From an uncultured Erysipelotrichaceae bacterium (GTDB lineage: Bacteria; Bacillota_I; Bacilli_A; Erysipelotrichales; Erysipelotrichaceae): a DNA stretch of 57,023 bases. Made by a program: the position numbers and the translations under genes. The notes beneath the pieces are model-generated. The model was not told where the DNA came from. It made no database searches and saw nothing but the letters and a program-made list of their open reading frames with translations. Location: NCBI GenBank assembly GCA_944327135.1, contig CALVGQ010000107.1:1-57023 (forward strand), read 5' to 3'. Every line of letters starts with the position of its first letter. The first letter of the stretch is position 1. Below, piece by piece: positions 1 through 57,023 of the stretch.

Positions 1-2489
1 CCGCCGGAAAGCGTCGTCGATGACTGTCCCAGCTTGATATAATCCAAGCCGACATCATGCAAAGTCTGAAGCTTGCTTTTGATCTTAGGAATGGAATTGA
101 AAAACTCCAGAGCCTCCTCTACCGTCATCTCCAAAACATCGTAAATGTTCTTTCCTTTATAGGTCACCTGCAGAGTTTCCTCATTGTACCGCTTTCCTTT
201 GCATTCTTCGCAAGGCACATACACATCCGGCAGAAAATTCATGGAGATCCGTTTTACCCCATCGCCTTGACACATTTCACAGCGGCCTCCTCGAACATTG
301 AAAGAGAACCGGCTTTTATCATAACCACGCAGCTTGGCTTCCGGGGTCAAAGCAAACAGATCCCGAATATCATCAAAGACACCGGTATAGGTTACCGGAT
401 TGGAACGCGGTGTTCTTCCAATCGGATCCTGACTGATTTCCACGACCTTATCGATTTCTTCCAATCCTTTGATCGCCTTGAATTTCCCAGGATAAACACG
501 AACCCGTCCCAAGGACTGCTGCACTGCTTTGCAGAAGATTTCATTGACCAGCGTCGACTTTCCGCTTCCGCTGACCCCCGTCACAACACAGAAGGTTCCT
601 AATGGAAATTTCACTGTAATATTTTTCAGATTGTTTTCCTTTGCTCCTTGGATCGTAATCGATTTCCCATTTCCTTTGCGACGTTTTGACGGAATCTCAA
701 TTTTTCTTTTTCCCGACAAATATCCGCCCGTAATGGAAGCCTCACACTGCATGACCTCTTGCGGGGTTCCGGCCACGATGACCTCACCGCCATGAATCCC
801 GGCTCCCGGTCCAATATCCACGATAAAATCTGATTCCAACATCGTTTCTTCATCATGTTCGACCACGATCAGACTGTTGCCCAGATCACGCATTTTCTTT
901 AACGTGCTGATCAAGCGCGCGTTATCCCGCTGATGCAGACCAATCGAAGGCTCATCCAATACATAAAGTACTCCGGTCAGCTGTGAGCCGATCTGGGTTG
1001 CCAGCCGAATTCGCTGTGCTTCTCCGCCGGAAAGCGTTCCTGCCAGCCGATCCAGGGTCAAGTATTCCAGGCCGACATCCACCAAAAATTTCAAACGATT
1101 ATGAATTTCCTGAACCACCAGCCGGGCAATTTCCGTTTTCATTGGATCCAGCTCAAGATGATCGATCCATTCCAGAGCATCGCGCACGGTCATGCAAGTA
1201 AATTCATAAATGTTCTTATCCTGGATTCGAACAGCCAGCGCCATCTCATTCAGGCGCTTTCCTTGGCATTTTGGGCACGGGCTCTCCATCATAAAGGTCG
1301 CATACCAGTCTTTGGACATCTGAGAAGTCGTCTCCAGATAACGCCGTTCAATCAGATTCACGATTCCTTCGATCATTTCGTTGCGGCTGAACGTATTGCC
1401 AGAAGAAGAGGTGATCGTATAGGCAATCGGACGATCTGAGCCATAAAGCAGCCGCTCGATCTGTGTCGGACTGAGCTGTTTTAGCGGCGTATCCAAATCC
1501 ACGCCATACGTCTTCATCAGCACGGCAAACCGCTGCCATTCAATGTTATCTGTCCCTACGGTATTTTTATAATACCGGATCCCTCCCTGGCGAATCGTCT
1601 TTGACCAATCCGGAATCAGGATATTGACATCGACCTTCTGCGTGATTCCCAAACCTTTGCACTCTTCACAGGCCCCCAACGGCGCATTAAAAGAAAACAG
1701 CCGCGGTTCAATCGGCGGCATGGAAAAGCCGCAGATCTTACAAGCATAATTGCTGGAAAACAGCACTTCTTCCTCCCCGATCTTGACCAAGCAAAGCCCA
1801 TCAGCCAGCTTTAAACAGGTTTCAATCGAATCATGAAGGCGCGAGCGGCTATTTTCATTTTTGACCACACGATCCACGATCACATCCAGATTATGCTTGC
1901 TGTTCTTCTTTAGCTCGATCTCCTCTTCCAAAAGGCGCATTTCTCCATCAATGCGCATTCGGATATACCCTTCCTTACGCATTTTCTCAAAAAAGTCCTT
2001 AAAAGTCCCCTTTTGATTACGAACGACCGGCGCCATGATTTCCAAGCGCGCCCCATCCTTTTCCTGCATGATCCGGTCCACCATCTGCGTGATCGTCTGA
2101 CTTTCGATCGGTTCATGATGAGTCGGACAGTACGGCGTTCCCACACGGGCATACAAAAGACGAAGATAATCATAGATTTCGGTTACGGTCCCTACCGTCG
2201 AGCGCGGATTATTGCTGGTGGTTTTTTGATCGATCGAAATGGCCGGCGACAGCCCATCGATGCTTTCTACATCCGGTTTATCGACGCCGCCCAAAAACTG
2301 CCGGGCATAAGCGCTCAGCGACTCTACATAGCGCCGCTGTCCTTCGGCATAAATCGTATCAAAAGCCAGCGAGGTCTTGCCCGATCCTGAAAGTCCTGTC
2401 ATGATGACCAGCTCATTGCGCGGAATTTCCAGATCGATATTCTTAAGATTGTTTTCTTTTGCCCCTTTGATGATGATTTTTTCCTGCAT
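1..2489 (-). CDS. uvrA: UvrABC system protein A (excinuclease ATPase), C-terminus cut by window edge
   Basis: This is the DNA-damage recognition ATPase of nucleotide excision repair. About 829 residues are visible out of the roughly 940 usual for the family. The N-terminus [18 protein letters not shown] starts at an ATG, followed by the first Walker A (GLSGSGKTS). The first ABC signature ([12 protein letters not shown]) and Walker B ([12 protein letters not shown]) lie mid-protein, and the second Walker A (GVSGSGKST) follows. The reading frame runs off the left edge exactly at the second LSGG signature. Cys pairs (CxxC) of the zinc modules are present. It appears to be monocistronic in this window, with its own extended -10 promoter upstream. 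Confidence 0.97.
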
Positions 2490-2578
2490 GTTGTTCACCT
2501 CAATCAATTTCTAGTCTTGCCTTTTTTCCTTTTTTTACACACAGACTGTTTTCTTTTTAAAATGACAGTCACGGAATC

Positions 2579-2584
2579 ATTATA
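2579..2584 (-). promoter_or_regulatory. Extended -10 promoter element for uvrA
   Basis: On the minus strand the sequence reads TGCTATAAT, an extended -10 hexamer about 90 bases upstream of the uvrA start. I see no good -35 at normal spacing, which is common when the TGn extension is present. Confidence 0.55.
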
Positions 2585-2687
2585 GCACAAAAGACTTGAA
2601 GTTCTTTCAAGAATTGTCTTTTTTCTATGTCCGGCTTTATCTTACAATGGCTTGTCTTTTCCCGCAACGTTTATGCCTGTTTTCTTT

Positions 2688-2712
2688 AAAAAAGCGAGGA
2701 GGCTCCTCGCTA
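2688..2712 (-). terminator. Rho-independent terminator of the nucleoside hydrolase gene
   Basis: On the minus strand GCGAGGA-gcc-TCCTCGC is followed by six T. The stem overlaps the stop codon of the upstream gene. Confidence 0.8.
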
Positions 2713-3633
2713 AGCTTCATAAGCGCTCAGGCTCTGCTCAATCAGATCCCAATAGGCCTCTACATCCACGCTCACTGCGACCTGACAGCACGATGCTTCC
2801 TTAGAATCTGGCTTCCGGTCACAATTGGTCCGACCATAGCTTGGGCTATCAGAATGATCGATCGTAACACTCATTGGTTCAAACTTCAACAGCTCCGGCT
2901 TTAATAACCAAGCGATCGTTAATGGATCATGCAGCGGACCCCCCGGCAGACCAAAAACGTCCTTCTGGGTCTGATTAAAAAACCTCATCAATCCACAAAA
3001 CAGCCGGGAAGCGATAGTATTCTGTTTTTCCATCCGCTCAACGATCTCAGGCAGCACCAGACACTGGCGAGTCACATCCAAACCGATCATAAAGAGAGGA
3101 CAGCCGCTTTCAAAACAAATGGCCGCGGCTTCGGCATCGGCTAAAATATTGAATTCTGCCGCTGGAGAGATATTGCCTGCTCCCATTGAGCCTCCCATCA
3201 AGACGATTTTTTCGATGTGCTCTAAAATTGAAGGCTCCAGTCGGATTGCCATTGCCAGATTGGTCATTGCCCCAGTTGTCACCACTGTTACTTTCTTTTC
3301 CTTCAAAAGCGTTTCAATCATAAAACGGACGGCATGCATGGCTTCTGGACGATCTGGATAATCCGGAAATTCCACACCATCCAGCCCGCTTTCGCCATGA
3401 ATCTCCGGACAAATCAAGGGAGTCCTTAAAATTGGGCGGCTGCACCCACGATAAACAGGGATCTTCATTCCCAGAGTTCGTGTGACATTGATGGCGTTCT
3501 GCGTTGTTTTCTCGACCGTTTGATTACCTGCTTCCGTCGTGATCCCCAAAATTTCCAGGCTAGGCGAACTGCCTGCTAATACAATGGCAATCGCATCATC
3601 ATGCCCTGGATCACAATCTAAAATAATTTTCAT
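2710..3633 (-). CDS. Inosine/uridine-preferring nucleoside hydrolase family protein
   Basis: This 307-aa cytoplasmic enzyme is expected to hydrolyse the N-glycosidic bond of ribonucleosides to base plus ribose, in nucleoside salvage. The N-terminal calcium/ribose motif DCDPGHDDA is intact, and MGGSMGAGNISPAAEFN is the typical mid-protein signature carrying the substrate-binding Asn. The length matches the RihA/RihB/IunH family. AGGAG lies 8 bases before the ATG. Substrate preference (pyrimidine versus purine) cannot be read from the sequence. The gene is monocistronic, with a strong terminator. Confidence 0.92.
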   Translation of the reverse strand: MKIILDCDPGHDDAIAIVLAGSSPSLEILGITTEAGNQTVEKTTQNAINVTRTLGMKIPVYRGCSRPILRTPLICPEIHGESGLDGVEFPDYPDRPEAMHAVRFMIETLLKEKKVTVVTTGAMTNLAMAIRLEPSILEHIEKIVLMGGSMGAGNISPAAEFNILADAEAAAICFESGCPLFMIGLDVTRQCLVLPEIVERMEKQNTIASRLFCGLMRFFNQTQKDVFGLPGGPLHDPLTIAWLLKPELLKFEPMSVTIDHSDSPSYGRTNCDRKPDSKEASCCQVAVSVDVEAYWDLIEQSLSAYEA

Positions 3634-3663
3634 GATCTTTTCTCCTATTTCTTTAACATTTTA

Positions 3664-4533
3664 TTATTCATCGTTTTTGCATGGTTCTTTTTTCTGATTG
3701 TGTCTATACAGCAGCACCGCAGTCAGAATGATCACAGCATATCCCACAAAGCTTAAGCCATCCGGCAGCTGATCAAAAAAGATAAAGCCCAGCAGTGCAC
3801 TGAAAATGACCTGGGAATAATCAAAGACAGATATTTCCCGTGCCGGAGCATAGGTGTACGCCGCTGTAACGCTGAATTGAGCTGCCGCCGCACAGATCCC
3901 TGCCAGCAAAAGGGCAAGCAGCTGCAAGGAACTCATTGGAACAAAAAAGAAAATCAGCGAAGGCAGCGTTACAAGACAAGAGAAGGCTGAAAAGAAAAAA
4001 ACGATGTACGGTCCTCGCTCCTTTCGCTGGCCTAATCCGCGAACACACGCATACGCTCCGCCGGCAGTCATCGCTCCCAGCAATCCGATCAGGGAAGGAA
4101 AAAGCGTTGCACTGTTGAATCCGGGCCGAATAATCAAAAGACTTCCTGCAAAAGCCATTACAACACTCATCTTTTGTGCCCAGTCTGTTTTTTCCTGTAA
4201 AAACAGTGAAGAAAAAATAATCACAAAAAACGGTGAAAGCTTACTCAGCATGGAAGCATCCGCCATCACTAAATGATCGACGGCATAGTAATTGCACAAG
4301 ATTCCTACTGTTCCCAACGTGGAACGAAGAGTCAAAAGCGAAAAATTTCCCTTCTTCCAGCGAAATCCACCGCCATTTTTCCATAAAATCAAAAATGCAA
4401 ACAAGCAAGCCACCAGATTTCGAAAAAAACTTTTCTGTATCGATGGCAGATCCCCCGACAGCTTCACAAATACATTCATCAATGCATAGAAAAAAGCGGA
4501 TAAAAGGATAAAACGAACTCCTTTGTTTCTCAT
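3664..4533 (-). CDS. EamA/DMT-family transporter
   Basis: This 289-aa integral membrane protein has about ten hydrophobic segments in two repeated EamA halves. The first half contains the LRSTLGTVGILCNYYAVDHL region and the second ends in FVGYAVIILTAVLLY. The family exports or imports small metabolites (amino acids, nucleosides, drugs). Its position just upstream of the nucleoside hydrolase, in the same direction with about 30 bases between them, makes a shared role possible, but the substrate is unknown. GGGGGGA precedes the ATG at 6 bases. The C-terminus is a short charged tail. Confidence 0.88.
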   Translation of the reverse strand: MRNKGVRFILLSAFFYALMNVFVKLSGDLPSIQKSFFRNLVACLFAFLILWKNGGGFRWKKGNFSLLTLRSTLGTVGILCNYYAVDHLVMADASMLSKLSPFFVIIFSSLFLQEKTDWAQKMSVVMAFAGSLLIIRPGFNSATLFPSLIGLLGAMTAGGAYACVRGLGQRKERGPYIVFFFSAFSCLVTLPSLIFFFVPMSSLQLLALLLAGICAAAAQFSVTAAYTYAPAREISVFDYSQVIFSALLGFIFFDQLPDGLSFVGYAVIILTAVLLYRHNQKKEPCKNDE

Positions 4534-4603
4534 CTACATTCCCCCCTGAAAATCATTTTCATTATAATCTTTTTCAAATCGAAGTACCAGAGCCTAAAAA
4601 AAC

Positions 4604-4631
4604 AGAAAACTCTTTGTCAGTCAACAAAGAG
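4604..4631 (-). terminator. Terminator after the pepD/tag-M20/ceramidase-like operon
   Basis: On the minus strand CTCTTTGT-tgactg-ACAAAGAG is followed by TTTTCTGTTTTTTT. Confidence 0.75.
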
Positions 4632-4667
4632 CTTTCCAAAAAGTTAAATTATCAACGCAATTTTGTA

Positions 4668-5969
4668 TTATACCCGATTGAGTTCCCTTTGACAAGCTGA
4701 AATAAGCTGGATTGATCTCTGTTCTTTCAATCTTTGAAGCAGCTTTTCAACAAACCGCTCCCCTTCATTTTCTGCAAAGCTGCTCAGTGCCGCTTCATAA
4801 TCCTGATTTTGATATCCCGCCTGATCTGGCATGTACCCCAGATGACCGTTGGTATAGCCGACCGTCCAGATAGGGAAAGCAGCCTTGATCTGCAATGAAA
4901 GCGAAGAGTACAGCTCCAAAGGAGTAAACAGGATCGGTTTGCCCTGCAATACAAGCAAAGAACAGTTGACCGAAACTCTATCACTAAACGATTGAGGATG
5001 TTCTGCCTGAAGCAATGTCAGCTCTGCACCCCTTTGTTTTTCCTGAAGTTTTTTCCGTTCTCCTTCAGAACCTGTCTTCCAAGCAGAAAGTTCCGCTTTC
5101 ACTTTTTCCAGCTGACTTTGCGCCAGCGTTTTTGAAATCAAAGGCTTGCCCTTCAGCTGGATGGTAAAGGAGCTTAGTTCAATCTGATCCAGAGATTGAA
5201 ACGAACTATTCTTTAGACTTTGTGTTAGCGTCTTAGCCAACGCCTTTCCTAAACGCTCAGTCTCTTCAAAGCTGCTATTGCGGCGGGTAAATCGGGTACT
5301 CATGTCCCCGCAGCTGCCATTCAAAAAGACAACCATCCGGTATCGATCTTTCAAAGCTTCCTGCACCGCTCCGCAAAAGTCTGCGCTAACCCATGTATTG
5401 AAGCGATCCAAAACAGTTGGATGACAGGCTAAATTATAAATTAAGATCGCACTTTGATCCAAACGAAGCAGCTCAATGATTGCAAGCTGCTGATCGCCAG
5501 GACAATCAGGATCATTGCGCTGACTGCCCAGCTCACCATACCTCGTTTCAACAAAACGAATCTGCGTTTCTTTAAGATCCTGCAATGCTTCCAGCACACA
5601 GGTCTTAACCAGCTGAGCCAGCTTATCCAGCGTTTCTTCTTCCAGCGGTCCAGCCAATAACGCACTCAATGGCTGCTTTTGGGTATCTAGGATCCCCCCT
5701 ATAGAAGAATGCGTATGCGTAGCACTAATCAAGAGATGCTGACGCTCAAAGCCAAACGGCTCAAGCTGCTCTACAATACGTTCCCACAAAATCGTTTCCA
5801 CGATCAAGATATCCATCTGAACAAGAACGATTTGCGGCGTCGCATCAAAAACGATCACCCGTATCCATGGCAGATCATGCACCCCGCTTGCCCGACGAAT
5901 CGGTGCATAACCTGCTAAGATGCTGTTTTTAGCAACCTCGATCGGTCTTGTGCCAATACCAACCTTCAC
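4668..5969 (-). CDS. Neutral/alkaline ceramidase-like N-terminal domain protein
   Basis: This 433-aa protein resembles the N-terminal catalytic domain of the neutral/alkaline non-lysosomal ceramidase family. It begins MKVGIGTRPIEV and has the zinc-site motif ATHTHSSIGG near residue 105, a second conserved block (NLACHPTVL) and LNGSCGDMSTR. The substrate may be an N-acyl or amide lipid, but stand-alone homologues in bacteria are mostly uncharacterised. There is no signal peptide, so it is probably cytosolic, unlike secreted ceramidases. The GTG start overlaps the stop of the M20 peptidase by 4 bases, so the two are translationally coupled. An operon with two peptidases suggests an amidase-like role (inference). 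Confidence 0.75.
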   Translation of the reverse strand: MKVGIGTRPIEVAKNSILAGYAPIRRASGVHDLPWIRVIVFDATPQIVLVQMDILIVETILWERIVEQLEPFGFERQHLLISATHTHSSIGGILDTQKQPLSALLAGPLEEETLDKLAQLVKTCVLEALQDLKETQIRFVETRYGELGSQRNDPDCPGDQQLAIIELLRLDQSAILIYNLACHPTVLDRFNTWVSADFCGAVQEALKDRYRMVVFLNGSCGDMSTRFTRRNSSFEETERLGKALAKTLTQSLKNSSFQSLDQIELSSFTIQLKGKPLISKTLAQSQLEKVKAELSAWKTGSEGERKKLQEKQRGAELTLLQAEHPQSFSDRVSVNCSLLVLQGKPILFTPLELYSSLSLQIKAAFPIWTVGYTNGHLGYMPDQAGYQNQDYEAALSSFAENEGERFVEKLLQRLKEQRSIQLISACQRELNRV

Positions 5970-7195
5970 GCTTCTTCTGCCAGATCACTCATCGCAAGCA
6001 CCAGCAGCAGGGCCAGCTGCGGCATCTGCCAGGTCCCATCCAATGGAAACCGTTCTTTCTCAGCATTATGGGCAAAGGTCTCCACATCTCCAGAGCCAAT
6101 GCAAACTGCCGGAATCTGCCGGCTGATCGGAATAGAGGCATTGGTCGGCCCTCCTTTTTCCAAGCGTGGTGTATTTCCCAAAGCTTCAATGGCACACCAG
6201 GCGGCTTCCACGATCGGATCATGTTCATTTAAGCTGCCTGCTTTGACATCACACCAGGTCTTGATCGTCAAGGTAATCTGATCCTTGCCCCACCGTGCGC
6301 TTTCTTCATCACAGCCCTCCTGCAAACAGCGCAGGATCTGACGATCCAGTTCTTCCAGCTCTGCCTGACCATTGGAACGATAATTGATCTTGATCGTGGC
6401 TTCTGGAACGATTGCATGAATCGAAGCATCATTTCCCGCATGAAAGTTCGAAACGCAATAGGTCGTCTTCGGCATTTCAGGAACCTCCAGATCAGCAATC
6501 TTGGCAATCGCCCGCGCTGCCGCATGAAGCGGATTGGCTACTTTGCCAAACGCTCCATAGGCATGGCCGCCGATGCCATGAAAGGTTGCTTCGATCGTTT
6601 TAAATCCGGTTGACTGATAAACGATTCCAGAGGCTCCCGCGCCATCCATATTGATACACGCATCAATCTGATCATGATCATCAAAGAAGGCTTTCATTCC
6701 GCCAAAGCCGCCCTTGCCTTCTTCCTGCACAGTGGTCACAAAGATCAAATCCTTCTTAGTTTGAATTCCAGAAGCATCCAACGCCCGGATCACAGAAAGC
6801 ATGGCCGCACAAGCCCGTGTATCGTCGGTAATTCCAGGGCAGGTAATAAAGTGCTCATCCCGTTTGGGATGGATTTCGGTCTCCAGCGGATAGACCGTAT
6901 CCATATGGCCATCCAGCACCACCGCTTTGTCCTCGCTGCCTTTTCGGCAAGCTACCGCATTACCCGCACGATCCAGATGAGCCTGCTGCAGCCCTAACTC
7001 CTGAAATTTTTTCACCATGAATGCCGCACGCTTTTCTTCATGGAAGGTTGGGGCCGGAATCACTACCAGATCCAGCTGATCCTGAATCGTATTCTCATGA
7101 TCGTCACGAATAAACTGCAGCGCCTTTTGAACCTTTTCATTTTTCATCAATCGATCGATCTTTTGACGTGATGCCTCACTTGGCACATAGCTCAT
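5966..7195 (-). CDS. M20-family metallopeptidase (PepT/M20-like), internal start within the read-through ORF
   Basis: This 409-aa zinc peptidase of the M20 superfamily (tripeptidase or carboxypeptidase type) hydrolyses small peptides in the cytoplasm. Metal ligands are visible: GHMDTVYP (His, Asp), ITDDTRACAAM (bridging Asp), and the catalytic and metal Glu pair in QEEGKGGFGG. A dimerisation domain occupies the middle (GIGGHAYGAF). The ATG at 7195 has AAAGGAG about 9 bases upstream, a good ribosome site, so this product can be made independently of the upstream glycosylase frame. It is followed by the ceramidase-like gene with a 4-base overlap. Confidence 0.85.
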   Translation of the reverse strand: MSYVPSEASRQKIDRLMKNEKVQKALQFIRDDHENTIQDQLDLVVIPAPTFHEEKRAAFMVKKFQELGLQQAHLDRAGNAVACRKGSEDKAVVLDGHMDTVYPLETEIHPKRDEHFITCPGITDDTRACAAMLSVIRALDASGIQTKKDLIFVTTVQEEGKGGFGGMKAFFDDHDQIDACINMDGAGASGIVYQSTGFKTIEATFHGIGGHAYGAFGKVANPLHAAARAIAKIADLEVPEMPKTTYCVSNFHAGNDASIHAIVPEATIKINYRSNGQAELEELDRQILRCLQEGCDEESARWGKDQITLTIKTWCDVKAGSLNEHDPIVEAAWCAIEALGNTPRLEKGGPTNASIPISRQIPAVCIGSGDVETFAHNAEKERFPLDGTWQMPQLALLLVLAMSDLAEEA

Positions 7196-7738
7196 GTTTT
7201 CCACTCCTTTTCTAAAACATTGTTGCTCATGGGCATTGATCCGTCCAATTGCCTCCAGCCAGGATTGCGTTGTAATGCTTCCCATAAAACGAAATCCCCG
7301 CTTTTTCATATCGCTAGAAAGCTGATCAGACCAAATGCTGGTCTTTTCTGCCCGATCTGCAGCATGGGCCTTTGGCCCTAACATGATGTCCAAATAGCTA
7401 GAAAAACTGCCAAATTCCTGACAGACTTCCAGAAAACAGCGGGCATTTTGAATTGCCGCCCGAATCTTGGCCTCATTACGAATAATTCGCTTATCCATTT
7501 TGAGCGTTCGGACCTTTTCTTCATCATAAGCAGCGATTTTCAGCGGATCAAATTGATCAAACGCCTCTTTAAATGCTTCCCGCTTGCTTAAGACAAGGCG
7601 CCAGGAAAGCCCTGTATGAAAGCTCTCCAGAAGCAGCATTTCAAACAATTTCTGATCCTTTGCGACCCAAACGCCCCATTCTTCATCATGATATTGCTGC
7701 ATCAATGCATCAGCATGCTCAGCCCATTGACACCGCAC
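5966..7738 (-). CDS. tag: DNA-3-methyladenine glycosylase I (Tag) reading through into the M20 peptidase
   Basis: The first ~181 residues are a complete Tag glycosylase, which removes 3-methyladenine from alkylated DNA. The zinc-snap ligands Cys3, His17, His170 and Cys174 are all present with the expected spacing, and the conserved ESFHTGLSW block follows. The GTG start overlaps the pepD stop (TAGTG) and has TGGAG 8 bases upstream. No stop codon follows Cys174. The frame continues through six residues into the M20 start, giving a 590-aa ORF. The ending at the last zinc ligand and the internal ribosome site suggest a lost stop between two adjacent genes. It could be a real fusion or translate partly as two proteins. 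Confidence 0.8.
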   Translation of the reverse strand: MRCQWAEHADALMQQYHDEEWGVWVAKDQKLFEMLLLESFHTGLSWRLVLSKREAFKEAFDQFDPLKIAAYDEEKVRTLKMDKRIIRNEAKIRAAIQNARCFLEVCQEFGSFSSYLDIMLGPKAHAADRAEKTSIWSDQLSSDMKKRGFRFMGSITTQSWLEAIGRINAHEQQCFRKGVENMSYVPSEASRQKIDRLMKNEKVQKALQFIRDDHENTIQDQLDLVVIPAPTFHEEKRAAFMVKKFQELGLQQAHLDRAGNAVACRKGSEDKAVVLDGHMDTVYPLETEIHPKRDEHFITCPGITDDTRACAAMLSVIRALDASGIQTKKDLIFVTTVQEEGKGGFGGMKAFFDDHDQIDACINMDGAGASGIVYQSTGFKTIEATFHGIGGHAYGAFGKVANPLHAAARAIAKIADLEVPEMPKTTYCVSNFHAGNDASIHAIVPEATIKINYRSNGQAELEELDRQILRCLQEGCDEESARWGKDQITLTIKTWCDVKAGSLNEHDPIVEAAWCAIEALGNTPRLEKGGPTNASIPISRQIPAVCIGSGDVETFAHNAEKERFPLDGTWQMPQLALLLVLAMSDLAEEA

Positions 7739-9171
7739 TAGAGATTCTCCAAAAGTCCTGTTAAAATCGTGTAAGTTCTATCAAATGCCTCAAGATTCAA
7801 TCGTTCCTGCGGAGTATGAGCCCCTTCCGCCTGCGGAGCACAGGTCACAATATCCATCTCCTCAAACATCTGACAGAAGACCCCGCATTCGGTTCCGCCA
7901 TGAGAGGCACCTGTCTTTAACGCCGTGCCAGTCATTGTTTCATACACCTTAGCAAACGTTTCACGTAACGGACTATCTGCCCGATAAGCCCACGCCGGAT
8001 AGCGATTGGATACCGTCATCCTGAAGCCAAAAACCTCAGCAGCACATTCCAGACGATCGCTCATCTGGTCCAACCAGCTTTCCAAGGCACTTCGCAAGGA
8101 GTAATGGATCACACATTCTCCGCCTTCTAAATGAATTGAAGCCAAATTCATAGAAGCCATCGGCAATCCAGGAATGACCATGCTGGAAGCCTGAAGGCCC
8201 GATGGCAGCAAAACCAAACACTGAATCAAAGAACGGGTCTCCTCCAAAGTCATCATCTTCGTCTGGGTCTCCATCTTTGTCAGTTCAATTTGAATAGACG
8301 GATCAGAATCCGCATATTCTCGCTGCACCTCTTTCCATACAGCCTGTGTTATAGACTGAAGCTGTTCTTCCTGAGCTTCTGAAGCAAAAACCACCACACA
8401 ATCCCGCGGAATGGCATTTTCCTTGTTTCCGCCATGGATCGAAACTAACTGGACAGCTTGCTGCTCTTTCAGATAGCGCCAGAGTGTCCGGGCCGCCAGC
8501 TTATTGGCATTTGCTCTTTCTTTGTTAATGTTGCCGCCGGAATGTCCGCCCAGCAATCCGGAAATTCGCAAGGTATATCCCTGCTTCTTTTCTGCTTCCA
8601 TGATGTAATTTTCCTGAAGTGTGACCGCTACACCGCCGGCGGTGGTCGTCATCGTCGTCCCATCAGCTCCGCAATCCAGGTTGATCATCCGGCGAGCCTG
8701 AAAATATTCTTTTTTCAGATTCATCGCTCCGGTCAGCCCCGTCTCTTCCTGGACGGTAAAGGCACATTCCAGCGCCGGATGCTTTAAATTCGAATCAGCC
8801 AGAATCGCCATCATATAACTGACTCCGGTTCCATCATCGGCCCCCAAGGTCGTGCCCTTAGCCTGAAGCCAGCCATCCACCACCTCAGTCTGGATCGGAT
8901 CCACAGTAAAGTCGTGCTCTACTTCCGCTAATTTCTCACATACCATGTCCAAATGGGCCTGCAAAATCACCGGTTCATGCTTTTCATACCCTTCAGAAGC
9001 CGGCTTATAGACGACCACATTTCCCATCTCATCCTGAACATAGCGAAGCTTATGCTCCTTTGCAAAGGCAACTACCCAATCACTGACCGCTTGTTCATGA
9101 AACGATCCATGCGGGATCTGAAGCATCTCGCTGAAATAACGACAATACGGTTTTGAAATATCAAACTCCAT
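7738..9171 (-). CDS. pepD: Cytosol aminoacyl-histidine dipeptidase (PepD, M20C)
   Basis: This 477-aa beta-alanyl/Xaa-His dipeptidase cleaves dipeptides such as carnosine in the cytoplasm. Zinc ligands lie in QAHLDMVCEK and LGADDGTGVSYM; the catalytic Glu pair is in QEETGLTGA; a late His is in ASHGGTECG. The length matches the family (~480). It is the first gene of a three- to four-cistron operon (pepD, tag/M20, ceramidase-like), linked by overlapping stop and start codons, so regulation is shared. The ATG start is about 10 bases downstream of a GGGGG stretch. Confidence 0.93.
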   Translation of the reverse strand: MEFDISKPYCRYFSEMLQIPHGSFHEQAVSDWVVAFAKEHKLRYVQDEMGNVVVYKPASEGYEKHEPVILQAHLDMVCEKLAEVEHDFTVDPIQTEVVDGWLQAKGTTLGADDGTGVSYMMAILADSNLKHPALECAFTVQEETGLTGAMNLKKEYFQARRMINLDCGADGTTMTTTAGGVAVTLQENYIMEAEKKQGYTLRISGLLGGHSGGNINKERANANKLAARTLWRYLKEQQAVQLVSIHGGNKENAIPRDCVVVFASEAQEEQLQSITQAVWKEVQREYADSDPSIQIELTKMETQTKMMTLEETRSLIQCLVLLPSGLQASSMVIPGLPMASMNLASIHLEGGECVIHYSLRSALESWLDQMSDRLECAAEVFGFRMTVSNRYPAWAYRADSPLRETFAKVYETMTGTALKTGASHGGTECGVFCQMFEEMDIVTCAPQAEGAHTPQERLNLEAFDRTYTILTGLLENL

Positions 9172-9270
9172 GATAAAATACCCCCAGTTCTTTTTTCTTA
9201 TTATACTCCCGTCCTGAAAAAACCTAAACTTTTATTCTTCCCGAAACAAGAGTTTTTATTCCCATCAAGG

Positions 9271-9300
9271 CAAAAAAAGCAGGAAGACTGTCCCTCCTGC
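9271..9300 (-). terminator. Terminator of the 202-aa unknown gene
   Basis: On the minus strand GCAGGA-gggacagtct-TCCTGC is followed by seven T. Confidence 0.75.
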
Positions 9301-9311
9301 ACCATAATTCT

Positions 9312-9920
9312 CTATTCAAGCTCTGCTTCTTTCAATTTACCAGTTTTTGGATCGTAATGAAAGAGCGTCAATGTCAACTCCTTAAAATTATTATCATAAA
9401 CCTTTTTCGCCGTCTTCTTCATGCGCTGAATTCCTTCTTGGTCAGATTGAGTCACAAATAAAATGATGTCTCTAGCTGGAACCGAAAGAATCAGATCCTC
9501 TTTCAGGTCTTTCTTAGCAATCTGCTGCCAAAGCGGCTGAAATAAAATGTAGGAACTTGTATGATCCGGATCGCTCCGCAAAGCATAACCGCCGTATTCT
9601 GCTTTAAACAGCTCAAAGGGCTTATCCCTCAGCAAATTTTTCATCGCAATCTGCAACAGGTCTGCGTCTTTGATCTCCGAGGGCACCATGGATCGCTGAA
9701 TCAGCTGAAATGTTTCTTGATCATCAATCGCAAAAAATACACTGGTTCCTCCTAAAAAAGGAAGATTGACCAGCTCCAATGAGATCATTTCTCCATTTTC
9801 CTGCTCGATTTGAAAGGAAGCTGCACTCTCGATCGGTTTCAGGCAGGGATAAATTCGATTCCGTATTCTTTCAAAACGATCCTGAAGCGCTTGATTCTTT
9901 GCTTCCCTTTCTTCCGTCAT
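9312..9920 (-). CDS. Unknown protein, possibly DUF1444/SseB-like
   Basis: I do not firmly recognise this 202-aa soluble protein. It has an alternating alpha/beta pattern: a helical, charged N-terminus, LVNLPFLGGTSVFFAIDDQ in the middle, and PARDIILFVTQSDQEGIQRM near the C-terminus. The last part recalls DUF1444 or SseB-type proteins, only weakly. No signal peptide or membrane segment is visible. I chose the ATG at 9920 because GAGGAG sits 9 bases upstream; the longer frame from 9953 has no ribosome site. The gene is monocistronic, with its own terminator. Confidence 0.6.
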   Translation of the reverse strand: MTEEREAKNQALQDRFERIRNRIYPCLKPIESAASFQIEQENGEMISLELVNLPFLGGTSVFFAIDDQETFQLIQRSMVPSEIKDADLLQIAMKNLLRDKPFELFKAEYGGYALRSDPDHTSSYILFQPLWQQIAKKDLKEDLILSVPARDIILFVTQSDQEGIQRMKKTAKKVYDNNFKELTLTLFHYDPKTGKLKEAELE

Positions 9921-10017
9921 GTTCCCCATCTCCTCGTTCATGAAACACCGCAAGTATATCAGAATTCCACTGCGCTATCAACCGCTTCCAAGTATTGAAA
10001 ACTATTTTTCCTAAACG

Positions 10018-10040
10018 AAAAAAGCGCCGCAGCGCTTTTT
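10018..10040 (-). terminator. Terminator of hsp20
   Basis: On the minus strand AAAAAGCGC is followed by a short loop and GCGCTTTTTT. Confidence 0.75.
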
Positions 10041-10047
10041 CATCTTT

Positions 10048-10467
10048 TTACTCGATCATGATCGTCTTTTTGGTTTCAACCTGTTTTTGATCCTTCTTTG
10101 GCAGCATGACCTTCAATTCACCATTTTCATATTTGGCCTTGATGTCCTCTTCCGTCATGTTTTCACCAACATAGAAGCTTCGGCTGCAGGAACCATAGGA
10201 GCGTTCCCGACGGATAATGTTGCCTTCATCATCCTTCTCACTGCTGTCCGTATTGCGGCTGGCCTGAATTGTCAGATAACCGTTATCCAAATTCATGGAA
10301 ATGTCTTCTTTCTTAAATCCAGGCAGTTCAATCTCCAACAGATAACTTCCGTCTTTTTCTTTAATATCGGTCTTCATTACTCCTGCATCGGTTCTAAAAA
10401 AAGTATCATTGAACAAATCATCAAATGCGTTATCGAATAAACTTAATCTGCTTGGTACAAGTCTCAT
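10048..10467 (-). CDS. hsp20: Small heat shock protein (Hsp20/alpha-crystallin family)
   Basis: This 139-aa chaperone holds unfolding proteins in large oligomers during heat stress. The N-terminus (MRLVPSRLSLFDNAFDDLF) is the hydrophobic arm. The alpha-crystallin domain includes YLLEIELPGFKKEDI and ERSYGSCSRSFYV and ends with the ENGELKVMLPK beta-strand motif, then a short tail with the C-terminal IxI-like TIMIE. AAAGAGG lies 8 bases before the ATG at 10467; the frame continues upstream through the promoter but lacks a ribosome site. Upstream CIRCE elements point to HrcA repression. Confidence 0.95.
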   Translation of the reverse strand: MRLVPSRLSLFDNAFDDLFNDTFFRTDAGVMKTDIKEKDGSYLLEIELPGFKKEDISMNLDNGYLTIQASRNTDSSEKDDEGNIIRRERSYGSCSRSFYVGENMTEEDIKAKYENGELKVMLPKKDQKQVETKKTIMIE

Positions 10468-10535
10468 AACTATCGCCTCTTTCTTTTTAAGAATGAAATC
10501 TTGAACCCGGTTGGCTTTTCCCAACCTTCGATTAT

Positions 10536-10563
10536 AGTATAGCATACTTTTTAGCACTGTCAA
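10536..10563 (-). promoter_or_regulatory. SigA promoter of hsp20
   Basis: On the minus strand TTGACA (10558-10563) is separated by 16 bases from TATACT (10536-10541). The -35 lies inside the CIRCE element. Confidence 0.75.
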
Positions 10564-10577
10564 TAGAAGAATGCTAA
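10551..10577. promoter_or_regulatory. CIRCE operator (HrcA-binding site)
   Basis: TTAGCACTG, nine bases, then GAATGCTAA matches the CIRCE consensus TTAGCACTC-N9-GAGTGCTAA with one mismatch in each arm and exact spacing. It overlaps the hsp20 -35 element. Confidence 0.85.
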
Positions 10578-10610
10578 AATTATTTATTTTTTTTGTTTTA
10601 TTTAAAAATT

Positions 10611-10637
10611 TTAGCATTTAATTTAACTATTTGCTAA
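10611..10637. promoter_or_regulatory. Second, degenerate CIRCE-like operator
   Basis: TTAGCATTT, nine bases, then ATTTGCTAA keeps the outer TTAGCA/TGCTAA arms and the N9 spacing of CIRCE but has lost the inner bases. It lies about 33 bases upstream of the first element. Confidence 0.5.
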
Positions 10638-10642
10638 AATCA

Positions 10643-10680
10643 GTTTTTAAAAAAGCGTCCTTGAATAGAACGCTTTTTAA
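10643..10680 (-). terminator. Terminator of the amino-sugar operon (after nagA)
   Basis: On the minus strand TTAAAAAGCGT, a short loop, then ACGCTTTTTTAAAAA. Confidence 0.8.
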
Positions 10681-10683
10681 GGA

Positions 10684-11883
10684 TTAATCCAGTTTAAATT
10701 CCGCTAAAAAGCTTGGGTTAAACAAATCCGTATCCACTTTAGCATCGTAAACCTTTCGCCCTTTAGACCAGGTTTCCAAAGCCTGATAATCATCGCTAAT
10801 CACTACAAAATCTGCTTCTTTTCCTGCCCGAATGCTTCCTTTTTTAGAAAAATCACTGTATTTACGAGTTGGATTATAACTGCTGAACTTCAAGACTTCT
10901 TCCAACGGCATTCCCAGTTTTTCAACAAGATTGCCAATGCCATAAAGCACTGGCTTGCTGCTTCCAGAAAGCCGGCCGCTATCGCTCAATACAAAGCCCT
11001 CTTCTGTGACATGGATCCGTTTCCGATCCGATCCCTCATCCTGATTCATTCCTTTATAGGTTCCCGTCGGAGCGCCGGCATACTGAACATTATCCGAAAC
11101 CATAAAGATCTGATCATGGTTTTTTACCTTCATCATGATTTTCACCATCGGCAGAGAAATATGCAGTCCATCACAAATAATCTCACAATCGACTTCATCA
11201 CGAAGCAGGCATGCCCCCAAGGTACCAACATCCCGATGATGCAGCCCGGTCATGACATTACCCAGATGGGTAGCTACCGTAATTCCTCGATCAATTCCTG
11301 CATTGGCCTGTTCATAATTGGCATTGGTATGATACGCCGCCATGATGACTCCTTGGGAAAGGAAGTAATCAATCGCTTCAAAAGCATGCGGAACCTCCGG
11401 GGCAATTCCTACCATTTTCAGCTTTCCGTGACCCGCTTCGACCATTTTCTTCGCAACATCCAGGTCCACTTCCGGATAGCCGGTATTGACCCCTTTCTCC
11501 CCTACTCGAGCTCCCCAAGGCCCTTCTGAATGAATTCCAATGATTTCTGCCCCGTCTTGATCTTCCTCACTCATCCGCGCAAGCAGTTCAATACAAGGAA
11601 TACTGGTAGTCGTCGGCAAAACACAGGTCACACCAAAGGAAGCCTGTCCTTTCAAATACGCTTTTGCCTCTTCCTCAGTCGTGTCATCTCCCATTCGGTA
11701 GCCAAACCCACCGTGATTATGAGTATCAAAAATACCTGGAATAACTCGATGATTTCCGTAATCAACATCTGCCTGGATGTTTTCAGATTCTGGATAAAAT
11801 GCTTTGAATTTCCCGTCTTCAATCTCCAGATAGCCGGCCTGACAGCCTTCCTCCAGATAGATGCGTTTTGAGTGAAGTATCAT
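10684..11883 (-). CDS. nagA: N-acetylglucosamine-6-phosphate deacetylase
   Basis: This 399-aa cytoplasmic amidohydrolase converts GlcNAc-6-phosphate to GlcN-6-phosphate and acetate. The metal-site motif DTHNHGGFG, the conserved HSEGPWG, the metal-binding His residues around AYHTNANYEQ and THLGNVM, and the catalytic Asp in VSDNVQYAG are visible. The length is typical (~390). It is the last gene of the RpiR-PTS-nanE-nagA cluster, 85 bases after nanE, and completes the route from imported amino sugar to GlcN-6-P. No nagB lies nearby. Confidence 0.95.
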   Translation of the reverse strand: MILHSKRIYLEEGCQAGYLEIEDGKFKAFYPESENIQADVDYGNHRVIPGIFDTHNHGGFGYRMGDDTTEEEAKAYLKGQASFGVTCVLPTTTSIPCIELLARMSEEDQDGAEIIGIHSEGPWGARVGEKGVNTGYPEVDLDVAKKMVEAGHGKLKMVGIAPEVPHAFEAIDYFLSQGVIMAAYHTNANYEQANAGIDRGITVATHLGNVMTGLHHRDVGTLGACLLRDEVDCEIICDGLHISLPMVKIMMKVKNHDQIFMVSDNVQYAGAPTGTYKGMNQDEGSDRKRIHVTEEGFVLSDSGRLSGSSKPVLYGIGNLVEKLGMPLEEVLKFSSYNPTRKYSDFSKKGSIRAGKEADFVVISDDYQALETWSKGRKVYDAKVDTDLFNPSFLAEFKLD

Positions 11884-11968
11884 TTTTTTTCCTCCTCTTT
11901 CCTGTTTAATTCCTTTGTTTTCAATCTTTCTAGCAAAGTTCTATCTTGGCAGCTATCATCTCCTTAGT

Positions 11969-12682
11969 TTATCCGCTACAATCTCCTTTTTTTATTTGAT
12001 TATAGTGATGAATAAATCGTTCAGCAATTAAATGTGGGCGTGTAATCGCCGTTCCAATCGTAATCATATCCGCTCCTGCACCGACTACTGCGTCTAGATC
12101 GGCCAGTTCCCATATTCTTCCTTCTGCATTGACAGGAAGTTGCGTATCTTCTTTGAATCTTCTAATCAATTCAAGATCCGGCCCCTTTAGATCAGGATTT
12201 TGCATACCGGAAAGCGTCGTTGATAAAATATCAACCAAGCCGCTTTCAGCACAGAAAATTCCCTCTTCATAAGTAGCGCAGTCAGCCATGATTCCAACAT
12301 CCGGATACAAATCATGCAAGCGCTTCAGCATCTCGTATAAATCACTTTTTGTTCTTTTTTCATTAAATCGCGTATCAAGTGCAACAATATTAGCGCCTGC
12401 TTCAATTACTTCTTTAGCAGTTTCAAAAGTAGGGGTAATAAATATTCCATTTTCTGACTCTTCAGGAAAAACTTTATTAATTCCAATAATAATCAAATTG
12501 TCACTTACTTCACGAGCAGCACGGATATCTTGACTCCAGCAGCAACGGACGACATGCGCTCCTCCCATCACAGCACACTGTACCATTTTTTTCATGGTCT
12601 CAGCTCCATAAAGCGGTGTATCTTCATAGGCTTGACAAGAAACGATCAGCTCTGACAAGCATTTCTTTACGATCGCTTTCAT
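11969..12682 (-). CDS. nanE: Putative N-acetylmannosamine-6-phosphate 2-epimerase
   Basis: This 237-aa TIM-barrel enzyme converts ManNAc-6-phosphate to GlcNAc-6-phosphate. The family blocks IVALDTRFN, GIMADCATYEEG, VNAEGRIW and the phosphate-binding ITIGTAITRPHLI are all present. Its start overlaps the IID stop by one base (TAATG). With nagA downstream and a PTS upstream it forms a short pathway for a phosphorylated N-acetylmannosamine. The sialate lyase (nanA) and ManNAc kinase (nanK) that often accompany it are absent, which fits uptake by PTS phosphorylation. Confidence 0.93.
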   Translation of the reverse strand: MKAIVKKCLSELIVSCQAYEDTPLYGAETMKKMVQCAVMGGAHVVRCCWSQDIRAAREVSDNLIIIGINKVFPEESENGIFITPTFETAKEVIEAGANIVALDTRFNEKRTKSDLYEMLKRLHDLYPDVGIMADCATYEEGIFCAESGLVDILSTTLSGMQNPDLKGPDLELIRRFKEDTQLPVNAEGRIWELADLDAVVGAGADMITIGTAITRPHLIAERFIHHYNQIKKGDCSG

Positions 12683-13512
12683 TATACACCCAAAACTCCT
12701 GTAAAGTACCCAATAATTGCAATCACTAAATAAAGTAAGATTACCTTGCCTGTAGTCCAGTTCTTTTTAGCCATTAAATAGTAAGTACCCATCGCCGCTA
12801 AGAAAACAGGCAATTTTGGCCATATACCGTTAATCAAGGCATTCAAATCGACCAAAACGACTCCATCTTTTACATATTGCCAAGCCAGATTCAGTTTTGC
12901 ATAAGAACAAGCAATGCAGCCCACAACCATTAAACCCACAATATTTAATGCATTGATCAGATCATCTTTTAAATCATTTCCCAAAATCAGTTCCGCTGCT
13001 TTGGCGCCTAGATTTACTCCTAAATTCCACAAATACCATGTCAGTGGCAGCATAATTGCCAAGAAAACCACGGCATAAAAGACAGCTCCGGTAATGGCCC
13101 CATCCGCGCTCAATCCGCAACCAATCGCCAGAAGAATCGGAATAATCGTTCCTGGAAGCAAAGCATCTCCAACACCGGCAAACGGTCCCATCAAAGCTGA
13201 CTTAATTGATGTGATAAGCATATCTGGGACATCACCCCCAGAAGCTTTTTCCGCTTCCATTCCTAAAGCAATTCCCGGAATCAAACAACCAATAAACGGT
13301 TCCGTATTAAAGAAAGGCAAGTGCCGTTCCATCAATTCTTTTTGTTTTTCAAAATTATTCGGGTAAAGATCTTCTCGAATATCTCCAAACATTTTAACTA
13401 GAGCTGGTGCCTGCATTGTCTCTGGCTGATAAAGCGATAAATTAAAAAGCATCCAGTTAAAATAACATTTCCGAATAATCTTCTTTGAAAGTATTTCCTT
13501 TTTCTCACTCAT
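12682..13512 (-). CDS. PTS mannose-family transporter subunit IID
   Basis: This 276-aa IID subunit of a mannose/fructose/sorbose (Man) family phosphotransferase permease has the family blocks RKCYFNWMLFNLSLYQPETMQ at the N-terminus, FFNTEPFIGCLIPGIALGMEAE, and a membrane-anchored C-terminus ending ILLYLVIAIIGYFTG. I chose the ATG at 13512: AAGGGG lies 9 bases upstream and the start is one base after the IIC stop. It forms the sugar channel with IIC. Confidence 0.92.
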   Translation of the reverse strand: MSEKKEILSKKIIRKCYFNWMLFNLSLYQPETMQAPALVKMFGDIREDLYPNNFEKQKELMERHLPFFNTEPFIGCLIPGIALGMEAEKASGGDVPDMLITSIKSALMGPFAGVGDALLPGTIIPILLAIGCGLSADGAITGAVFYAVVFLAIMLPLTWYLWNLGVNLGAKAAELILGNDLKDDLINALNIVGLMVVGCIACSYAKLNLAWQYVKDGVVLVDLNALINGIWPKLPVFLAAMGTYYLMAKKNWTTGKVILLYLVIAIIGYFTGVLGV

Positions 13513-13513
13513 T

Positions 13514-14275
13514 TCATGCTTCCCCTTTCTTTGCACGGCTTATCTTAAATTCAATCAGAGCAAAAAGCAGAGCGAACACCAAAACAGTAACCATGTCTGC
13601 CTGCAAAACACTAACAAAAGCAAATCCAATCGTAAAATAAATTAAATCTGTCGTATTTTTTACTAAAAGTTTCATTAGAATGGCAAATCCAACCAAACAC
13701 ATCGGATTACCAAAAATCTGCATGATCGACAACAGCCACTCTGGAGCTGCAGAAACTACCGTCGAAACCATTCCTTGGCCGAAATACAAACAAACAAATA
13801 TAGGAATAAAGCGGAAACAGAATTTAATAAAATGTCCCCAGATCGGAACCAGCGCAGCCGCCTGCAGCTTTCCTTCTGCAACCAATTTTTTTTGGTAATT
13901 GACCGGGATGAGCATCGCCGCATTACACGGCGTGGCCATGATCGTTCCCAAAGAAGCCACCGTTACCGCCAAAGCAACCGTTGCCCCAGAATCCATTCCG
14001 CTTACAACCGCCAAAGGAAGTGCGATAAAGGTCGCCAGATTCATATCCGGAGAAATGGAACCTCCCGGAGTAACCAATCCAATAAAAATCAATTGAATGT
14101 ATACGCCCAATCGCATCGCTGTCGCTACATCCCCCAAAATTAAACCAATAAATAAAGAAGCCACCAACGGACGTCCAATACAATACCACCCTAAAATTCC
14201 GCCTCCTAAAAACGGAGTGTGTGTATGCGTCAGCCAGCCCAATAAGGCAATCAAAATCGCTTGTAATAGATTCAC
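13514..14275 (-). CDS. PTS mannose-family transporter subunit IIC
   Basis: This 253-aa polytopic membrane protein is the sugar-translocating IIC unit. It has seven to eight hydrophobic segments, including GGGILGWYCIGRPLVAS near residue 25, the GLVTPGGSISPDM loop, and a C-terminal helix VLVFALLFALIEFKISR. The GTG start has GGAGG 5 bases upstream. It lies between IIB and IID in the usual order B-C-D. Substrate assignment to an N-acetylated hexosamine comes only from the neighbouring nanE and nagA. Confidence 0.92.
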   Translation of the reverse strand: MNLLQAILIALLGWLTHTHTPFLGGGILGWYCIGRPLVASLFIGLILGDVATAMRLGVYIQLIFIGLVTPGGSISPDMNLATFIALPLAVVSGMDSGATVALAVTVASLGTIMATPCNAAMLIPVNYQKKLVAEGKLQAAALVPIWGHFIKFCFRFIPIFVCLYFGQGMVSTVVSAAPEWLLSIMQIFGNPMCLVGFAILMKLLVKNTTDLIYFTIGFAFVSVLQADMVTVLVFALLFALIEFKISRAKKGEA

Positions 14276-14290
14276 AATATCCTCCCCATT

Positions 14291-14776
14291 CTATAATTTT
14301 GCTTTAAACTCTTTGAAAGTAATTTTTTTCATATCGGGAACTACCTGAAAATAAACGTCAATTCCGTTTTGATCCAATTCTGTCAAAGCGTCAATTTCAT
14401 TCTGTTCCAAATAAGTCCCTGCTTGAACTGTGACAGCTTGGTCAGTTTGTTTTTGAACAGGACCAATCATTAATGATTTTGGTAAATTGTCAATCTGGTC
14501 AAATAATGTTTTTGCTATCATTGGAAATCGAAATACGATCATCGTTCCAACTTTATCCTTGATGGCTTTTTGAATCGGTTCTATCGAATCCTCCACCGTT
14601 ACAGCCTCGTTTTTCATTCCTGGCATTGCAATCATCTGAATAACTGCTTTCATTGTCGGGTCTTTTGCTGTAAAATCATCCACAACAATGATATGTTTTA
14701 TTCCAAAATGCTGCACAAGCCGAGTCATGCATTGCCCATGAATCAATCGATCATCACATCGTATTAAATTGATCAT
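14291..14776 (-). CDS. PTS mannose-family transporter subunit IIB
   Basis: This 161-aa cytoplasmic phosphocarrier passes phosphate from IIA to the sugar. The phosphorylatable His is in CDDRLIHGQ near the N-terminus, as in the Man family, followed by HIIVVDDFTAKD. The start is given at the second of two consecutive ATGs, 7 bases after GGAGG; the first is only 4 bases away. This is the first gene of the transport operon, directly downstream of a strong promoter and palindromic operator. No IIA gene is found in the window. Confidence 0.92.
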   Translation of the reverse strand: MINLIRCDDRLIHGQCMTRLVQHFGIKHIIVVDDFTAKDPTMKAVIQMIAMPGMKNEAVTVEDSIEPIQKAIKDKVGTMIVFRFPMIAKTLFDQIDNLPKSLMIGPVQKQTDQAVTVQAGTYLEQNEIDALTELDQNGIDVYFQVVPDMKKITFKEFKAKL

Positions 14777-14853
14777 CATTTCACCTCCCCTCTTTTATCC
14801 AGATGACAATAGCAGACCACTTTTTTAAAATAAACTCCGTTTTATTTAATATT

Positions 14854-14868
14854 GGAGTATTTTACTCC
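14854..14868. promoter_or_regulatory. Palindromic operator, probably for the RpiR-family regulator
   Basis: GGAGTA-ttt-TACTCC is a perfect inverted repeat lying just downstream of the operon -10. A half-site (GGAGTAAAAT) recurs at 15905-15914 upstream of the rpiR gene itself, which suggests autoregulation. GGAGTTT variants flank the palindrome on the minus strand. Confidence 0.6.
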
Positions 14869-14875
14869 TAATTAG

Positions 14876-14904
14876 ATTATAGAGCAGTGAAACTCCTTTG
14901 TAAA
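14876..14904 (-). promoter_or_regulatory. SigA promoter of the PTS-nanE-nagA operon
   Basis: On the minus strand TTTACA (14899-14904), 17 bases, then TATAAT (14876-14881). The operator starts about 8 bases after the -10, so a bound repressor would cover the transcription start. Confidence 0.8.
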
Positions 14905-14937
14905 GAGCCTTATTTTTATTTGCAAATATTTCTTTCA

Positions 14938-14963
14938 ATAAAAAAACTGATTATTTCAGTTTT
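14938..14963 (-). terminator. Terminator of the RpiR-family regulator gene
   Basis: On the minus strand AAAACTGA-aataa-TCAGTTTTTTT. Confidence 0.7.
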
Positions 14964-14991
14964 CTGAATAACCAGTTCGTTAAAATAGAAT

Positions 14992-15813
14992 TTATACATT
15001 AATCAGCATTTTTTTGCCTGTTACCTCCGTTGTCCGAACTCGTGCCTTTGCTGTTCGTTCTGGATCGATCATGCTTAATCTTGTTGTAAGGACATTGGCA
15101 ACAAACATATGTACAGTCAAAGAAATCAGATTGCCTGCCGTATAACTGTTTTCACTCTTTGAGGTAATCAGCTTCACATCCGAAAGATTGGCTAAATGGG
15201 ATACTGGCGAACTTGTCACTCCAATTATTTTTGCACCATATTTTTTAGCAATCTCAATACACTGAATGGTATCAATAGAAGACCCGGAAATACTAAAGGC
15301 CACTACGACGTCTCCCTCACCCGCATGAGCGATCAGCATCCCTTGAAAATGTTCATCTTTTGTGTAATAGCATTTTGTCCCGTTTCGAATAAAGCGCATG
15401 CCGCAGGCTTCTGCGCTTAATCCGGATGTCCCTGATCCAATGCAGAATATATTTTTAGCTTGACTTAACAGTTCAATTGCTCTGTTGATTTCTTCCGGAT
15501 CAAGTCTTTCGATGGTCTGATCCAATTTTTCTACCGCATTGTTCCTTATTTCTTCCAATAACGCATCTGGAGAATTAGGTTTTTCCTCATCCAATTCCAT
15601 CGATAAGCTGAATTGCATGTTTTTAAAGCTTGTATATCCTAGATCTTTTGCAAAACGAACGATCGTGGCTTCTCCGCAGCCAATTTGCTTGGCAATTTCC
15701 AGCAAAGTCGCCTCCGTTGCTTCCTGCATTTTTTCAAGATAATAATTTGCAACTTTTTTCTCACTTTTTGTTAACTGATCATATTTGCTAATTACTTTAT
15801 CCGAAAATTTCAT
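14992..15813 (-). CDS. MurR/RpiR-family transcriptional regulator
   Basis: This 273-aa regulator has an N-terminal HTH_6 domain (residues 1-75, LTKSEKKVANYYLE and GCGEATIVRFAKDLGY) and a C-terminal SIS sugar-phosphate-binding domain (FCIGSGTSGLSAEACGMRF, VVAFSISGSSIDTI). It probably senses a phosphorylated amino sugar made in the pathway of the adjacent operon and represses it. It is transcribed separately, ends in its own terminator upstream of the PTS promoter, and has a GGAGTAAAAT half-site before it. The N-terminal helices and HTH are complete. Confidence 0.93.
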   Translation of the reverse strand: MKFSDKVISKYDQLTKSEKKVANYYLEKMQEATEATLLEIAKQIGCGEATIVRFAKDLGYTSFKNMQFSLSMELDEEKPNSPDALLEEIRNNAVEKLDQTIERLDPEEINRAIELLSQAKNIFCIGSGTSGLSAEACGMRFIRNGTKCYYTKDEHFQGMLIAHAGEGDVVVAFSISGSSIDTIQCIEIAKKYGAKIIGVTSSPVSHLANLSDVKLITSKSENSYTAGNLISLTVHMFVANVLTTRLSMIDPERTAKARVRTTEVTGKKMLINV

Positions 15814-16001
15814 ATTTGTCCTCTTTTTCCATTTTCTTTTTATTTCTTTTATTTTAATCGAAAATAGAGATATTGAAAAGTTATTCCTTTTTTTATTTTA
15901 AAATGGAGTAAAATAATTCATCATCGACAGAACTCATCATTTTTCTGCCTATCCAGTTCTAATTCTTTTTTTAAAGCTTATATTGAACTGAGGTGAGCCT
16001 T

Positions 16002-16358
16002 TTGATTCAGGTGCAGAAAAAACGTCTTTTTGTTTTTTTTAGCTTAAGCTCAATCTGGTTTTTCAGCCTTCAACTATTTCACCGCAGTTTTCAGCAGACC
16101 TTTCCAGAATTTCATCTGATCCAGGCAATTCAAGCCATACTTCTGCTTGTCATTCAGCCATGTTTGATTTCCTTACTAAAAAATCGGCATCTCCCTATAA
16201 TTGACCGCATTCAGCTGTCACTTTTATTCTTTCTTGTTTTTAGCGGCTCTTTGGATCACTGGCTCTTTATTCTGCTGTTTTTTTGTTCTTCTGAATTATT
16301 CCTTTCTGCAATTTTTCAAAAAGCGCCATCCATTCTCCGCTTATCCCAAAAAAAATAG
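16002..16358 (+). CDS. Small hypothetical membrane protein
   Basis: I do not recognise this ~118-aa protein. It has three to four hydrophobic segments (FVFFSLSSIWFFSLQLF, QAILLLVIQPCLISLL, IQLSLLFFLVFSGS, LFILLFFCSSELFLSAIF) separated by short basic loops, and a basic C-terminus. The TTG at 16002 has GAGGTG about 6 bases upstream; a GTG at 15993 overlaps that ribosome site and is less likely. It lies between a divergent regulator gene and a convergent lipoprotein gene, so it is probably a single-gene unit. Confidence 0.5.
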   Translation: MIQVQKKRLFVFFSLSSIWFFSLQLFHRSFQQTFPEFHLIQAIQAILLLVIQPCLISLLKNRHLPIIDRIQLSLLFFLVFSGSLDHWLFILLFFCSSELFLSAIFQKAPSILRLSQKK

Positions 16359-16380
16359 GACCTTTTAACGGTCCTATTTG
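16350..16380. terminator. Bidirectional terminator between convergent genes
   Basis: AAATAGGACC-ttttaac-GGTCCTATTT has A/T tracts on both sides and serves both the small membrane protein gene and the hydrolase lipoprotein gene. Confidence 0.8.
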
Positions 16381-17724
16381 TTACTGCAAAATGAAATGAG
16401 CCAAATCCTCGACCACCCGCTCGTCCACATTCGCCTTGGTCATATAATATGTATTCGGATTGGTCTCCAGATTTCCTGGCATCATCATATGTGAAAGGCC
16501 GGAATAACTGTGGAACTCCCAGTTTTCCTGATTTTCAAAGGCCTTTTTCCATTGCTCGAACTCACTCATCGGTACCTGATAATCTTCCTCTCCCTGCAAA
16601 ACAAGTACCGGCTGAGAAATTGTTTTAGCCGCTTCAATCGGATCATAGTTCAGCAAATCCTGCCAATATGCCGGATATGCCCCTGCAATCGCGACGGATG
16701 GATCCAGCTGATCCAGCTCATTCAGCTTTTCCAGCTCCTTTAAAGAAGCATCATAAACTGCTTGTTCCTCTTCGCTTGCTGCAAACTGTGAAAGATAGGT
16801 AATTTGAGCCTTCATCAAAGTCGCCAGATCACTGACCGGAGCCGCCATCATGATGTATCCCGCAGCCTCTGTCTGGGCCGCAATTCGTCCGATACACAAA
16901 CCGCCCAGGCTATGTCCTAAAACATAAATGCGATCCGGATCGATTCCTTCCTGCTGTTTCAGCCAAGCCACGGCATCCACGGCATCGTTAACCGTTTCTT
17001 CATTTACGGTCATCGTGATATCCTCTGCCATTTCCGCTCCATACAAATAGGTCCGCTTATCATACCGAAAAGTCGCAATTCCTTGTTCTGCCAGATGGTA
17101 CGCAAGATCCCGGAACAAAGTGTTGCCATATAACGTTTCATTACGGTCATTCGCTCCCGATCCATGAACCAGGATGACTGCCGGCACAAGTTCTTCCGAC
17201 GCTGGAAGCGTAATGGAGCCAGGAAGCTCTTTTCCATCCCGGGCAATCAAAACCGTCTCAATTTCCTTGGCATTTTGCGGCAGCGTGATGGCTTCGGCAT
17301 CACTTGGTGCAACATATTCACTGAAATTTACCCCTGCAATTTGATCTTCCTGATCAAACACCACATTGATACTCACGCTTTGGTTTTCAAAAATCGCCGA
17401 GATTCGAACGATGATATACGCTCCTTGCGCAAATTCTGAAGCTGTTTCCAGCGTTTCCAGCGCTCCCAGCTGCTCCATTGCCAGGCTAAGCTGAGAAGTC
17501 AGCTGTTCCATCGCCTTTTGCATGGCATCATCATAGCGATACGCTGATGTCAGCTGATCAAAGTTTTGATCAGCCATCGTTTTTACAAACGAATCAGCAA
17601 TTTCCTGACGGCTTCCATCCACGAACCCTTCCGTCGGCGCACTTGGTTTTGAATCGCTTTGCTTCTGGCAGCCGACCAGCAGCATCCCTATAACAAGCAA
17701 ACTAAGAAGAAATTTCTTTTTCAT
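16381..17724 (-). CDS. Lipoprotein with alpha/beta-hydrolase domain
   Basis: This 447-aa secreted lipoprotein begins with a signal peptide and lipobox (MKKKFLLSLLVIGMLLVGC). After a linker comes a DUF3887-like domain (residues ~35-140, FVKTMADQNFDQLTSAY), then an alpha/beta hydrolase. The catalytic Ser is in GHSLGG, the Asp in GEEDYQVP and the His in SGLSHMM; VILVHGSGAND provides the oxyanion region. Such proteins act as esterases or acyl hydrolases on the outer face of the membrane; the substrate is unknown. I chose the ATG at 17724 because AAAGGA is 8 bases upstream and it gives a proper signal peptide; the upstream extension runs into the previous gene's terminator. Confidence 0.88.
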   Translation of the reverse strand: MKKKFLLSLLVIGMLLVGCQKQSDSKPSAPTEGFVDGSRQEIADSFVKTMADQNFDQLTSAYRYDDAMQKAMEQLTSQLSLAMEQLGALETLETASEFAQGAYIIVRISAIFENQSVSINVVFDQEDQIAGVNFSEYVAPSDAEAITLPQNAKEIETVLIARDGKELPGSITLPASEELVPAVILVHGSGANDRNETLYGNTLFRDLAYHLAEQGIATFRYDKRTYLYGAEMAEDITMTVNEETVNDAVDAVAWLKQQEGIDPDRIYVLGHSLGGLCIGRIAAQTEAAGYIMMAAPVSDLATLMKAQITYLSQFAASEEEQAVYDASLKELEKLNELDQLDPSVAIAGAYPAYWQDLLNYDPIEAAKTISQPVLVLQGEEDYQVPMSEFEQWKKAFENQENWEFHSYSGLSHMMMPGNLETNPNTYYMTKANVDERVVEDLAHFILQ

Positions 17725-17842
17725 TTTCTTTTTCCTTTCCCGTGTCCAAATCATCAAACACGTTTCTAAATCGATTATGCGATAGTCCTTCAAGCCTGTC
17801 AACGCTTCTTGTTTCAAACTGTATTTCTTTTCTGCTTGACCC

Positions 17843-17890
17843 AGAAAAAAAGTGATCTCCATGGGCAAATCATGCCTTTGAAGATCACTT
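17843..17890 (-). terminator. Terminator of the 270-aa unknown gene
   Basis: On the minus strand AAGTGATCT and AGATCACTT bracket an inner hairpin, followed by seven T. Confidence 0.8.
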
Positions 17891-17910
17891 CGATTTTAAA
17901 ACGTCTGCAT

Positions 17911-18723
17911 CTATCCTCTATTCTGCAGGCTTCTCCAGCAGTCACTGTATGAAACAAATGGAATTTCATCAGCGTTGATCTTCGCCTGATTCCGCTGTTT
18001 CTTGATGTTGCCTTCATGAAGCTTTTCCAGAATGTCCTTGTTGACCATGTACTGAACATAAACCACTTTTTTCAAAAGGAACCAAGAGACCACCAGATTC
18101 CGAATGCAGCTTTCAGCATCCTCTGCATTCTGAATTTTCTCTGCCGCAGTTTCTTTCAAAGCGATCGCCGTGTTAATCGCATCCATTTTCAGTTCCTCAT
18201 AACCCGGATATGCTTTGCGATCCAGCTCCCGCTGCAAAGCCCCTGCCTTGTACGTAAACAGGCGGTCAAAAATCTTCATCACCGATTCAGGATCAACAGC
18301 CACCATGGCGACGATCTCATTTTTGGCATCCACAAATGGACTCATCGGTTCCGTCAGGCAGTAATAAATGCCCTTCGCAAACAAATAGGCTTCCGGAGCT
18401 TCTTCCAAAAGAATCAGGCCCCGATCATTGCCACGGTCATTACCATACAAAATATACGGACAAACGACCGGGTTCCCCTGCAGCTTAAACGAATCTTTAT
18501 ACCGAATGATCTGATTGGAAATCACTTCCTTGTTGATTCCAAAACGATAATTCACACAAATTTTCATGTCCGCATTCTTTTCCAGAATTGCCCGGAAACA
18601 TGCTTTCATCACCGTGTCTTCTTCCAGAGTCTCAATGTAATCTTCCAGATACCCATTGAAATCGCAGTCTGTTCCCTCTTTCCGAATGTCTTTAACTTCT
18701 TCTAAGATTTGCATTAACGCCAT
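17911..18723 (-). CDS. Unknown cytoplasmic protein
   Basis: I do not recognise this 270-aa protein. It is acidic to neutral, with no signal peptide or clear membrane segment. The N-terminal ~55 residues look helical; the middle has beta-like stretches (NPVVCPYILYGND, GLILLEEAPEAYLFAKGIYY) and the C-terminal 80 residues are helical. A short in-frame tandem duplication, GNDRGNDRG, has synonymous differences between its two copies. The start has GGGAG 7 bases upstream. It is monocistronic and divergent from the PadR gene. Confidence 0.6.
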   Translation of the reverse strand: MALMQILEEVKDIRKEGTDCDFNGYLEDYIETLEEDTVMKACFRAILEKNADMKICVNYRFGINKEVISNQIIRYKDSFKLQGNPVVCPYILYGNDRGNDRGLILLEEAPEAYLFAKGIYYCLTEPMSPFVDAKNEIVAMVAVDPESVMKIFDRLFTYKAGALQRELDRKAYPGYEELKMDAINTAIALKETAAEKIQNAEDAESCIRNLVVSWFLLKKVVYVQYMVNKDILEKLHEGNIKKQRNQAKINADEIPFVSYSDCWRSLQNRG

Positions 18724-18823
18724 AATTGTACTCCCTCGTAGTCTCTCTCCCTATCAATATATGTTTATTGTATATCATTTTTAACAGATTTCAAGTTAAG
18801 ATACTATTTTGTTTTTTCAGTAC

Positions 18824-18852
18824 TTGACATAACATAGTAGTTGGCTTAACAT
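18824..18852 (+). promoter_or_regulatory. Promoter with direct repeats before the PadR gene
   Basis: TTGACA (18824-18829), 17 bases, then TAACAT (18847-18852). ATAACATAG and TTAACATAG are repeated 16-17 bases apart across this promoter, as expected for an autoregulatory PadR site (inference). Confidence 0.55.
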
Positions 18853-18873
18853 AGAACACAAGGGAGGGATCGT

Positions 18874-19206
18874 ATGAATTCACAATTCAAAAAAGGTGTT
18901 CTAGAACTGGTCGTTCTCATTGTCGTCAGCAAGGAAGATATTTACGGCTATGAGATCGTTAAAAAAGTTTGTGAAGTCGTTCATGTCAATGAAGGAACGA
19001 TCTACCCGCTGCTAAAGCGCATGACCAACGAGAAGTACTTTGAAACTTATCTTCAGGAATCCACCGAAGGTCCTCCGCGAAAATACTATCGCATGACCGA
19101 GTTAGGAAGACGGCAAATGAAGCAAATGACACAGGAATGGATCGAATTTTCCAGCCAGATTCAAAAGTTTCTGGATGATTCAATAAAGGAGGAAGCGAAA
19201 TCATGA
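18874..19206 (+). CDS. PadR-family transcriptional regulator
   Basis: This 110-aa regulator has the winged-helix N-terminus typical of PadR-s1 proteins: KKGVLELVVLIVVSK, DIYGYEIVKKV, NEGTIYPLLKRM, and the wing PPRKYYRMTELGR. A C-terminal dimerisation helix follows. It overlaps the DUF1700 gene by 4 bases (ATGA), the usual arrangement in which PadR and its membrane partner are co-transcribed. It probably represses its own promoter. GGGAGGG lies upstream of the ATG. Confidence 0.93.
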   Translation: MNSQFKKGVLELVVLIVVSKEDIYGYEIVKKVCEVVHVNEGTIYPLLKRMTNEKYFETYLQESTEGPPRKYYRMTELGRRQMKQMTQEWIEFSSQIQKFLDDSIKEEAKS

Positions 19207-20687
19207 GCAAGCAGGAATTTCTTGATCATTTAAGAAAAAAACTCAATATTTTAGATAAAGCAGAAATCGACGAACTGCTGGAAGAATATTCCGGCTACAT
19301 TGACAATAAAATCAGCGAAGGCGAAAGTGAAGAAAAGGCCGTTGCCGATTTTGGTGATCTGGATGATCTGGCCCGGGAAATCCTTTCTGCCTACAAACTC
19401 AATGAGGACTACATTCATACTGAAAAGAAAGAATCTGACCCCTTGATTCGGCAAATTGCCGAAATCATCGGTAATTTTACAGAACAGGCCGTTCAGTTCC
19501 TCACCTCCTTTTTTGAAGGCATGTCCGCCGAAGGAGCTGCAAAGATCATTGTCATGCTGGCAATTTGTCTGATCGTTCTATTTTTCATGCGAATCCCTTT
19601 CTGGATCATCGAGCATTTAGGCAATGCTATTTTATCTCTGGTTTTGCCTCACTTTTTAAAGCCGCTGTTTTACTGGGCCTGGAGCCTTGTCTGCAACCTT
19701 GGCTATCTGATCTTTGCAGTTGTCATGATCCTAGACGGCGTAAAAAAAAAAGGGATCAGTCTAGCTCTTCCCAAAAATCCTTCAAAAAACCCAAAAGCCG
19801 CATCCTTCGCTAAAGCCCAGCAAACTGCCACGAAAGATTTTTCCAGAAGATGTCAAGAGTCCATTCGCCCCTTGATGGAGCGAATTTCCCTGCCTTCTTC
19901 TGATTCAGAAGAAGCTCCTTCTCATCAATACAAACCAAAAACAACTGGAAGAATCAGTCAAATCCTGCTGATCCTTTTCAAACTCATGGCTGCTTTGTTT
20001 CTGATTCCTTTCTTTTTAGGCATGATCATCCTTTGCATCGCTGTTGGCATCCTTATCTTTCTGGCACTGGACGGTGCCTCAGTATGGGGAATGGCCCTGA
20101 CCCTAGCTGGATTAGCTGGCTTGCTTGGTGCATTCATTGAAGCGGTCTGGAGCCTGACAAAGCCTCACAGGAAAATGAAACAGTGTTTTCTGGGATCGGT
20201 TTTCAGCGCTCTGCTGCTTGGTTTTGGCGTCCTTACCTTTCTGAATGATTATGCTGGATATACCCTTCTCCCCTTTCCGATCGATCAGCTCGATCTGCCC
20301 TTGGTTTCGCAAAGTTCCAGCTATCATTTGACTCATTCTACCGAGCTGATTTTCCCGGAAAGTCAGGTTCTCTTAAGCGAGGACTCCAGCTTGGCAGATC
20401 ATGAGATTACCATCATCCTTCAAGCCCCAAAAGCGTTGCAGCTGCATCTGAATTATCAAGATCATCAAATCATGCTTGATCGTTCTTACGCTCATACAGA
20501 AGTTCAGAGCTTTCCATATCTGCAAAGCTTAATCAAAACGATGATTTCCGGATTAAAGGAAAATACCCTTTATTTTTACGAAGGACTTCCTTTATTCATT
20601 GAATTGCGGGCCAATGAAGCGACTCTGAAAAAAATTCACAAAGAGCCTTCCGGAAATTATACGCTTTCTATTTCAGCTCAGTCCTAA
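19203..20687 (+). CDS. DUF1700 (HAAS) membrane protein, PadR partner
   Basis: This 494-aa protein begins with a HAAS/DUF1700 domain (residues 1-75: FLDHLRKKLNILDKAEIDEL, then EEYSGYIDNKISEGESEEKA). Two hydrophobic segments follow at ~110-135 and ~155-180. After a polar, Lys/Ser-rich linker come paired segments at ~255-300 and ~305-325, then one at ~335-360. The last ~130 residues look extracytoplasmic and beta-rich. HAAS proteins pair with PadR regulators and may carry an envelope-stress signal; the molecular role is not known. It is translationally coupled to padR. Confidence 0.8.
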   Translation: MSKQEFLDHLRKKLNILDKAEIDELLEEYSGYIDNKISEGESEEKAVADFGDLDDLAREILSAYKLNEDYIHTEKKESDPLIRQIAEIIGNFTEQAVQFLTSFFEGMSAEGAAKIIVMLAICLIVLFFMRIPFWIIEHLGNAILSLVLPHFLKPLFYWAWSLVCNLGYLIFAVVMILDGVKKKGISLALPKNPSKNPKAASFAKAQQTATKDFSRRCQESIRPLMERISLPSSDSEEAPSHQYKPKTTGRISQILLILFKLMAALFLIPFFLGMIILCIAVGILIFLALDGASVWGMALTLAGLAGLLGAFIEAVWSLTKPHRKMKQCFLGSVFSALLLGFGVLTFLNDYAGYTLLPFPIDQLDLPLVSQSSSYHLTHSTELIFPESQVLLSEDSSLADHEITIILQAPKALQLHLNYQDHQIMLDRSYAHTEVQSFPYLQSLIKTMISGLKENTLYFYEGLPLFIELRANEATLKKIHKEPSGNYTLSISAQS

Positions 20688-20715
20688 AGCCCTTTAAAAC
20701 AAAAGGATCTTTCCG

Positions 20716-20747
20716 AAAAACATCAATCTCTCGATTGATGTTTTTCT
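20716..20747 (+). terminator. Terminator after the padR-DUF1700 operon
   Basis: AAAAACATCAAT-ctctcg-ATTGATGTTTTTCTGTT. Confidence 0.8.
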
Positions 20748-20784
20748 GTTCTGCATGAAATGAGCTGTCCTCTTCGCTTTCCCA

Positions 20785-20813
20785 TGACAAAGCAGGTCAA
20801 ATTAGAATATAAT
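20785..20813 (+). promoter_or_regulatory. Promoter of addB-addA
   Basis: TGACAA (20785-20790), 17 bases, TATAAT (20808-20813), 60 bases before the addB start. Confidence 0.6.
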
Positions 20814-20873
20814 AAACTCAGTATGGACCAAACAAAAAAACCATCACACTCAAAAAAGGAAACGAGGGATCCC

Positions 20874-23510
20874 ATGAAAACCATTCTGGCTGAAACCTAT
20901 CTGAACGAATCGCTTTTTTTAGACTTACTAAAAAATCAAACGGTCATCACAGATCTTCAAATCCTGCCATTTTCTGCCTGGATTCAAGAGCATTCAACCT
21001 TGCCAATCGATCCATTTCCGCTTCTGAGTGCCTGCCGCCAGATCGAAGCGATCGCACCTTCTTTAACAATCCTGCGTTCCATGGTCGATTATCCCGGATT
21101 CATTCAGCAGGTATTGCAGTTCTATGAATCGCTGATTGCCTATGGCGTGCCCCTGACTTCCCTTCCAGAAGAGAATGAGCTGGATCGTGAACGCAAAATG
21201 CTGCTGCAGGCCCTTTCTTCGATTTCCACCCCTGCGCATCTGCTGCAAGAAAAAAAGCAAGATGACGACTGCTACGAGGCCACCGTCTTCTTGCAGACAC
21301 ACACAGCATCTTTAGCCGAAAGCCGGGTCATTGAAGAACTAAAAAAGCGCGGTCTTCAGACTCTTCCCTTATTGGAAGGCAAAGCCGAAAAAACGCTGCT
21401 GATCCATGCCATGAATGCCCGCCAGGAGATTGAAGGCTGTGCTCAATGGATCGTTGAGCATCAAATTCCTTTAGAACAAATCAATATCATCCTGTGCAAT
21501 TCAGAAGAGATGAATCCCACTCTGCGGCAAATTTTTTCACGCTACCAGCTGGATTACGGCATGGCCGTCAACAAAATGCCTTCTTTGGTGGTACAGGCTT
21601 TTACGGCCGCTGTACGTTATTTCCAAAAGCCGGATGAAAACCATCTGAAAGCACTGCTGCACACCGCTCTGTTTGAAGATATAGAAGTCTCCTCTTTTCT
21701 TACTGCACAAAGTCACTTTTTAGCAACGATGGATCCTTTTCAGCCGCTGAATCTTTCTTTTGATTCCTCCTTTCCCTTCTTATCCTCCAGTGAACAAAAG
21801 AAACTGTCCGTTTTATTTCAAAAAGCAGAGGAAGCACGCCTGGTTATTCTGCAGCGGCTTGGAAATAAGTCGGAGCTTCCGGCTCTGGAAAGAGCCTATG
21901 AACTGCTTCGGGCCAGTACATTGATCGAAGATCCATTGGAAAGAAATTGTTTGATTCAGATTCAGCAGCGGCTAAATCTGACTCTGACACCTCAGCTAAG
22001 TCAACCGCAGTGTGATTGCGTTCTAGCAGCCATTCAGACCATTCAAAAAGAACAGCCGCTGTCCTGGAGCACGCGGATTGCCGTCAGTGATCTAGATCAT
22101 CCGCTTCCCAAGCGCCGCTTCTGTTTCGTATTAGGAGCCAACAGCAAAAATTTTCCAGGCAATGCAGCCCTAAGCGGTCTGTTTGAGGAAGAGTATGCCG
22201 CCCGCATCCTGGATTATCCAAGCAAAATCGAACGGACCGCTTTCTTTTTACAGCAGCGGCAATGGATCTTCAGCGCTGGCCAACAGCTGATGCTGAGCTA
22301 TGCTGAAAATACCTACGAAGGAAAAGCACTCGAATGCGCTATCGAAATTCGCCGGGCCGCTCAACAGGATCTTGGAGCCTGGCCGTTAGTCCAAAATGAT
22401 CGGCCGCTTTTCAGCGAGCATTCCCTGAATCCTGCATTAGCACGACAGCTCTTTTTAAAAAATGGCCGTCTAAAAGGCAGTATTTCTTCCATTGAACGCT
22501 ATTGGCGCTGCCCCTACAGCTATTTTCTCGCCTCTGGCCTAAAGCTTGCCTGTTTTGACTGCCCTGAAATTGATCAAGCACGCATTGGATCGCTTCAGCA
22601 TGCCTGCATCGAAGCCTGTATCGAAAAATATGGAACGCATTACGCCGAAATTTCCAAAGAAGAATTAAATCAGATCATTACCGAAAAGATCCAACCGTTT
22701 TATTCTCTTTTCCAAAGTCAGCAATGGGAGCTAAAAGGCATCCAAGACCGCTGTCTTAACAGTCTCTGGCTGCAATTTGAATTTCTGCGTGATCTGGAAA
22801 ACAAGACGGATCTGATTGAACATCAGTGTGAGGTTGAATTTCACGAAACACTTTTTGAAGACGAAGAAGTCCCTATTGATCTGACCGGATTTATTGATCG
22901 AATCGACGCTAATTTAAATCTGTTTCGGATCCTGGACTACAAAAGCACCGCCAAATCCTTAAGTCAGTCCAAAATAGAATCCGGTTTACAGCTGCAGCTT
23001 TTGACTTATCTGTTCATTGCTGCAAAGCGATTGCATAAAAAACCCGCTGGAGCCTATTATTACTCTTTGAAAAATGCAAATATCCCGATTGCTGCAGCCA
23101 ATCTCAGTCTTCGTACCCACACGTTGTTTGAATTCACACCGGAAGACTGGCACGAGCTCTGGATGAAACAGCATCGGCTAAGCGGCTGCACGACAGATCC
23201 AAGCATGGAAAACGACAGAACCGGAACACACATCGTCGGATGGAATGCCAAAGGGCCAACAGCTGCACAGCTGAAAGACTTTGAAGAGATCAAAGCCCAA
23301 TTGATGCAGCTGTACCGGCTGCTTCGACAGCGACTTTTAAAGGGTGAGATTGCCTGCACCCCTACCGAAGGAGCCTGTCAGTTTTGCGATTTTGGCAGCA
23401 TCTGCCGCTACAGCGGACAGCTTTACAAACGCAACATCACCAGCGAAGAACTAAAAAAGGAGCGTGAAGTGCATGCCGAAATGGAGCCCGGCACAACTGG
23501 AAGCGATTGA
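20874..23510 (+). CDS. addB: AddB-like helicase-nuclease subunit
   Basis: This 878-aa protein is the B subunit of the AddAB/RexAB double-strand-break resection enzyme. The C-terminal PD-(D/E)xK nuclease is seen as LTGFIDRIDA and FRILDYKSTAK, and the iron-sulphur Cys ligands as RCPYSYF plus ACQFCDFGSIC (CxxC, then Cys five residues on). It is much shorter than Bacillus AddB (~1,160), and the N-terminus (MKTILAETYLNESLF) lacks the GxxGxGKT loop of that protein, so it resembles RexB-type subunits. The ATG at 20874 follows GAGGGA; upstream in-frame ATGs overlap the promoter. It overlaps addA by 38 bases. Confidence 0.85.
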   Translation: MKTILAETYLNESLFLDLLKNQTVITDLQILPFSAWIQEHSTLPIDPFPLLSACRQIEAIAPSLTILRSMVDYPGFIQQVLQFYESLIAYGVPLTSLPEENELDRERKMLLQALSSISTPAHLLQEKKQDDDCYEATVFLQTHTASLAESRVIEELKKRGLQTLPLLEGKAEKTLLIHAMNARQEIEGCAQWIVEHQIPLEQINIILCNSEEMNPTLRQIFSRYQLDYGMAVNKMPSLVVQAFTAAVRYFQKPDENHLKALLHTALFEDIEVSSFLTAQSHFLATMDPFQPLNLSFDSSFPFLSSSEQKKLSVLFQKAEEARLVILQRLGNKSELPALERAYELLRASTLIEDPLERNCLIQIQQRLNLTLTPQLSQPQCDCVLAAIQTIQKEQPLSWSTRIAVSDLDHPLPKRRFCFVLGANSKNFPGNAALSGLFEEEYAARILDYPSKIERTAFFLQQRQWIFSAGQQLMLSYAENTYEGKALECAIEIRRAAQQDLGAWPLVQNDRPLFSEHSLNPALARQLFLKNGRLKGSISSIERYWRCPYSYFLASGLKLACFDCPEIDQARIGSLQHACIEACIEKYGTHYAEISKEELNQIITEKIQPFYSLFQSQQWELKGIQDRCLNSLWLQFEFLRDLENKTDLIEHQCEVEFHETLFEDEEVPIDLTGFIDRIDANLNLFRILDYKSTAKSLSQSKIESGLQLQLLTYLFIAAKRLHKKPAGAYYYSLKNANIPIAAANLSLRTHTLFEFTPEDWHELWMKQHRLSGCTTDPSMENDRTGTHIVGWNAKGPTAAQLKDFEEIKAQLMQLYRLLRQRLLKGEIACTPTEGACQFCDFGSICRYSGQLYKRNITSEELKKEREVHAEMEPGTTGSD

Positions 23511-26500
23511 AACGGTTGGAAAAAATATCGTCGTTTCAGCCTCGGCTGGATCCGGAAAAACCGCTGTACTGACTGCCCGTATGGTCAAGCGGATCGTCCG
23601 CGATCACATTGGGGTGGAACATCTTTTAGCCATGACCTTTACCGATGCAGCCGCCAGTGAAATGAAAAACCGGCTGTATGCCGGATTGGATGAGGCAGGA
23701 AGGCAGGCTTCTGATCCAGCATTAAAACACTATTGTGAAGAACAATGCGCTTTGCTCAGCAGTGCCATGATCTGTACGATCCATTCTTTCTGCCTTACCG
23801 TGATCAAAGAAAACTATTTTGTTATCGGTCTTTCTCCTAATCAAATCGACCGCATCTTCAGTGAAGACGAAATGCTGATGATGAAACAAAAGATCATGAA
23901 ACAAACGCTGCGCGGTCTTTTTCAGGAAGATTCGGCACGCTTTAATCTGGCAGCTACGCATTTCAGCGGACGGGCCGATGATAATAAAGCCCTTCAGGCA
24001 ACAATCGAAAAGATTGCCGATACCGCTTTGAACCAGCCGGATCCGGAACCTTTTTTCAAAATGATTCTTGCGCGCTATCGTCAGCCTGTTCACTTTGAAG
24101 ACATTGACCCGGATCTGCTGTATTATTTGAAGCTCAAAATTACCACTGAGCTCTCCCAGCTTAAAAATCTGCTGGATGAAATGATTCAGCTTTGCCAGCG
24201 TCTTGAGCTTCAAGAAGAAACAACATCCGCCGTCATTTTAAAAGCCGGCAAATTGGAAGCTGCCAGTCAGGCGATCCAAAACAACGATTATCCACAGTTT
24301 GTTCGTGCTCTTCGAAATGCCGGTCAATCGGCATTAAAAAATGACAAAGACGAAGCCTACAAAGCATTAAGAAAAGAAATCAATACGCAATTTCAGACGC
24401 TTTGTGCAGAATACTTTGACAGCGATACGCTTTTTTATGACAATGTCCGCCTTCTTCCAATTGCAGAATTTCTTGTAGAAGGAGCCCGGCTTTTTCTCAC
24501 TCTTTTACAAAAGGAAAAAAAAGAAAAAGAAGGACTGGACTTCAGCGATATGGAACATCTGGCCTATGCCATCCTATCTGCTAATCAGGGAGCCGTTGCT
24601 CAAAAATATCGGGACCGTTTTGATGAAATCCTGGTTGATGAATTTCAGGATACCAATGAATTTCAAAATGCCATGATTGAAATGATCAGCCGCGGCAACA
24701 ACATTTTTCGGGTTGGCGATATCAAACAGAGCATCTACCGTTTTCGAGGGGCCAAGCCTTCGATCATGGCCGCTTTGATGAAACAAAAAGAACAGGGCCA
24801 GCATTCCATCATCCTGCATCACAATTACCGATCCAATCGTTCCATCGTCGATTTCAACAACCTGTTATTTTCCCGGCTGATGAATATACCCGGTCTTAAT
24901 AACGAATTCACAGAAGATGACCAGGCGGCCATCGGTACCCCTGATCAAAACGACCAGTATCGCTGGCCCGTGCAGTTTTTAAAAATCACCGCCAACCAAG
25001 AGAAAAAAGAGGAACGGATCAAAGCCATCAATCCCAAAGCCAGGATTCTGGCTCAGAAGATCCTAGATATGAAGAACACGACCGAATTTACACACTGGCG
25101 GGATTACTGCGTTCTGGTTCGTTCCCATGCCATCAAGGATGAAATCCGCTTTGTCTTTGAATCCATGAATATTCCTTATACCACCACATTAAAAAGCGGA
25201 TTCTATAAAAGCTATTCCCTGCGGATTTTAACGGCATGGCTGCAGCTGCTGGCCAATCTTCAAAACGACATTGCTGCCATCAGCGTTTTAACTGGGACCT
25301 ATCATTACAGCGATGAGCAATGTGCCGCTTTACAGCTTACGCGCCAAGGAAAATCCTTTGGAGCTGCAGCCAGCGAACAGGACAAATCCTTCCATCAGGA
25401 TTATTGTGATCTGCAAAAAACAGCTCGTCAGGAAGGCCTGACTGCCCTGCTTGAGAAAATCCTGCAGATCAACGATTTTTACTGGGACAGCTTAGATAAT
25501 CAAGAACGAGCAAATGTCGATCTGCTGATGGCCAAGGCCGCCCAGGCAGAAAATAACGGAATGCGGCTCGATGCCTTTTTGGAACAGATCGAAGCCTGTC
25601 TTGATCAGCCCTCCAGCACCGCCGTCTCCGCCTCACGCAGTGATGACGTCGTTCAAATCACCACGATCCATCAATCCAAAGGTTTGCAGTATCCAGTCGT
25701 CTTTGTCTGGCTAAGCTCAAAAACTGTTCTTAATGATGAACTTACTCCCTGCATGGTAGATCCTGTGCTGGGACTGGGACTCCACCATATTGAGCTGCCT
25801 TATCGTTACCAGCGTCCTACCTATCAGCGCATGGCCATTGCGATGAAAAATGCACTGGAGGAATACGAGGAAAATGTCCGTCTGCTGTATGTCGCTTTGA
25901 CCCGAGCACAAAAGGTCAGCATTCTGCTGGACACAGTCAAAGAAGAAACTCCGCTCAGACCTTTGTCCCTCGCCACCTTTTTCGAAAATAAAGGGCTGAG
26001 CGATCTGGTCCTGAGTGCCCTGGGCGACTGCTGCTCGTCCGTTTATGAAGCCCTACCTATTTCCGAAGAATATCGTTCTCTTTTCCATGCTGAAAAGCTC
26101 GAGCAACCACAGGTTTCGCTTCCGCGTTATCCTTTGCGCTGTAAGACCACTTATCGCCTGGAAACTCCTTCTTCTCAGGAAGAAAAGGAGCTGCGGCCGC
26201 TGAGCTACCGTCCTGCCGCTGCAGCACAGCGCGGAACCGATCTGCACAAACTGATCGAACGGCTGCCTTTGGCGCCATGGAATGAGACCATGATCCGTCA
26301 AGCGGCGCCAGGCTGTTCTAGCGCTGAGCTTAATGCTTTGCTTAAGCTTGGAAATAATGATCTTTATCTTGCTTTATGCCGTCAGGAAGTCCACAAGGAA
26401 TTTTCTTTTGCAGCTCGTTTTGAAGATCGAATCTCACACGGAATGATCGATTTCTTAGCCATCAGTAAACAGACCTATACGCTGGTTGATTATAAAACTG

Positions 26501-33355: not shown

Positions 33356-33887
33356 CATTTTTCCTCAATACTTCCTTGATCTGTGCTGCCGTAATTTCCA
33401 GCATGTTCAACCGTTTAAAACAGGTTTTAGCATTGGCCTCTCCCAAATGAAAATGATGGGTGATCTGCATTCGTTTCTTTTTGCTGTCACTTTGTCCGCT
33501 GAGCCCCAGTTCAAGAAATTCGCTCCAGCTCAGCGATTCCGCTTTGTCCTTTTCAAAGGTGACGCAATGCTGCAGCGCTTCCCGCAAGCTCTCTGCACTG
33601 GCATGTTCGATCCCGACCTTCCCTTTTCCTCGGGCATCCTTGCTGGCCAAAAAGGCATTCTTGCATCCATCGACAGCCTGATTGACCTTGGTACGGATCT
33701 GATCGCCTGGCGTATCAGGATCGGTAAACACGATCACCCCACGAGTCTTCTGAGCCCTTCGGATCAGATCGATCGTCTGATGAGACAGATGTGTTCCGCT
33801 GGTTTCGATCGTATACGCCTCCACCGCTTTCAAAAGATTCAACGTATCATTTTTTCCCTCTACAACGATGGCCTCTTTAATTTTCAT
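33348..33887 (-). CDS. rnmV: Ribonuclease M5
   Basis: This 179-aa TOPRIM nuclease matures 5S rRNA in low-GC Gram-positives. The catalytic Glu is in VVEGKNDTL and the Asp pair in FTDPDTPGDQIR; ARGKGKVGIEHA is the next conserved block. The family usually has KDD where this has KND, a mild change. It heads the rnmV-ksgA-ispE operon. A TATAAT lies upstream at 33911-33916. Confidence 0.95.
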   Translation of the reverse strand: MKIKEAIVVEGKNDTLNLLKAVEAYTIETSGTHLSHQTIDLIRRAQKTRGVIVFTDPDTPGDQIRTKVNQAVDGCKNAFLASKDARGKGKVGIEHASAESLREALQHCVTFEKDKAESLSWSEFLELGLSGQSDSKKKRMQITHHFHLGEANAKTCFKRLNMLEITAAQIKEVLRKNDE

Positions 33888-34000
33888 GCTCTCTCTCCTT
33901 GCAGTTTCTTATTATAGCGCAAAATTTTCAGATTGCCTATTTGTTTTAGCCTGCGTTTTGATGTTCCCCTCTTTCCCTCTAAAATCAACAGCCTTTTCGT

Positions 34001-35209
34001 TTACGGTCTCCATGTTCTTCGCCCTACGAGATACAGAAGCAGCCCGAAGAGCAGGAAAAATCCTTCCACGATCCAATAAAAAGGCTGATGAAAAGGGGTG
34101 CTATCGATCATCATCAAAGCAACAGAAACCGGCAGCGTAATCAGAAAAACGGAAAGAAAGGTCGGATTGACCTGATCATTTCTTTTAGCAATCCACATGC
34201 CCATTCCCAAACAGTAGATCTGATGAATCAAAAAGACGATCATCGCAATCAAAAACGGCAAATCGATCGGACTCAAAAAACCCTTAAATAAAATTGGCAA
34301 AAGATAAATGCCAATTACCAGCGCAAATCCCTGTAATAGAAATAGAACGATTTTTCGCTCCAATGAAGCAACAATTCGCCTATTCGAAACAGGAAGCAAA
34401 TTCAGCACGGTTTGCTGATGATACAAGGCAAACAATGAAAGCAGCCGTTCAGTCAATATCAGTTGGAGCCAGTACAGCAAGATTGCTGTTTGACCCTCTT
34501 CAAGCGCACGGAGCACAAGCCCTACAGCACTGAAAACAAGGCTGCTGCGTATAATAAAGCCAAATCCTTTTTTGTGCAGCTCTTGTTCTGCTGTCTTTGC
34601 CAGCTCGTAAATCACCTCTTCTTGCGAGCCTTGAAAAGAACCTGAAACCTTCCATGTTTGCACCAGTCCTATCACTACAACAGCAATTCCTTCTACCATC
34701 AAAAAAACAAGACTCAAGCTCATCCAATTTCGTGTCGCTAAAATCCCGATTCCCAAGAACACCAAGAAATAGCTTCGCTGCAAAAGCCAGGTCTCTTTGA
34801 AATCTTCCCGATTCTTTTGAATTTTCAACAGAAACGCTAAAGTGATCCCATGGGGAATCATGCCAGCTAAGATTTTTCCTAGCACATTCTCTTGACCCGC
34901 TGCCATCATCAAAAACGGGAACAGTCCTAACAGGATCTTCCAGAAAAAACGAAACCAGATCATGTTCATCCATTGACGGCTCGTTAGCGGAAGCATATCC
35001 AGTCCATCCGCACCTGTCTTTTTGATCCAGCCCAAAATGTCCCTGCTCAGCAGCTGAAAAACAAGCCAAGGATACGCCCCCAAAAAAATTCCTGCAACCA
35101 TGCCTGAGGGAGAAAACCAATACACCAAAGCAAAACATAGCAAAACCACGACAGTTTCAGTTTTTTCCTGTTGAAACCAATATTGACGCCATCGCCGCCA
35201 ATTTTCCAT
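34001..35209 (-). CDS. ABC transporter permease, YtrC-like membrane protein
   Basis: This 402-aa integral membrane protein has about ten hydrophobic segments and no domain I can name. It follows an ABC ATPase and a GntR repressor in one operon, the arrangement of the Bacillus ytr-type export systems induced by cell-wall-active compounds. N-terminus MENWRRWRQYWFQQ is cytosolic and basic; a soluble loop of ~30 residues (SQEEVIYELAKTAEQELHKK) sits near residue 200. Good GAGGGAAGAGG ribosome site. Function as the permease is inferred from context. Confidence 0.65.
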   Translation of the reverse strand: MENWRRWRQYWFQQEKTETVVVLLCFALVYWFSPSGMVAGIFLGAYPWLVFQLLSRDILGWIKKTGADGLDMLPLTSRQWMNMIWFRFFWKILLGLFPFLMMAAGQENVLGKILAGMIPHGITLAFLLKIQKNREDFKETWLLQRSYFLVFLGIGILATRNWMSLSLVFLMVEGIAVVVIGLVQTWKVSGSFQGSQEEVIYELAKTAEQELHKKGFGFIIRSSLVFSAVGLVLRALEEGQTAILLYWLQLILTERLLSLFALYHQQTVLNLLPVSNRRIVASLERKIVLFLLQGFALVIGIYLLPILFKGFLSPIDLPFLIAMIVFLIHQIYCLGMGMWIAKRNDQVNPTFLSVFLITLPVSVALMMIDSTPFHQPFYWIVEGFFLLFGLLLYLVGRRTWRP

Positions 35210-35245
35210 CCTCTTCCCTCCCTTTTAACAAGAAAGTCTTCTTTA

Positions 35246-36115
35246 TCAGTCCTTTTGACTTTCCTGATTTAAATTGATCATGATCTCTTCAATGCTCATC
35301 TGCTGAAATGAAGCCTCCTCCACGTCAAGAAACCGACGGCTCTGGGTGCACATTCCTTCCACCATTCCTTCTTTCCATGCTTGTTTTGAGCGATTTCGAA
35401 TCGAAGAAAGCAGTTCTTTACAGGCTTTTTTCCTTGGGATCCGAATAAACTGATAGTTTTCAATCAATTCTTCTTTGGAATGCATGAAAATAACTTTTCC
35501 CTCTTTTAAAAACAAGATGTAATCAGCAATGCGGTCCAGATCCTCCGTAATATGTGTTGAAAATAAAATCGTGTGGTTTTCCTGCTGCATGTATTCATAC
35601 AGCAGATCCAAAACCTTTCGCCGTGCTACCGGATCCAAATGAGCCATCGGTTCATCCAGAATCAGCAGCTGTGGCTGCGTGGCTAGCGCAAAAGCAAGCG
35701 ACATCTTAGCCTTGGTTCCCTCAGAACAGACCTGTGCTGATTTTCTTGGATTTACATCCAGCCGCCGAAGCAGATCATCATAAAGTGCTTCCTCATAGCG
35801 GCTATATAGCACGCCCAGCTTTTTTCCAATCTCTTTAGCAGAATAATGCGACGGAAAAAGAAAATTTTCTCCCACAAAACCTATTTGATCCTTGATCGTA
35901 ATTCCTTCTTTTTCCATCATCTTTCCCAAGATCGTGATCTCTTGGATCGCCTCGCGGTGAAGATTCAAAATGGACCGGATCAGCGTTGTTTTCCCTGCCC
36001 CATTTTGGCCGATCAATCCGGTCACATATCCTTTAGGAATGCTGAGATTTCTGATTTGAAGGCCAAAGCCATCAAAGCTGATGAAAAGCCGTTTGATTTC
36101 AATTGCCGATGACAT
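35246..36115 (-). CDS. ABC transporter ATP-binding protein
   Basis: This 289-aa ATPase powers the adjacent permease. Walker A is GQNGAGKTT, Walker B LLILDEPMAHLD, the H-loop FSTHITED. The signature motif is degenerate (CSEGTKAKM instead of LSGGQ), as in some YtrB-like exporters. The C-terminal ~70 residues are an extension after the ATPase core. GGAGG is 8 bases before the ATG, three bases after the GntR gene stop. One permease gene is present downstream. Confidence 0.93.
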   Translation of the reverse strand: MSSAIEIKRLFISFDGFGLQIRNLSIPKGYVTGLIGQNGAGKTTLIRSILNLHREAIQEITILGKMMEKEGITIKDQIGFVGENFLFPSHYSAKEIGKKLGVLYSRYEEALYDDLLRRLDVNPRKSAQVCSEGTKAKMSLAFALATQPQLLILDEPMAHLDPVARRKVLDLLYEYMQQENHTILFSTHITEDLDRIADYILFLKEGKVIFMHSKEELIENYQFIRIPRKKACKELLSSIRNRSKQAWKEGMVEGMCTQSRRFLDVEEASFQQMSIEEIMINLNQESQKD

Positions 36116-36118
36116 CGC

Positions 36119-36499
36119 TCATTCCTCCTTTTGATCTAAGATCTTCCTTAAGATTTCCTCGATCTGATCCTTCTTTAATCCGCGTTGTCTTGCTGATAGG
36201 ATCAATGTCTCTAGGTTTCTTTTAAATTCGATTTCCAGCTGTTGTTCAAGCTGATGCAAAGGAAACGATCGGATAAAACACCCTTTTCCTGGGATCGTCT
36301 GAATGATCCCTTCTTGTTCCAGATCATCATATGCCCGCTTCACCGTGATGATCGCAACATTCAGTTGCCGGGCCAGACTTCGAATCGAAGGAAGCTGATC
36401 TGAAGGCTTCAGTTTGCCTTGATAGACCTGATCCTTGATCTGATTTTCGATCTGAAGATAGTTTGGCTCCTTGCTGGACCGGTCCAAAAACAACTCCAT
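36119..36499 (-). CDS. GntR-family regulator (YtrA subfamily)
   Basis: This 126-aa repressor has a GntR winged helix (PNYLQIENQIKDQVYQGKL, LPSIRSLARQLNVAIITVKR, GKGCFIRS) followed by a short C-terminal dimerisation region, as in the YtrA group. It is the first gene of the ABC operon and probably represses it through the perfect palindrome at 36526-36558. The ATG at 36499 has GAGGGAA upstream; the longer frame lacks a ribosome site and would run into the operator. Confidence 0.92.
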   Translation of the reverse strand: MELFLDRSSKEPNYLQIENQIKDQVYQGKLKPSDQLPSIRSLARQLNVAIITVKRAYDDLEQEGIIQTIPGKGCFIRSFPLHQLEQQLEIEFKRNLETLILSARQRGLKKDQIEEILRKILDQKEE

Positions 36500-36525
36500 A
36501 GCTTCCCTCCTCACTGTTATTGTCT

Positions 36526-36558
36526 TATAGATACAGTTTCCTGTCAACTGTATCTATA
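36526..36558. promoter_or_regulatory. GntR operator overlapping the ABC operon promoter
   Basis: TATAGATACAGTT-7 bases-AACTGTATCTATA is a perfect 13-bp inverted repeat. On the minus strand it contains the TTGACA -35, with GACAAT 17 bases on as a -10. Confidence 0.85.
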
Positions 36559-36577
36559 CAATAGACACAATAATTCT

Positions 36578-36610
36578 AAAAAAAATTCGGGTAAAACCGA
36601 ATTTTTTTTC
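36578..36610 (-). terminator. Terminator of the 3D-domain protein gene
   Basis: On the minus strand AAAAAATTCGG-ttttaccc-GAATTTTTTTT; the tract continues into the GntR promoter region. Confidence 0.75.
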
Positions 36611-37463
36611 AATTCACCCGGCAGATCCGCTGCCCTTGACTGTTTCTGGTCCAACGGGCAAACCCAACGATCTCGACATGGACCCCCGAACGCTTGCCAT
36701 TATAAACAGTGGAATTTTTTTCCGACCCGATAAACAGATCGATCGTTGTTCCTTTGACTGCTCCGCCTCGGTCTACCACCAGCGCCTGAAATGGTTCCCC
36801 TGGAGTAAGGCCTTTGCCAGACCAGCGATGGTTAGAAATCTCAACAATGGTGCACATCGGCAAAGCCGAATCAGCTGCAATCAAATAATAGCCATCATAG
36901 GTAATGCCCTCTTTCCAGGTTCCATCTGATTGTCTCACTGAAGTCGTGCTCAGCTGGATCCCGGAGGAAGTTCCGCCAAACCCATCGTCTTCTCCACCGC
37001 AGCCAGCACAATCCACCCCATAGTTGGTCGTTTTTTTCGATGTAAAATAAGCGCCTTCGGTTACCAGAGAGCCATAGCTATAGACTTTAGGAGTTGACTC
37101 CTCGATCCAGGTAGAATATGGGACCAAAATCCGTGAAAGCATTTCTCCCTGAGCATTGTAGGTGGTTTCATACGTCTCGTACTGAACCTCTGGAGTCCCC
37201 TCATCAGTCAACCCGATCAGCCAGGAAACGCCGCCCTCTGGATAAACCCCCGGATCGACGATTTTGGTTTCCGGCAGCGAAAGCACCGTTTCTACTATTT
37301 CCTGCTCTGTTCGATAAGGTAAAACCGGATCGGTTTCAGCACGGATGTAAGAGTATGATTGAAGAACAGTTTCTACTTTTTCCAGGTCTGGGCTGATGAT
37401 GACCATCGCGGTCGAAAAAAGTCCGACGCTTCCTAGAAAAAGGCAATACAAGATCCTTTTCAT
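36609..37463 (-). CDS. 3D-domain (RpfB/YabE-like) cell-wall protein
   Basis: This 284-aa protein has an N-terminal signal/anchor segment (RILYCLFLGSVGLFSTAMVII), a middle with G5-like strands (EVQYETYETTYNAQGEMLSR), and a C-terminal 3D domain (three conserved Asp) seen as LVVDRGGAVKGTTIDLF and HVEIVGFARW. 3D domains are lytic transglycosylase-like folds in cell-wall proteins (YabE, YocH, Sps). Its place between tatD and rnmV matches yabE in Bacillus. Two CxxC-type Cys (GVDCAGCGGEDDG) are unusual. Confidence 0.85.
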   Translation of the reverse strand: MKRILYCLFLGSVGLFSTAMVIISPDLEKVETVLQSYSYIRAETDPVLPYRTEQEIVETVLSLPETKIVDPGVYPEGGVSWLIGLTDEGTPEVQYETYETTYNAQGEMLSRILVPYSTWIEESTPKVYSYGSLVTEGAYFTSKKTTNYGVDCAGCGGEDDGFGGTSSGIQLSTTSVRQSDGTWKEGITYDGYYLIAADSALPMCTIVEISNHRWSGKGLTPGEPFQALVVDRGGAVKGTTIDLFIGSEKNSTVYNGKRSGVHVEIVGFARWTRNSQGQRICRVN

Positions 37464-37514
37464 GTTTCCTCCTACTTTGAACCAGCCAAGTATATCACGA
37501 AAACCGCAGACTGT

Positions 37515-38285
37515 CTAATTTCTCCTTGGAAACAGGCGATCATAGTTCTCTAGAACCGCCTTCTGCAATGTCTCCTCGCTGATTTGCCGCAGCTCAGCAA
37601 TTTTTTTTGCGGTCAAGACCACGTGCATCGGCTCATTACGCTGTCCCCGATAAGGATGAGGGGTCAGGTAAGGACAATCGGTTTCGATCAGCAGGGAATT
37701 TAACGGCACACTGACCGCTACCTCTTGCGGCACTTTTGCGTTTTTAAAGGTCACAGGGCCCCCCAAACTGATCAGATACCCCAGCTTAATAAATTCCCGG
37801 GCCATTTCCGCACTGGAGCTAAAACAATGCAGGATCCCGCCGCATTGAGCCGGATGCTGCTTCATCAGCTCGTAAGTTTGCCCAATCGCATCTCGAGAGT
37901 GAACCAGAATGGGTTTTTTCACCTGATTGGCCAGTTCGATCTGGCGTATAAACGCCTCACGCTGCAGCTGTACGGTTTCCGGATTCCAGTGCAGATCCAA
38001 TCCGATTTCTCCGACTGCAGCGACAGTTGGATTATGGACCAACGCTTCCAGTTTATGCCAGTCTTTTTCAGAATATGTCTGAACATCGCTGGGATGAAAA
38101 CCTACAGCAACATCCAGCATCGCATCCTGGCTTGCCCGTTCGATGGCCTTTTCTGCTTCTTCCAAGGTACAGCAAACGATCATGATCCTAACCAGGCCGG
38201 CTTCTTTGGCCCGCTCGATCACGGCCTCACGATCTTCGAATTCTTCACTAAACAAATGTGCATGACTGTCTACCCAGGTTTTCAT
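37515..38285 (-). CDS. tatD: TatD-family metal-dependent deoxyribonuclease
   Basis: This 256-aa TIM-barrel hydrolase has metal ligands in DSHAHLF (His5-x-His7), EIGLDLHW (Glu), and the late His in HSRDA, HCFSSS and TDCPYLTPHPY. The family cleaves DNA and may act as a 3'-5' exonuclease in repair. It lies 7 bases after mnmE in the same direction and is followed by the 3D-domain gene, an order shared with Bacillus yabD-yabE. Confidence 0.94.
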   Translation of the reverse strand: MKTWVDSHAHLFSEEFEDREAVIERAKEAGLVRIMIVCCTLEEAEKAIERASQDAMLDVAVGFHPSDVQTYSEKDWHKLEALVHNPTVAAVGEIGLDLHWNPETVQLQREAFIRQIELANQVKKPILVHSRDAIGQTYELMKQHPAQCGGILHCFSSSAEMAREFIKLGYLISLGGPVTFKNAKVPQEVAVSVPLNSLLIETDCPYLTPHPYRGQRNEPMHVVLTAKKIAELRQISEETLQKAVLENYDRLFPRRN

Positions 38286-38292
38286 TTTTTCC

Positions 38293-39627
38293 TCACTTTC
38301 CTAAACAGAAGCGACTGAACATCGCATCCAACAGATCCTCACGGCTGGTTTCTCCTAAAATTTCCTTGAGCGCATGATAACTGTTTTGAAAATCGATCGT
38401 AACCAGATCCAGCTCTATATTTTCCTGCAGCTCCTGGATGGCCTGATCCATGGAATCGAGGGCCTTTTGTACTAATCCGATCTGCCGATCATTTCCAAGT
38501 ACCGTTTGGGCTGCGGTATCATGGTGCAGCTGATAACGACGGTTGATTTCCTCGATCAGCGGCTCGATCTGCTGATTCATCGCACTAATCAAAAGGCCCT
38601 GCTGAAACTGCAAAGGAAGATCCTGTTTATTAGTCAAAAGGATGCGATTGCGTCCTTCAGTCAGTCTCAATAGTGCTTGATCCTGTTCGTCCAGCGGCTG
38701 ACTGCCATCCAGCAGGATCAAAATCAGCTCCGCTTCCTCTAGCATTTTCAGACTTTTTTCAATGCCAATTTTTTCTACCCGGTCTTCGGTATCATGAATC
38801 CCTGCCGTATCAATCAAATGCAGGGTGACATTTTCCAGTCGGACCGTTCCTTCAACCAGATCCCGTGTCGTTCCTGCAACTTCCGTAACAATGGCTTTAT
38901 CCTCTTCCAGCAACGCATTGAGCAGACTGCTTTTTCCCACATTCGGTTTTCCAAGGATCACCGTTTTTACACCCTTCTTCATGATCCTGCCGCTTTCTGC
39001 CTTTCTTAAAATTTCAGTCATCCTTTTCTTCAAGTTCTCAGCCTGCGGCAAGACCACTTCCTGACTCAGCTGTTCGACATCCTCATATTCCGGGTAGTCA
39101 ATGTTGACCTCAATATGCGCAATCAGCTCCACCAGATCCTCGATCAAAGGTTCGATCAGCCGGCGAACGCTGCCCTTGATCCCATGAACGGCCAATTCCG
39201 CCGCCTGATCGCTGTCCGCCTCAATCATTTCCATCACCGATTCCGCCTGGGTCAAATCAATCCGGCCATTTAAAAACGCCCGCTGAGTGAACTCTCCAGG
39301 ACGAGCCAGACGAGCCCCTGCGCCAAGGCACAGGCTCAAGATCTTTCGTGTAATGAAGACGCCTCCATGAGAATTGATCTCTACAACATCCTCCCCGGTA
39401 AATGAATGCGGCGCCTTGAACAGGCTGACCAGCACTTCATCCACCTCCTTGCCGCTGCGAGGATCACAAATCATGCCATAGTGGATCGTATTCGGCTGAA
39501 AACTGCTTAAATTCCGGCTAAACAGCCGATTGACGATCTCAACGGCTTCCTTCCCGCTAAGGCGGATGATCGAAACCGCACCTTCACTTAATGCGGTACT
39601 AATCGCCGCAATCGTATCATTCCACAT
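38293..39627 (-). CDS. mnmE: tRNA uridine-5-carboxymethylaminomethyl modification GTPase MnmE
   Basis: This 444-aa GTPase works with MnmG to place the cmnm5 group on wobble uridine of tRNAs. The N-terminal folate-binding domain begins DTIAAISTALSEGAVSIIRLSG; the GTPase domain has VILGKPNVGKSSLLNAL (G1), EVAGTTRD (G2), DTAGIHDT (G3) and NKQDL (G4); the C-terminus ends MFSRFCLGK, the conserved Cys of the CxGK motif. Here it lies far from mnmG (~7 kb), with the par locus between them. Confidence 0.97.
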   Translation of the reverse strand: MWNDTIAAISTALSEGAVSIIRLSGKEAVEIVNRLFSRNLSSFQPNTIHYGMICDPRSGKEVDEVLVSLFKAPHSFTGEDVVEINSHGGVFITRKILSLCLGAGARLARPGEFTQRAFLNGRIDLTQAESVMEMIEADSDQAAELAVHGIKGSVRRLIEPLIEDLVELIAHIEVNIDYPEYEDVEQLSQEVVLPQAENLKKRMTEILRKAESGRIMKKGVKTVILGKPNVGKSSLLNALLEEDKAIVTEVAGTTRDLVEGTVRLENVTLHLIDTAGIHDTEDRVEKIGIEKSLKMLEEAELILILLDGSQPLDEQDQALLRLTEGRNRILLTNKQDLPLQFQQGLLISAMNQQIEPLIEEINRRYQLHHDTAAQTVLGNDRQIGLVQKALDSMDQAIQELQENIELDLVTIDFQNSYHALKEILGETSREDLLDAMFSRFCLGK

Positions 39628-39673
39628 ATTCTCACTTCCTGCAGGTATTGTATCACACTTTCATCAAAGAAAA

Positions 39674-39696
39674 GGAACATTCCCCCAGAATGTTCC
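39674..39696 (-). terminator. Terminator of the FemX-like gene
   Basis: On the minus strand GGAACATT-ctggggg-AATGTTCC followed by TTTTCTTT. Confidence 0.8.
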
Positions 39697-39737
39697 CACA
39701 AAGGTCCATGCGATCCTTTTTTTGATCAGATCGCTTT

Positions 39738-41027
39738 TTACTTTTGGACGTCCTTTTTTCTTTTTTTGAAAGCACGCAGCCATTCCTTCACTTTGGGAGC
39801 CATCTGCATCCACACTGCATAATGAGCCGGTTTCAGCACCAGATGAAATTCCCCGGGAAATTCATAGTAATCTCCACTAAAGCGCTTTTTAAAATCATGG
39901 ATACCAATATGCTCCGATTGCGGCGTTGGATTTCCAATCGTACCAAAAAAATCTACAAACTCAAAACCTTTTTTTAAATCATCTCGAATCTCAAACTGCT
40001 TGATCGCATAATTCGCGCCCACTTCCCTTAACAAGGCACGATTGCCTCCATAAACCAGCCAGGCCCGATGCCGTGTATTGATCGTGATCCCAGAAGACAG
40101 TGCCAGGCCTTCCGGATATTCTTGAATAAAGGCTTCCGCTTTTTTTCGGTCCTTTGCCAGCTTTTCCTCTTGAATTTCAATTTGTTTGATCCGATTGAAA
40201 GAACGGGTATCCTGTGGAGCCGTTTCCAGTTTCGTACGGCATTTCTTTTTTTCTTCGCTTAGTTCTTCCTGTTTACGATCCATTGCGGCCAAGTGGGCCT
40301 GCCCTGAATACGTTGCACTGTAACAGGTCGCCATGCCCTGAGCACTGAAACAACGATACACCGTTTCATAATAATCTTTATTGCGCTCAACAAAATGATT
40401 GCGCTCAGCCGTATCCTGCATGATCGCATAAAAAAGATCCACATTATTTTCCTTTTGACAATGAATTCCGATCCGATTGGCATTGTTCGTTGAGGCACGA
40501 ACGATTTTGGAATAATTCGCAAACAGGGCTTCCTCTGAACGGTCCAGCTTCAGCCGAAAAGTAAATCGCGGCTGTGTCCGATCAAAGCTCAAATTAAAGC
40601 CTTGATGCTGATACCCCAGGGCACTCAGCTGATCCACGATAGCCAGATGTTCTTCGATTAGCTCCTCCTTCGCATTATAAACCCGATACGGATAATCCGG
40701 ATCGATCTGAATATAACAGACATTCTTCTTCCGGCAGTATTCTTTCATTCCTTCGGTAAACAGCTTAACCAGCCGCTGATTATCAAAATCGATCACATAG
40801 CCGCGCGGAGCATAACAGATTTTGGAACGCAGAACCGGAATTGTTCGAAACAAAAGCAGGCTGCTGGCCTTCAGCACGCCATCCTCCAACAATCCGACCG
40901 TCGAAGAAGTCCAGCCGCTGGATTCTTTGACCTTGGCCCACAAGGAACACTGCATAAAATGCTCCTTAGGATGCTGCTGCATGAATTCATCATGCTGCTG
41001 CGGCGAAATTTCCATAAATTGGATCAT
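39738..41027 (-). CDS. FemXAB-family aminoacyltransferase (peptidoglycan bridge)
   Basis: This 429-aa enzyme belongs to the FemABX group, which use aminoacyl-tRNA to add amino acids to lipid II and so build the interpeptide bridge. It has the two GNAT-like halves with KICYAPRGYVIDF in the first and ALLREVGANYAIKQF/KGFEFVDFFGT in the second. A long helical hairpin (~residues 230-300, rich in Lys and Glu) is the coiled-coil arm of this family. The ATG at 41027 was chosen for the AGGA site; the longer frame enters the parB terminator. Confidence 0.9.
   Translation of the reverse strand: MIQFMEISPQQHDEFMQQHPKEHFMQCSLWAKVKESSGWTSSTVGLLEDGVLKASSLLLFRTIPVLRSKICYAPRGYVIDFDNQRLVKLFTEGMKEYCRKKNVCYIQIDPDYPYRVYNAKEELIEEHLAIVDQLSALGYQHQGFNLSFDRTQPRFTFRLKLDRSEEALFANYSKIVRASTNNANRIGIHCQKENNVDLFYAIMQDTAERNHFVERNKDYYETVYRCFSAQGMATCYSATYSGQAHLAAMDRKQEELSEEKKKCRTKLETAPQDTRSFNRIKQIEIQEEKLAKDRKKAEAFIQEYPEGLALSSGITINTRHRAWLVYGGNRALLREVGANYAIKQFEIRDDLKKGFEFVDFFGTIGNPTPQSEHIGIHDFKKRFSGDYYEFPGEFHLVLKPAHYAVWMQMAPKVKEWLRAFKKRKKDVQK
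39848..39861. promoter_or_regulatory. Candidate Noc-binding site inside the FemX gene
   Basis: ATTCCCCGGGAAAT differs at one position from the Noc consensus ATTTCCCGGGAAAT of Bacillus. It is inside coding sequence, as many Noc sites are. Its use by this Noc-like protein is untested. Confidence 0.4.
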
Positions 41028-41092
41028 GTTATTCCTTCTTCCTCTTCTTAGTTTTTTCCCTTCCCTTTGAATTATCCTCATCAGGAAAGAAA

Positions 41093-41112
41093 AGACTGCC
41101 CATGGCAGTCTC
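41093..41112 (-). terminator. Terminator of parB
   Basis: On the minus strand AGACTGCC-atg-GGCAGTCT followed by TTTCTTTCC. Confidence 0.65.
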
Positions 41113-41980
41113 AATCTTCTTCAATGCACCCCAGAATTTCCAAGATCCGATTCAGATCCTTGGTATCCGTGTACGCAATAGAAATGGAATGCGCCTCGAC
41201 CTTGACCTTCGTCTGCAGTTTATTCTGCATGATTTCCTCAACATAAACCAGGTTGTGATCCTTGACTTTTTCTTCCTTGACCTTGACCGGTTTCAGCTTA
41301 GCCTCTTTGACCAGTTTTTCTACCGCTCTTACCGATAAGCCCTCATCCACGATCCGATTGGCAATATCATACGCCAGTCCTTCATCCTCCAGGGTAATCA
41401 AAGGCCGCACATGTCCCATCGACAGCCGATTTTCACTCACCAGCTGCTGAATCGATCTTGGCAGTTTCAAAAGCCGCAGACTGTTGGCAATTGTTTCTCG
41501 GCTTTTGCCCACGCGCTGGGCCAGCCGTTCCTGGGTATACCCCATGCGTTCCATCAGCCGCTGATAAGCCTGCGCTTCTTCGATAGCATTCAGATCCTCA
41601 CGCTGAATATTCTCAAGCAGCGAGATCTCCATCATCTGCTCCTCGGTAAAATCCAGAACGATTGCCGGAATCGTTTTCAGCTTTGCAACCTTGCTGGCAC
41701 GCCAGCGCCGTTCCCCAGCAATCAGCTCATAACCCTGCAGGCTTTTTCGAACCAAGATCGGAGTGAACACTCCATGCTCCCGAATCGACTGAGCCAGCTC
41801 CTCAATCTTTGCCTCATCGAATGTTTTACGCGGCTGGTATGGATTCGGCCGAATTTCTTTCAGATCGATCTCAGTCTGTGACTGACCATGATCGCTGCCG
41901 CCATTTTGAATATCCTCCAGTACCTTTTCCACATCTTCGCCAAAAATCGCATCCAATCCTTTTCCCAGTCTTTTGCTCAT
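41111..41980 (-). CDS. parB: Chromosome-partitioning protein ParB (Spo0J)
   Basis: This 289-aa CTP-dependent DNA clamp loads on parS and slides to recruit SMC. The CTP-binding motifs are visible as [25 protein letters not shown], and [29 protein letters not shown] and the HTH ([19 protein letters not shown]) follow. The C-terminal dimerisation domain ends [18 protein letters not shown]. It overlaps parA by 4 bases. Two 16-bp parS sites are in this window, 13 and 14 kb away, so the locus is self-consistent. Confidence 0.97.
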
Positions 41981-42762
41981 ACGCGTTTTTTCTCCTTATT
42001 GGTATAGGTGATGACTTCTTTCGCTAAAGCCGCATACGCTTTGGCTCCCTCTGAGCGAACATCATATTCAAAGATCGACTGTCCACGTGACGGTGCTTCG
42101 GATAATTTGATATTTCGCGGAATAAAGCTTTTATAAACCCGTTCCTTAAAATATTTCCGAACATCCTGCTGAACTTCGACCGACAGCTTGGTCCGCGCAT
42201 CAAACATGGTCAAAAGGACGCCCTCGATGACCAGCTTCTCATTAAACAACCGCTGAACAAGACGGATCGTAGAAAGCAGCTGGGTCAGCCCTTCCAAAGC
42301 ATAATATTCACATTGGACCGGGATCAGAACAGAATCCGCAGCCGTTAAGGCATTCGTATTTAATAATCCCAATGAAGGCGGGCAATCAATCAAAATGAAA
42401 TCATATTGTTCTTTGACCGGATCCAGTTTATTTTTCAGCATTTTTTCCCGGCCCACTTTAAAATTCACCATTTCCAAATCCGCTCCTGCCAGATCCACCG
42501 TCGCCGGAAGCAGATCCAGTGGAGGAATCTTCAGCGATTTCACGGCCTCCTGAACCGTTGTTTCCGACATCAGCACATCATACACACTGGCCGGATAATC
42601 ATGATCCTCTCCGGTAATTCCCTGTGAAGAATTTCCCTGCGGATCAAAATCAACCAGCAGGACCTTTTTCCCCAGATAAGCCAGTCCCGCTGCCAAATTA
42701 ATACTGGTCGTTGTTTTTCCTACGCCGCCCTTCTGATTGGCAATCGCAATAATTTTTCCCAT
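41977..42762 (-). CDS. parA: Chromosome-partitioning ATPase ParA (Soj)
   Basis: This 261-aa Walker ATPase forms nucleoid-bound dimers and acts with ParB in origin segregation and DnaA control. The deviant Walker A is [17 protein letters not shown], Walker [12 protein letters not shown]. The ATG at 42762 is 9 bases from AGGAT; a GTG three codons upstream overlaps that site. It lies between noc and parB in one operon. Confidence 0.97.
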
Positions 42763-42774
42763 TTTATCCACATC

Positions 42775-43545
42775 CTATCGTTTCGGAAACTTGATGATCA
42801 TGCGAACATCCTCTTCGGTTTCACATTCCTCTACTTCGACTTCCATACCCGTGTCCTTTACCAGCTTCACCGCCTGGTAAATCGTATTAAACGCAATCCG
42901 AACATGCCGGACAATCCCCTTATTCTGCGGTTTCGGCTCATTTCTTTTTTCCTGCTTCGTTAGACGGTCAATATACCGCTCGCTTTCAGAGACGTTCCAT
43001 CCCTTTTTGACAATCTGATCATAGACTTTGACCTGATCCTCTTTTTTAACAGACAAGATCGCGCGGGCATGACGCTCGGTAATCTTTCTTTCCCGTACTC
43101 CCTCCTGGATCACTTCGGGAAGATTTAAAAGACGGATCTTATTCGCAATCGTCGACTGCGATTTTCCCATCCGTTTGGCCAGCTCTTCCTGAGTGCAGCT
43201 TGCCTGACGCATGATTTCTACATAGGCTTTGGCCTCTTCCACCGCACTTAAATTCTCACGCTGAATATTTTCCACCAAGGCCATTTGCGCCGTTTCCAGC
43301 TCATCCGCACTCATGACTACACAGGGAACTTCATAATAACCGATTTTCTTACAAGCCCGAAAACGCCGTTCCCCGGCAATGATCTCATATCCTTCGTTAA
43401 TTTTCCTTACTGTAATTGGCTGGATCAATCCATGTTCCCGAATGGACTCAGCCAGCTCATCCAGACTTTCTTCATTAAACTCTACCCGCGGCTGATAGCG
43501 ATTGGTTTCGATCTGCCAAACGGGAATATTTAAAATCTCACGCAT
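42775..43545 (-). CDS. noc: ParB-family nucleoid-occlusion protein (Noc-like)
   Basis: This 256-aa ParB paralogue has the same CTPase core (IREHGLIQPITVRK, GERRFRACKK, ENIQRENLSAVEEAKAY) and HTH (QEELAKRMGKSQSTIANKI). Its position between rsmG and parA is the Bacillus noc position. The N-terminus starts directly at the core (MREILNIPVWQIETNRYQPR) and lacks the amphipathic helix that anchors Bacillus Noc to the membrane. It overlaps rsmG by 8 bases. It could therefore be a second ParB-like protein with changed function. Confidence 0.88.
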   Translation of the reverse strand: MREILNIPVWQIETNRYQPRVEFNEESLDELAESIREHGLIQPITVRKINEGYEIIAGERRFRACKKIGYYEVPCVVMSADELETAQMALVENIQRENLSAVEEAKAYVEIMRQASCTQEELAKRMGKSQSTIANKIRLLNLPEVIQEGVRERKITERHARAILSVKKEDQVKVYDQIVKKGWNVSESERYIDRLTKQEKRNEPKPQNKGIVRHVRIAFNTIYQAVKLVKDTGMEVEVEECETEEDVRMIIKFPKR

Positions 43546-44260
43546 TTCTCTTCTCCTTATTCAATAATGGACTTTTTTTGATTCGTCCATACGGTCTCGG
43601 ATAGGTTTTCTCCGTATTCCGCACTTTCTGATAATACAGATTGACTCGAAGCGATCCGTCTTCCAGATCTACCTGTTCCTGTTTTTTTAAGACACAGCCC
43701 AGTGTTTTGATCGCAAAATCAGCTTCTTTTGCCTCGCTTTGTCCTTGTGATCCTTTCATTGCCAAAAAAAGACCGTTTTTCTTCACCAGTGGGATACACA
43801 GCTCCGCCAGCACTGGAAGATGAGCGACCGCTCGAGCGGTAACGATATCAAAGCATTCTCGATTTTCTTTTGCATAGTCCTCCGCTCTTTCATGATAACA
43901 GCAGATCTTGTTGAGCCCTAATTCCGTAATGACTGCATTTAAAAAAGTAATCCGTTTCCCCAAAGGCTCTAAAATCGTTACTTCCAGATCTGGATACGCA
44001 ATTTTCAGCGGAATCGACGGAAAGCCCGCTCCCGCTCCAACATCGCACAAAGAACCATGAAACAAAACCGAAAAGGAAGGCAGCAAGGAATCATAAAAAT
44101 GCTTATTCAGCACTTCCTCTAATTCCGTGATCCCGGTCAAATTCATTTTTTCATTCCACTCTTTCAGCATGGCTGCATAAACAAGAAACTGCTCCAGCTG
44201 TTTTTCTGTCAGAGTCAGGCCATGAGCAGCACATCGTTTTTTAAAATCTTCCACTTTCAT
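43538..44260 (-). CDS. rsmG: 16S rRNA (guanine(527)-N7)-methyltransferase RsmG
   Basis: This 240-aa SAM-dependent enzyme (GidB) methylates G527 of 16S rRNA. Motifs: LTGITELEEVLNKHFYDSL near residue 40, SAM loop LCDVGAGAGFPSIPLKI, and AVAHLPVLAELCIPLVKKNG. Loss of this enzyme gives low-level streptomycin resistance in other bacteria. It heads the rsmG-noc-parA-parB operon, with an extended -10 upstream. Confidence 0.96.
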   Translation of the reverse strand: MKVEDFKKRCAAHGLTLTEKQLEQFLVYAAMLKEWNEKMNLTGITELEEVLNKHFYDSLLPSFSVLFHGSLCDVGAGAGFPSIPLKIAYPDLEVTILEPLGKRITFLNAVITELGLNKICCYHERAEDYAKENRECFDIVTARAVAHLPVLAELCIPLVKKNGLFLAMKGSQGQSEAKEADFAIKTLGCVLKKQEQVDLEDGSLRVNLYYQKVRNTEKTYPRPYGRIKKSPLLNKEKRNA

Positions 44261-44283
44261 AGACCATCCTCCGCGTGTAATCT

Positions 44284-44312
44284 ATTATAGCAAATTCCCT
44301 TTCTGTTCTAAA
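44284..44312 (-). promoter_or_regulatory. Promoter of the rsmG-noc-par operon
   Basis: On the minus strand TTTAGA, 17 bases, then TATAAT (44284-44289), preceded by TGC as an extended -10. Confidence 0.6.
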
Positions 44313-44334
44313 GCACTTTCTCCTTGAAAAAAAT

Positions 44335-44358
44335 GAAAAGAAGGTTCCCCTTCTTTTC
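44335..44358. terminator. Terminator after the 81-aa gene
   Basis: GAAAAGAAGG-ttcc-CCTTCTTTTC; on the minus strand it is followed by ATTTTTTTC. Confidence 0.7.
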
Positions 44359-44413
44359 GATGTTCTTCAGATCTATTGGATAAAATCACCGATTTCCCTC
44401 GGCAAGCTTTCTA

Positions 44414-44659
44414 TCACTTTTTCTTTTCTGCAGCTCGATTCCAATCCATCAGCCAGAGCCAGGCCTGCTGAGCAGAGTCAAAATGCTTATTTTCTAAAGT
44501 CAGATAGACTGCTGCCTTTTCCCATTGCTCCAGGCTAAATTCATCAATTCGATTTCTCAGCTGAAAAACGGCAGATCTCCAGTTCTCATGGCATCGAAGA
44601 TCTGATAAATATTCCAGTTTTCCTGCTTTGGCCAGGGCGTCCAGTAAATCCTGTTCCAT
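44414..44659 (-). CDS. Small hypothetical helical protein
   Basis: I do not recognise this 81-aa protein. It is predicted helical, with conserved-looking aromatic positions (NWRSAVFQLRN, FSLEQWEKAAVYL, AWLWLMDWNRA) and no signal peptide. The ATG at 44659 is 9 bases from GGGA; another ATG three codons earlier sits on that site. It is a short unit between the GH-like lipoprotein and rsmG with its own terminator. Confidence 0.6.
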   Translation of the reverse strand: MEQDLLDALAKAGKLEYLSDLRCHENWRSAVFQLRNRIDEFSLEQWEKAAVYLTLENKHFDSAQQAWLWLMDWNRAAEKKK

Positions 44660-44755
44660 TTTTTTCATTCCCTTCCCTTTTATAAATTACTCCTATTATA
44701 AAAGGATGGTAATAAAAATTCCAGAGATTTACCTGTTTCAAAACATCAGAGATCC

Positions 44756-45934
44756 TTAATTTAACAATTCAACAACGCTCTCGATTTCCTGATTGACCTT
44801 ATGGGTATTCTCCGCCTCCGGATAGAAGATCGAATAATAGCTATACAAAGCAAACCCACGGTACTGAAGAGCCTGACGAGCTTCCTGGATTTGTCGGCTC
44901 AAGATATACTGATCCGTGATCCATTCCTCACGGCCTGATTTCGCATAATTATCCACAGTGTTGATTTTATAAGCCGCTAACCCCACAACCAAATCGACGT
45001 CCGTTCCTTCTACTAAGGATTCCCACTGTCTTAGACAATCATCAAAGGGAAGCGTTTCGTGCTCATAGCCAAAATAAATCTGAGGAATTACCATATCGAT
45101 CCAGCCGTTTTTTATCCAGGCCGCAACATCGCCATAGATGCTTTCTGTCGTATATTGAATGTTGCCCGCCGGACTAATCGTAAATTCACAGTTTTTGTCT
45201 GTTTTTCGAATTGCCTGGGAAATTGCTTCCACCATCCGGTTTACATTGTCCTTACGAAATTCTGCCAAGCTCTTTGATCCTGCCATTGCCGCATATTCTG
45301 GAGCATCAAAGCTTTCATTCACCCCATCCGGATAAAAATAATCATCCATATGAATCGCGTCGATTTCGTATTGACTGACCAGTTCCTGGACCAGTGCACT
45401 GACTGTCTCACAAACTTCCAGATAGGCCGGATTCAAATACCAGCGGTCTTTAAAATAAACAATGGCACGATGATTTTCCTGGATCCATTGACGCTGAAGG
45501 CTGGACTCAGGAACCGTTTCCATCTGTTCCTGGGTAAAAGAACGCAGCGGGTTGATCCAGGCTTCTACCCGGAATCCGGCCGCCTTGGCTTTTTCTACCA
45601 GGATTCCAAATGGATCAAAAGCCAACGGCTCACCAATCGTGCCCGAAATGTATTGAGCGCTTGGATAGACCTCAGAAGGAAAATAAGCATCCGTAAATGC
45701 TGAAGCATGCACATAGATCGTATTCAGTTTCAACGATTGAAGATTCTCGATCATCCTATCCACCTGGCTTCGATATTCTTCTTCGCTTTTCCCCCATAAG
45801 ATCTGCGTATAGTCAATATAACTGATCCAGGTGGCCCTGATTTCTTCCTGATCAAATCGTCTTCCTTTTAAATTACAGCCGACAACGATCAGCGTTGCTG
45901 CCAAAAGAAGCAAAAGGATTCTTTTTATTTTCAT
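44756..45934 (-). CDS. Lipoprotein with glycosyl-hydrolase-like 10 (DUF187) domain
   Basis: This 392-aa secreted lipoprotein has a signal peptide and lipobox (ILLLLLAATLIVVGC). The rest is a TIM-barrel of the GHL10 family: IRATWISYID at the start, LKLNTIYVHASAFTDAYF, GFRVEAWINPLRSF, and DAIHMDDYFYPDG with the probable acidic residues. The family is found on Gram-positive cell surfaces and is linked to cell-wall polysaccharide turnover, but activity is unproven. Related to YngK of Bacillus. It lies between mnmG operon and rsmG. Confidence 0.87.
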   Translation of the reverse strand: MKIKRILLLLLAATLIVVGCNLKGRRFDQEEIRATWISYIDYTQILWGKSEEEYRSQVDRMIENLQSLKLNTIYVHASAFTDAYFPSEVYPSAQYISGTIGEPLAFDPFGILVEKAKAAGFRVEAWINPLRSFTQEQMETVPESSLQRQWIQENHRAIVYFKDRWYLNPAYLEVCETVSALVQELVSQYEIDAIHMDDYFYPDGVNESFDAPEYAAMAGSKSLAEFRKDNVNRMVEAISQAIRKTDKNCEFTISPAGNIQYTTESIYGDVAAWIKNGWIDMVIPQIYFGYEHETLPFDDCLRQWESLVEGTDVDLVVGLAAYKINTVDNYAKSGREEWITDQYILSRQIQEARQALQYRGFALYSYYSIFYPEAENTHKVNQEIESVVELLN

Positions 45935-45983
45935 AACCTCACCTGTATAGTCTATTCCTTCCTGATAAAAACCATTCAGAACA

Positions 45984-46007
45984 AAGGGAAGTTCGAAAAC
46001 TTCCCTT
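45984..46007 (-). terminator. Terminator of the mnmG operon
   Basis: On the minus strand AAGGGAAGTT-ttcg-AACTTCCCTT then TGTTC. Confidence 0.7.
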
Positions 46008-46629
46008 ATTCCTCTGTAATGATGCGGGTAATGAATTCGCTGTGCGGCAGCGTTTCACACCACTGGCAGAATACTCGCCACTCTGGAAGACGATGGTTTT
46101 TCCGTTGGGCATAAATCGTCTTCAGCTGCCGGTAATTGGTCGTCATCCGGGCCGTCAGACGAAAGCCGGCGGGGTTGGAATACAGAATCTCCAGATAACG
46201 CCGGCGCAGTTCTTCTTTCTGCGCTTCTGTGGAATCAGTCTTGGATTTTTCCAGCAGCTGATTGTACTGCGCCACCTTCTCCTTCATGATCGCAACCATC
46301 CGTGCATCGACATATTCAATATACGCTTCATCCAAATTAAATCGGGTAATCCGATGCATCGTAGACTGTGAGCTGACAAAATCCAGAAAATGATATCGTT
46401 CTGCCTCTACCCAGGCTTTATTGGTAAAAGTCAAATCAAACTGCACAACAATTCCATTAAGAAAATTATCGTGCCCTTCCCCCACTGGGCAGGTGGCCAG
46501 CTTCACGGTGCTCTTTGCGAAATCGGTGGTCAGGGTGCTGAGTTCTACAGCCATCGGAAACTTGCTTCCACGGATGCTTTCATCAAAACCATAAACTTCG
46601 ACACGCTGGATAATATCACTGATCTTCAT
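46006..46629 (-). CDS. Unknown protein co-transcribed with mnmG
   Basis: This 207-aa protein is not one I can name. Blocks that look conserved are AWVEAERYHFLDFVSSQSTMHRITRFN and LTARMTTNYRQLKTIYAQRKNHRLPEW, the second with several basic and aromatic residues. The pattern of Arg/His/Gln is reminiscent of flavin-dependent thymidylate synthase (ThyX) folds, but the RHRxxS motif is not present, so this is a weak guess. The ATG at 46629 has GGGAGG 9 bases upstream; it overlaps the mnmG stop by 14 bases, so the two are translated together. Confidence 0.55.
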   Translation of the reverse strand: MKISDIIQRVEVYGFDESIRGSKFPMAVELSTLTTDFAKSTVKLATCPVGEGHDNFLNGIVVQFDLTFTNKAWVEAERYHFLDFVSSQSTMHRITRFNLDEAYIEYVDARMVAIMKEKVAQYNQLLEKSKTDSTEAQKEELRRRYLEILYSNPAGFRLTARMTTNYRQLKTIYAQRKNHRLPEWRVFCQWCETLPHSEFITRIITEE

Positions 46630-48508
46630 TCTTTTTTTCCTCCCTTTTGAGCTGTTCAAGTGCCATCGCTAAAACCGCAATGTCCGCCGGATTGACCCCG
46701 GAAATTCGTGAGGCCTGGCCTAACGTTTCCGGACGGATCGCCATCAACTTCTGTCTTCCTTCTAACGACAGATGCTGGATTTTCTGATAATCAAGATCAG
46801 CCGGAATCCGATTTTGTTCCATATGCTGCAGCTTGGCTGCTTCTTTTTTCGCTTTTTCTATATAGCCCTCATACTTGCACTCAATCTCGATCTGCCGGCC
46901 AATCGACGGATCGATCGAAAAATCAACATACGGCTGCATCCAGGCCCAGCTGATATGCGGTCTGCGCAAAAGATCATAAGCACTGATCGCCTCTTCCAAT
47001 GGTGAATATTCCAGCTCCTTCAGCGCCTCGCTGATCTGAGATTTCTTGGTAAAACGAGTAGCCTTCAGCTGATTTTTTGCCTGTTCCATCGCTGCCAGTT
47101 TTTTTCGCAGCAAAGCGGCCCTTTGATCATGGATCAAGCCAAGCGCCTCCGCTTTCAAGGTCAGCCGCTGATCGGCGTTATCATGACGCAGCAGCAATCG
47201 AAACTCTGCCCGGGAGGTCAACAGACGATACGGCTCCTGGGTTCCTTTGGTCACCAGATCATCGATCATGACCCCGATATAGGCTTCATCTCTTCGAAGG
47301 ATCAATGGTTCCTTTTTTTCAAGCTTTAAAACGGCGTTGATTCCTGCCATTAATCCCTGTCCGGCTGCCTCTTCATATCCGCTGGTTCCATTAATCTGAC
47401 CCGCCGTAAATAAATTTTCTATTACTTTCGATTCCAGCGAAGGCTTTAGCTGAAGCGGATCGACCGCATCATACTCGATTGCGTAAGCATATTTTTTTAT
47501 CACCGCCTGACTTAAACCAGGCAAAGAATGGATCATCTTTTCCTGAACATCATAAGGCATGGAAGTTGAAAATCCCTGGATATAGGTCGTATCCAAGCTG
47601 CGGCTTTCCGGCTCCAGAAATATCTGATGCCGTTCTTTATCCGCAAACCGGACGAGCTTATCCTCAATGGACGGACAATACCGCGGTCCAACTCCCTTGA
47701 CAACCCCGGAGTACATGCTGGATCGATTCAGATTCTCCCGAATGATCTGATGAGTTTGCGGTGTCGTATAGGTCAAATAACAAAGCGCCTGCTGTTCTGG
47801 GGGCAAAATCGATTTTGTCAAGCTGCTGAAACAAACGAAAAAATCACTTCCCGGCTGAGGTTCAGCAGCACTGAAATCAATCGAAGAAGTCAATACCCGA
47901 GCTGGAGTTCCCGTTTTTAATCGAAAGGTTCGGATTCCCTTGGCCCGCAAGGATTCCGAAAGTAAATTGGTGGTCGGCTCTTGATCTGGACCGCTGGATG
48001 TTACCTCAGCACTGACCATCACGGTGGAAGAAAGATAGGTCCCCGTGGTCAAAATGACGATAGAGGCCTGCAAAACGGTTCCATCCGCACAGGTAACGCC
48101 CGTTGCCCGACCTTGTTCTGTATTCAGCTGAATGACTTGTTTTTCCAATAAAGTCAGATCTTCCTGCTGTTCAATGATCTCCCGCATTTTTTGAGAATAA
48201 GCCAGTTTATCGGACTGAACCCGCAGCGACTGAACACCGGGGCCTTTCGCGGTATTGAGCATCTTAAATTGCAGCGCAGTCTGATCTGCCGTGATTCCCA
48301 TCTGTCCGCCCAGCGCATCGATTTCCCGCACCACGATGCCTTTGGCTGGACCTCCAACCGAAGGATTGCACGGCATTTTCGCAATCGAAGACCTATTCAG
48401 TGTCACTAAAGCAGTTCGATGATGACAGCGTGCAGCGATCAGCGCCGCTTCCACTCCGGCATGACCGGCTCCAACCACAAGAATTTCATAGTTTTCCACA
48501 GTTGCCAC
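46616..48508 (-). CDS. mnmG: tRNA uridine-5-carboxymethylaminomethyl modification enzyme MnmG
   Basis: This 630-aa FAD-dependent partner of MnmE modifies wobble uridine of tRNA. The FAD-binding loop is ILVVGAGHAGVEAALIAAR; the conserved NPSVGGPAKG, TGTYLSS and the redox-related CPSIEDK and TTYIQGFSTSMP are present. C-terminal helical region binds tRNA. I chose the GTG at 48508, which has AAGGA 8 bases upstream and gives the standard length; a longer ATG-started frame would read through the promoter. Confidence 0.97.
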   Translation of the reverse strand: MATVENYEILVVGAGHAGVEAALIAARCHHRTALVTLNRSSIAKMPCNPSVGGPAKGIVVREIDALGGQMGITADQTALQFKMLNTAKGPGVQSLRVQSDKLAYSQKMREIIEQQEDLTLLEKQVIQLNTEQGRATGVTCADGTVLQASIVILTTGTYLSSTVMVSAEVTSSGPDQEPTTNLLSESLRAKGIRTFRLKTGTPARVLTSSIDFSAAEPQPGSDFFVCFSSLTKSILPPEQQALCYLTYTTPQTHQIIRENLNRSSMYSGVVKGVGPRYCPSIEDKLVRFADKERHQIFLEPESRSLDTTYIQGFSTSMPYDVQEKMIHSLPGLSQAVIKKYAYAIEYDAVDPLQLKPSLESKVIENLFTAGQINGTSGYEEAAGQGLMAGINAVLKLEKKEPLILRRDEAYIGVMIDDLVTKGTQEPYRLLTSRAEFRLLLRHDNADQRLTLKAEALGLIHDQRAALLRKKLAAMEQAKNQLKATRFTKKSQISEALKELEYSPLEEAISAYDLLRRPHISWAWMQPYVDFSIDPSIGRQIEIECKYEGYIEKAKKEAAKLQHMEQNRIPADLDYQKIQHLSLEGRQKLMAIRPETLGQASRISGVNPADIAVLAMALEQLKREEKKNEDQ

Positions 48509-48568
48509 GATCCTTTTCCTTCTTTCAGATTCCCTGTTATCATACCACAGAATGATTAAACCAGAAAG

Positions 48569-48590
48569 AAAAAGCATGATCCTGCTTTTT
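48569..48590 (-). terminator. Terminator between the PUA-like gene and mnmG
   Basis: On the minus strand AAAAAGCA-ggatca-TGCTTTTTCTTT. A TGGTATGAT extended -10 for mnmG follows it. Confidence 0.65.
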
Positions 48591-48667
48591 CTTCTCCATC
48601 GTTTTAAATTCTGCGAGATTCGCCGAACCTCATTCCTAGTTTAAAGAATGAATATATTGTTATCCAA

Positions 48668-49579
48668 TCAGCCCTGATTCAACATTGCTGAAAGCTCACT
48701 GACCTCTTCATCACTTAAAAAACAGATCCGGATCTGAATCTGATACTGACATTCCTGCTGAAGCATCTGTCTCATCAAAAAGGCATGTCCAATCAGCGCC
48801 TGCGTTTTCATATCCAGCGTATTGCCAGAGACAGCAGGAAAATACAAGGTACATCTTCCTTTTTCATAGCTGTATCCTTCTACTCTTGTTCCCCTGATCA
48901 AACGGATTCGTGAATCACGCTGTTGATTTTCCTGGAGCCATTTGCGAGCTTTTCGTTTTTCCCAATCTGTCAGGTCGAAAGGAAGACGCTTGCGAATCGA
49001 AGAGATCATATGACGTATTTCTTCTTCTTCAAAAAAATCTTCCCGCTCTGCCTCATCATTCACCGCCAGGGACCAGGCATCCATTCCCGTCTTCGCAGCC
49101 TGGCTTAACAACCGGGAAACGACCTGAGGATCTTCTTTATCCAGATACAAATAGCTTTCCAGACGATTGGAAATGTGGATGCCAATTTCGCTCAGATAAA
49201 CCGGGGCTTGAAAAAAAACGACTCCCGTCAGATAAAGACTGTTAATTTTTGAAGGGATTTTTTTACGATCTTTACATACCCGCTGGATTGCTTCGCTCAA
49301 TTCTTCTTCTGTACGATAACCATTTTCTGTTCCATAAGTATTCCACATCTGACGCAGTGTCATGGTCTGGATCTTTTTAAGGTGACCATAGCCAAGAATT
49401 CCTTTTTCCCGAGTTTGCGGATGCTCCGTTCCCTTAACCAAAAAAAACAGAGTATCGCCTTCATGAAAATCCGTAAACTTTTTTGCCGTTCCCGGGCGCC
49501 AGAAGTTCATCGTCCGACTCCCATTCAAACGATGAAATTCAATCATATTTTTATCGGTAACATAGGCAATCGAGGCCAT
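48668..49579 (-). CDS. Unknown protein with PUA/EVE-like N-terminal domain
   Basis: This 303-aa protein has an N-terminal region (residues 20-75) with TMNFWRPGTAKKFTDFHEGD, LFFLVKG and GILGYGHLKKI, which resembles the base-binding PUA/EVE-type fold found in modified-base readers and in the N-terminus of some HNH nucleases. The rest is not recognised: SKINSLYLTGVVFFQAPVYL and the C-terminal part have no nuclease motif I can see. It stands alone with a promoter and terminator. DNA or RNA binding is inference. Confidence 0.45.
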   Translation of the reverse strand: MASIAYVTDKNMIEFHRLNGSRTMNFWRPGTAKKFTDFHEGDTLFFLVKGTEHPQTREKGILGYGHLKKIQTMTLRQMWNTYGTENGYRTEEELSEAIQRVCKDRKKIPSKINSLYLTGVVFFQAPVYLSEIGIHISNRLESYLYLDKEDPQVVSRLLSQAAKTGMDAWSLAVNDEAEREDFFEEEEIRHMISSIRKRLPFDLTDWEKRKARKWLQENQQRDSRIRLIRGTRVEGYSYEKGRCTLYFPAVSGNTLDMKTQALIGHAFLMRQMLQQECQYQIQIRICFLSDEEVSELSAMLNQG

Positions 49580-49647
49580 GCATTCACCCCCTCTTTATAA
49601 TGATTATAGCATTTTTTCACAACTGAAGCACTCTTTCTTTAAATAGA

Positions 49648-49676
49648 AAACAGCGATCATATTGACCGCTGTTTAA
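49648..49676 (-). terminator. Terminator of fhs
   Basis: On the minus strand AAACAGCG-gtcaatatgat-CGCTGTTT then TCTATTT; overlaps the stop codon. Confidence 0.7.
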
Positions 49677-51340
49677 AACAATCCATAGGTTTTTCCTTTT
49701 TCATCGATTCCCATATTGAGCGCCGCTGGTTTTTTTGGCAATCCCGGCATGGTCATGATATTTCCGGTCATGACGACGATAAATCCGGCTCCCAACGAAA
49801 TTCTTAATTCACTGACATGAATATCAAAATTTTCAGGACGGCCTACGCGCTTTCCATCATCAGTCAACGAATTCGGGGTCTTTGCCATGCATACCGGAAG
49901 CCGATCCCAGCCCATTGCTGTATATTGCTGAAGCTGGTGTTCCGCATATTCACTAAAAATGACTTGATTGCCGCCATAAATTTTCCGAGTAATGATTTCG
50001 ATCTTCTCACGAATAGGCAAATTCAATTCATATAACGGAGTATAATTGGACTCCTGATTGCACAATTCAATCACCGCTTGTGCTAATTCTTCGGCTCCGG
50101 CTCCGCCATTAGCCCAGGCATCTGACAAAACGACCCGATGTCCATGTTCTTTGCACCAGTTCATCAAAGCCTGTACCTCATTTGGAGTATCCTTTGCAAA
50201 TTTGTTGATAGCGACTACATAAGGAACCTTAAATTTACGAATGGAATCAATATGCTTTTCCAGATTTTTAACTCCATCCATCAAAGCGTTCACGTTTTCT
50301 TCTTCCAGATGATCACTGTCAACGCCCCCGTGCATTTTCAATGCCCGTACCGTAGCCACAAGAACCACCGCATTGGGCTTTAATCCCGCTTTTCGGCACT
50401 TGATATCCATAAATTTTTCGGCTCCCAGATCGGCACCGAATCCTGCTTCTGTGACCACATAATCTGCCAGTTTGCAAGCCATCTTGGTTGCGATGATGCT
50501 GTTGCAGCCATGCGCGATATTGGCAAACGGTCCACCATGGATCAGCACCGGCGTTTTTTCTAATGTCTGAACCAAATTCGGTTTGATGGCCTCTTTCATG
50601 ATTACTGCCAGAGCACCGCCGATCTTTAGATCCTTGATCGTTACCGGCTGATCATCAAAGGTATAAGCGACGATCGCCTGATTGACCTTTTCTTCAAAGT
50701 CAAAAATATCTTTTGAAAGGCAGAGGATCGCCATGATCTCTGTTGCAACCGTAATAACAAATCCATCTTTCCGTTCGATGCCATTGGTCTTTTTATCCTG
50801 AGCAATCGTAATGCTGCGCAAGGTTCGATCATTCATATCCAGGCATCGCTTCCACACGACCTTAGTCGGATCGATATTCAGCTCATTGCCCTGATACAGG
50901 ACATTGTCCAGGACCGCACTAACCAGATTATTCGCTGTTGTGATCGCATGCATATCTCCAGTAAAATGAAGATTGATATCTTCCATCGGAACAACTTGAG
51001 CGTAGCCTCCGCCAGTGGCTCCTCCTTTAAGTCCAAATACCGGTCCTAAGGAAGGTTCCCGCAGGCAGGCAATAACCATCTTATTCAACCGATTCAGTCC
51101 ATCAGCCAGTCCGATCGTGGTCGTTGATTTTCCTTCTCCTGCTTTCGTTGGATTGATTGCCGTTACCAAAATCAGTTTTCCATCATCATTTTGCCCGATT
51201 TTATCCATAATTGATAAATCAATCTTGGCTTTGTAGTTTCCGTAATACTCGATATACCGTTTATCAATCCTTGCCTTCCTTGCGATATAGTCGATATGTT
51301 CCATGGTGTTTTCCTGTGCGATTTCAAGATCTGTTTTCAT
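49673..51340 (-). CDS. fhs: Formate-tetrahydrofolate ligase
   Basis: This 555-aa enzyme makes 10-formyl-THF from formate, THF and ATP in one-carbon metabolism. The P-loop PTKAGEGKSTTTIGL and the conserved LREPSLGPVFGLKGGATGGGYAQV block are present. Length is standard (~556). The ATG at 51340 has AAAGGA nearby; the longer frame from 51364 reads through the ribosome site. It follows recR by 20 bases, so it may be co-transcribed with the dnaX-ybaB-recR unit. Confidence 0.97.
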   Translation of the reverse strand: MKTDLEIAQENTMEHIDYIARKARIDKRYIEYYGNYKAKIDLSIMDKIGQNDDGKLILVTAINPTKAGEGKSTTTIGLADGLNRLNKMVIACLREPSLGPVFGLKGGATGGGYAQVVPMEDINLHFTGDMHAITTANNLVSAVLDNVLYQGNELNIDPTKVVWKRCLDMNDRTLRSITIAQDKKTNGIERKDGFVITVATEIMAILCLSKDIFDFEEKVNQAIVAYTFDDQPVTIKDLKIGGALAVIMKEAIKPNLVQTLEKTPVLIHGGPFANIAHGCNSIIATKMACKLADYVVTEAGFGADLGAEKFMDIKCRKAGLKPNAVVLVATVRALKMHGGVDSDHLEEENVNALMDGVKNLEKHIDSIRKFKVPYVVAINKFAKDTPNEVQALMNWCKEHGHRVVLSDAWANGGAGAEELAQAVIELCNQESNYTPLYELNLPIREKIEIITRKIYGGNQVIFSEYAEHQLQQYTAMGWDRLPVCMAKTPNSLTDDGKRVGRPENFDIHVSELRISLGAGFIVVMTGNIMTMPGLPKKPAALNMGIDEKGKTYGLF

Positions 51341-51360
51341 TTCCTTTTCCCCCTGTCGAT

Positions 51361-51957
51361 TCAATCCATTTTCTTGCGGCCTTCGATTGCCTTGATCAGC
51401 GTCAGTTCATCGGCATAATCCAGATGCCCTCCAATTGGAATCCCATATGCGATCCGGGTCACCAACACTCCTTTAGAAGACAACAGCTTATCCAAATAAA
51501 GCGCTGTAGTTTCTCCCTCCACCGTTGCATTCGTTGCTAAAATCACTTCCCGGACACTGCCATCCATTCGCTTCAATAAAGAATCCAAATTCAAATCTTC
51601 TGGAAGGATTCCTTTACTAGCTGAAATCAAGCCATTGAGAACGTGATAAACGCCATGATATTCCTTGGTCCGTTCCATCGCCAGAATATCCCTTGCAGAC
51701 TGAACGACACAAATCGTTGAAGAATCCCTTTGCGAATCCTGGCAAATCTCACATTCTTCCTTTTCGGTTAAATTTCCGCAAATTACACACGGATGGATCT
51801 TCTGTTTCATTTCTAACAACGCTTCGGCAAACTCCTGCACTTCCTGCAAAGAACAATCCAACATGGTAAACGCATAGCGTTCTGCACTTTTTAGTCCTAC
51901 TCCTGGCAGCTTCTGAAAACCTTCCATGCACTTTTCAAACGACTTTGGATAGGCCAT
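51361..51957 (-). CDS. recR: Recombination protein RecR
   Basis: This 198-aa protein forms a ring clamp that works with RecO/RecF at single-strand gaps. The zinc motif is CVICGNLTEKEECEIC; the TOPRIM region is ICVVQSARDILAMERTKEY; the helix-hairpin-helix is GFQKLPGVGLKSAERYAF. Its start ATG overlaps the ybaB stop by one base. Order dnaX-ybaB-recR is conserved in Bacillota. Confidence 0.97.
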   Translation of the reverse strand: MAYPKSFEKCMEGFQKLPGVGLKSAERYAFTMLDCSLQEVQEFAEALLEMKQKIHPCVICGNLTEKEECEICQDSQRDSSTICVVQSARDILAMERTKEYHGVYHVLNGLISASKGILPEDLNLDSLLKRMDGSVREVILATNATVEGETTALYLDKLLSSKGVLVTRIAYGIPIGGHLDYADELTLIKAIEGRKKMD

Positions 51958-52265
51958 TAAAATACACCTGGCATTTTGACGCCCTGGGTAACTGCTCCCA
52001 TTTTTGACTCACGATCTTCTCTTGCCGCTTTTACCGCATTATTGACGGCCAGCATTACCATTTCCTGAAGCATCTCTTTGGAATCTTTTTCCAACAATCC
52101 TTCCTCAATTTCTATTGAAGTAATCTCAAATCGGCCATTCACCTCTGCCTTGACCGCATCTCCACCAGAAGTACCGGTATAACAAGTGGCCTCCAGTTCT
52201 TTTTCGATTTTGTTTACTGCAGCCTGCATCTGCTGAGCCTGCTTTAATAAATTTTGAATGTTCAT
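51957..52265 (-). CDS. ybaB: YbaB/EbfC-family nucleoid-associated protein
   Basis: This 102-aa protein binds DNA as a dimer. It has the family core NIQNLLKQAQQMQAAVNKIEK and EVNGRFEITSIEIEEG. It overlaps dnaX by 4 bases and recR by one base. The exact role is not settled. Confidence 0.94.
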   Translation of the reverse strand: MNIQNLLKQAQQMQAAVNKIEKELEATCYTGTSGGDAVKAEVNGRFEITSIEIEEGLLEKDSKEMLQEMVMLAVNNAVKAAREDRESKMGAVTQGVKMPGVF

Positions 52266-54055
52266 TTTTCTTCCTCCTCGATCAATTCAAAATCATCCCC
52301 AAACAAACTGATCATCGCGGTCATTGTTTTATCTTTAGGGATTTCAGTCTTCTGCCTAGCTTTCTTTTCAATCGGCAGCGGATTAGGCAAGGTCCCCATT
52401 TTCCGCCGCTGAATGAAAGCTTCTGCTGCCTCTTTAAAATCTGCCAGCGTTGTAATAAACAATGTCTTATCGACATTCAAATGTTCTCTTATAAATTGCT
52501 CTGTCTCTTCTTTCAGCTCGGCAATTTCATTCGCAAGCGCCGGATAATCGGTCGCAATCAAAAGGAAATCTTCACCGCTGGCTGCAACTGTGCTTCCCTT
52601 CAACAAATTGGCGTAACGCGCACATTCCAGATCCCGGCACTTTCCTTCAATCAATTTCCACTGTTCTAAATCCTTATTTTTCTCCGCTTTGCTTGCCTGA
52701 ACCATCAATCCGAGAATATCCTCAACATTGATTCCCAGCGGCATCGTATTTTTCTTTGTCGAAACCTCCTGAACAATCAGCTCCGCCTCCGGCTCCTCGA
52801 CGATCAATGCCGGAATACTTTCTTCTGCTTCTTGTTTATTGAGTGTATTTTCCTGTTCTTTTGGTGCTTCCTGAACTTCTTGGTTTTCTATTTCTTCGTG
52901 CTCTTCCAATGATGGTTCTGATGTCCAATCAGTTTTCTCGATCGTTTCTTCTAATAAAGAACAAGCCTTTGTTTTTTCGCTGACAACCGAGATCATTTTC
53001 AAGACAGCCACTTCAAAATAAGAGCTTACATTGGAAGCATTACGATACTTCTCCGTTGTCTCCATCAGGACCTGAATCATCTCCAGCAAAAGCTTAGGAC
53101 TTTCCTGCTGTAAAATCGATTGTGCTTCCGTTTCTTTCAGTTTGACTAATAAGCTGTCGTCTTTTGTATAACCATATATAACTGCTTCTTTTAAGATTTC
53201 AATCAGATCCGCAGTCAGTCTGCGAATATCGATCCCTTTCTCATTCCATGTTTTGATGTGATTCAAAACACTGCAGGCATCCTGTTCAAAAATGGAATGG
53301 ATCATCTGCAGTTTTTCCGCAACGGTCGTGATTCCATAAATTTCATTCACATGTTTTGCCGTAATCTGATTGCCCGCATAAGCAATGCATTGATCCAAAA
53401 TACTCAAAGCATCCCGCAACCCCCCATCTGCCAGGGTCACGATCAACCGAATTGCCTCTTCCTCACAATCGATTTTTTCCTGCTGCAAGATCTGATGGAT
53501 CCGTCGAATCATTTCCTCATTGTCTACTTTGGTAAAATCATAGCGCTGACAACGCGAAATAATCGTTGGAAGCACTTTATGGGGCTCTGTTGTTGCTAAG
53601 ACAAAAAGCACATGAGAAGGTGGTTCCTCTAATGTTTTCAGTAAGGCATTAAAGGCTCCCGTTGAAAGCATATGGACCTCATCAATAATATAAACCTTGT
53701 ACTTCCCTTCGATCGGGCTATATTTTACCTTCTCAATTAAATCACGGATTTCATCCACTCCATTATTGCTGGCAGCATCAATTTCTACGATGTCTGGATG
53801 GTTTCCCTGTTGAATTGACAAACAATTTCTGCACTTTCCACATGGAGCATGCTCAGAATCCTCACAATTTACTGCTTTAGCCAATAACTTTGCAACAGAA
53901 GTTTTTCCGGTTCCACGGGGACCGCAAAACAAGTATGCATGAGCAATCTTGTTTTGTTTTACCGCATTTTGCAAGGTTGCGACAATGTGTTTTTGTCCAA
54001 CCACATCTTCAAAGGAGGATGGCCGGTAGGTTCTATACAATGCTTTATAACTCAT
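52262..54055 (-). CDS. dnaX: DNA polymerase III subunit gamma/tau
   Basis: This 597-aa clamp-loader subunit has Walker A (CGPRGTGKTSVAKLL), a zinc module with four Cys (CEDSEHAPCGKCRNC), Walker B (VYIIDEVHML), SRC (ISRCQRYDF) and sensor regions, then a long acidic, low-complexity linker (~residues 385-455) and a C-terminal tau domain that ends in LFGDDFELIEEEEK. I see no slippery heptamer that would suggest a programmed gamma frameshift. It is followed by ybaB. Confidence 0.96.
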   Translation of the reverse strand: MSYKALYRTYRPSSFEDVVGQKHIVATLQNAVKQNKIAHAYLFCGPRGTGKTSVAKLLAKAVNCEDSEHAPCGKCRNCLSIQQGNHPDIVEIDAASNNGVDEIRDLIEKVKYSPIEGKYKVYIIDEVHMLSTGAFNALLKTLEEPPSHVLFVLATTEPHKVLPTIISRCQRYDFTKVDNEEMIRRIHQILQQEKIDCEEEAIRLIVTLADGGLRDALSILDQCIAYAGNQITAKHVNEIYGITTVAEKLQMIHSIFEQDACSVLNHIKTWNEKGIDIRRLTADLIEILKEAVIYGYTKDDSLLVKLKETEAQSILQQESPKLLLEMIQVLMETTEKYRNASNVSSYFEVAVLKMISVVSEKTKACSLLEETIEKTDWTSEPSLEEHEEIENQEVQEAPKEQENTLNKQEAEESIPALIVEEPEAELIVQEVSTKKNTMPLGINVEDILGLMVQASKAEKNKDLEQWKLIEGKCRDLECARYANLLKGSTVAASGEDFLLIATDYPALANEIAELKEETEQFIREHLNVDKTLFITTLADFKEAAEAFIQRRKMGTLPNPLPIEKKARQKTEIPKDKTMTAMISLFGDDFELIEEEEK

Positions 54056-54142
54056 TTAACTTTCCTCCTCGCTGTCTTTTCAATTATACCAAATTTGTGT
54101 TCAAGATTAAATTCCTGAAGCATTGTTTTTATTGGGATCAAC

Positions 54143-54175
54143 AAAAAAAGAAATCACTTTTTTTCTGATTTCTTT
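54143..54175 (-). terminator. Terminator of tadA
   Basis: On the minus strand AAAGAAATCA, loop, TGATTTCTTT then TTTTG. Confidence 0.7.
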
Positions 54176-54621
54176 CGCTTGCTCTTAAAAAAGTTTTTTA
54201 ATATTGCCGAGCATTCTTCCTGCAGCACACCTGCTGTAATTTCTGGATAATGATTCAATCCTGATACCTGATTTAGATTGAAACAGCTGCCGTAGCTGCC
54301 TCCTTTCGGATCCTTTGCCCCATAAACCACCCGATCAATTCTTGCCTGATAAATTGCTCCAGCACACATGGGACAAGGCTCCAAAGTAACATAAAGCGTA
54401 CACCCCTCTAAGCGCCAGGTGTTCATTTTACGGCATGCCTGCTCAATGCATCGAATTTCAGCGTGATGAGTAGCCATTTGTCTCGTTTCTCGAGTATTGT
54501 AACCTCTTGAAACAATCTTCCCCTCTTTTACCAAAACGGCACCAATGGGAACTTCATCTAGTTTTTCTGCTTTTTTTGCTTCTTGCAGCGCCTTTTTCAT
54601 ATATTGAATATCATTTTCCAT
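54154..54621 (-). CDS. tadA: tRNA-specific adenosine deaminase TadA
   Basis: This 155-aa zinc enzyme deaminates wobble A34 of tRNA-Arg to inosine. The active site is HAEIRCIEQA (His, Glu) with PCPMCAGAIYQA supplying the two zinc Cys. The ATG at 54621 has a weak GGGG 7 bases upstream; the frame to 54657 overlaps the SRP RNA 3' end and is less likely. It lies immediately downstream of ffs, an order shared with Bacillus (tadA-scr-dnaX). Confidence 0.95.
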   Translation of the reverse strand: MENDIQYMKKALQEAKKAEKLDEVPIGAVLVKEGKIVSRGYNTRETRQMATHHAEIRCIEQACRKMNTWRLEGCTLYVTLEPCPMCAGAIYQARIDRVVYGAKDPKGGSYGSCFNLNQVSGLNHYPEITAGVLQEECSAILKNFFKSKRKKSEKK

Positions 54622-54637
54622 TTTTTTGCCCCAGTAT

Positions 54638-54719
54638 AAAAGAAAGGGTACACACAAACAGTACTTCTTATGGCTGCTACGTTCCCGTCCTGACCAGATT
54701 CAAAGCTGTTTGTTGTACC
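54638..54719 (-). ncRNA. ffs: Signal recognition particle RNA, small bacterial type
   Basis: On the minus strand the domain IV core GGTCAGGACGGGAACGTAGC is followed by AGCC, which is the Ffh-binding hairpin with its symmetric and asymmetric loops. The outer helix pairs GGTAC-ACAAACAG at the 5' end with CTGTTTGT-GTACC at the 3' end. A U-rich tract follows. The short ~80-nt form is typical of several Bacillota. Confidence 0.9.
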
Positions 54720-54726
54720 GTGGTTT

Positions 54727-54755
54727 ATTATACCTGATTCTTTTTTTAAATACAA
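54727..54755 (-). promoter_or_regulatory. SigA promoter of ffs
   Basis: On the minus strand TTGTAT (54750-54755), 17 bases, TATAAT (54727-54732), 7 bases before the 5' end of the RNA. Confidence 0.75.
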
Positions 54756-54767
54756 GACTCCTCAAAT

Positions 54768-54783
54768 TGTTTCACGTGAAACA
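54768..54783. promoter_or_regulatory. parS site 1 (ParB loading site)
   Basis: TGTTTCACGTGAAACA matches the bacterial parS consensus at all 16 positions. It sits between the serS terminator and the ffs promoter. Confidence 0.95.
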
Positions 54784-54784
54784 T

Positions 54785-54820
54785 AAAAAATAAGACGAAC
54801 AACCCTCCTCTTATTTTTTT
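54785..54820 (-). terminator. Terminator of serS
   Basis: On the minus strand AAATAAGA, loop, TCTTATTTTTT; overlaps the stop codon. Confidence 0.75.
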
Positions 54821-56094
54821 ACTAATTTTTCTTTTCCTCCCATATACATTCGAAGTGCTTCTGGGATTCGAATACTTCCGTCAGATTCCAAATTATTTTC
54901 AAGGAAGGCAATTAACATTCTCGGCGGGGCAACAACCGTATTATTCAGAGTATGGGCAAAGTATTTTCCGTTTTCTCCATTAACCCGAATACCAAGGCGT
55001 CTTGCCTGTGCATCACCTAAATTTGAACAGCTTCCTACTTCAAAGTATTTTTTCTGCCGAGGCGACCAAGCTTCCACATCACAGCTTTTTACTTTCAAAT
55101 CAGCTAAATCCCCAGAGCAGCATTCCAATGTACGAACCGGAATATCCAACGTTCTGAAAAAATCAACAGTATTTTTCCACAACTGTTCATACCATTTCAT
55201 AGAATCCTCTGGTTTGCACACAACGACCATTTCCTGTTTTTCAAACTGATGGATTCGATAAACACCCCGTTCCTCAATACCATGAGCACCAACCTCTTTC
55301 CTAAAACAAGGAGAATAACTAGTCAGTGTCTGTGGCAATGCTTTTTCATCCAGAATCGTGTCAATGAATTTTCCAATCATGGAGTGTTCACTGGTTCCAA
55401 TCAAATACAGATCTTCACCCTCGATCTTATACATCATGTTTTCCATTTCTGCGAAGCTCATTACTCCGTTCACAACATTGCCATGAATCATAAATGGAGG
55501 AATATAATAAGTAAATCCCCGATCAATCATAAAATCGCGGGCATAGGATAAAATGGCTGAATGAAGGCGCGCAATATCCCCTTTCAGATAGTAAAATCCA
55601 TTGCCGCTTGTTTTTCGAGCACTGTCCAAATCAATTCCATCCAAGCTTTCCATGATATCAACATGATAAGGAATTTCAAAGTCAGGAACAACAGGTTCAC
55701 CAAAACGTTCCAATTCAACATTTTCACTGTCATCTTTTCCGATCGGAACACTAGGATCGATAAGATTAGGAAGAATCATCATGATCGTTTTAATTTGATT
55801 TTGAAGTTCTTCCTCTTTTACTTCGAGTTCAGCCAACTGTGCAGCAATTTCAGCAACTTGTTTTTTTACCTCTTCAGCTTCCTCTTTCTTTCCTTGTCCC
55901 ATCAAAGCGCCAATCTTCTTAGAAATCGCATTTCTTTGCGATCGAAGATAATCTCCCTTGGTTTTTGAGGCTCGATATTCTTTATCTAAGGCAATGACCT
56001 CATCCACCTTAGGAAGCTTTTCATCTTGAAATTTTTTTCTAATGTTTTCTTTGACCAATTCTGGATTGTTCCGTAATAAATTGATATCTAACAT
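54811..56094 (-). CDS. serS: Serine-tRNA ligase
   Basis: This 427-aa class II synthetase charges tRNA-Ser (and tRNA-Sec where present). The N-terminal ~110 residues form the tRNA-binding coiled-coil arm (rich in Glu/Lys). Motif 2 is CFRKEVGAHGIEERGVYRIH and motif 3 is NNTVVAPPRMLIAFLENN. The ATG at 56094 has AGGAGG upstream; the longer frame is the T-box leader itself. Expression is controlled by tRNA-Ser charging through the upstream T-box. Confidence 0.97.
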   Translation of the reverse strand: MLDINLLRNNPELVKENIRKKFQDEKLPKVDEVIALDKEYRASKTKGDYLRSQRNAISKKIGALMGQGKKEEAEEVKKQVAEIAAQLAELEVKEEELQNQIKTIMMILPNLIDPSVPIGKDDSENVELERFGEPVVPDFEIPYHVDIMESLDGIDLDSARKTSGNGFYYLKGDIARLHSAILSYARDFMIDRGFTYYIPPFMIHGNVVNGVMSFAEMENMMYKIEGEDLYLIGTSEHSMIGKFIDTILDEKALPQTLTSYSPCFRKEVGAHGIEERGVYRIHQFEKQEMVVVCKPEDSMKWYEQLWKNTVDFFRTLDIPVRTLECCSGDLADLKVKSCDVEAWSPRQKKYFEVGSCSNLGDAQARRLGIRVNGENGKYFAHTLNNTVVAPPRMLIAFLENNLESDGSIRIPEALRMYMGGKEKLVKK

Positions 56095-56106
56095 AATTTC
56101 CTCCTG

Positions 56107-56325
56107 AAAATAAAAAGGCCCGTCTCCATAAGGGACGATGCCTCGTGTTGCCACCCTTTTTGAATTGTTTCACGTGAAACAATTCCACTCTTTGCGATAA
56201 CGGCGCCACCGTGAAGTTTTTCTTCCGCTCAAAGATGGATTCATAGAATTTTGAATCGTGATTTTCACCAGCCATCACTTCTCTGAAAACAAAGATTCTA
56301 TTACTAATTCTTCTCAACGCTTATG
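56107..56325 (-). promoter_or_regulatory. T-box riboswitch of serS
   Basis: The leader has stem I features (AGAGAAG with GGCTGGTGAAAA at its apex), a probable specifier UCC (Ser) followed by A, and the T-box sequence AGGGTGGCAACACGAGG (56141-56157). UGGC there pairs with the GCCA end of tRNA-Ser. The terminator is formed by GGCATCGTCCC and GGAGACGGGCC followed by TTTTTATTTT. A palindrome containing parS occupies the stem just upstream of the T-box motif. Confidence 0.9.
56166..56181. promoter_or_regulatory. parS site 2, inside the serS T-box leader
   Basis: TGTTTCACGTGAAACA is a perfect parS. It is the core of a longer 24-base perfect palindrome (56162-56185) that as RNA would form a stable hairpin between stem I and the T-box motif. 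Confidence 0.95.
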
Positions 56326-56330
56326 TCCTA

Positions 56331-56359
56331 ATTTAATCATTCTGATTCGTGCTTGTCAA
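56331..56359 (-). promoter_or_regulatory. Promoter of serS
   Basis: On the minus strand TTGACA (56354-56359), 17 bases, TTAAAT (56331-56336). Confidence 0.7.
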
Positions 56360-56393
56360 TAATTCTTCAATGAACTATTTAAGTTTTCATTTC

Positions 56394-57011
56394 CTATCGA
56401 ATAAAATTCGTTGCAATTTTCCGTGTTCTCTCTGGAGGGACAATCCCTTCTTTTTTGCCATTTTCGATCAATTTCAAAATCCAGGCCATATTTTTTCCCA
56501 ATGTATGCATGATCTGAATTCCTTCTTCATCCTGCATGACTTCCTGCGGAGTATTCCCATGAACCATATTCCAATACTGGGAGGACACTACCGGCATATT
56601 GCTGATCATAAAATATTTATTCAATTCATCCAACGTTGCCGTTGTTCCTGCTCGGCGCGCTGTAACTACCGCTGCAGCCGGTTTATATGCAAAACAGTTT
56701 CCTGCATAAAAGAATCGATCGAGAAAGGCAGATAAAGCCCCATTGCATGATGCATAGTAAACAGGTGATCCAAGAATCAAAGCATCAGACTCCTTCATTT
56801 TTTCTAAAGCCGCATTCACTCCGTCATGGAAAACACAAAGGTGATTTTCTTTACACTGTCCGCAAGCAATACAACCACGCAGCGGATCAATCCCAATATG
56901 AAAAATTTCAGTTTCGATTCCATTAGCATTCAATTCCTTAGCAACCTCGTTTAATGCAGTCCATGTGCATCCTTTACGATGTGGACTTCCGTTAATCATC
57001 AATACTTTCAT
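56394..57011 (-). CDS. NADPH-dependent FMN reductase/flavodoxin-fold protein
   Basis: This 205-aa flavodoxin-like oxidoreductase has the FMN phosphate-binding start MKVLMINGSPHRKGCTWTAL, the LILGSPVYYASCNGALSAF block that contacts the isoalloxazine ring, and AAAVVTARRAGTTATLDEL. CGQCKENHLC provides extra Cys in a ferredoxin-like layout, as in iron-sulphur flavoproteins of anaerobes. Substrate unknown. GGAGG lies 7 bases before the ATG at the right edge. Confidence 0.9.
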   Translation of the reverse strand: MKVLMINGSPHRKGCTWTALNEVAKELNANGIETEIFHIGIDPLRGCIACGQCKENHLCVFHDGVNAALEKMKESDALILGSPVYYASCNGALSAFLDRFFYAGNCFAYKPAAAVVTARRAGTTATLDELNKYFMISNMPVVSSQYWNMVHGNTPQEVMQDEEGIQIMHTLGKNMAWILKLIENGKKEGIVPPERTRKIATNFIR

Positions 57012-57023
57012 GAATTCTCCTCC

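Follow-up and report, generated by a model that had tools for sequence, protein, structure and literature searches.

The window, that is, the whole stretch of DNA that was analysed, comprises 57,023 nucleotides of contig CALVGQ010000107.1 from an uncultured Erysipelotrichaceae bacterium. Below, loci, genomes, genera and families carry the working handles of the analysis (for example L158, G015, g31 and f7). The window contains a set of chromosome segregation genes and, at its far end, the serine-tRNA ligase gene with its leader:

41111-41980, minus strand: ParB, putative parS-binding protein (TIGR00180, 207.2 bits; nearest solved relative B. subtilis Spo0J, 6sdk, E 4.7e-61)
41977-42771, minus strand: ParA-like ATPase beside parB (ParA/MinD-type; no model above its curated cut-off, the best being NF041546 with 128.2 vs 180)
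42775-43545, minus strand: Noc, a ParB paralogue of other DNA specificity (TIGR04285, 333.8 bits vs cut-off 315; nearest solved relative Noc 7ng0)
54639-54724, minus strand: SRP RNA gene, after the second parS (RF00169, 61.4 bits)
54811-56094, minus strand: serS, serine--tRNA ligase, with its ATG at 56094 (TIGR00414, 411.5 bits vs cut-off 301.65)
56112-56142, minus strand: terminator hairpin (GGC...GCC) followed by a U run (sequence, leader fold)
56128-56326, minus strand: serS T-box leader, a tRNA-Ser-sensing riboswitch (RF00230, 122.2 bits vs gathering score 93, full model 1-219)
56144-56157, minus strand: T-box sequence AGGGTGGCAACACG, the 5' half of the antiterminator (sequence, RF00230 alignment)
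56162-56185, minus strand: stem III hairpin, a 24-base palindrome with a 10-bp stem and an ACGU loop (RF00230 stem III brackets; fold of -13.9 kcal/mol)
56166-56181, no strand assigned: perfect parS, core of stem III (parS scan)
56186-56190, minus strand: GAGTG, matching the 5'-RRRxG of the RRRxG-stem III-AA discriminator motif (sequence; motif according to PMC7583486)

The GTG start at 56154 given in the list of open reading frames is a mechanical extension of serS, and the ATG at 56094 was taken instead. The T-box sequence and the terminator precede an aminoacyl-tRNA synthetase gene, as expected of a T-box, and the specifier-loop triplet in the RF00230 alignment, UCC (Ser) within GAAUCCAUCUUUGAGC, agrees with the downstream serS. 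Read along the leader, GAGTG is followed by the hairpin, AAAA and AGGGTGGCAACACG. This order fits the T-box discriminator, in which the stem and loop of stem III are variable and the flanks are conserved (PMC7583486). The stem III brackets of the RF00230 alignment coincide exactly with the parS hairpin, directly 5' of the T-box sequence, which confirms the placement proposed in the preliminary description.

The palindrome itself (56162-56185) reads GAATTGTTTCACGTGAAACAATTC and is without mismatch. Its core shows 0 mismatches to the 16-bp parS consensus TGTTTCACGTGAAACA, taken as printed in PMC7383237, so that the window sequence and the parS scan also uphold the earlier identification of a perfect parS at the centre of a 24-base palindrome. 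When GAGUGGAAUUGUUUCACGUGAAACAAUUC... is folded alone it forms a 10-bp hairpin with an ACGU loop, and the 47-nt piece reaches -13.9 kcal/mol, a value equalled by 1 of 200 shuffles. A second perfect parS, absent from the preliminary description, lies at 54768-54783, 28 nt 3' of the serS stop codon. The window holds three parS-like sites with up to 3 mismatches (0.34 expected from shuffles), and in the draft genome (2,045,300 bases, 117 contigs) the sites at 56166-56181 and 54768-54783 are the only parS within 2 mismatches.

The specificity motifs of ParB in the window, GKSR and SMGH, correspond to R173 and G201 in Caulobacter numbering, and Noc carries Q and R there; the residue numbers are carried over from the motif, and the specificity positions follow PMC7383237, according to which positions 179 and 184 vary in ParB. 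The genome thus encodes a ParB of the predicted parS-reading type. For Noc, a Noc-box-like site, ATTCCCCGGGAAAT, occurs at 39848-39861 with one mismatch to the 14-base NBS core, and when up to 2 mismatches are allowed the window contains 2 NBS-like sites, where 0.48 would be expected.

The window contig ends after serS, and dnaA lies off this contig. In the relative G030, which is assembled as one contig, dnaA near base 317 is followed by dnaN, gyrB, gyrA and then serS at 9.6 kb, with parS at 9587 and 10959; from this gene order, serS carries a parS cluster near oriC, just after gyrA and about 10 kb from dnaA. In genomes with parS in stem III (bearers), this site is one of one to three parS with up to 1 mismatch, and it is the sole one in G031 and G033. 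In 13 of 16 bearer genera and 11 of 28 non-bearers, a further parS-like site (0-2 mismatches) lies no further than about 60 nt from the serS stop codon. In many genera parS lies directly 3' of the serS stop or overlaps it (e.g., TAA and then TGTTTCACGTGAAACA), and parS often brackets the gene.

The recurrence of the arrangement was followed with a pattern in which the T-box sequence comes 3-24 bases after parS, for which the reversed pattern served as control. Of the 315 genomes of the order, 107 contain the pattern, and these belong to 19 of 79 genera (105/272 genomes in the family of the window, 2/43 in a sister family), and the reversed control has 0 matches in every one of the 315 genomes. 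Among 395 genomes drawn from the class it is found in 26, including six families outside the order (f7, 2/2; f10, 4/4; f13, 2/8; f18, 1/2; f24, 1/1; f25, 1/1). A SerS gene lies downstream at 52 of the 54 loci checked, the other two being at contig ends, and 17 of 20 other parS leaders scanned pass the RF00230 gathering score (L224, L235 and L263 fall below it). Depending on the filter, the leaders number 88 distinct (including the later-dropped L077 and L096), 83 (including both), 81 (without both) or 80 (with 150 nt upstream), and the 46 reference leaders correspond to 43 distinct hairpins. With a pattern anchored on GAG, the specifier is TCN in 73 of the 80 parS leaders, compared with 5-22 of 80 for seven other codon boxes; an initial pattern, GAAnnnA, was too rigid and gave Ser in 24 of 81 only.

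The limits of the distribution rest on a scan of GTDB contigs (at least 116 stretches), and a phylum-level search gave the same class only. Among the at least 116 parS stretches listed in the scan, 48 had a T-box motif after parS. Two of these, L077 and L096 (Opitutales), were dropped as T-box leaders because of their context, leaving 46 of the 48 listed; in 45 of these serS follows, and one (L111) is cut off by a contig edge. These 46 stretches derive from Erysipelotrichaceae/-ales, Solobacterium, Holdemania, Erysipelothrix and a few "Firmicutes" or "Bacilli" MAGs; named bearers among the matches listed are Holdemania filiformis, H. massiliensis, Solobacterium MAGs, Erysipelothrix tonsillarum and E. 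inopinata. The remaining stretches among the matches listed are chance neighbours of parS.

A sample of leaders selected independently of parS was obtained by searching for the SerS protein in 57 genomes of the family, one per genus. SerS was present in 51; the region upstream of it contains the T-box sequence in 44, lacks it in 5 and is cut off by a contig edge in 2. In the 62 bases before the T-box, the best parS match has 0-1 mismatch in 16 of the 44 genera and 6-9 in 28, with no intermediate matches among the 44. Shuffled regions reach 2 mismatches or fewer in about 1 of 10,000 cases, and 6-9 mismatches is the chance level. Among 12 leaders scanned that have no parS in stem III, 11 pass the RF00230 gathering score as full T-boxes. 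Within genera, the state of stem III is steady: per genus, the pattern occurs in 55/70 genomes of g31, 12/13 of g59, 7/7 of g8, 7/8 of g26, 3/4 of g35 and 0/36 of g3. In g31, SerS was found in 60 of 70 genomes, and in the best 30 of these 60 loci parS is present in stem III in all 30, perfect in 26 and with one change in 4. The four altered leaders (L292, L298, L300 and L305) carry TGTTTCACGGGAAACA or its reverse complement, in which position 6 of one half-site is the NBS base. This sequence is a hybrid of parS and a Noc site and might putatively be read by Noc as well as by ParB.

On a SerS tree of 49 genera, whose backbone is partly unresolved and which may depart from the species tree, the stem III state requires 10 parsimony changes, at least 4 of them forced by well-supported branches. 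The overlap is therefore fairly easily lost or gained. The state is nevertheless clustered (10 changes against a shuffle mean of 13.6, with 8 of 500 shuffles as low), and one clade of 21 genera is entirely without parS in stem III. Because there are relatives whose T-box has a different stem III, the overlap is not obligatory; it has been gained or lost repeatedly, and since 28 of 44 genera have the T-box without parS, neither function requires the other. The preliminary description had asked whether parS always coincides with this stem: it recurs there across genera and families, but not always, as these 28 genera have an unrelated stem III.

The hairpin was examined for covariation in an alignment of 43 distinct hairpins from 46 leaders (30 of g31 and 16 of the family sample). 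All six inner pairs of the stem fall inside parS, and they are invariant except for one U-G. By contrast, in the five arm pairs outside the core (columns 5-9 with 26-30), 79.1% of the cells are paired against 61.8% in shuffled alignments, two-sided changes occur in 40 cells against 19.5, and covariation is 0.508 against 0.220, a value that 0 of 500 shuffles attain, although these shuffles ignore relatedness. Every measure of arm pairing drops when the partner is shifted by one column. In an independent control, Watson-Crick pairing at the first four arm positions amounts to 0.88, 0.89, 0.69 and 0.57 for T-box parS (a set of 83 rows that includes the two chance matches L077 and L096), compared with 0.73, 0.54, 0.41 and 0.39 for 95 parS outside T-boxes in the loci collected. 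Over the first five arm positions in 81 leaders, pairing sums to 316; the shuffles average 218, and 0 of 2000 are as high. The hairpin thus bears both the signature of a DNA site, the invariant core, and that of an RNA stem, the compensating arms. Both constraints hold, because an RNA stem alone would show compensation in the inner pairs and a DNA site alone would show none in the arms.

Some parS sites are found in other settings. Terminator-like hairpins with a T run and parS in the stem occur at L158, L252, L018 and L184; in L158 (G015) the sequence is GGAGGAAATGTTTCACGTGAAACATTTCCTTTTTT, about 296 nt before serS, and the T-box stem III of this genome is unrelated. A role of parS as a terminator hairpin in general was rejected, as no more than 4 of the 113 parS outside T-boxes resemble terminators. 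In L253 (G319), a 50-base perfect palindrome is centred on the second parS, ATAGAAAAAAGCAA-parS-TTGCTTTTTTCTAT plus three pairs on each side. In L206 (G035), 28 nt before serS, there is no T-box, and parS lies in a short leader beside the ribosome-binding site. The SerS proteins of G007, G035, f7, f10, f13, f18, f24 and f25 are only 33-36% identical to that of the window, compared with at least 66% for the other sampled members of the family. Except in G035, where it is absent, these genomes with a divergent SerS share the same leader with parS in stem III; possibly, serS was replaced behind an unchanged leader in G007, f7, f10, f13, f18, f24 and f25.

Judging from these sequence comparisons, the 24-base palindrome is probably (at a probability of about 0.8) a dual-use element, a parS accommodated in the one sequence-free hairpin of the serS T-box. 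As duplex DNA, the palindrome would be one of two origin-region parS sites, on which ParB would load. As RNA of the serS strand, it would be stem III of a seryl-tRNA-sensing T-box, stacking beside the antiterminator of a presumably active riboswitch. In stem III alone among the T-box helices, stem and loop can take any sequence provided that folding holds, and a perfect palindrome such as parS would fit there with the riboswitch unharmed; elsewhere in the leader of about 200 nt it would break conserved structure. The palindrome would be tolerated because stem III needs only to fold, and we infer that no dedicated regulatory link joins the segregation and riboswitch roles. This dual use builds on the sequence, its position, its recurrence, the invariant parS core, the covariation of the arms and the presence of a parS-type ParB in the same genome. 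Counted against it are the 28 of 44 genera without parS, the changes on the tree, the 3 of 20 leaders below the RF00230 score and the 4 of 30 altered g31 leaders.

The absence of parS from stem III in most genera, together with the frequent occurrence of parS elsewhere near serS, could suggest that parS came to lie in the leader by chance or by hitch-hiking, with no stem III role, or that the palindrome is a leftover. The preliminary description had likewise held that relatives keeping the T-box with an unrelated stem III would mark the overlap as accidental. Such relatives exist (28/44 genera), but accident is still excluded, because parS recurs at one exact position without intermediates. 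The same position is occupied in 107 genomes of 19 genera, and in 8 families in all; the arms show compensating changes, 30 of the 30 best g31 leaders retain the site, and the distribution of mismatches is two-peaked. Accidental overlap, which is extremely improbable, was rejected on recurrence, the SerS-chosen sample and covariation. It is very unlikely, too, that the 16-mer owes its conservation to the RNA or to another protein, such as Noc, with the match to parS being secondary. The 4 of 30 best g31 leaders with TGTTTCACGGGAAACA in either orientation, and hence the NBS base at position 6, speak for another protein. However, the stem III sequence is free in the 28 genera without parS, copies of exactly this 16-mer are also found in the same genomes where there is no T-box, both at the serS stop codon and further downstream, and at the two switching positions the ParB of the window has R and G, where Noc has Q and R.

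A regulatory coupling, in which ParB nucleation and a polymerase paused at stem III exclude or slow each other and the overlap is kept for its usefulness, is unlikely. Transcription of the serS leader might tune ParB loading, or a ParB roadblock might lengthen the pause or repress serS. Stem III has been proposed as a polymerase pause site, with pauses of 30-60 s in vitro with NusG (Grundy and Henkin, 2004, quoted in PMC6197855), and a pause there would place the polymerase over or beside parS. In S. pneumoniae and P. aeruginosa, the expression of genes near parS changes when ParB is bound there (PMC7022226), and parS brackets serS in 13 of 16 bearer genera. Against coupling, 28 of 44 genera with the same T-box lack parS in stem III, the state flips on the SerS tree, and many non-bearer genera have parS at the serS stop codon, which would give ParB access to serS anyway; moreover, the effects of ParB on the transcriptome are described as minor in most species (review, PMC7022226). 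A true junction of amino-acid sensing and segregation, in which a polymerase paused at stem III on parS competes with ParB loading, appears slightly less likely still, and the same doubt applies to its variants, in which serine status or serS transcription gates the loading of the ParB clamp, or ParB sets the pause of the riboswitch. Shortening of stem III has little effect on tRNA binding (PMC6197855), and ParB can pass roadblocks (PMC9242446).

The leader resembles the known T-boxes of the serS, tRNA-Ser class (RF00230) in its full-length match, T-box sequence, Ser specifier, terminator, downstream serS and RRRxG/AA flanks, but differs in that the tip of stem III, which is normally free, is the same 16-base sequence across genera. 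The segregation genes and sites resemble the Spo0J-type ParABS system of B. subtilis in the perfect 16-mer, its few copies, its origin-proximal position in relatives and the ParA-ParB-Noc genes in the region. Unlike in B. subtilis, parS lies here inside a structured, transcribed regulatory RNA and has compensating RNA-pairing arms. As with parS3/parS4 of P. aeruginosa and the S. pneumoniae parS at -1.6 degrees, parS is near a gene that ParB may affect; those sites, however, are promoter-proximal or kilobases away (PMC7022226), whereas here the site is part of the structure of the leader RNA. Among the titles and abstract beginnings of the open-licence papers listed by literature searches, no description of a parS/T-box overlap was found. 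Both parS and the T-box are well known, and as far as seen it is their union in one element, as parS and stem III, that is new.

In this family of gut-type bacteria, whose RNA switch controls the serine-tRNA ligase gene, one stretch of DNA appears to have been kept by evolution for two unrelated jobs. Apparently, the segregation machinery reads this sequence as a DNA duplex and the riboswitch reads it again as a folded RNA, and the two readings are separable within one alignment, where the core is fixed and the arms compensate. The arrangement shows a place for a centromere tag within a transcribed region. With one to three sites per genome, it also offers a natural system for asking if transcription across parS and the loading of ParB interfere with one another.
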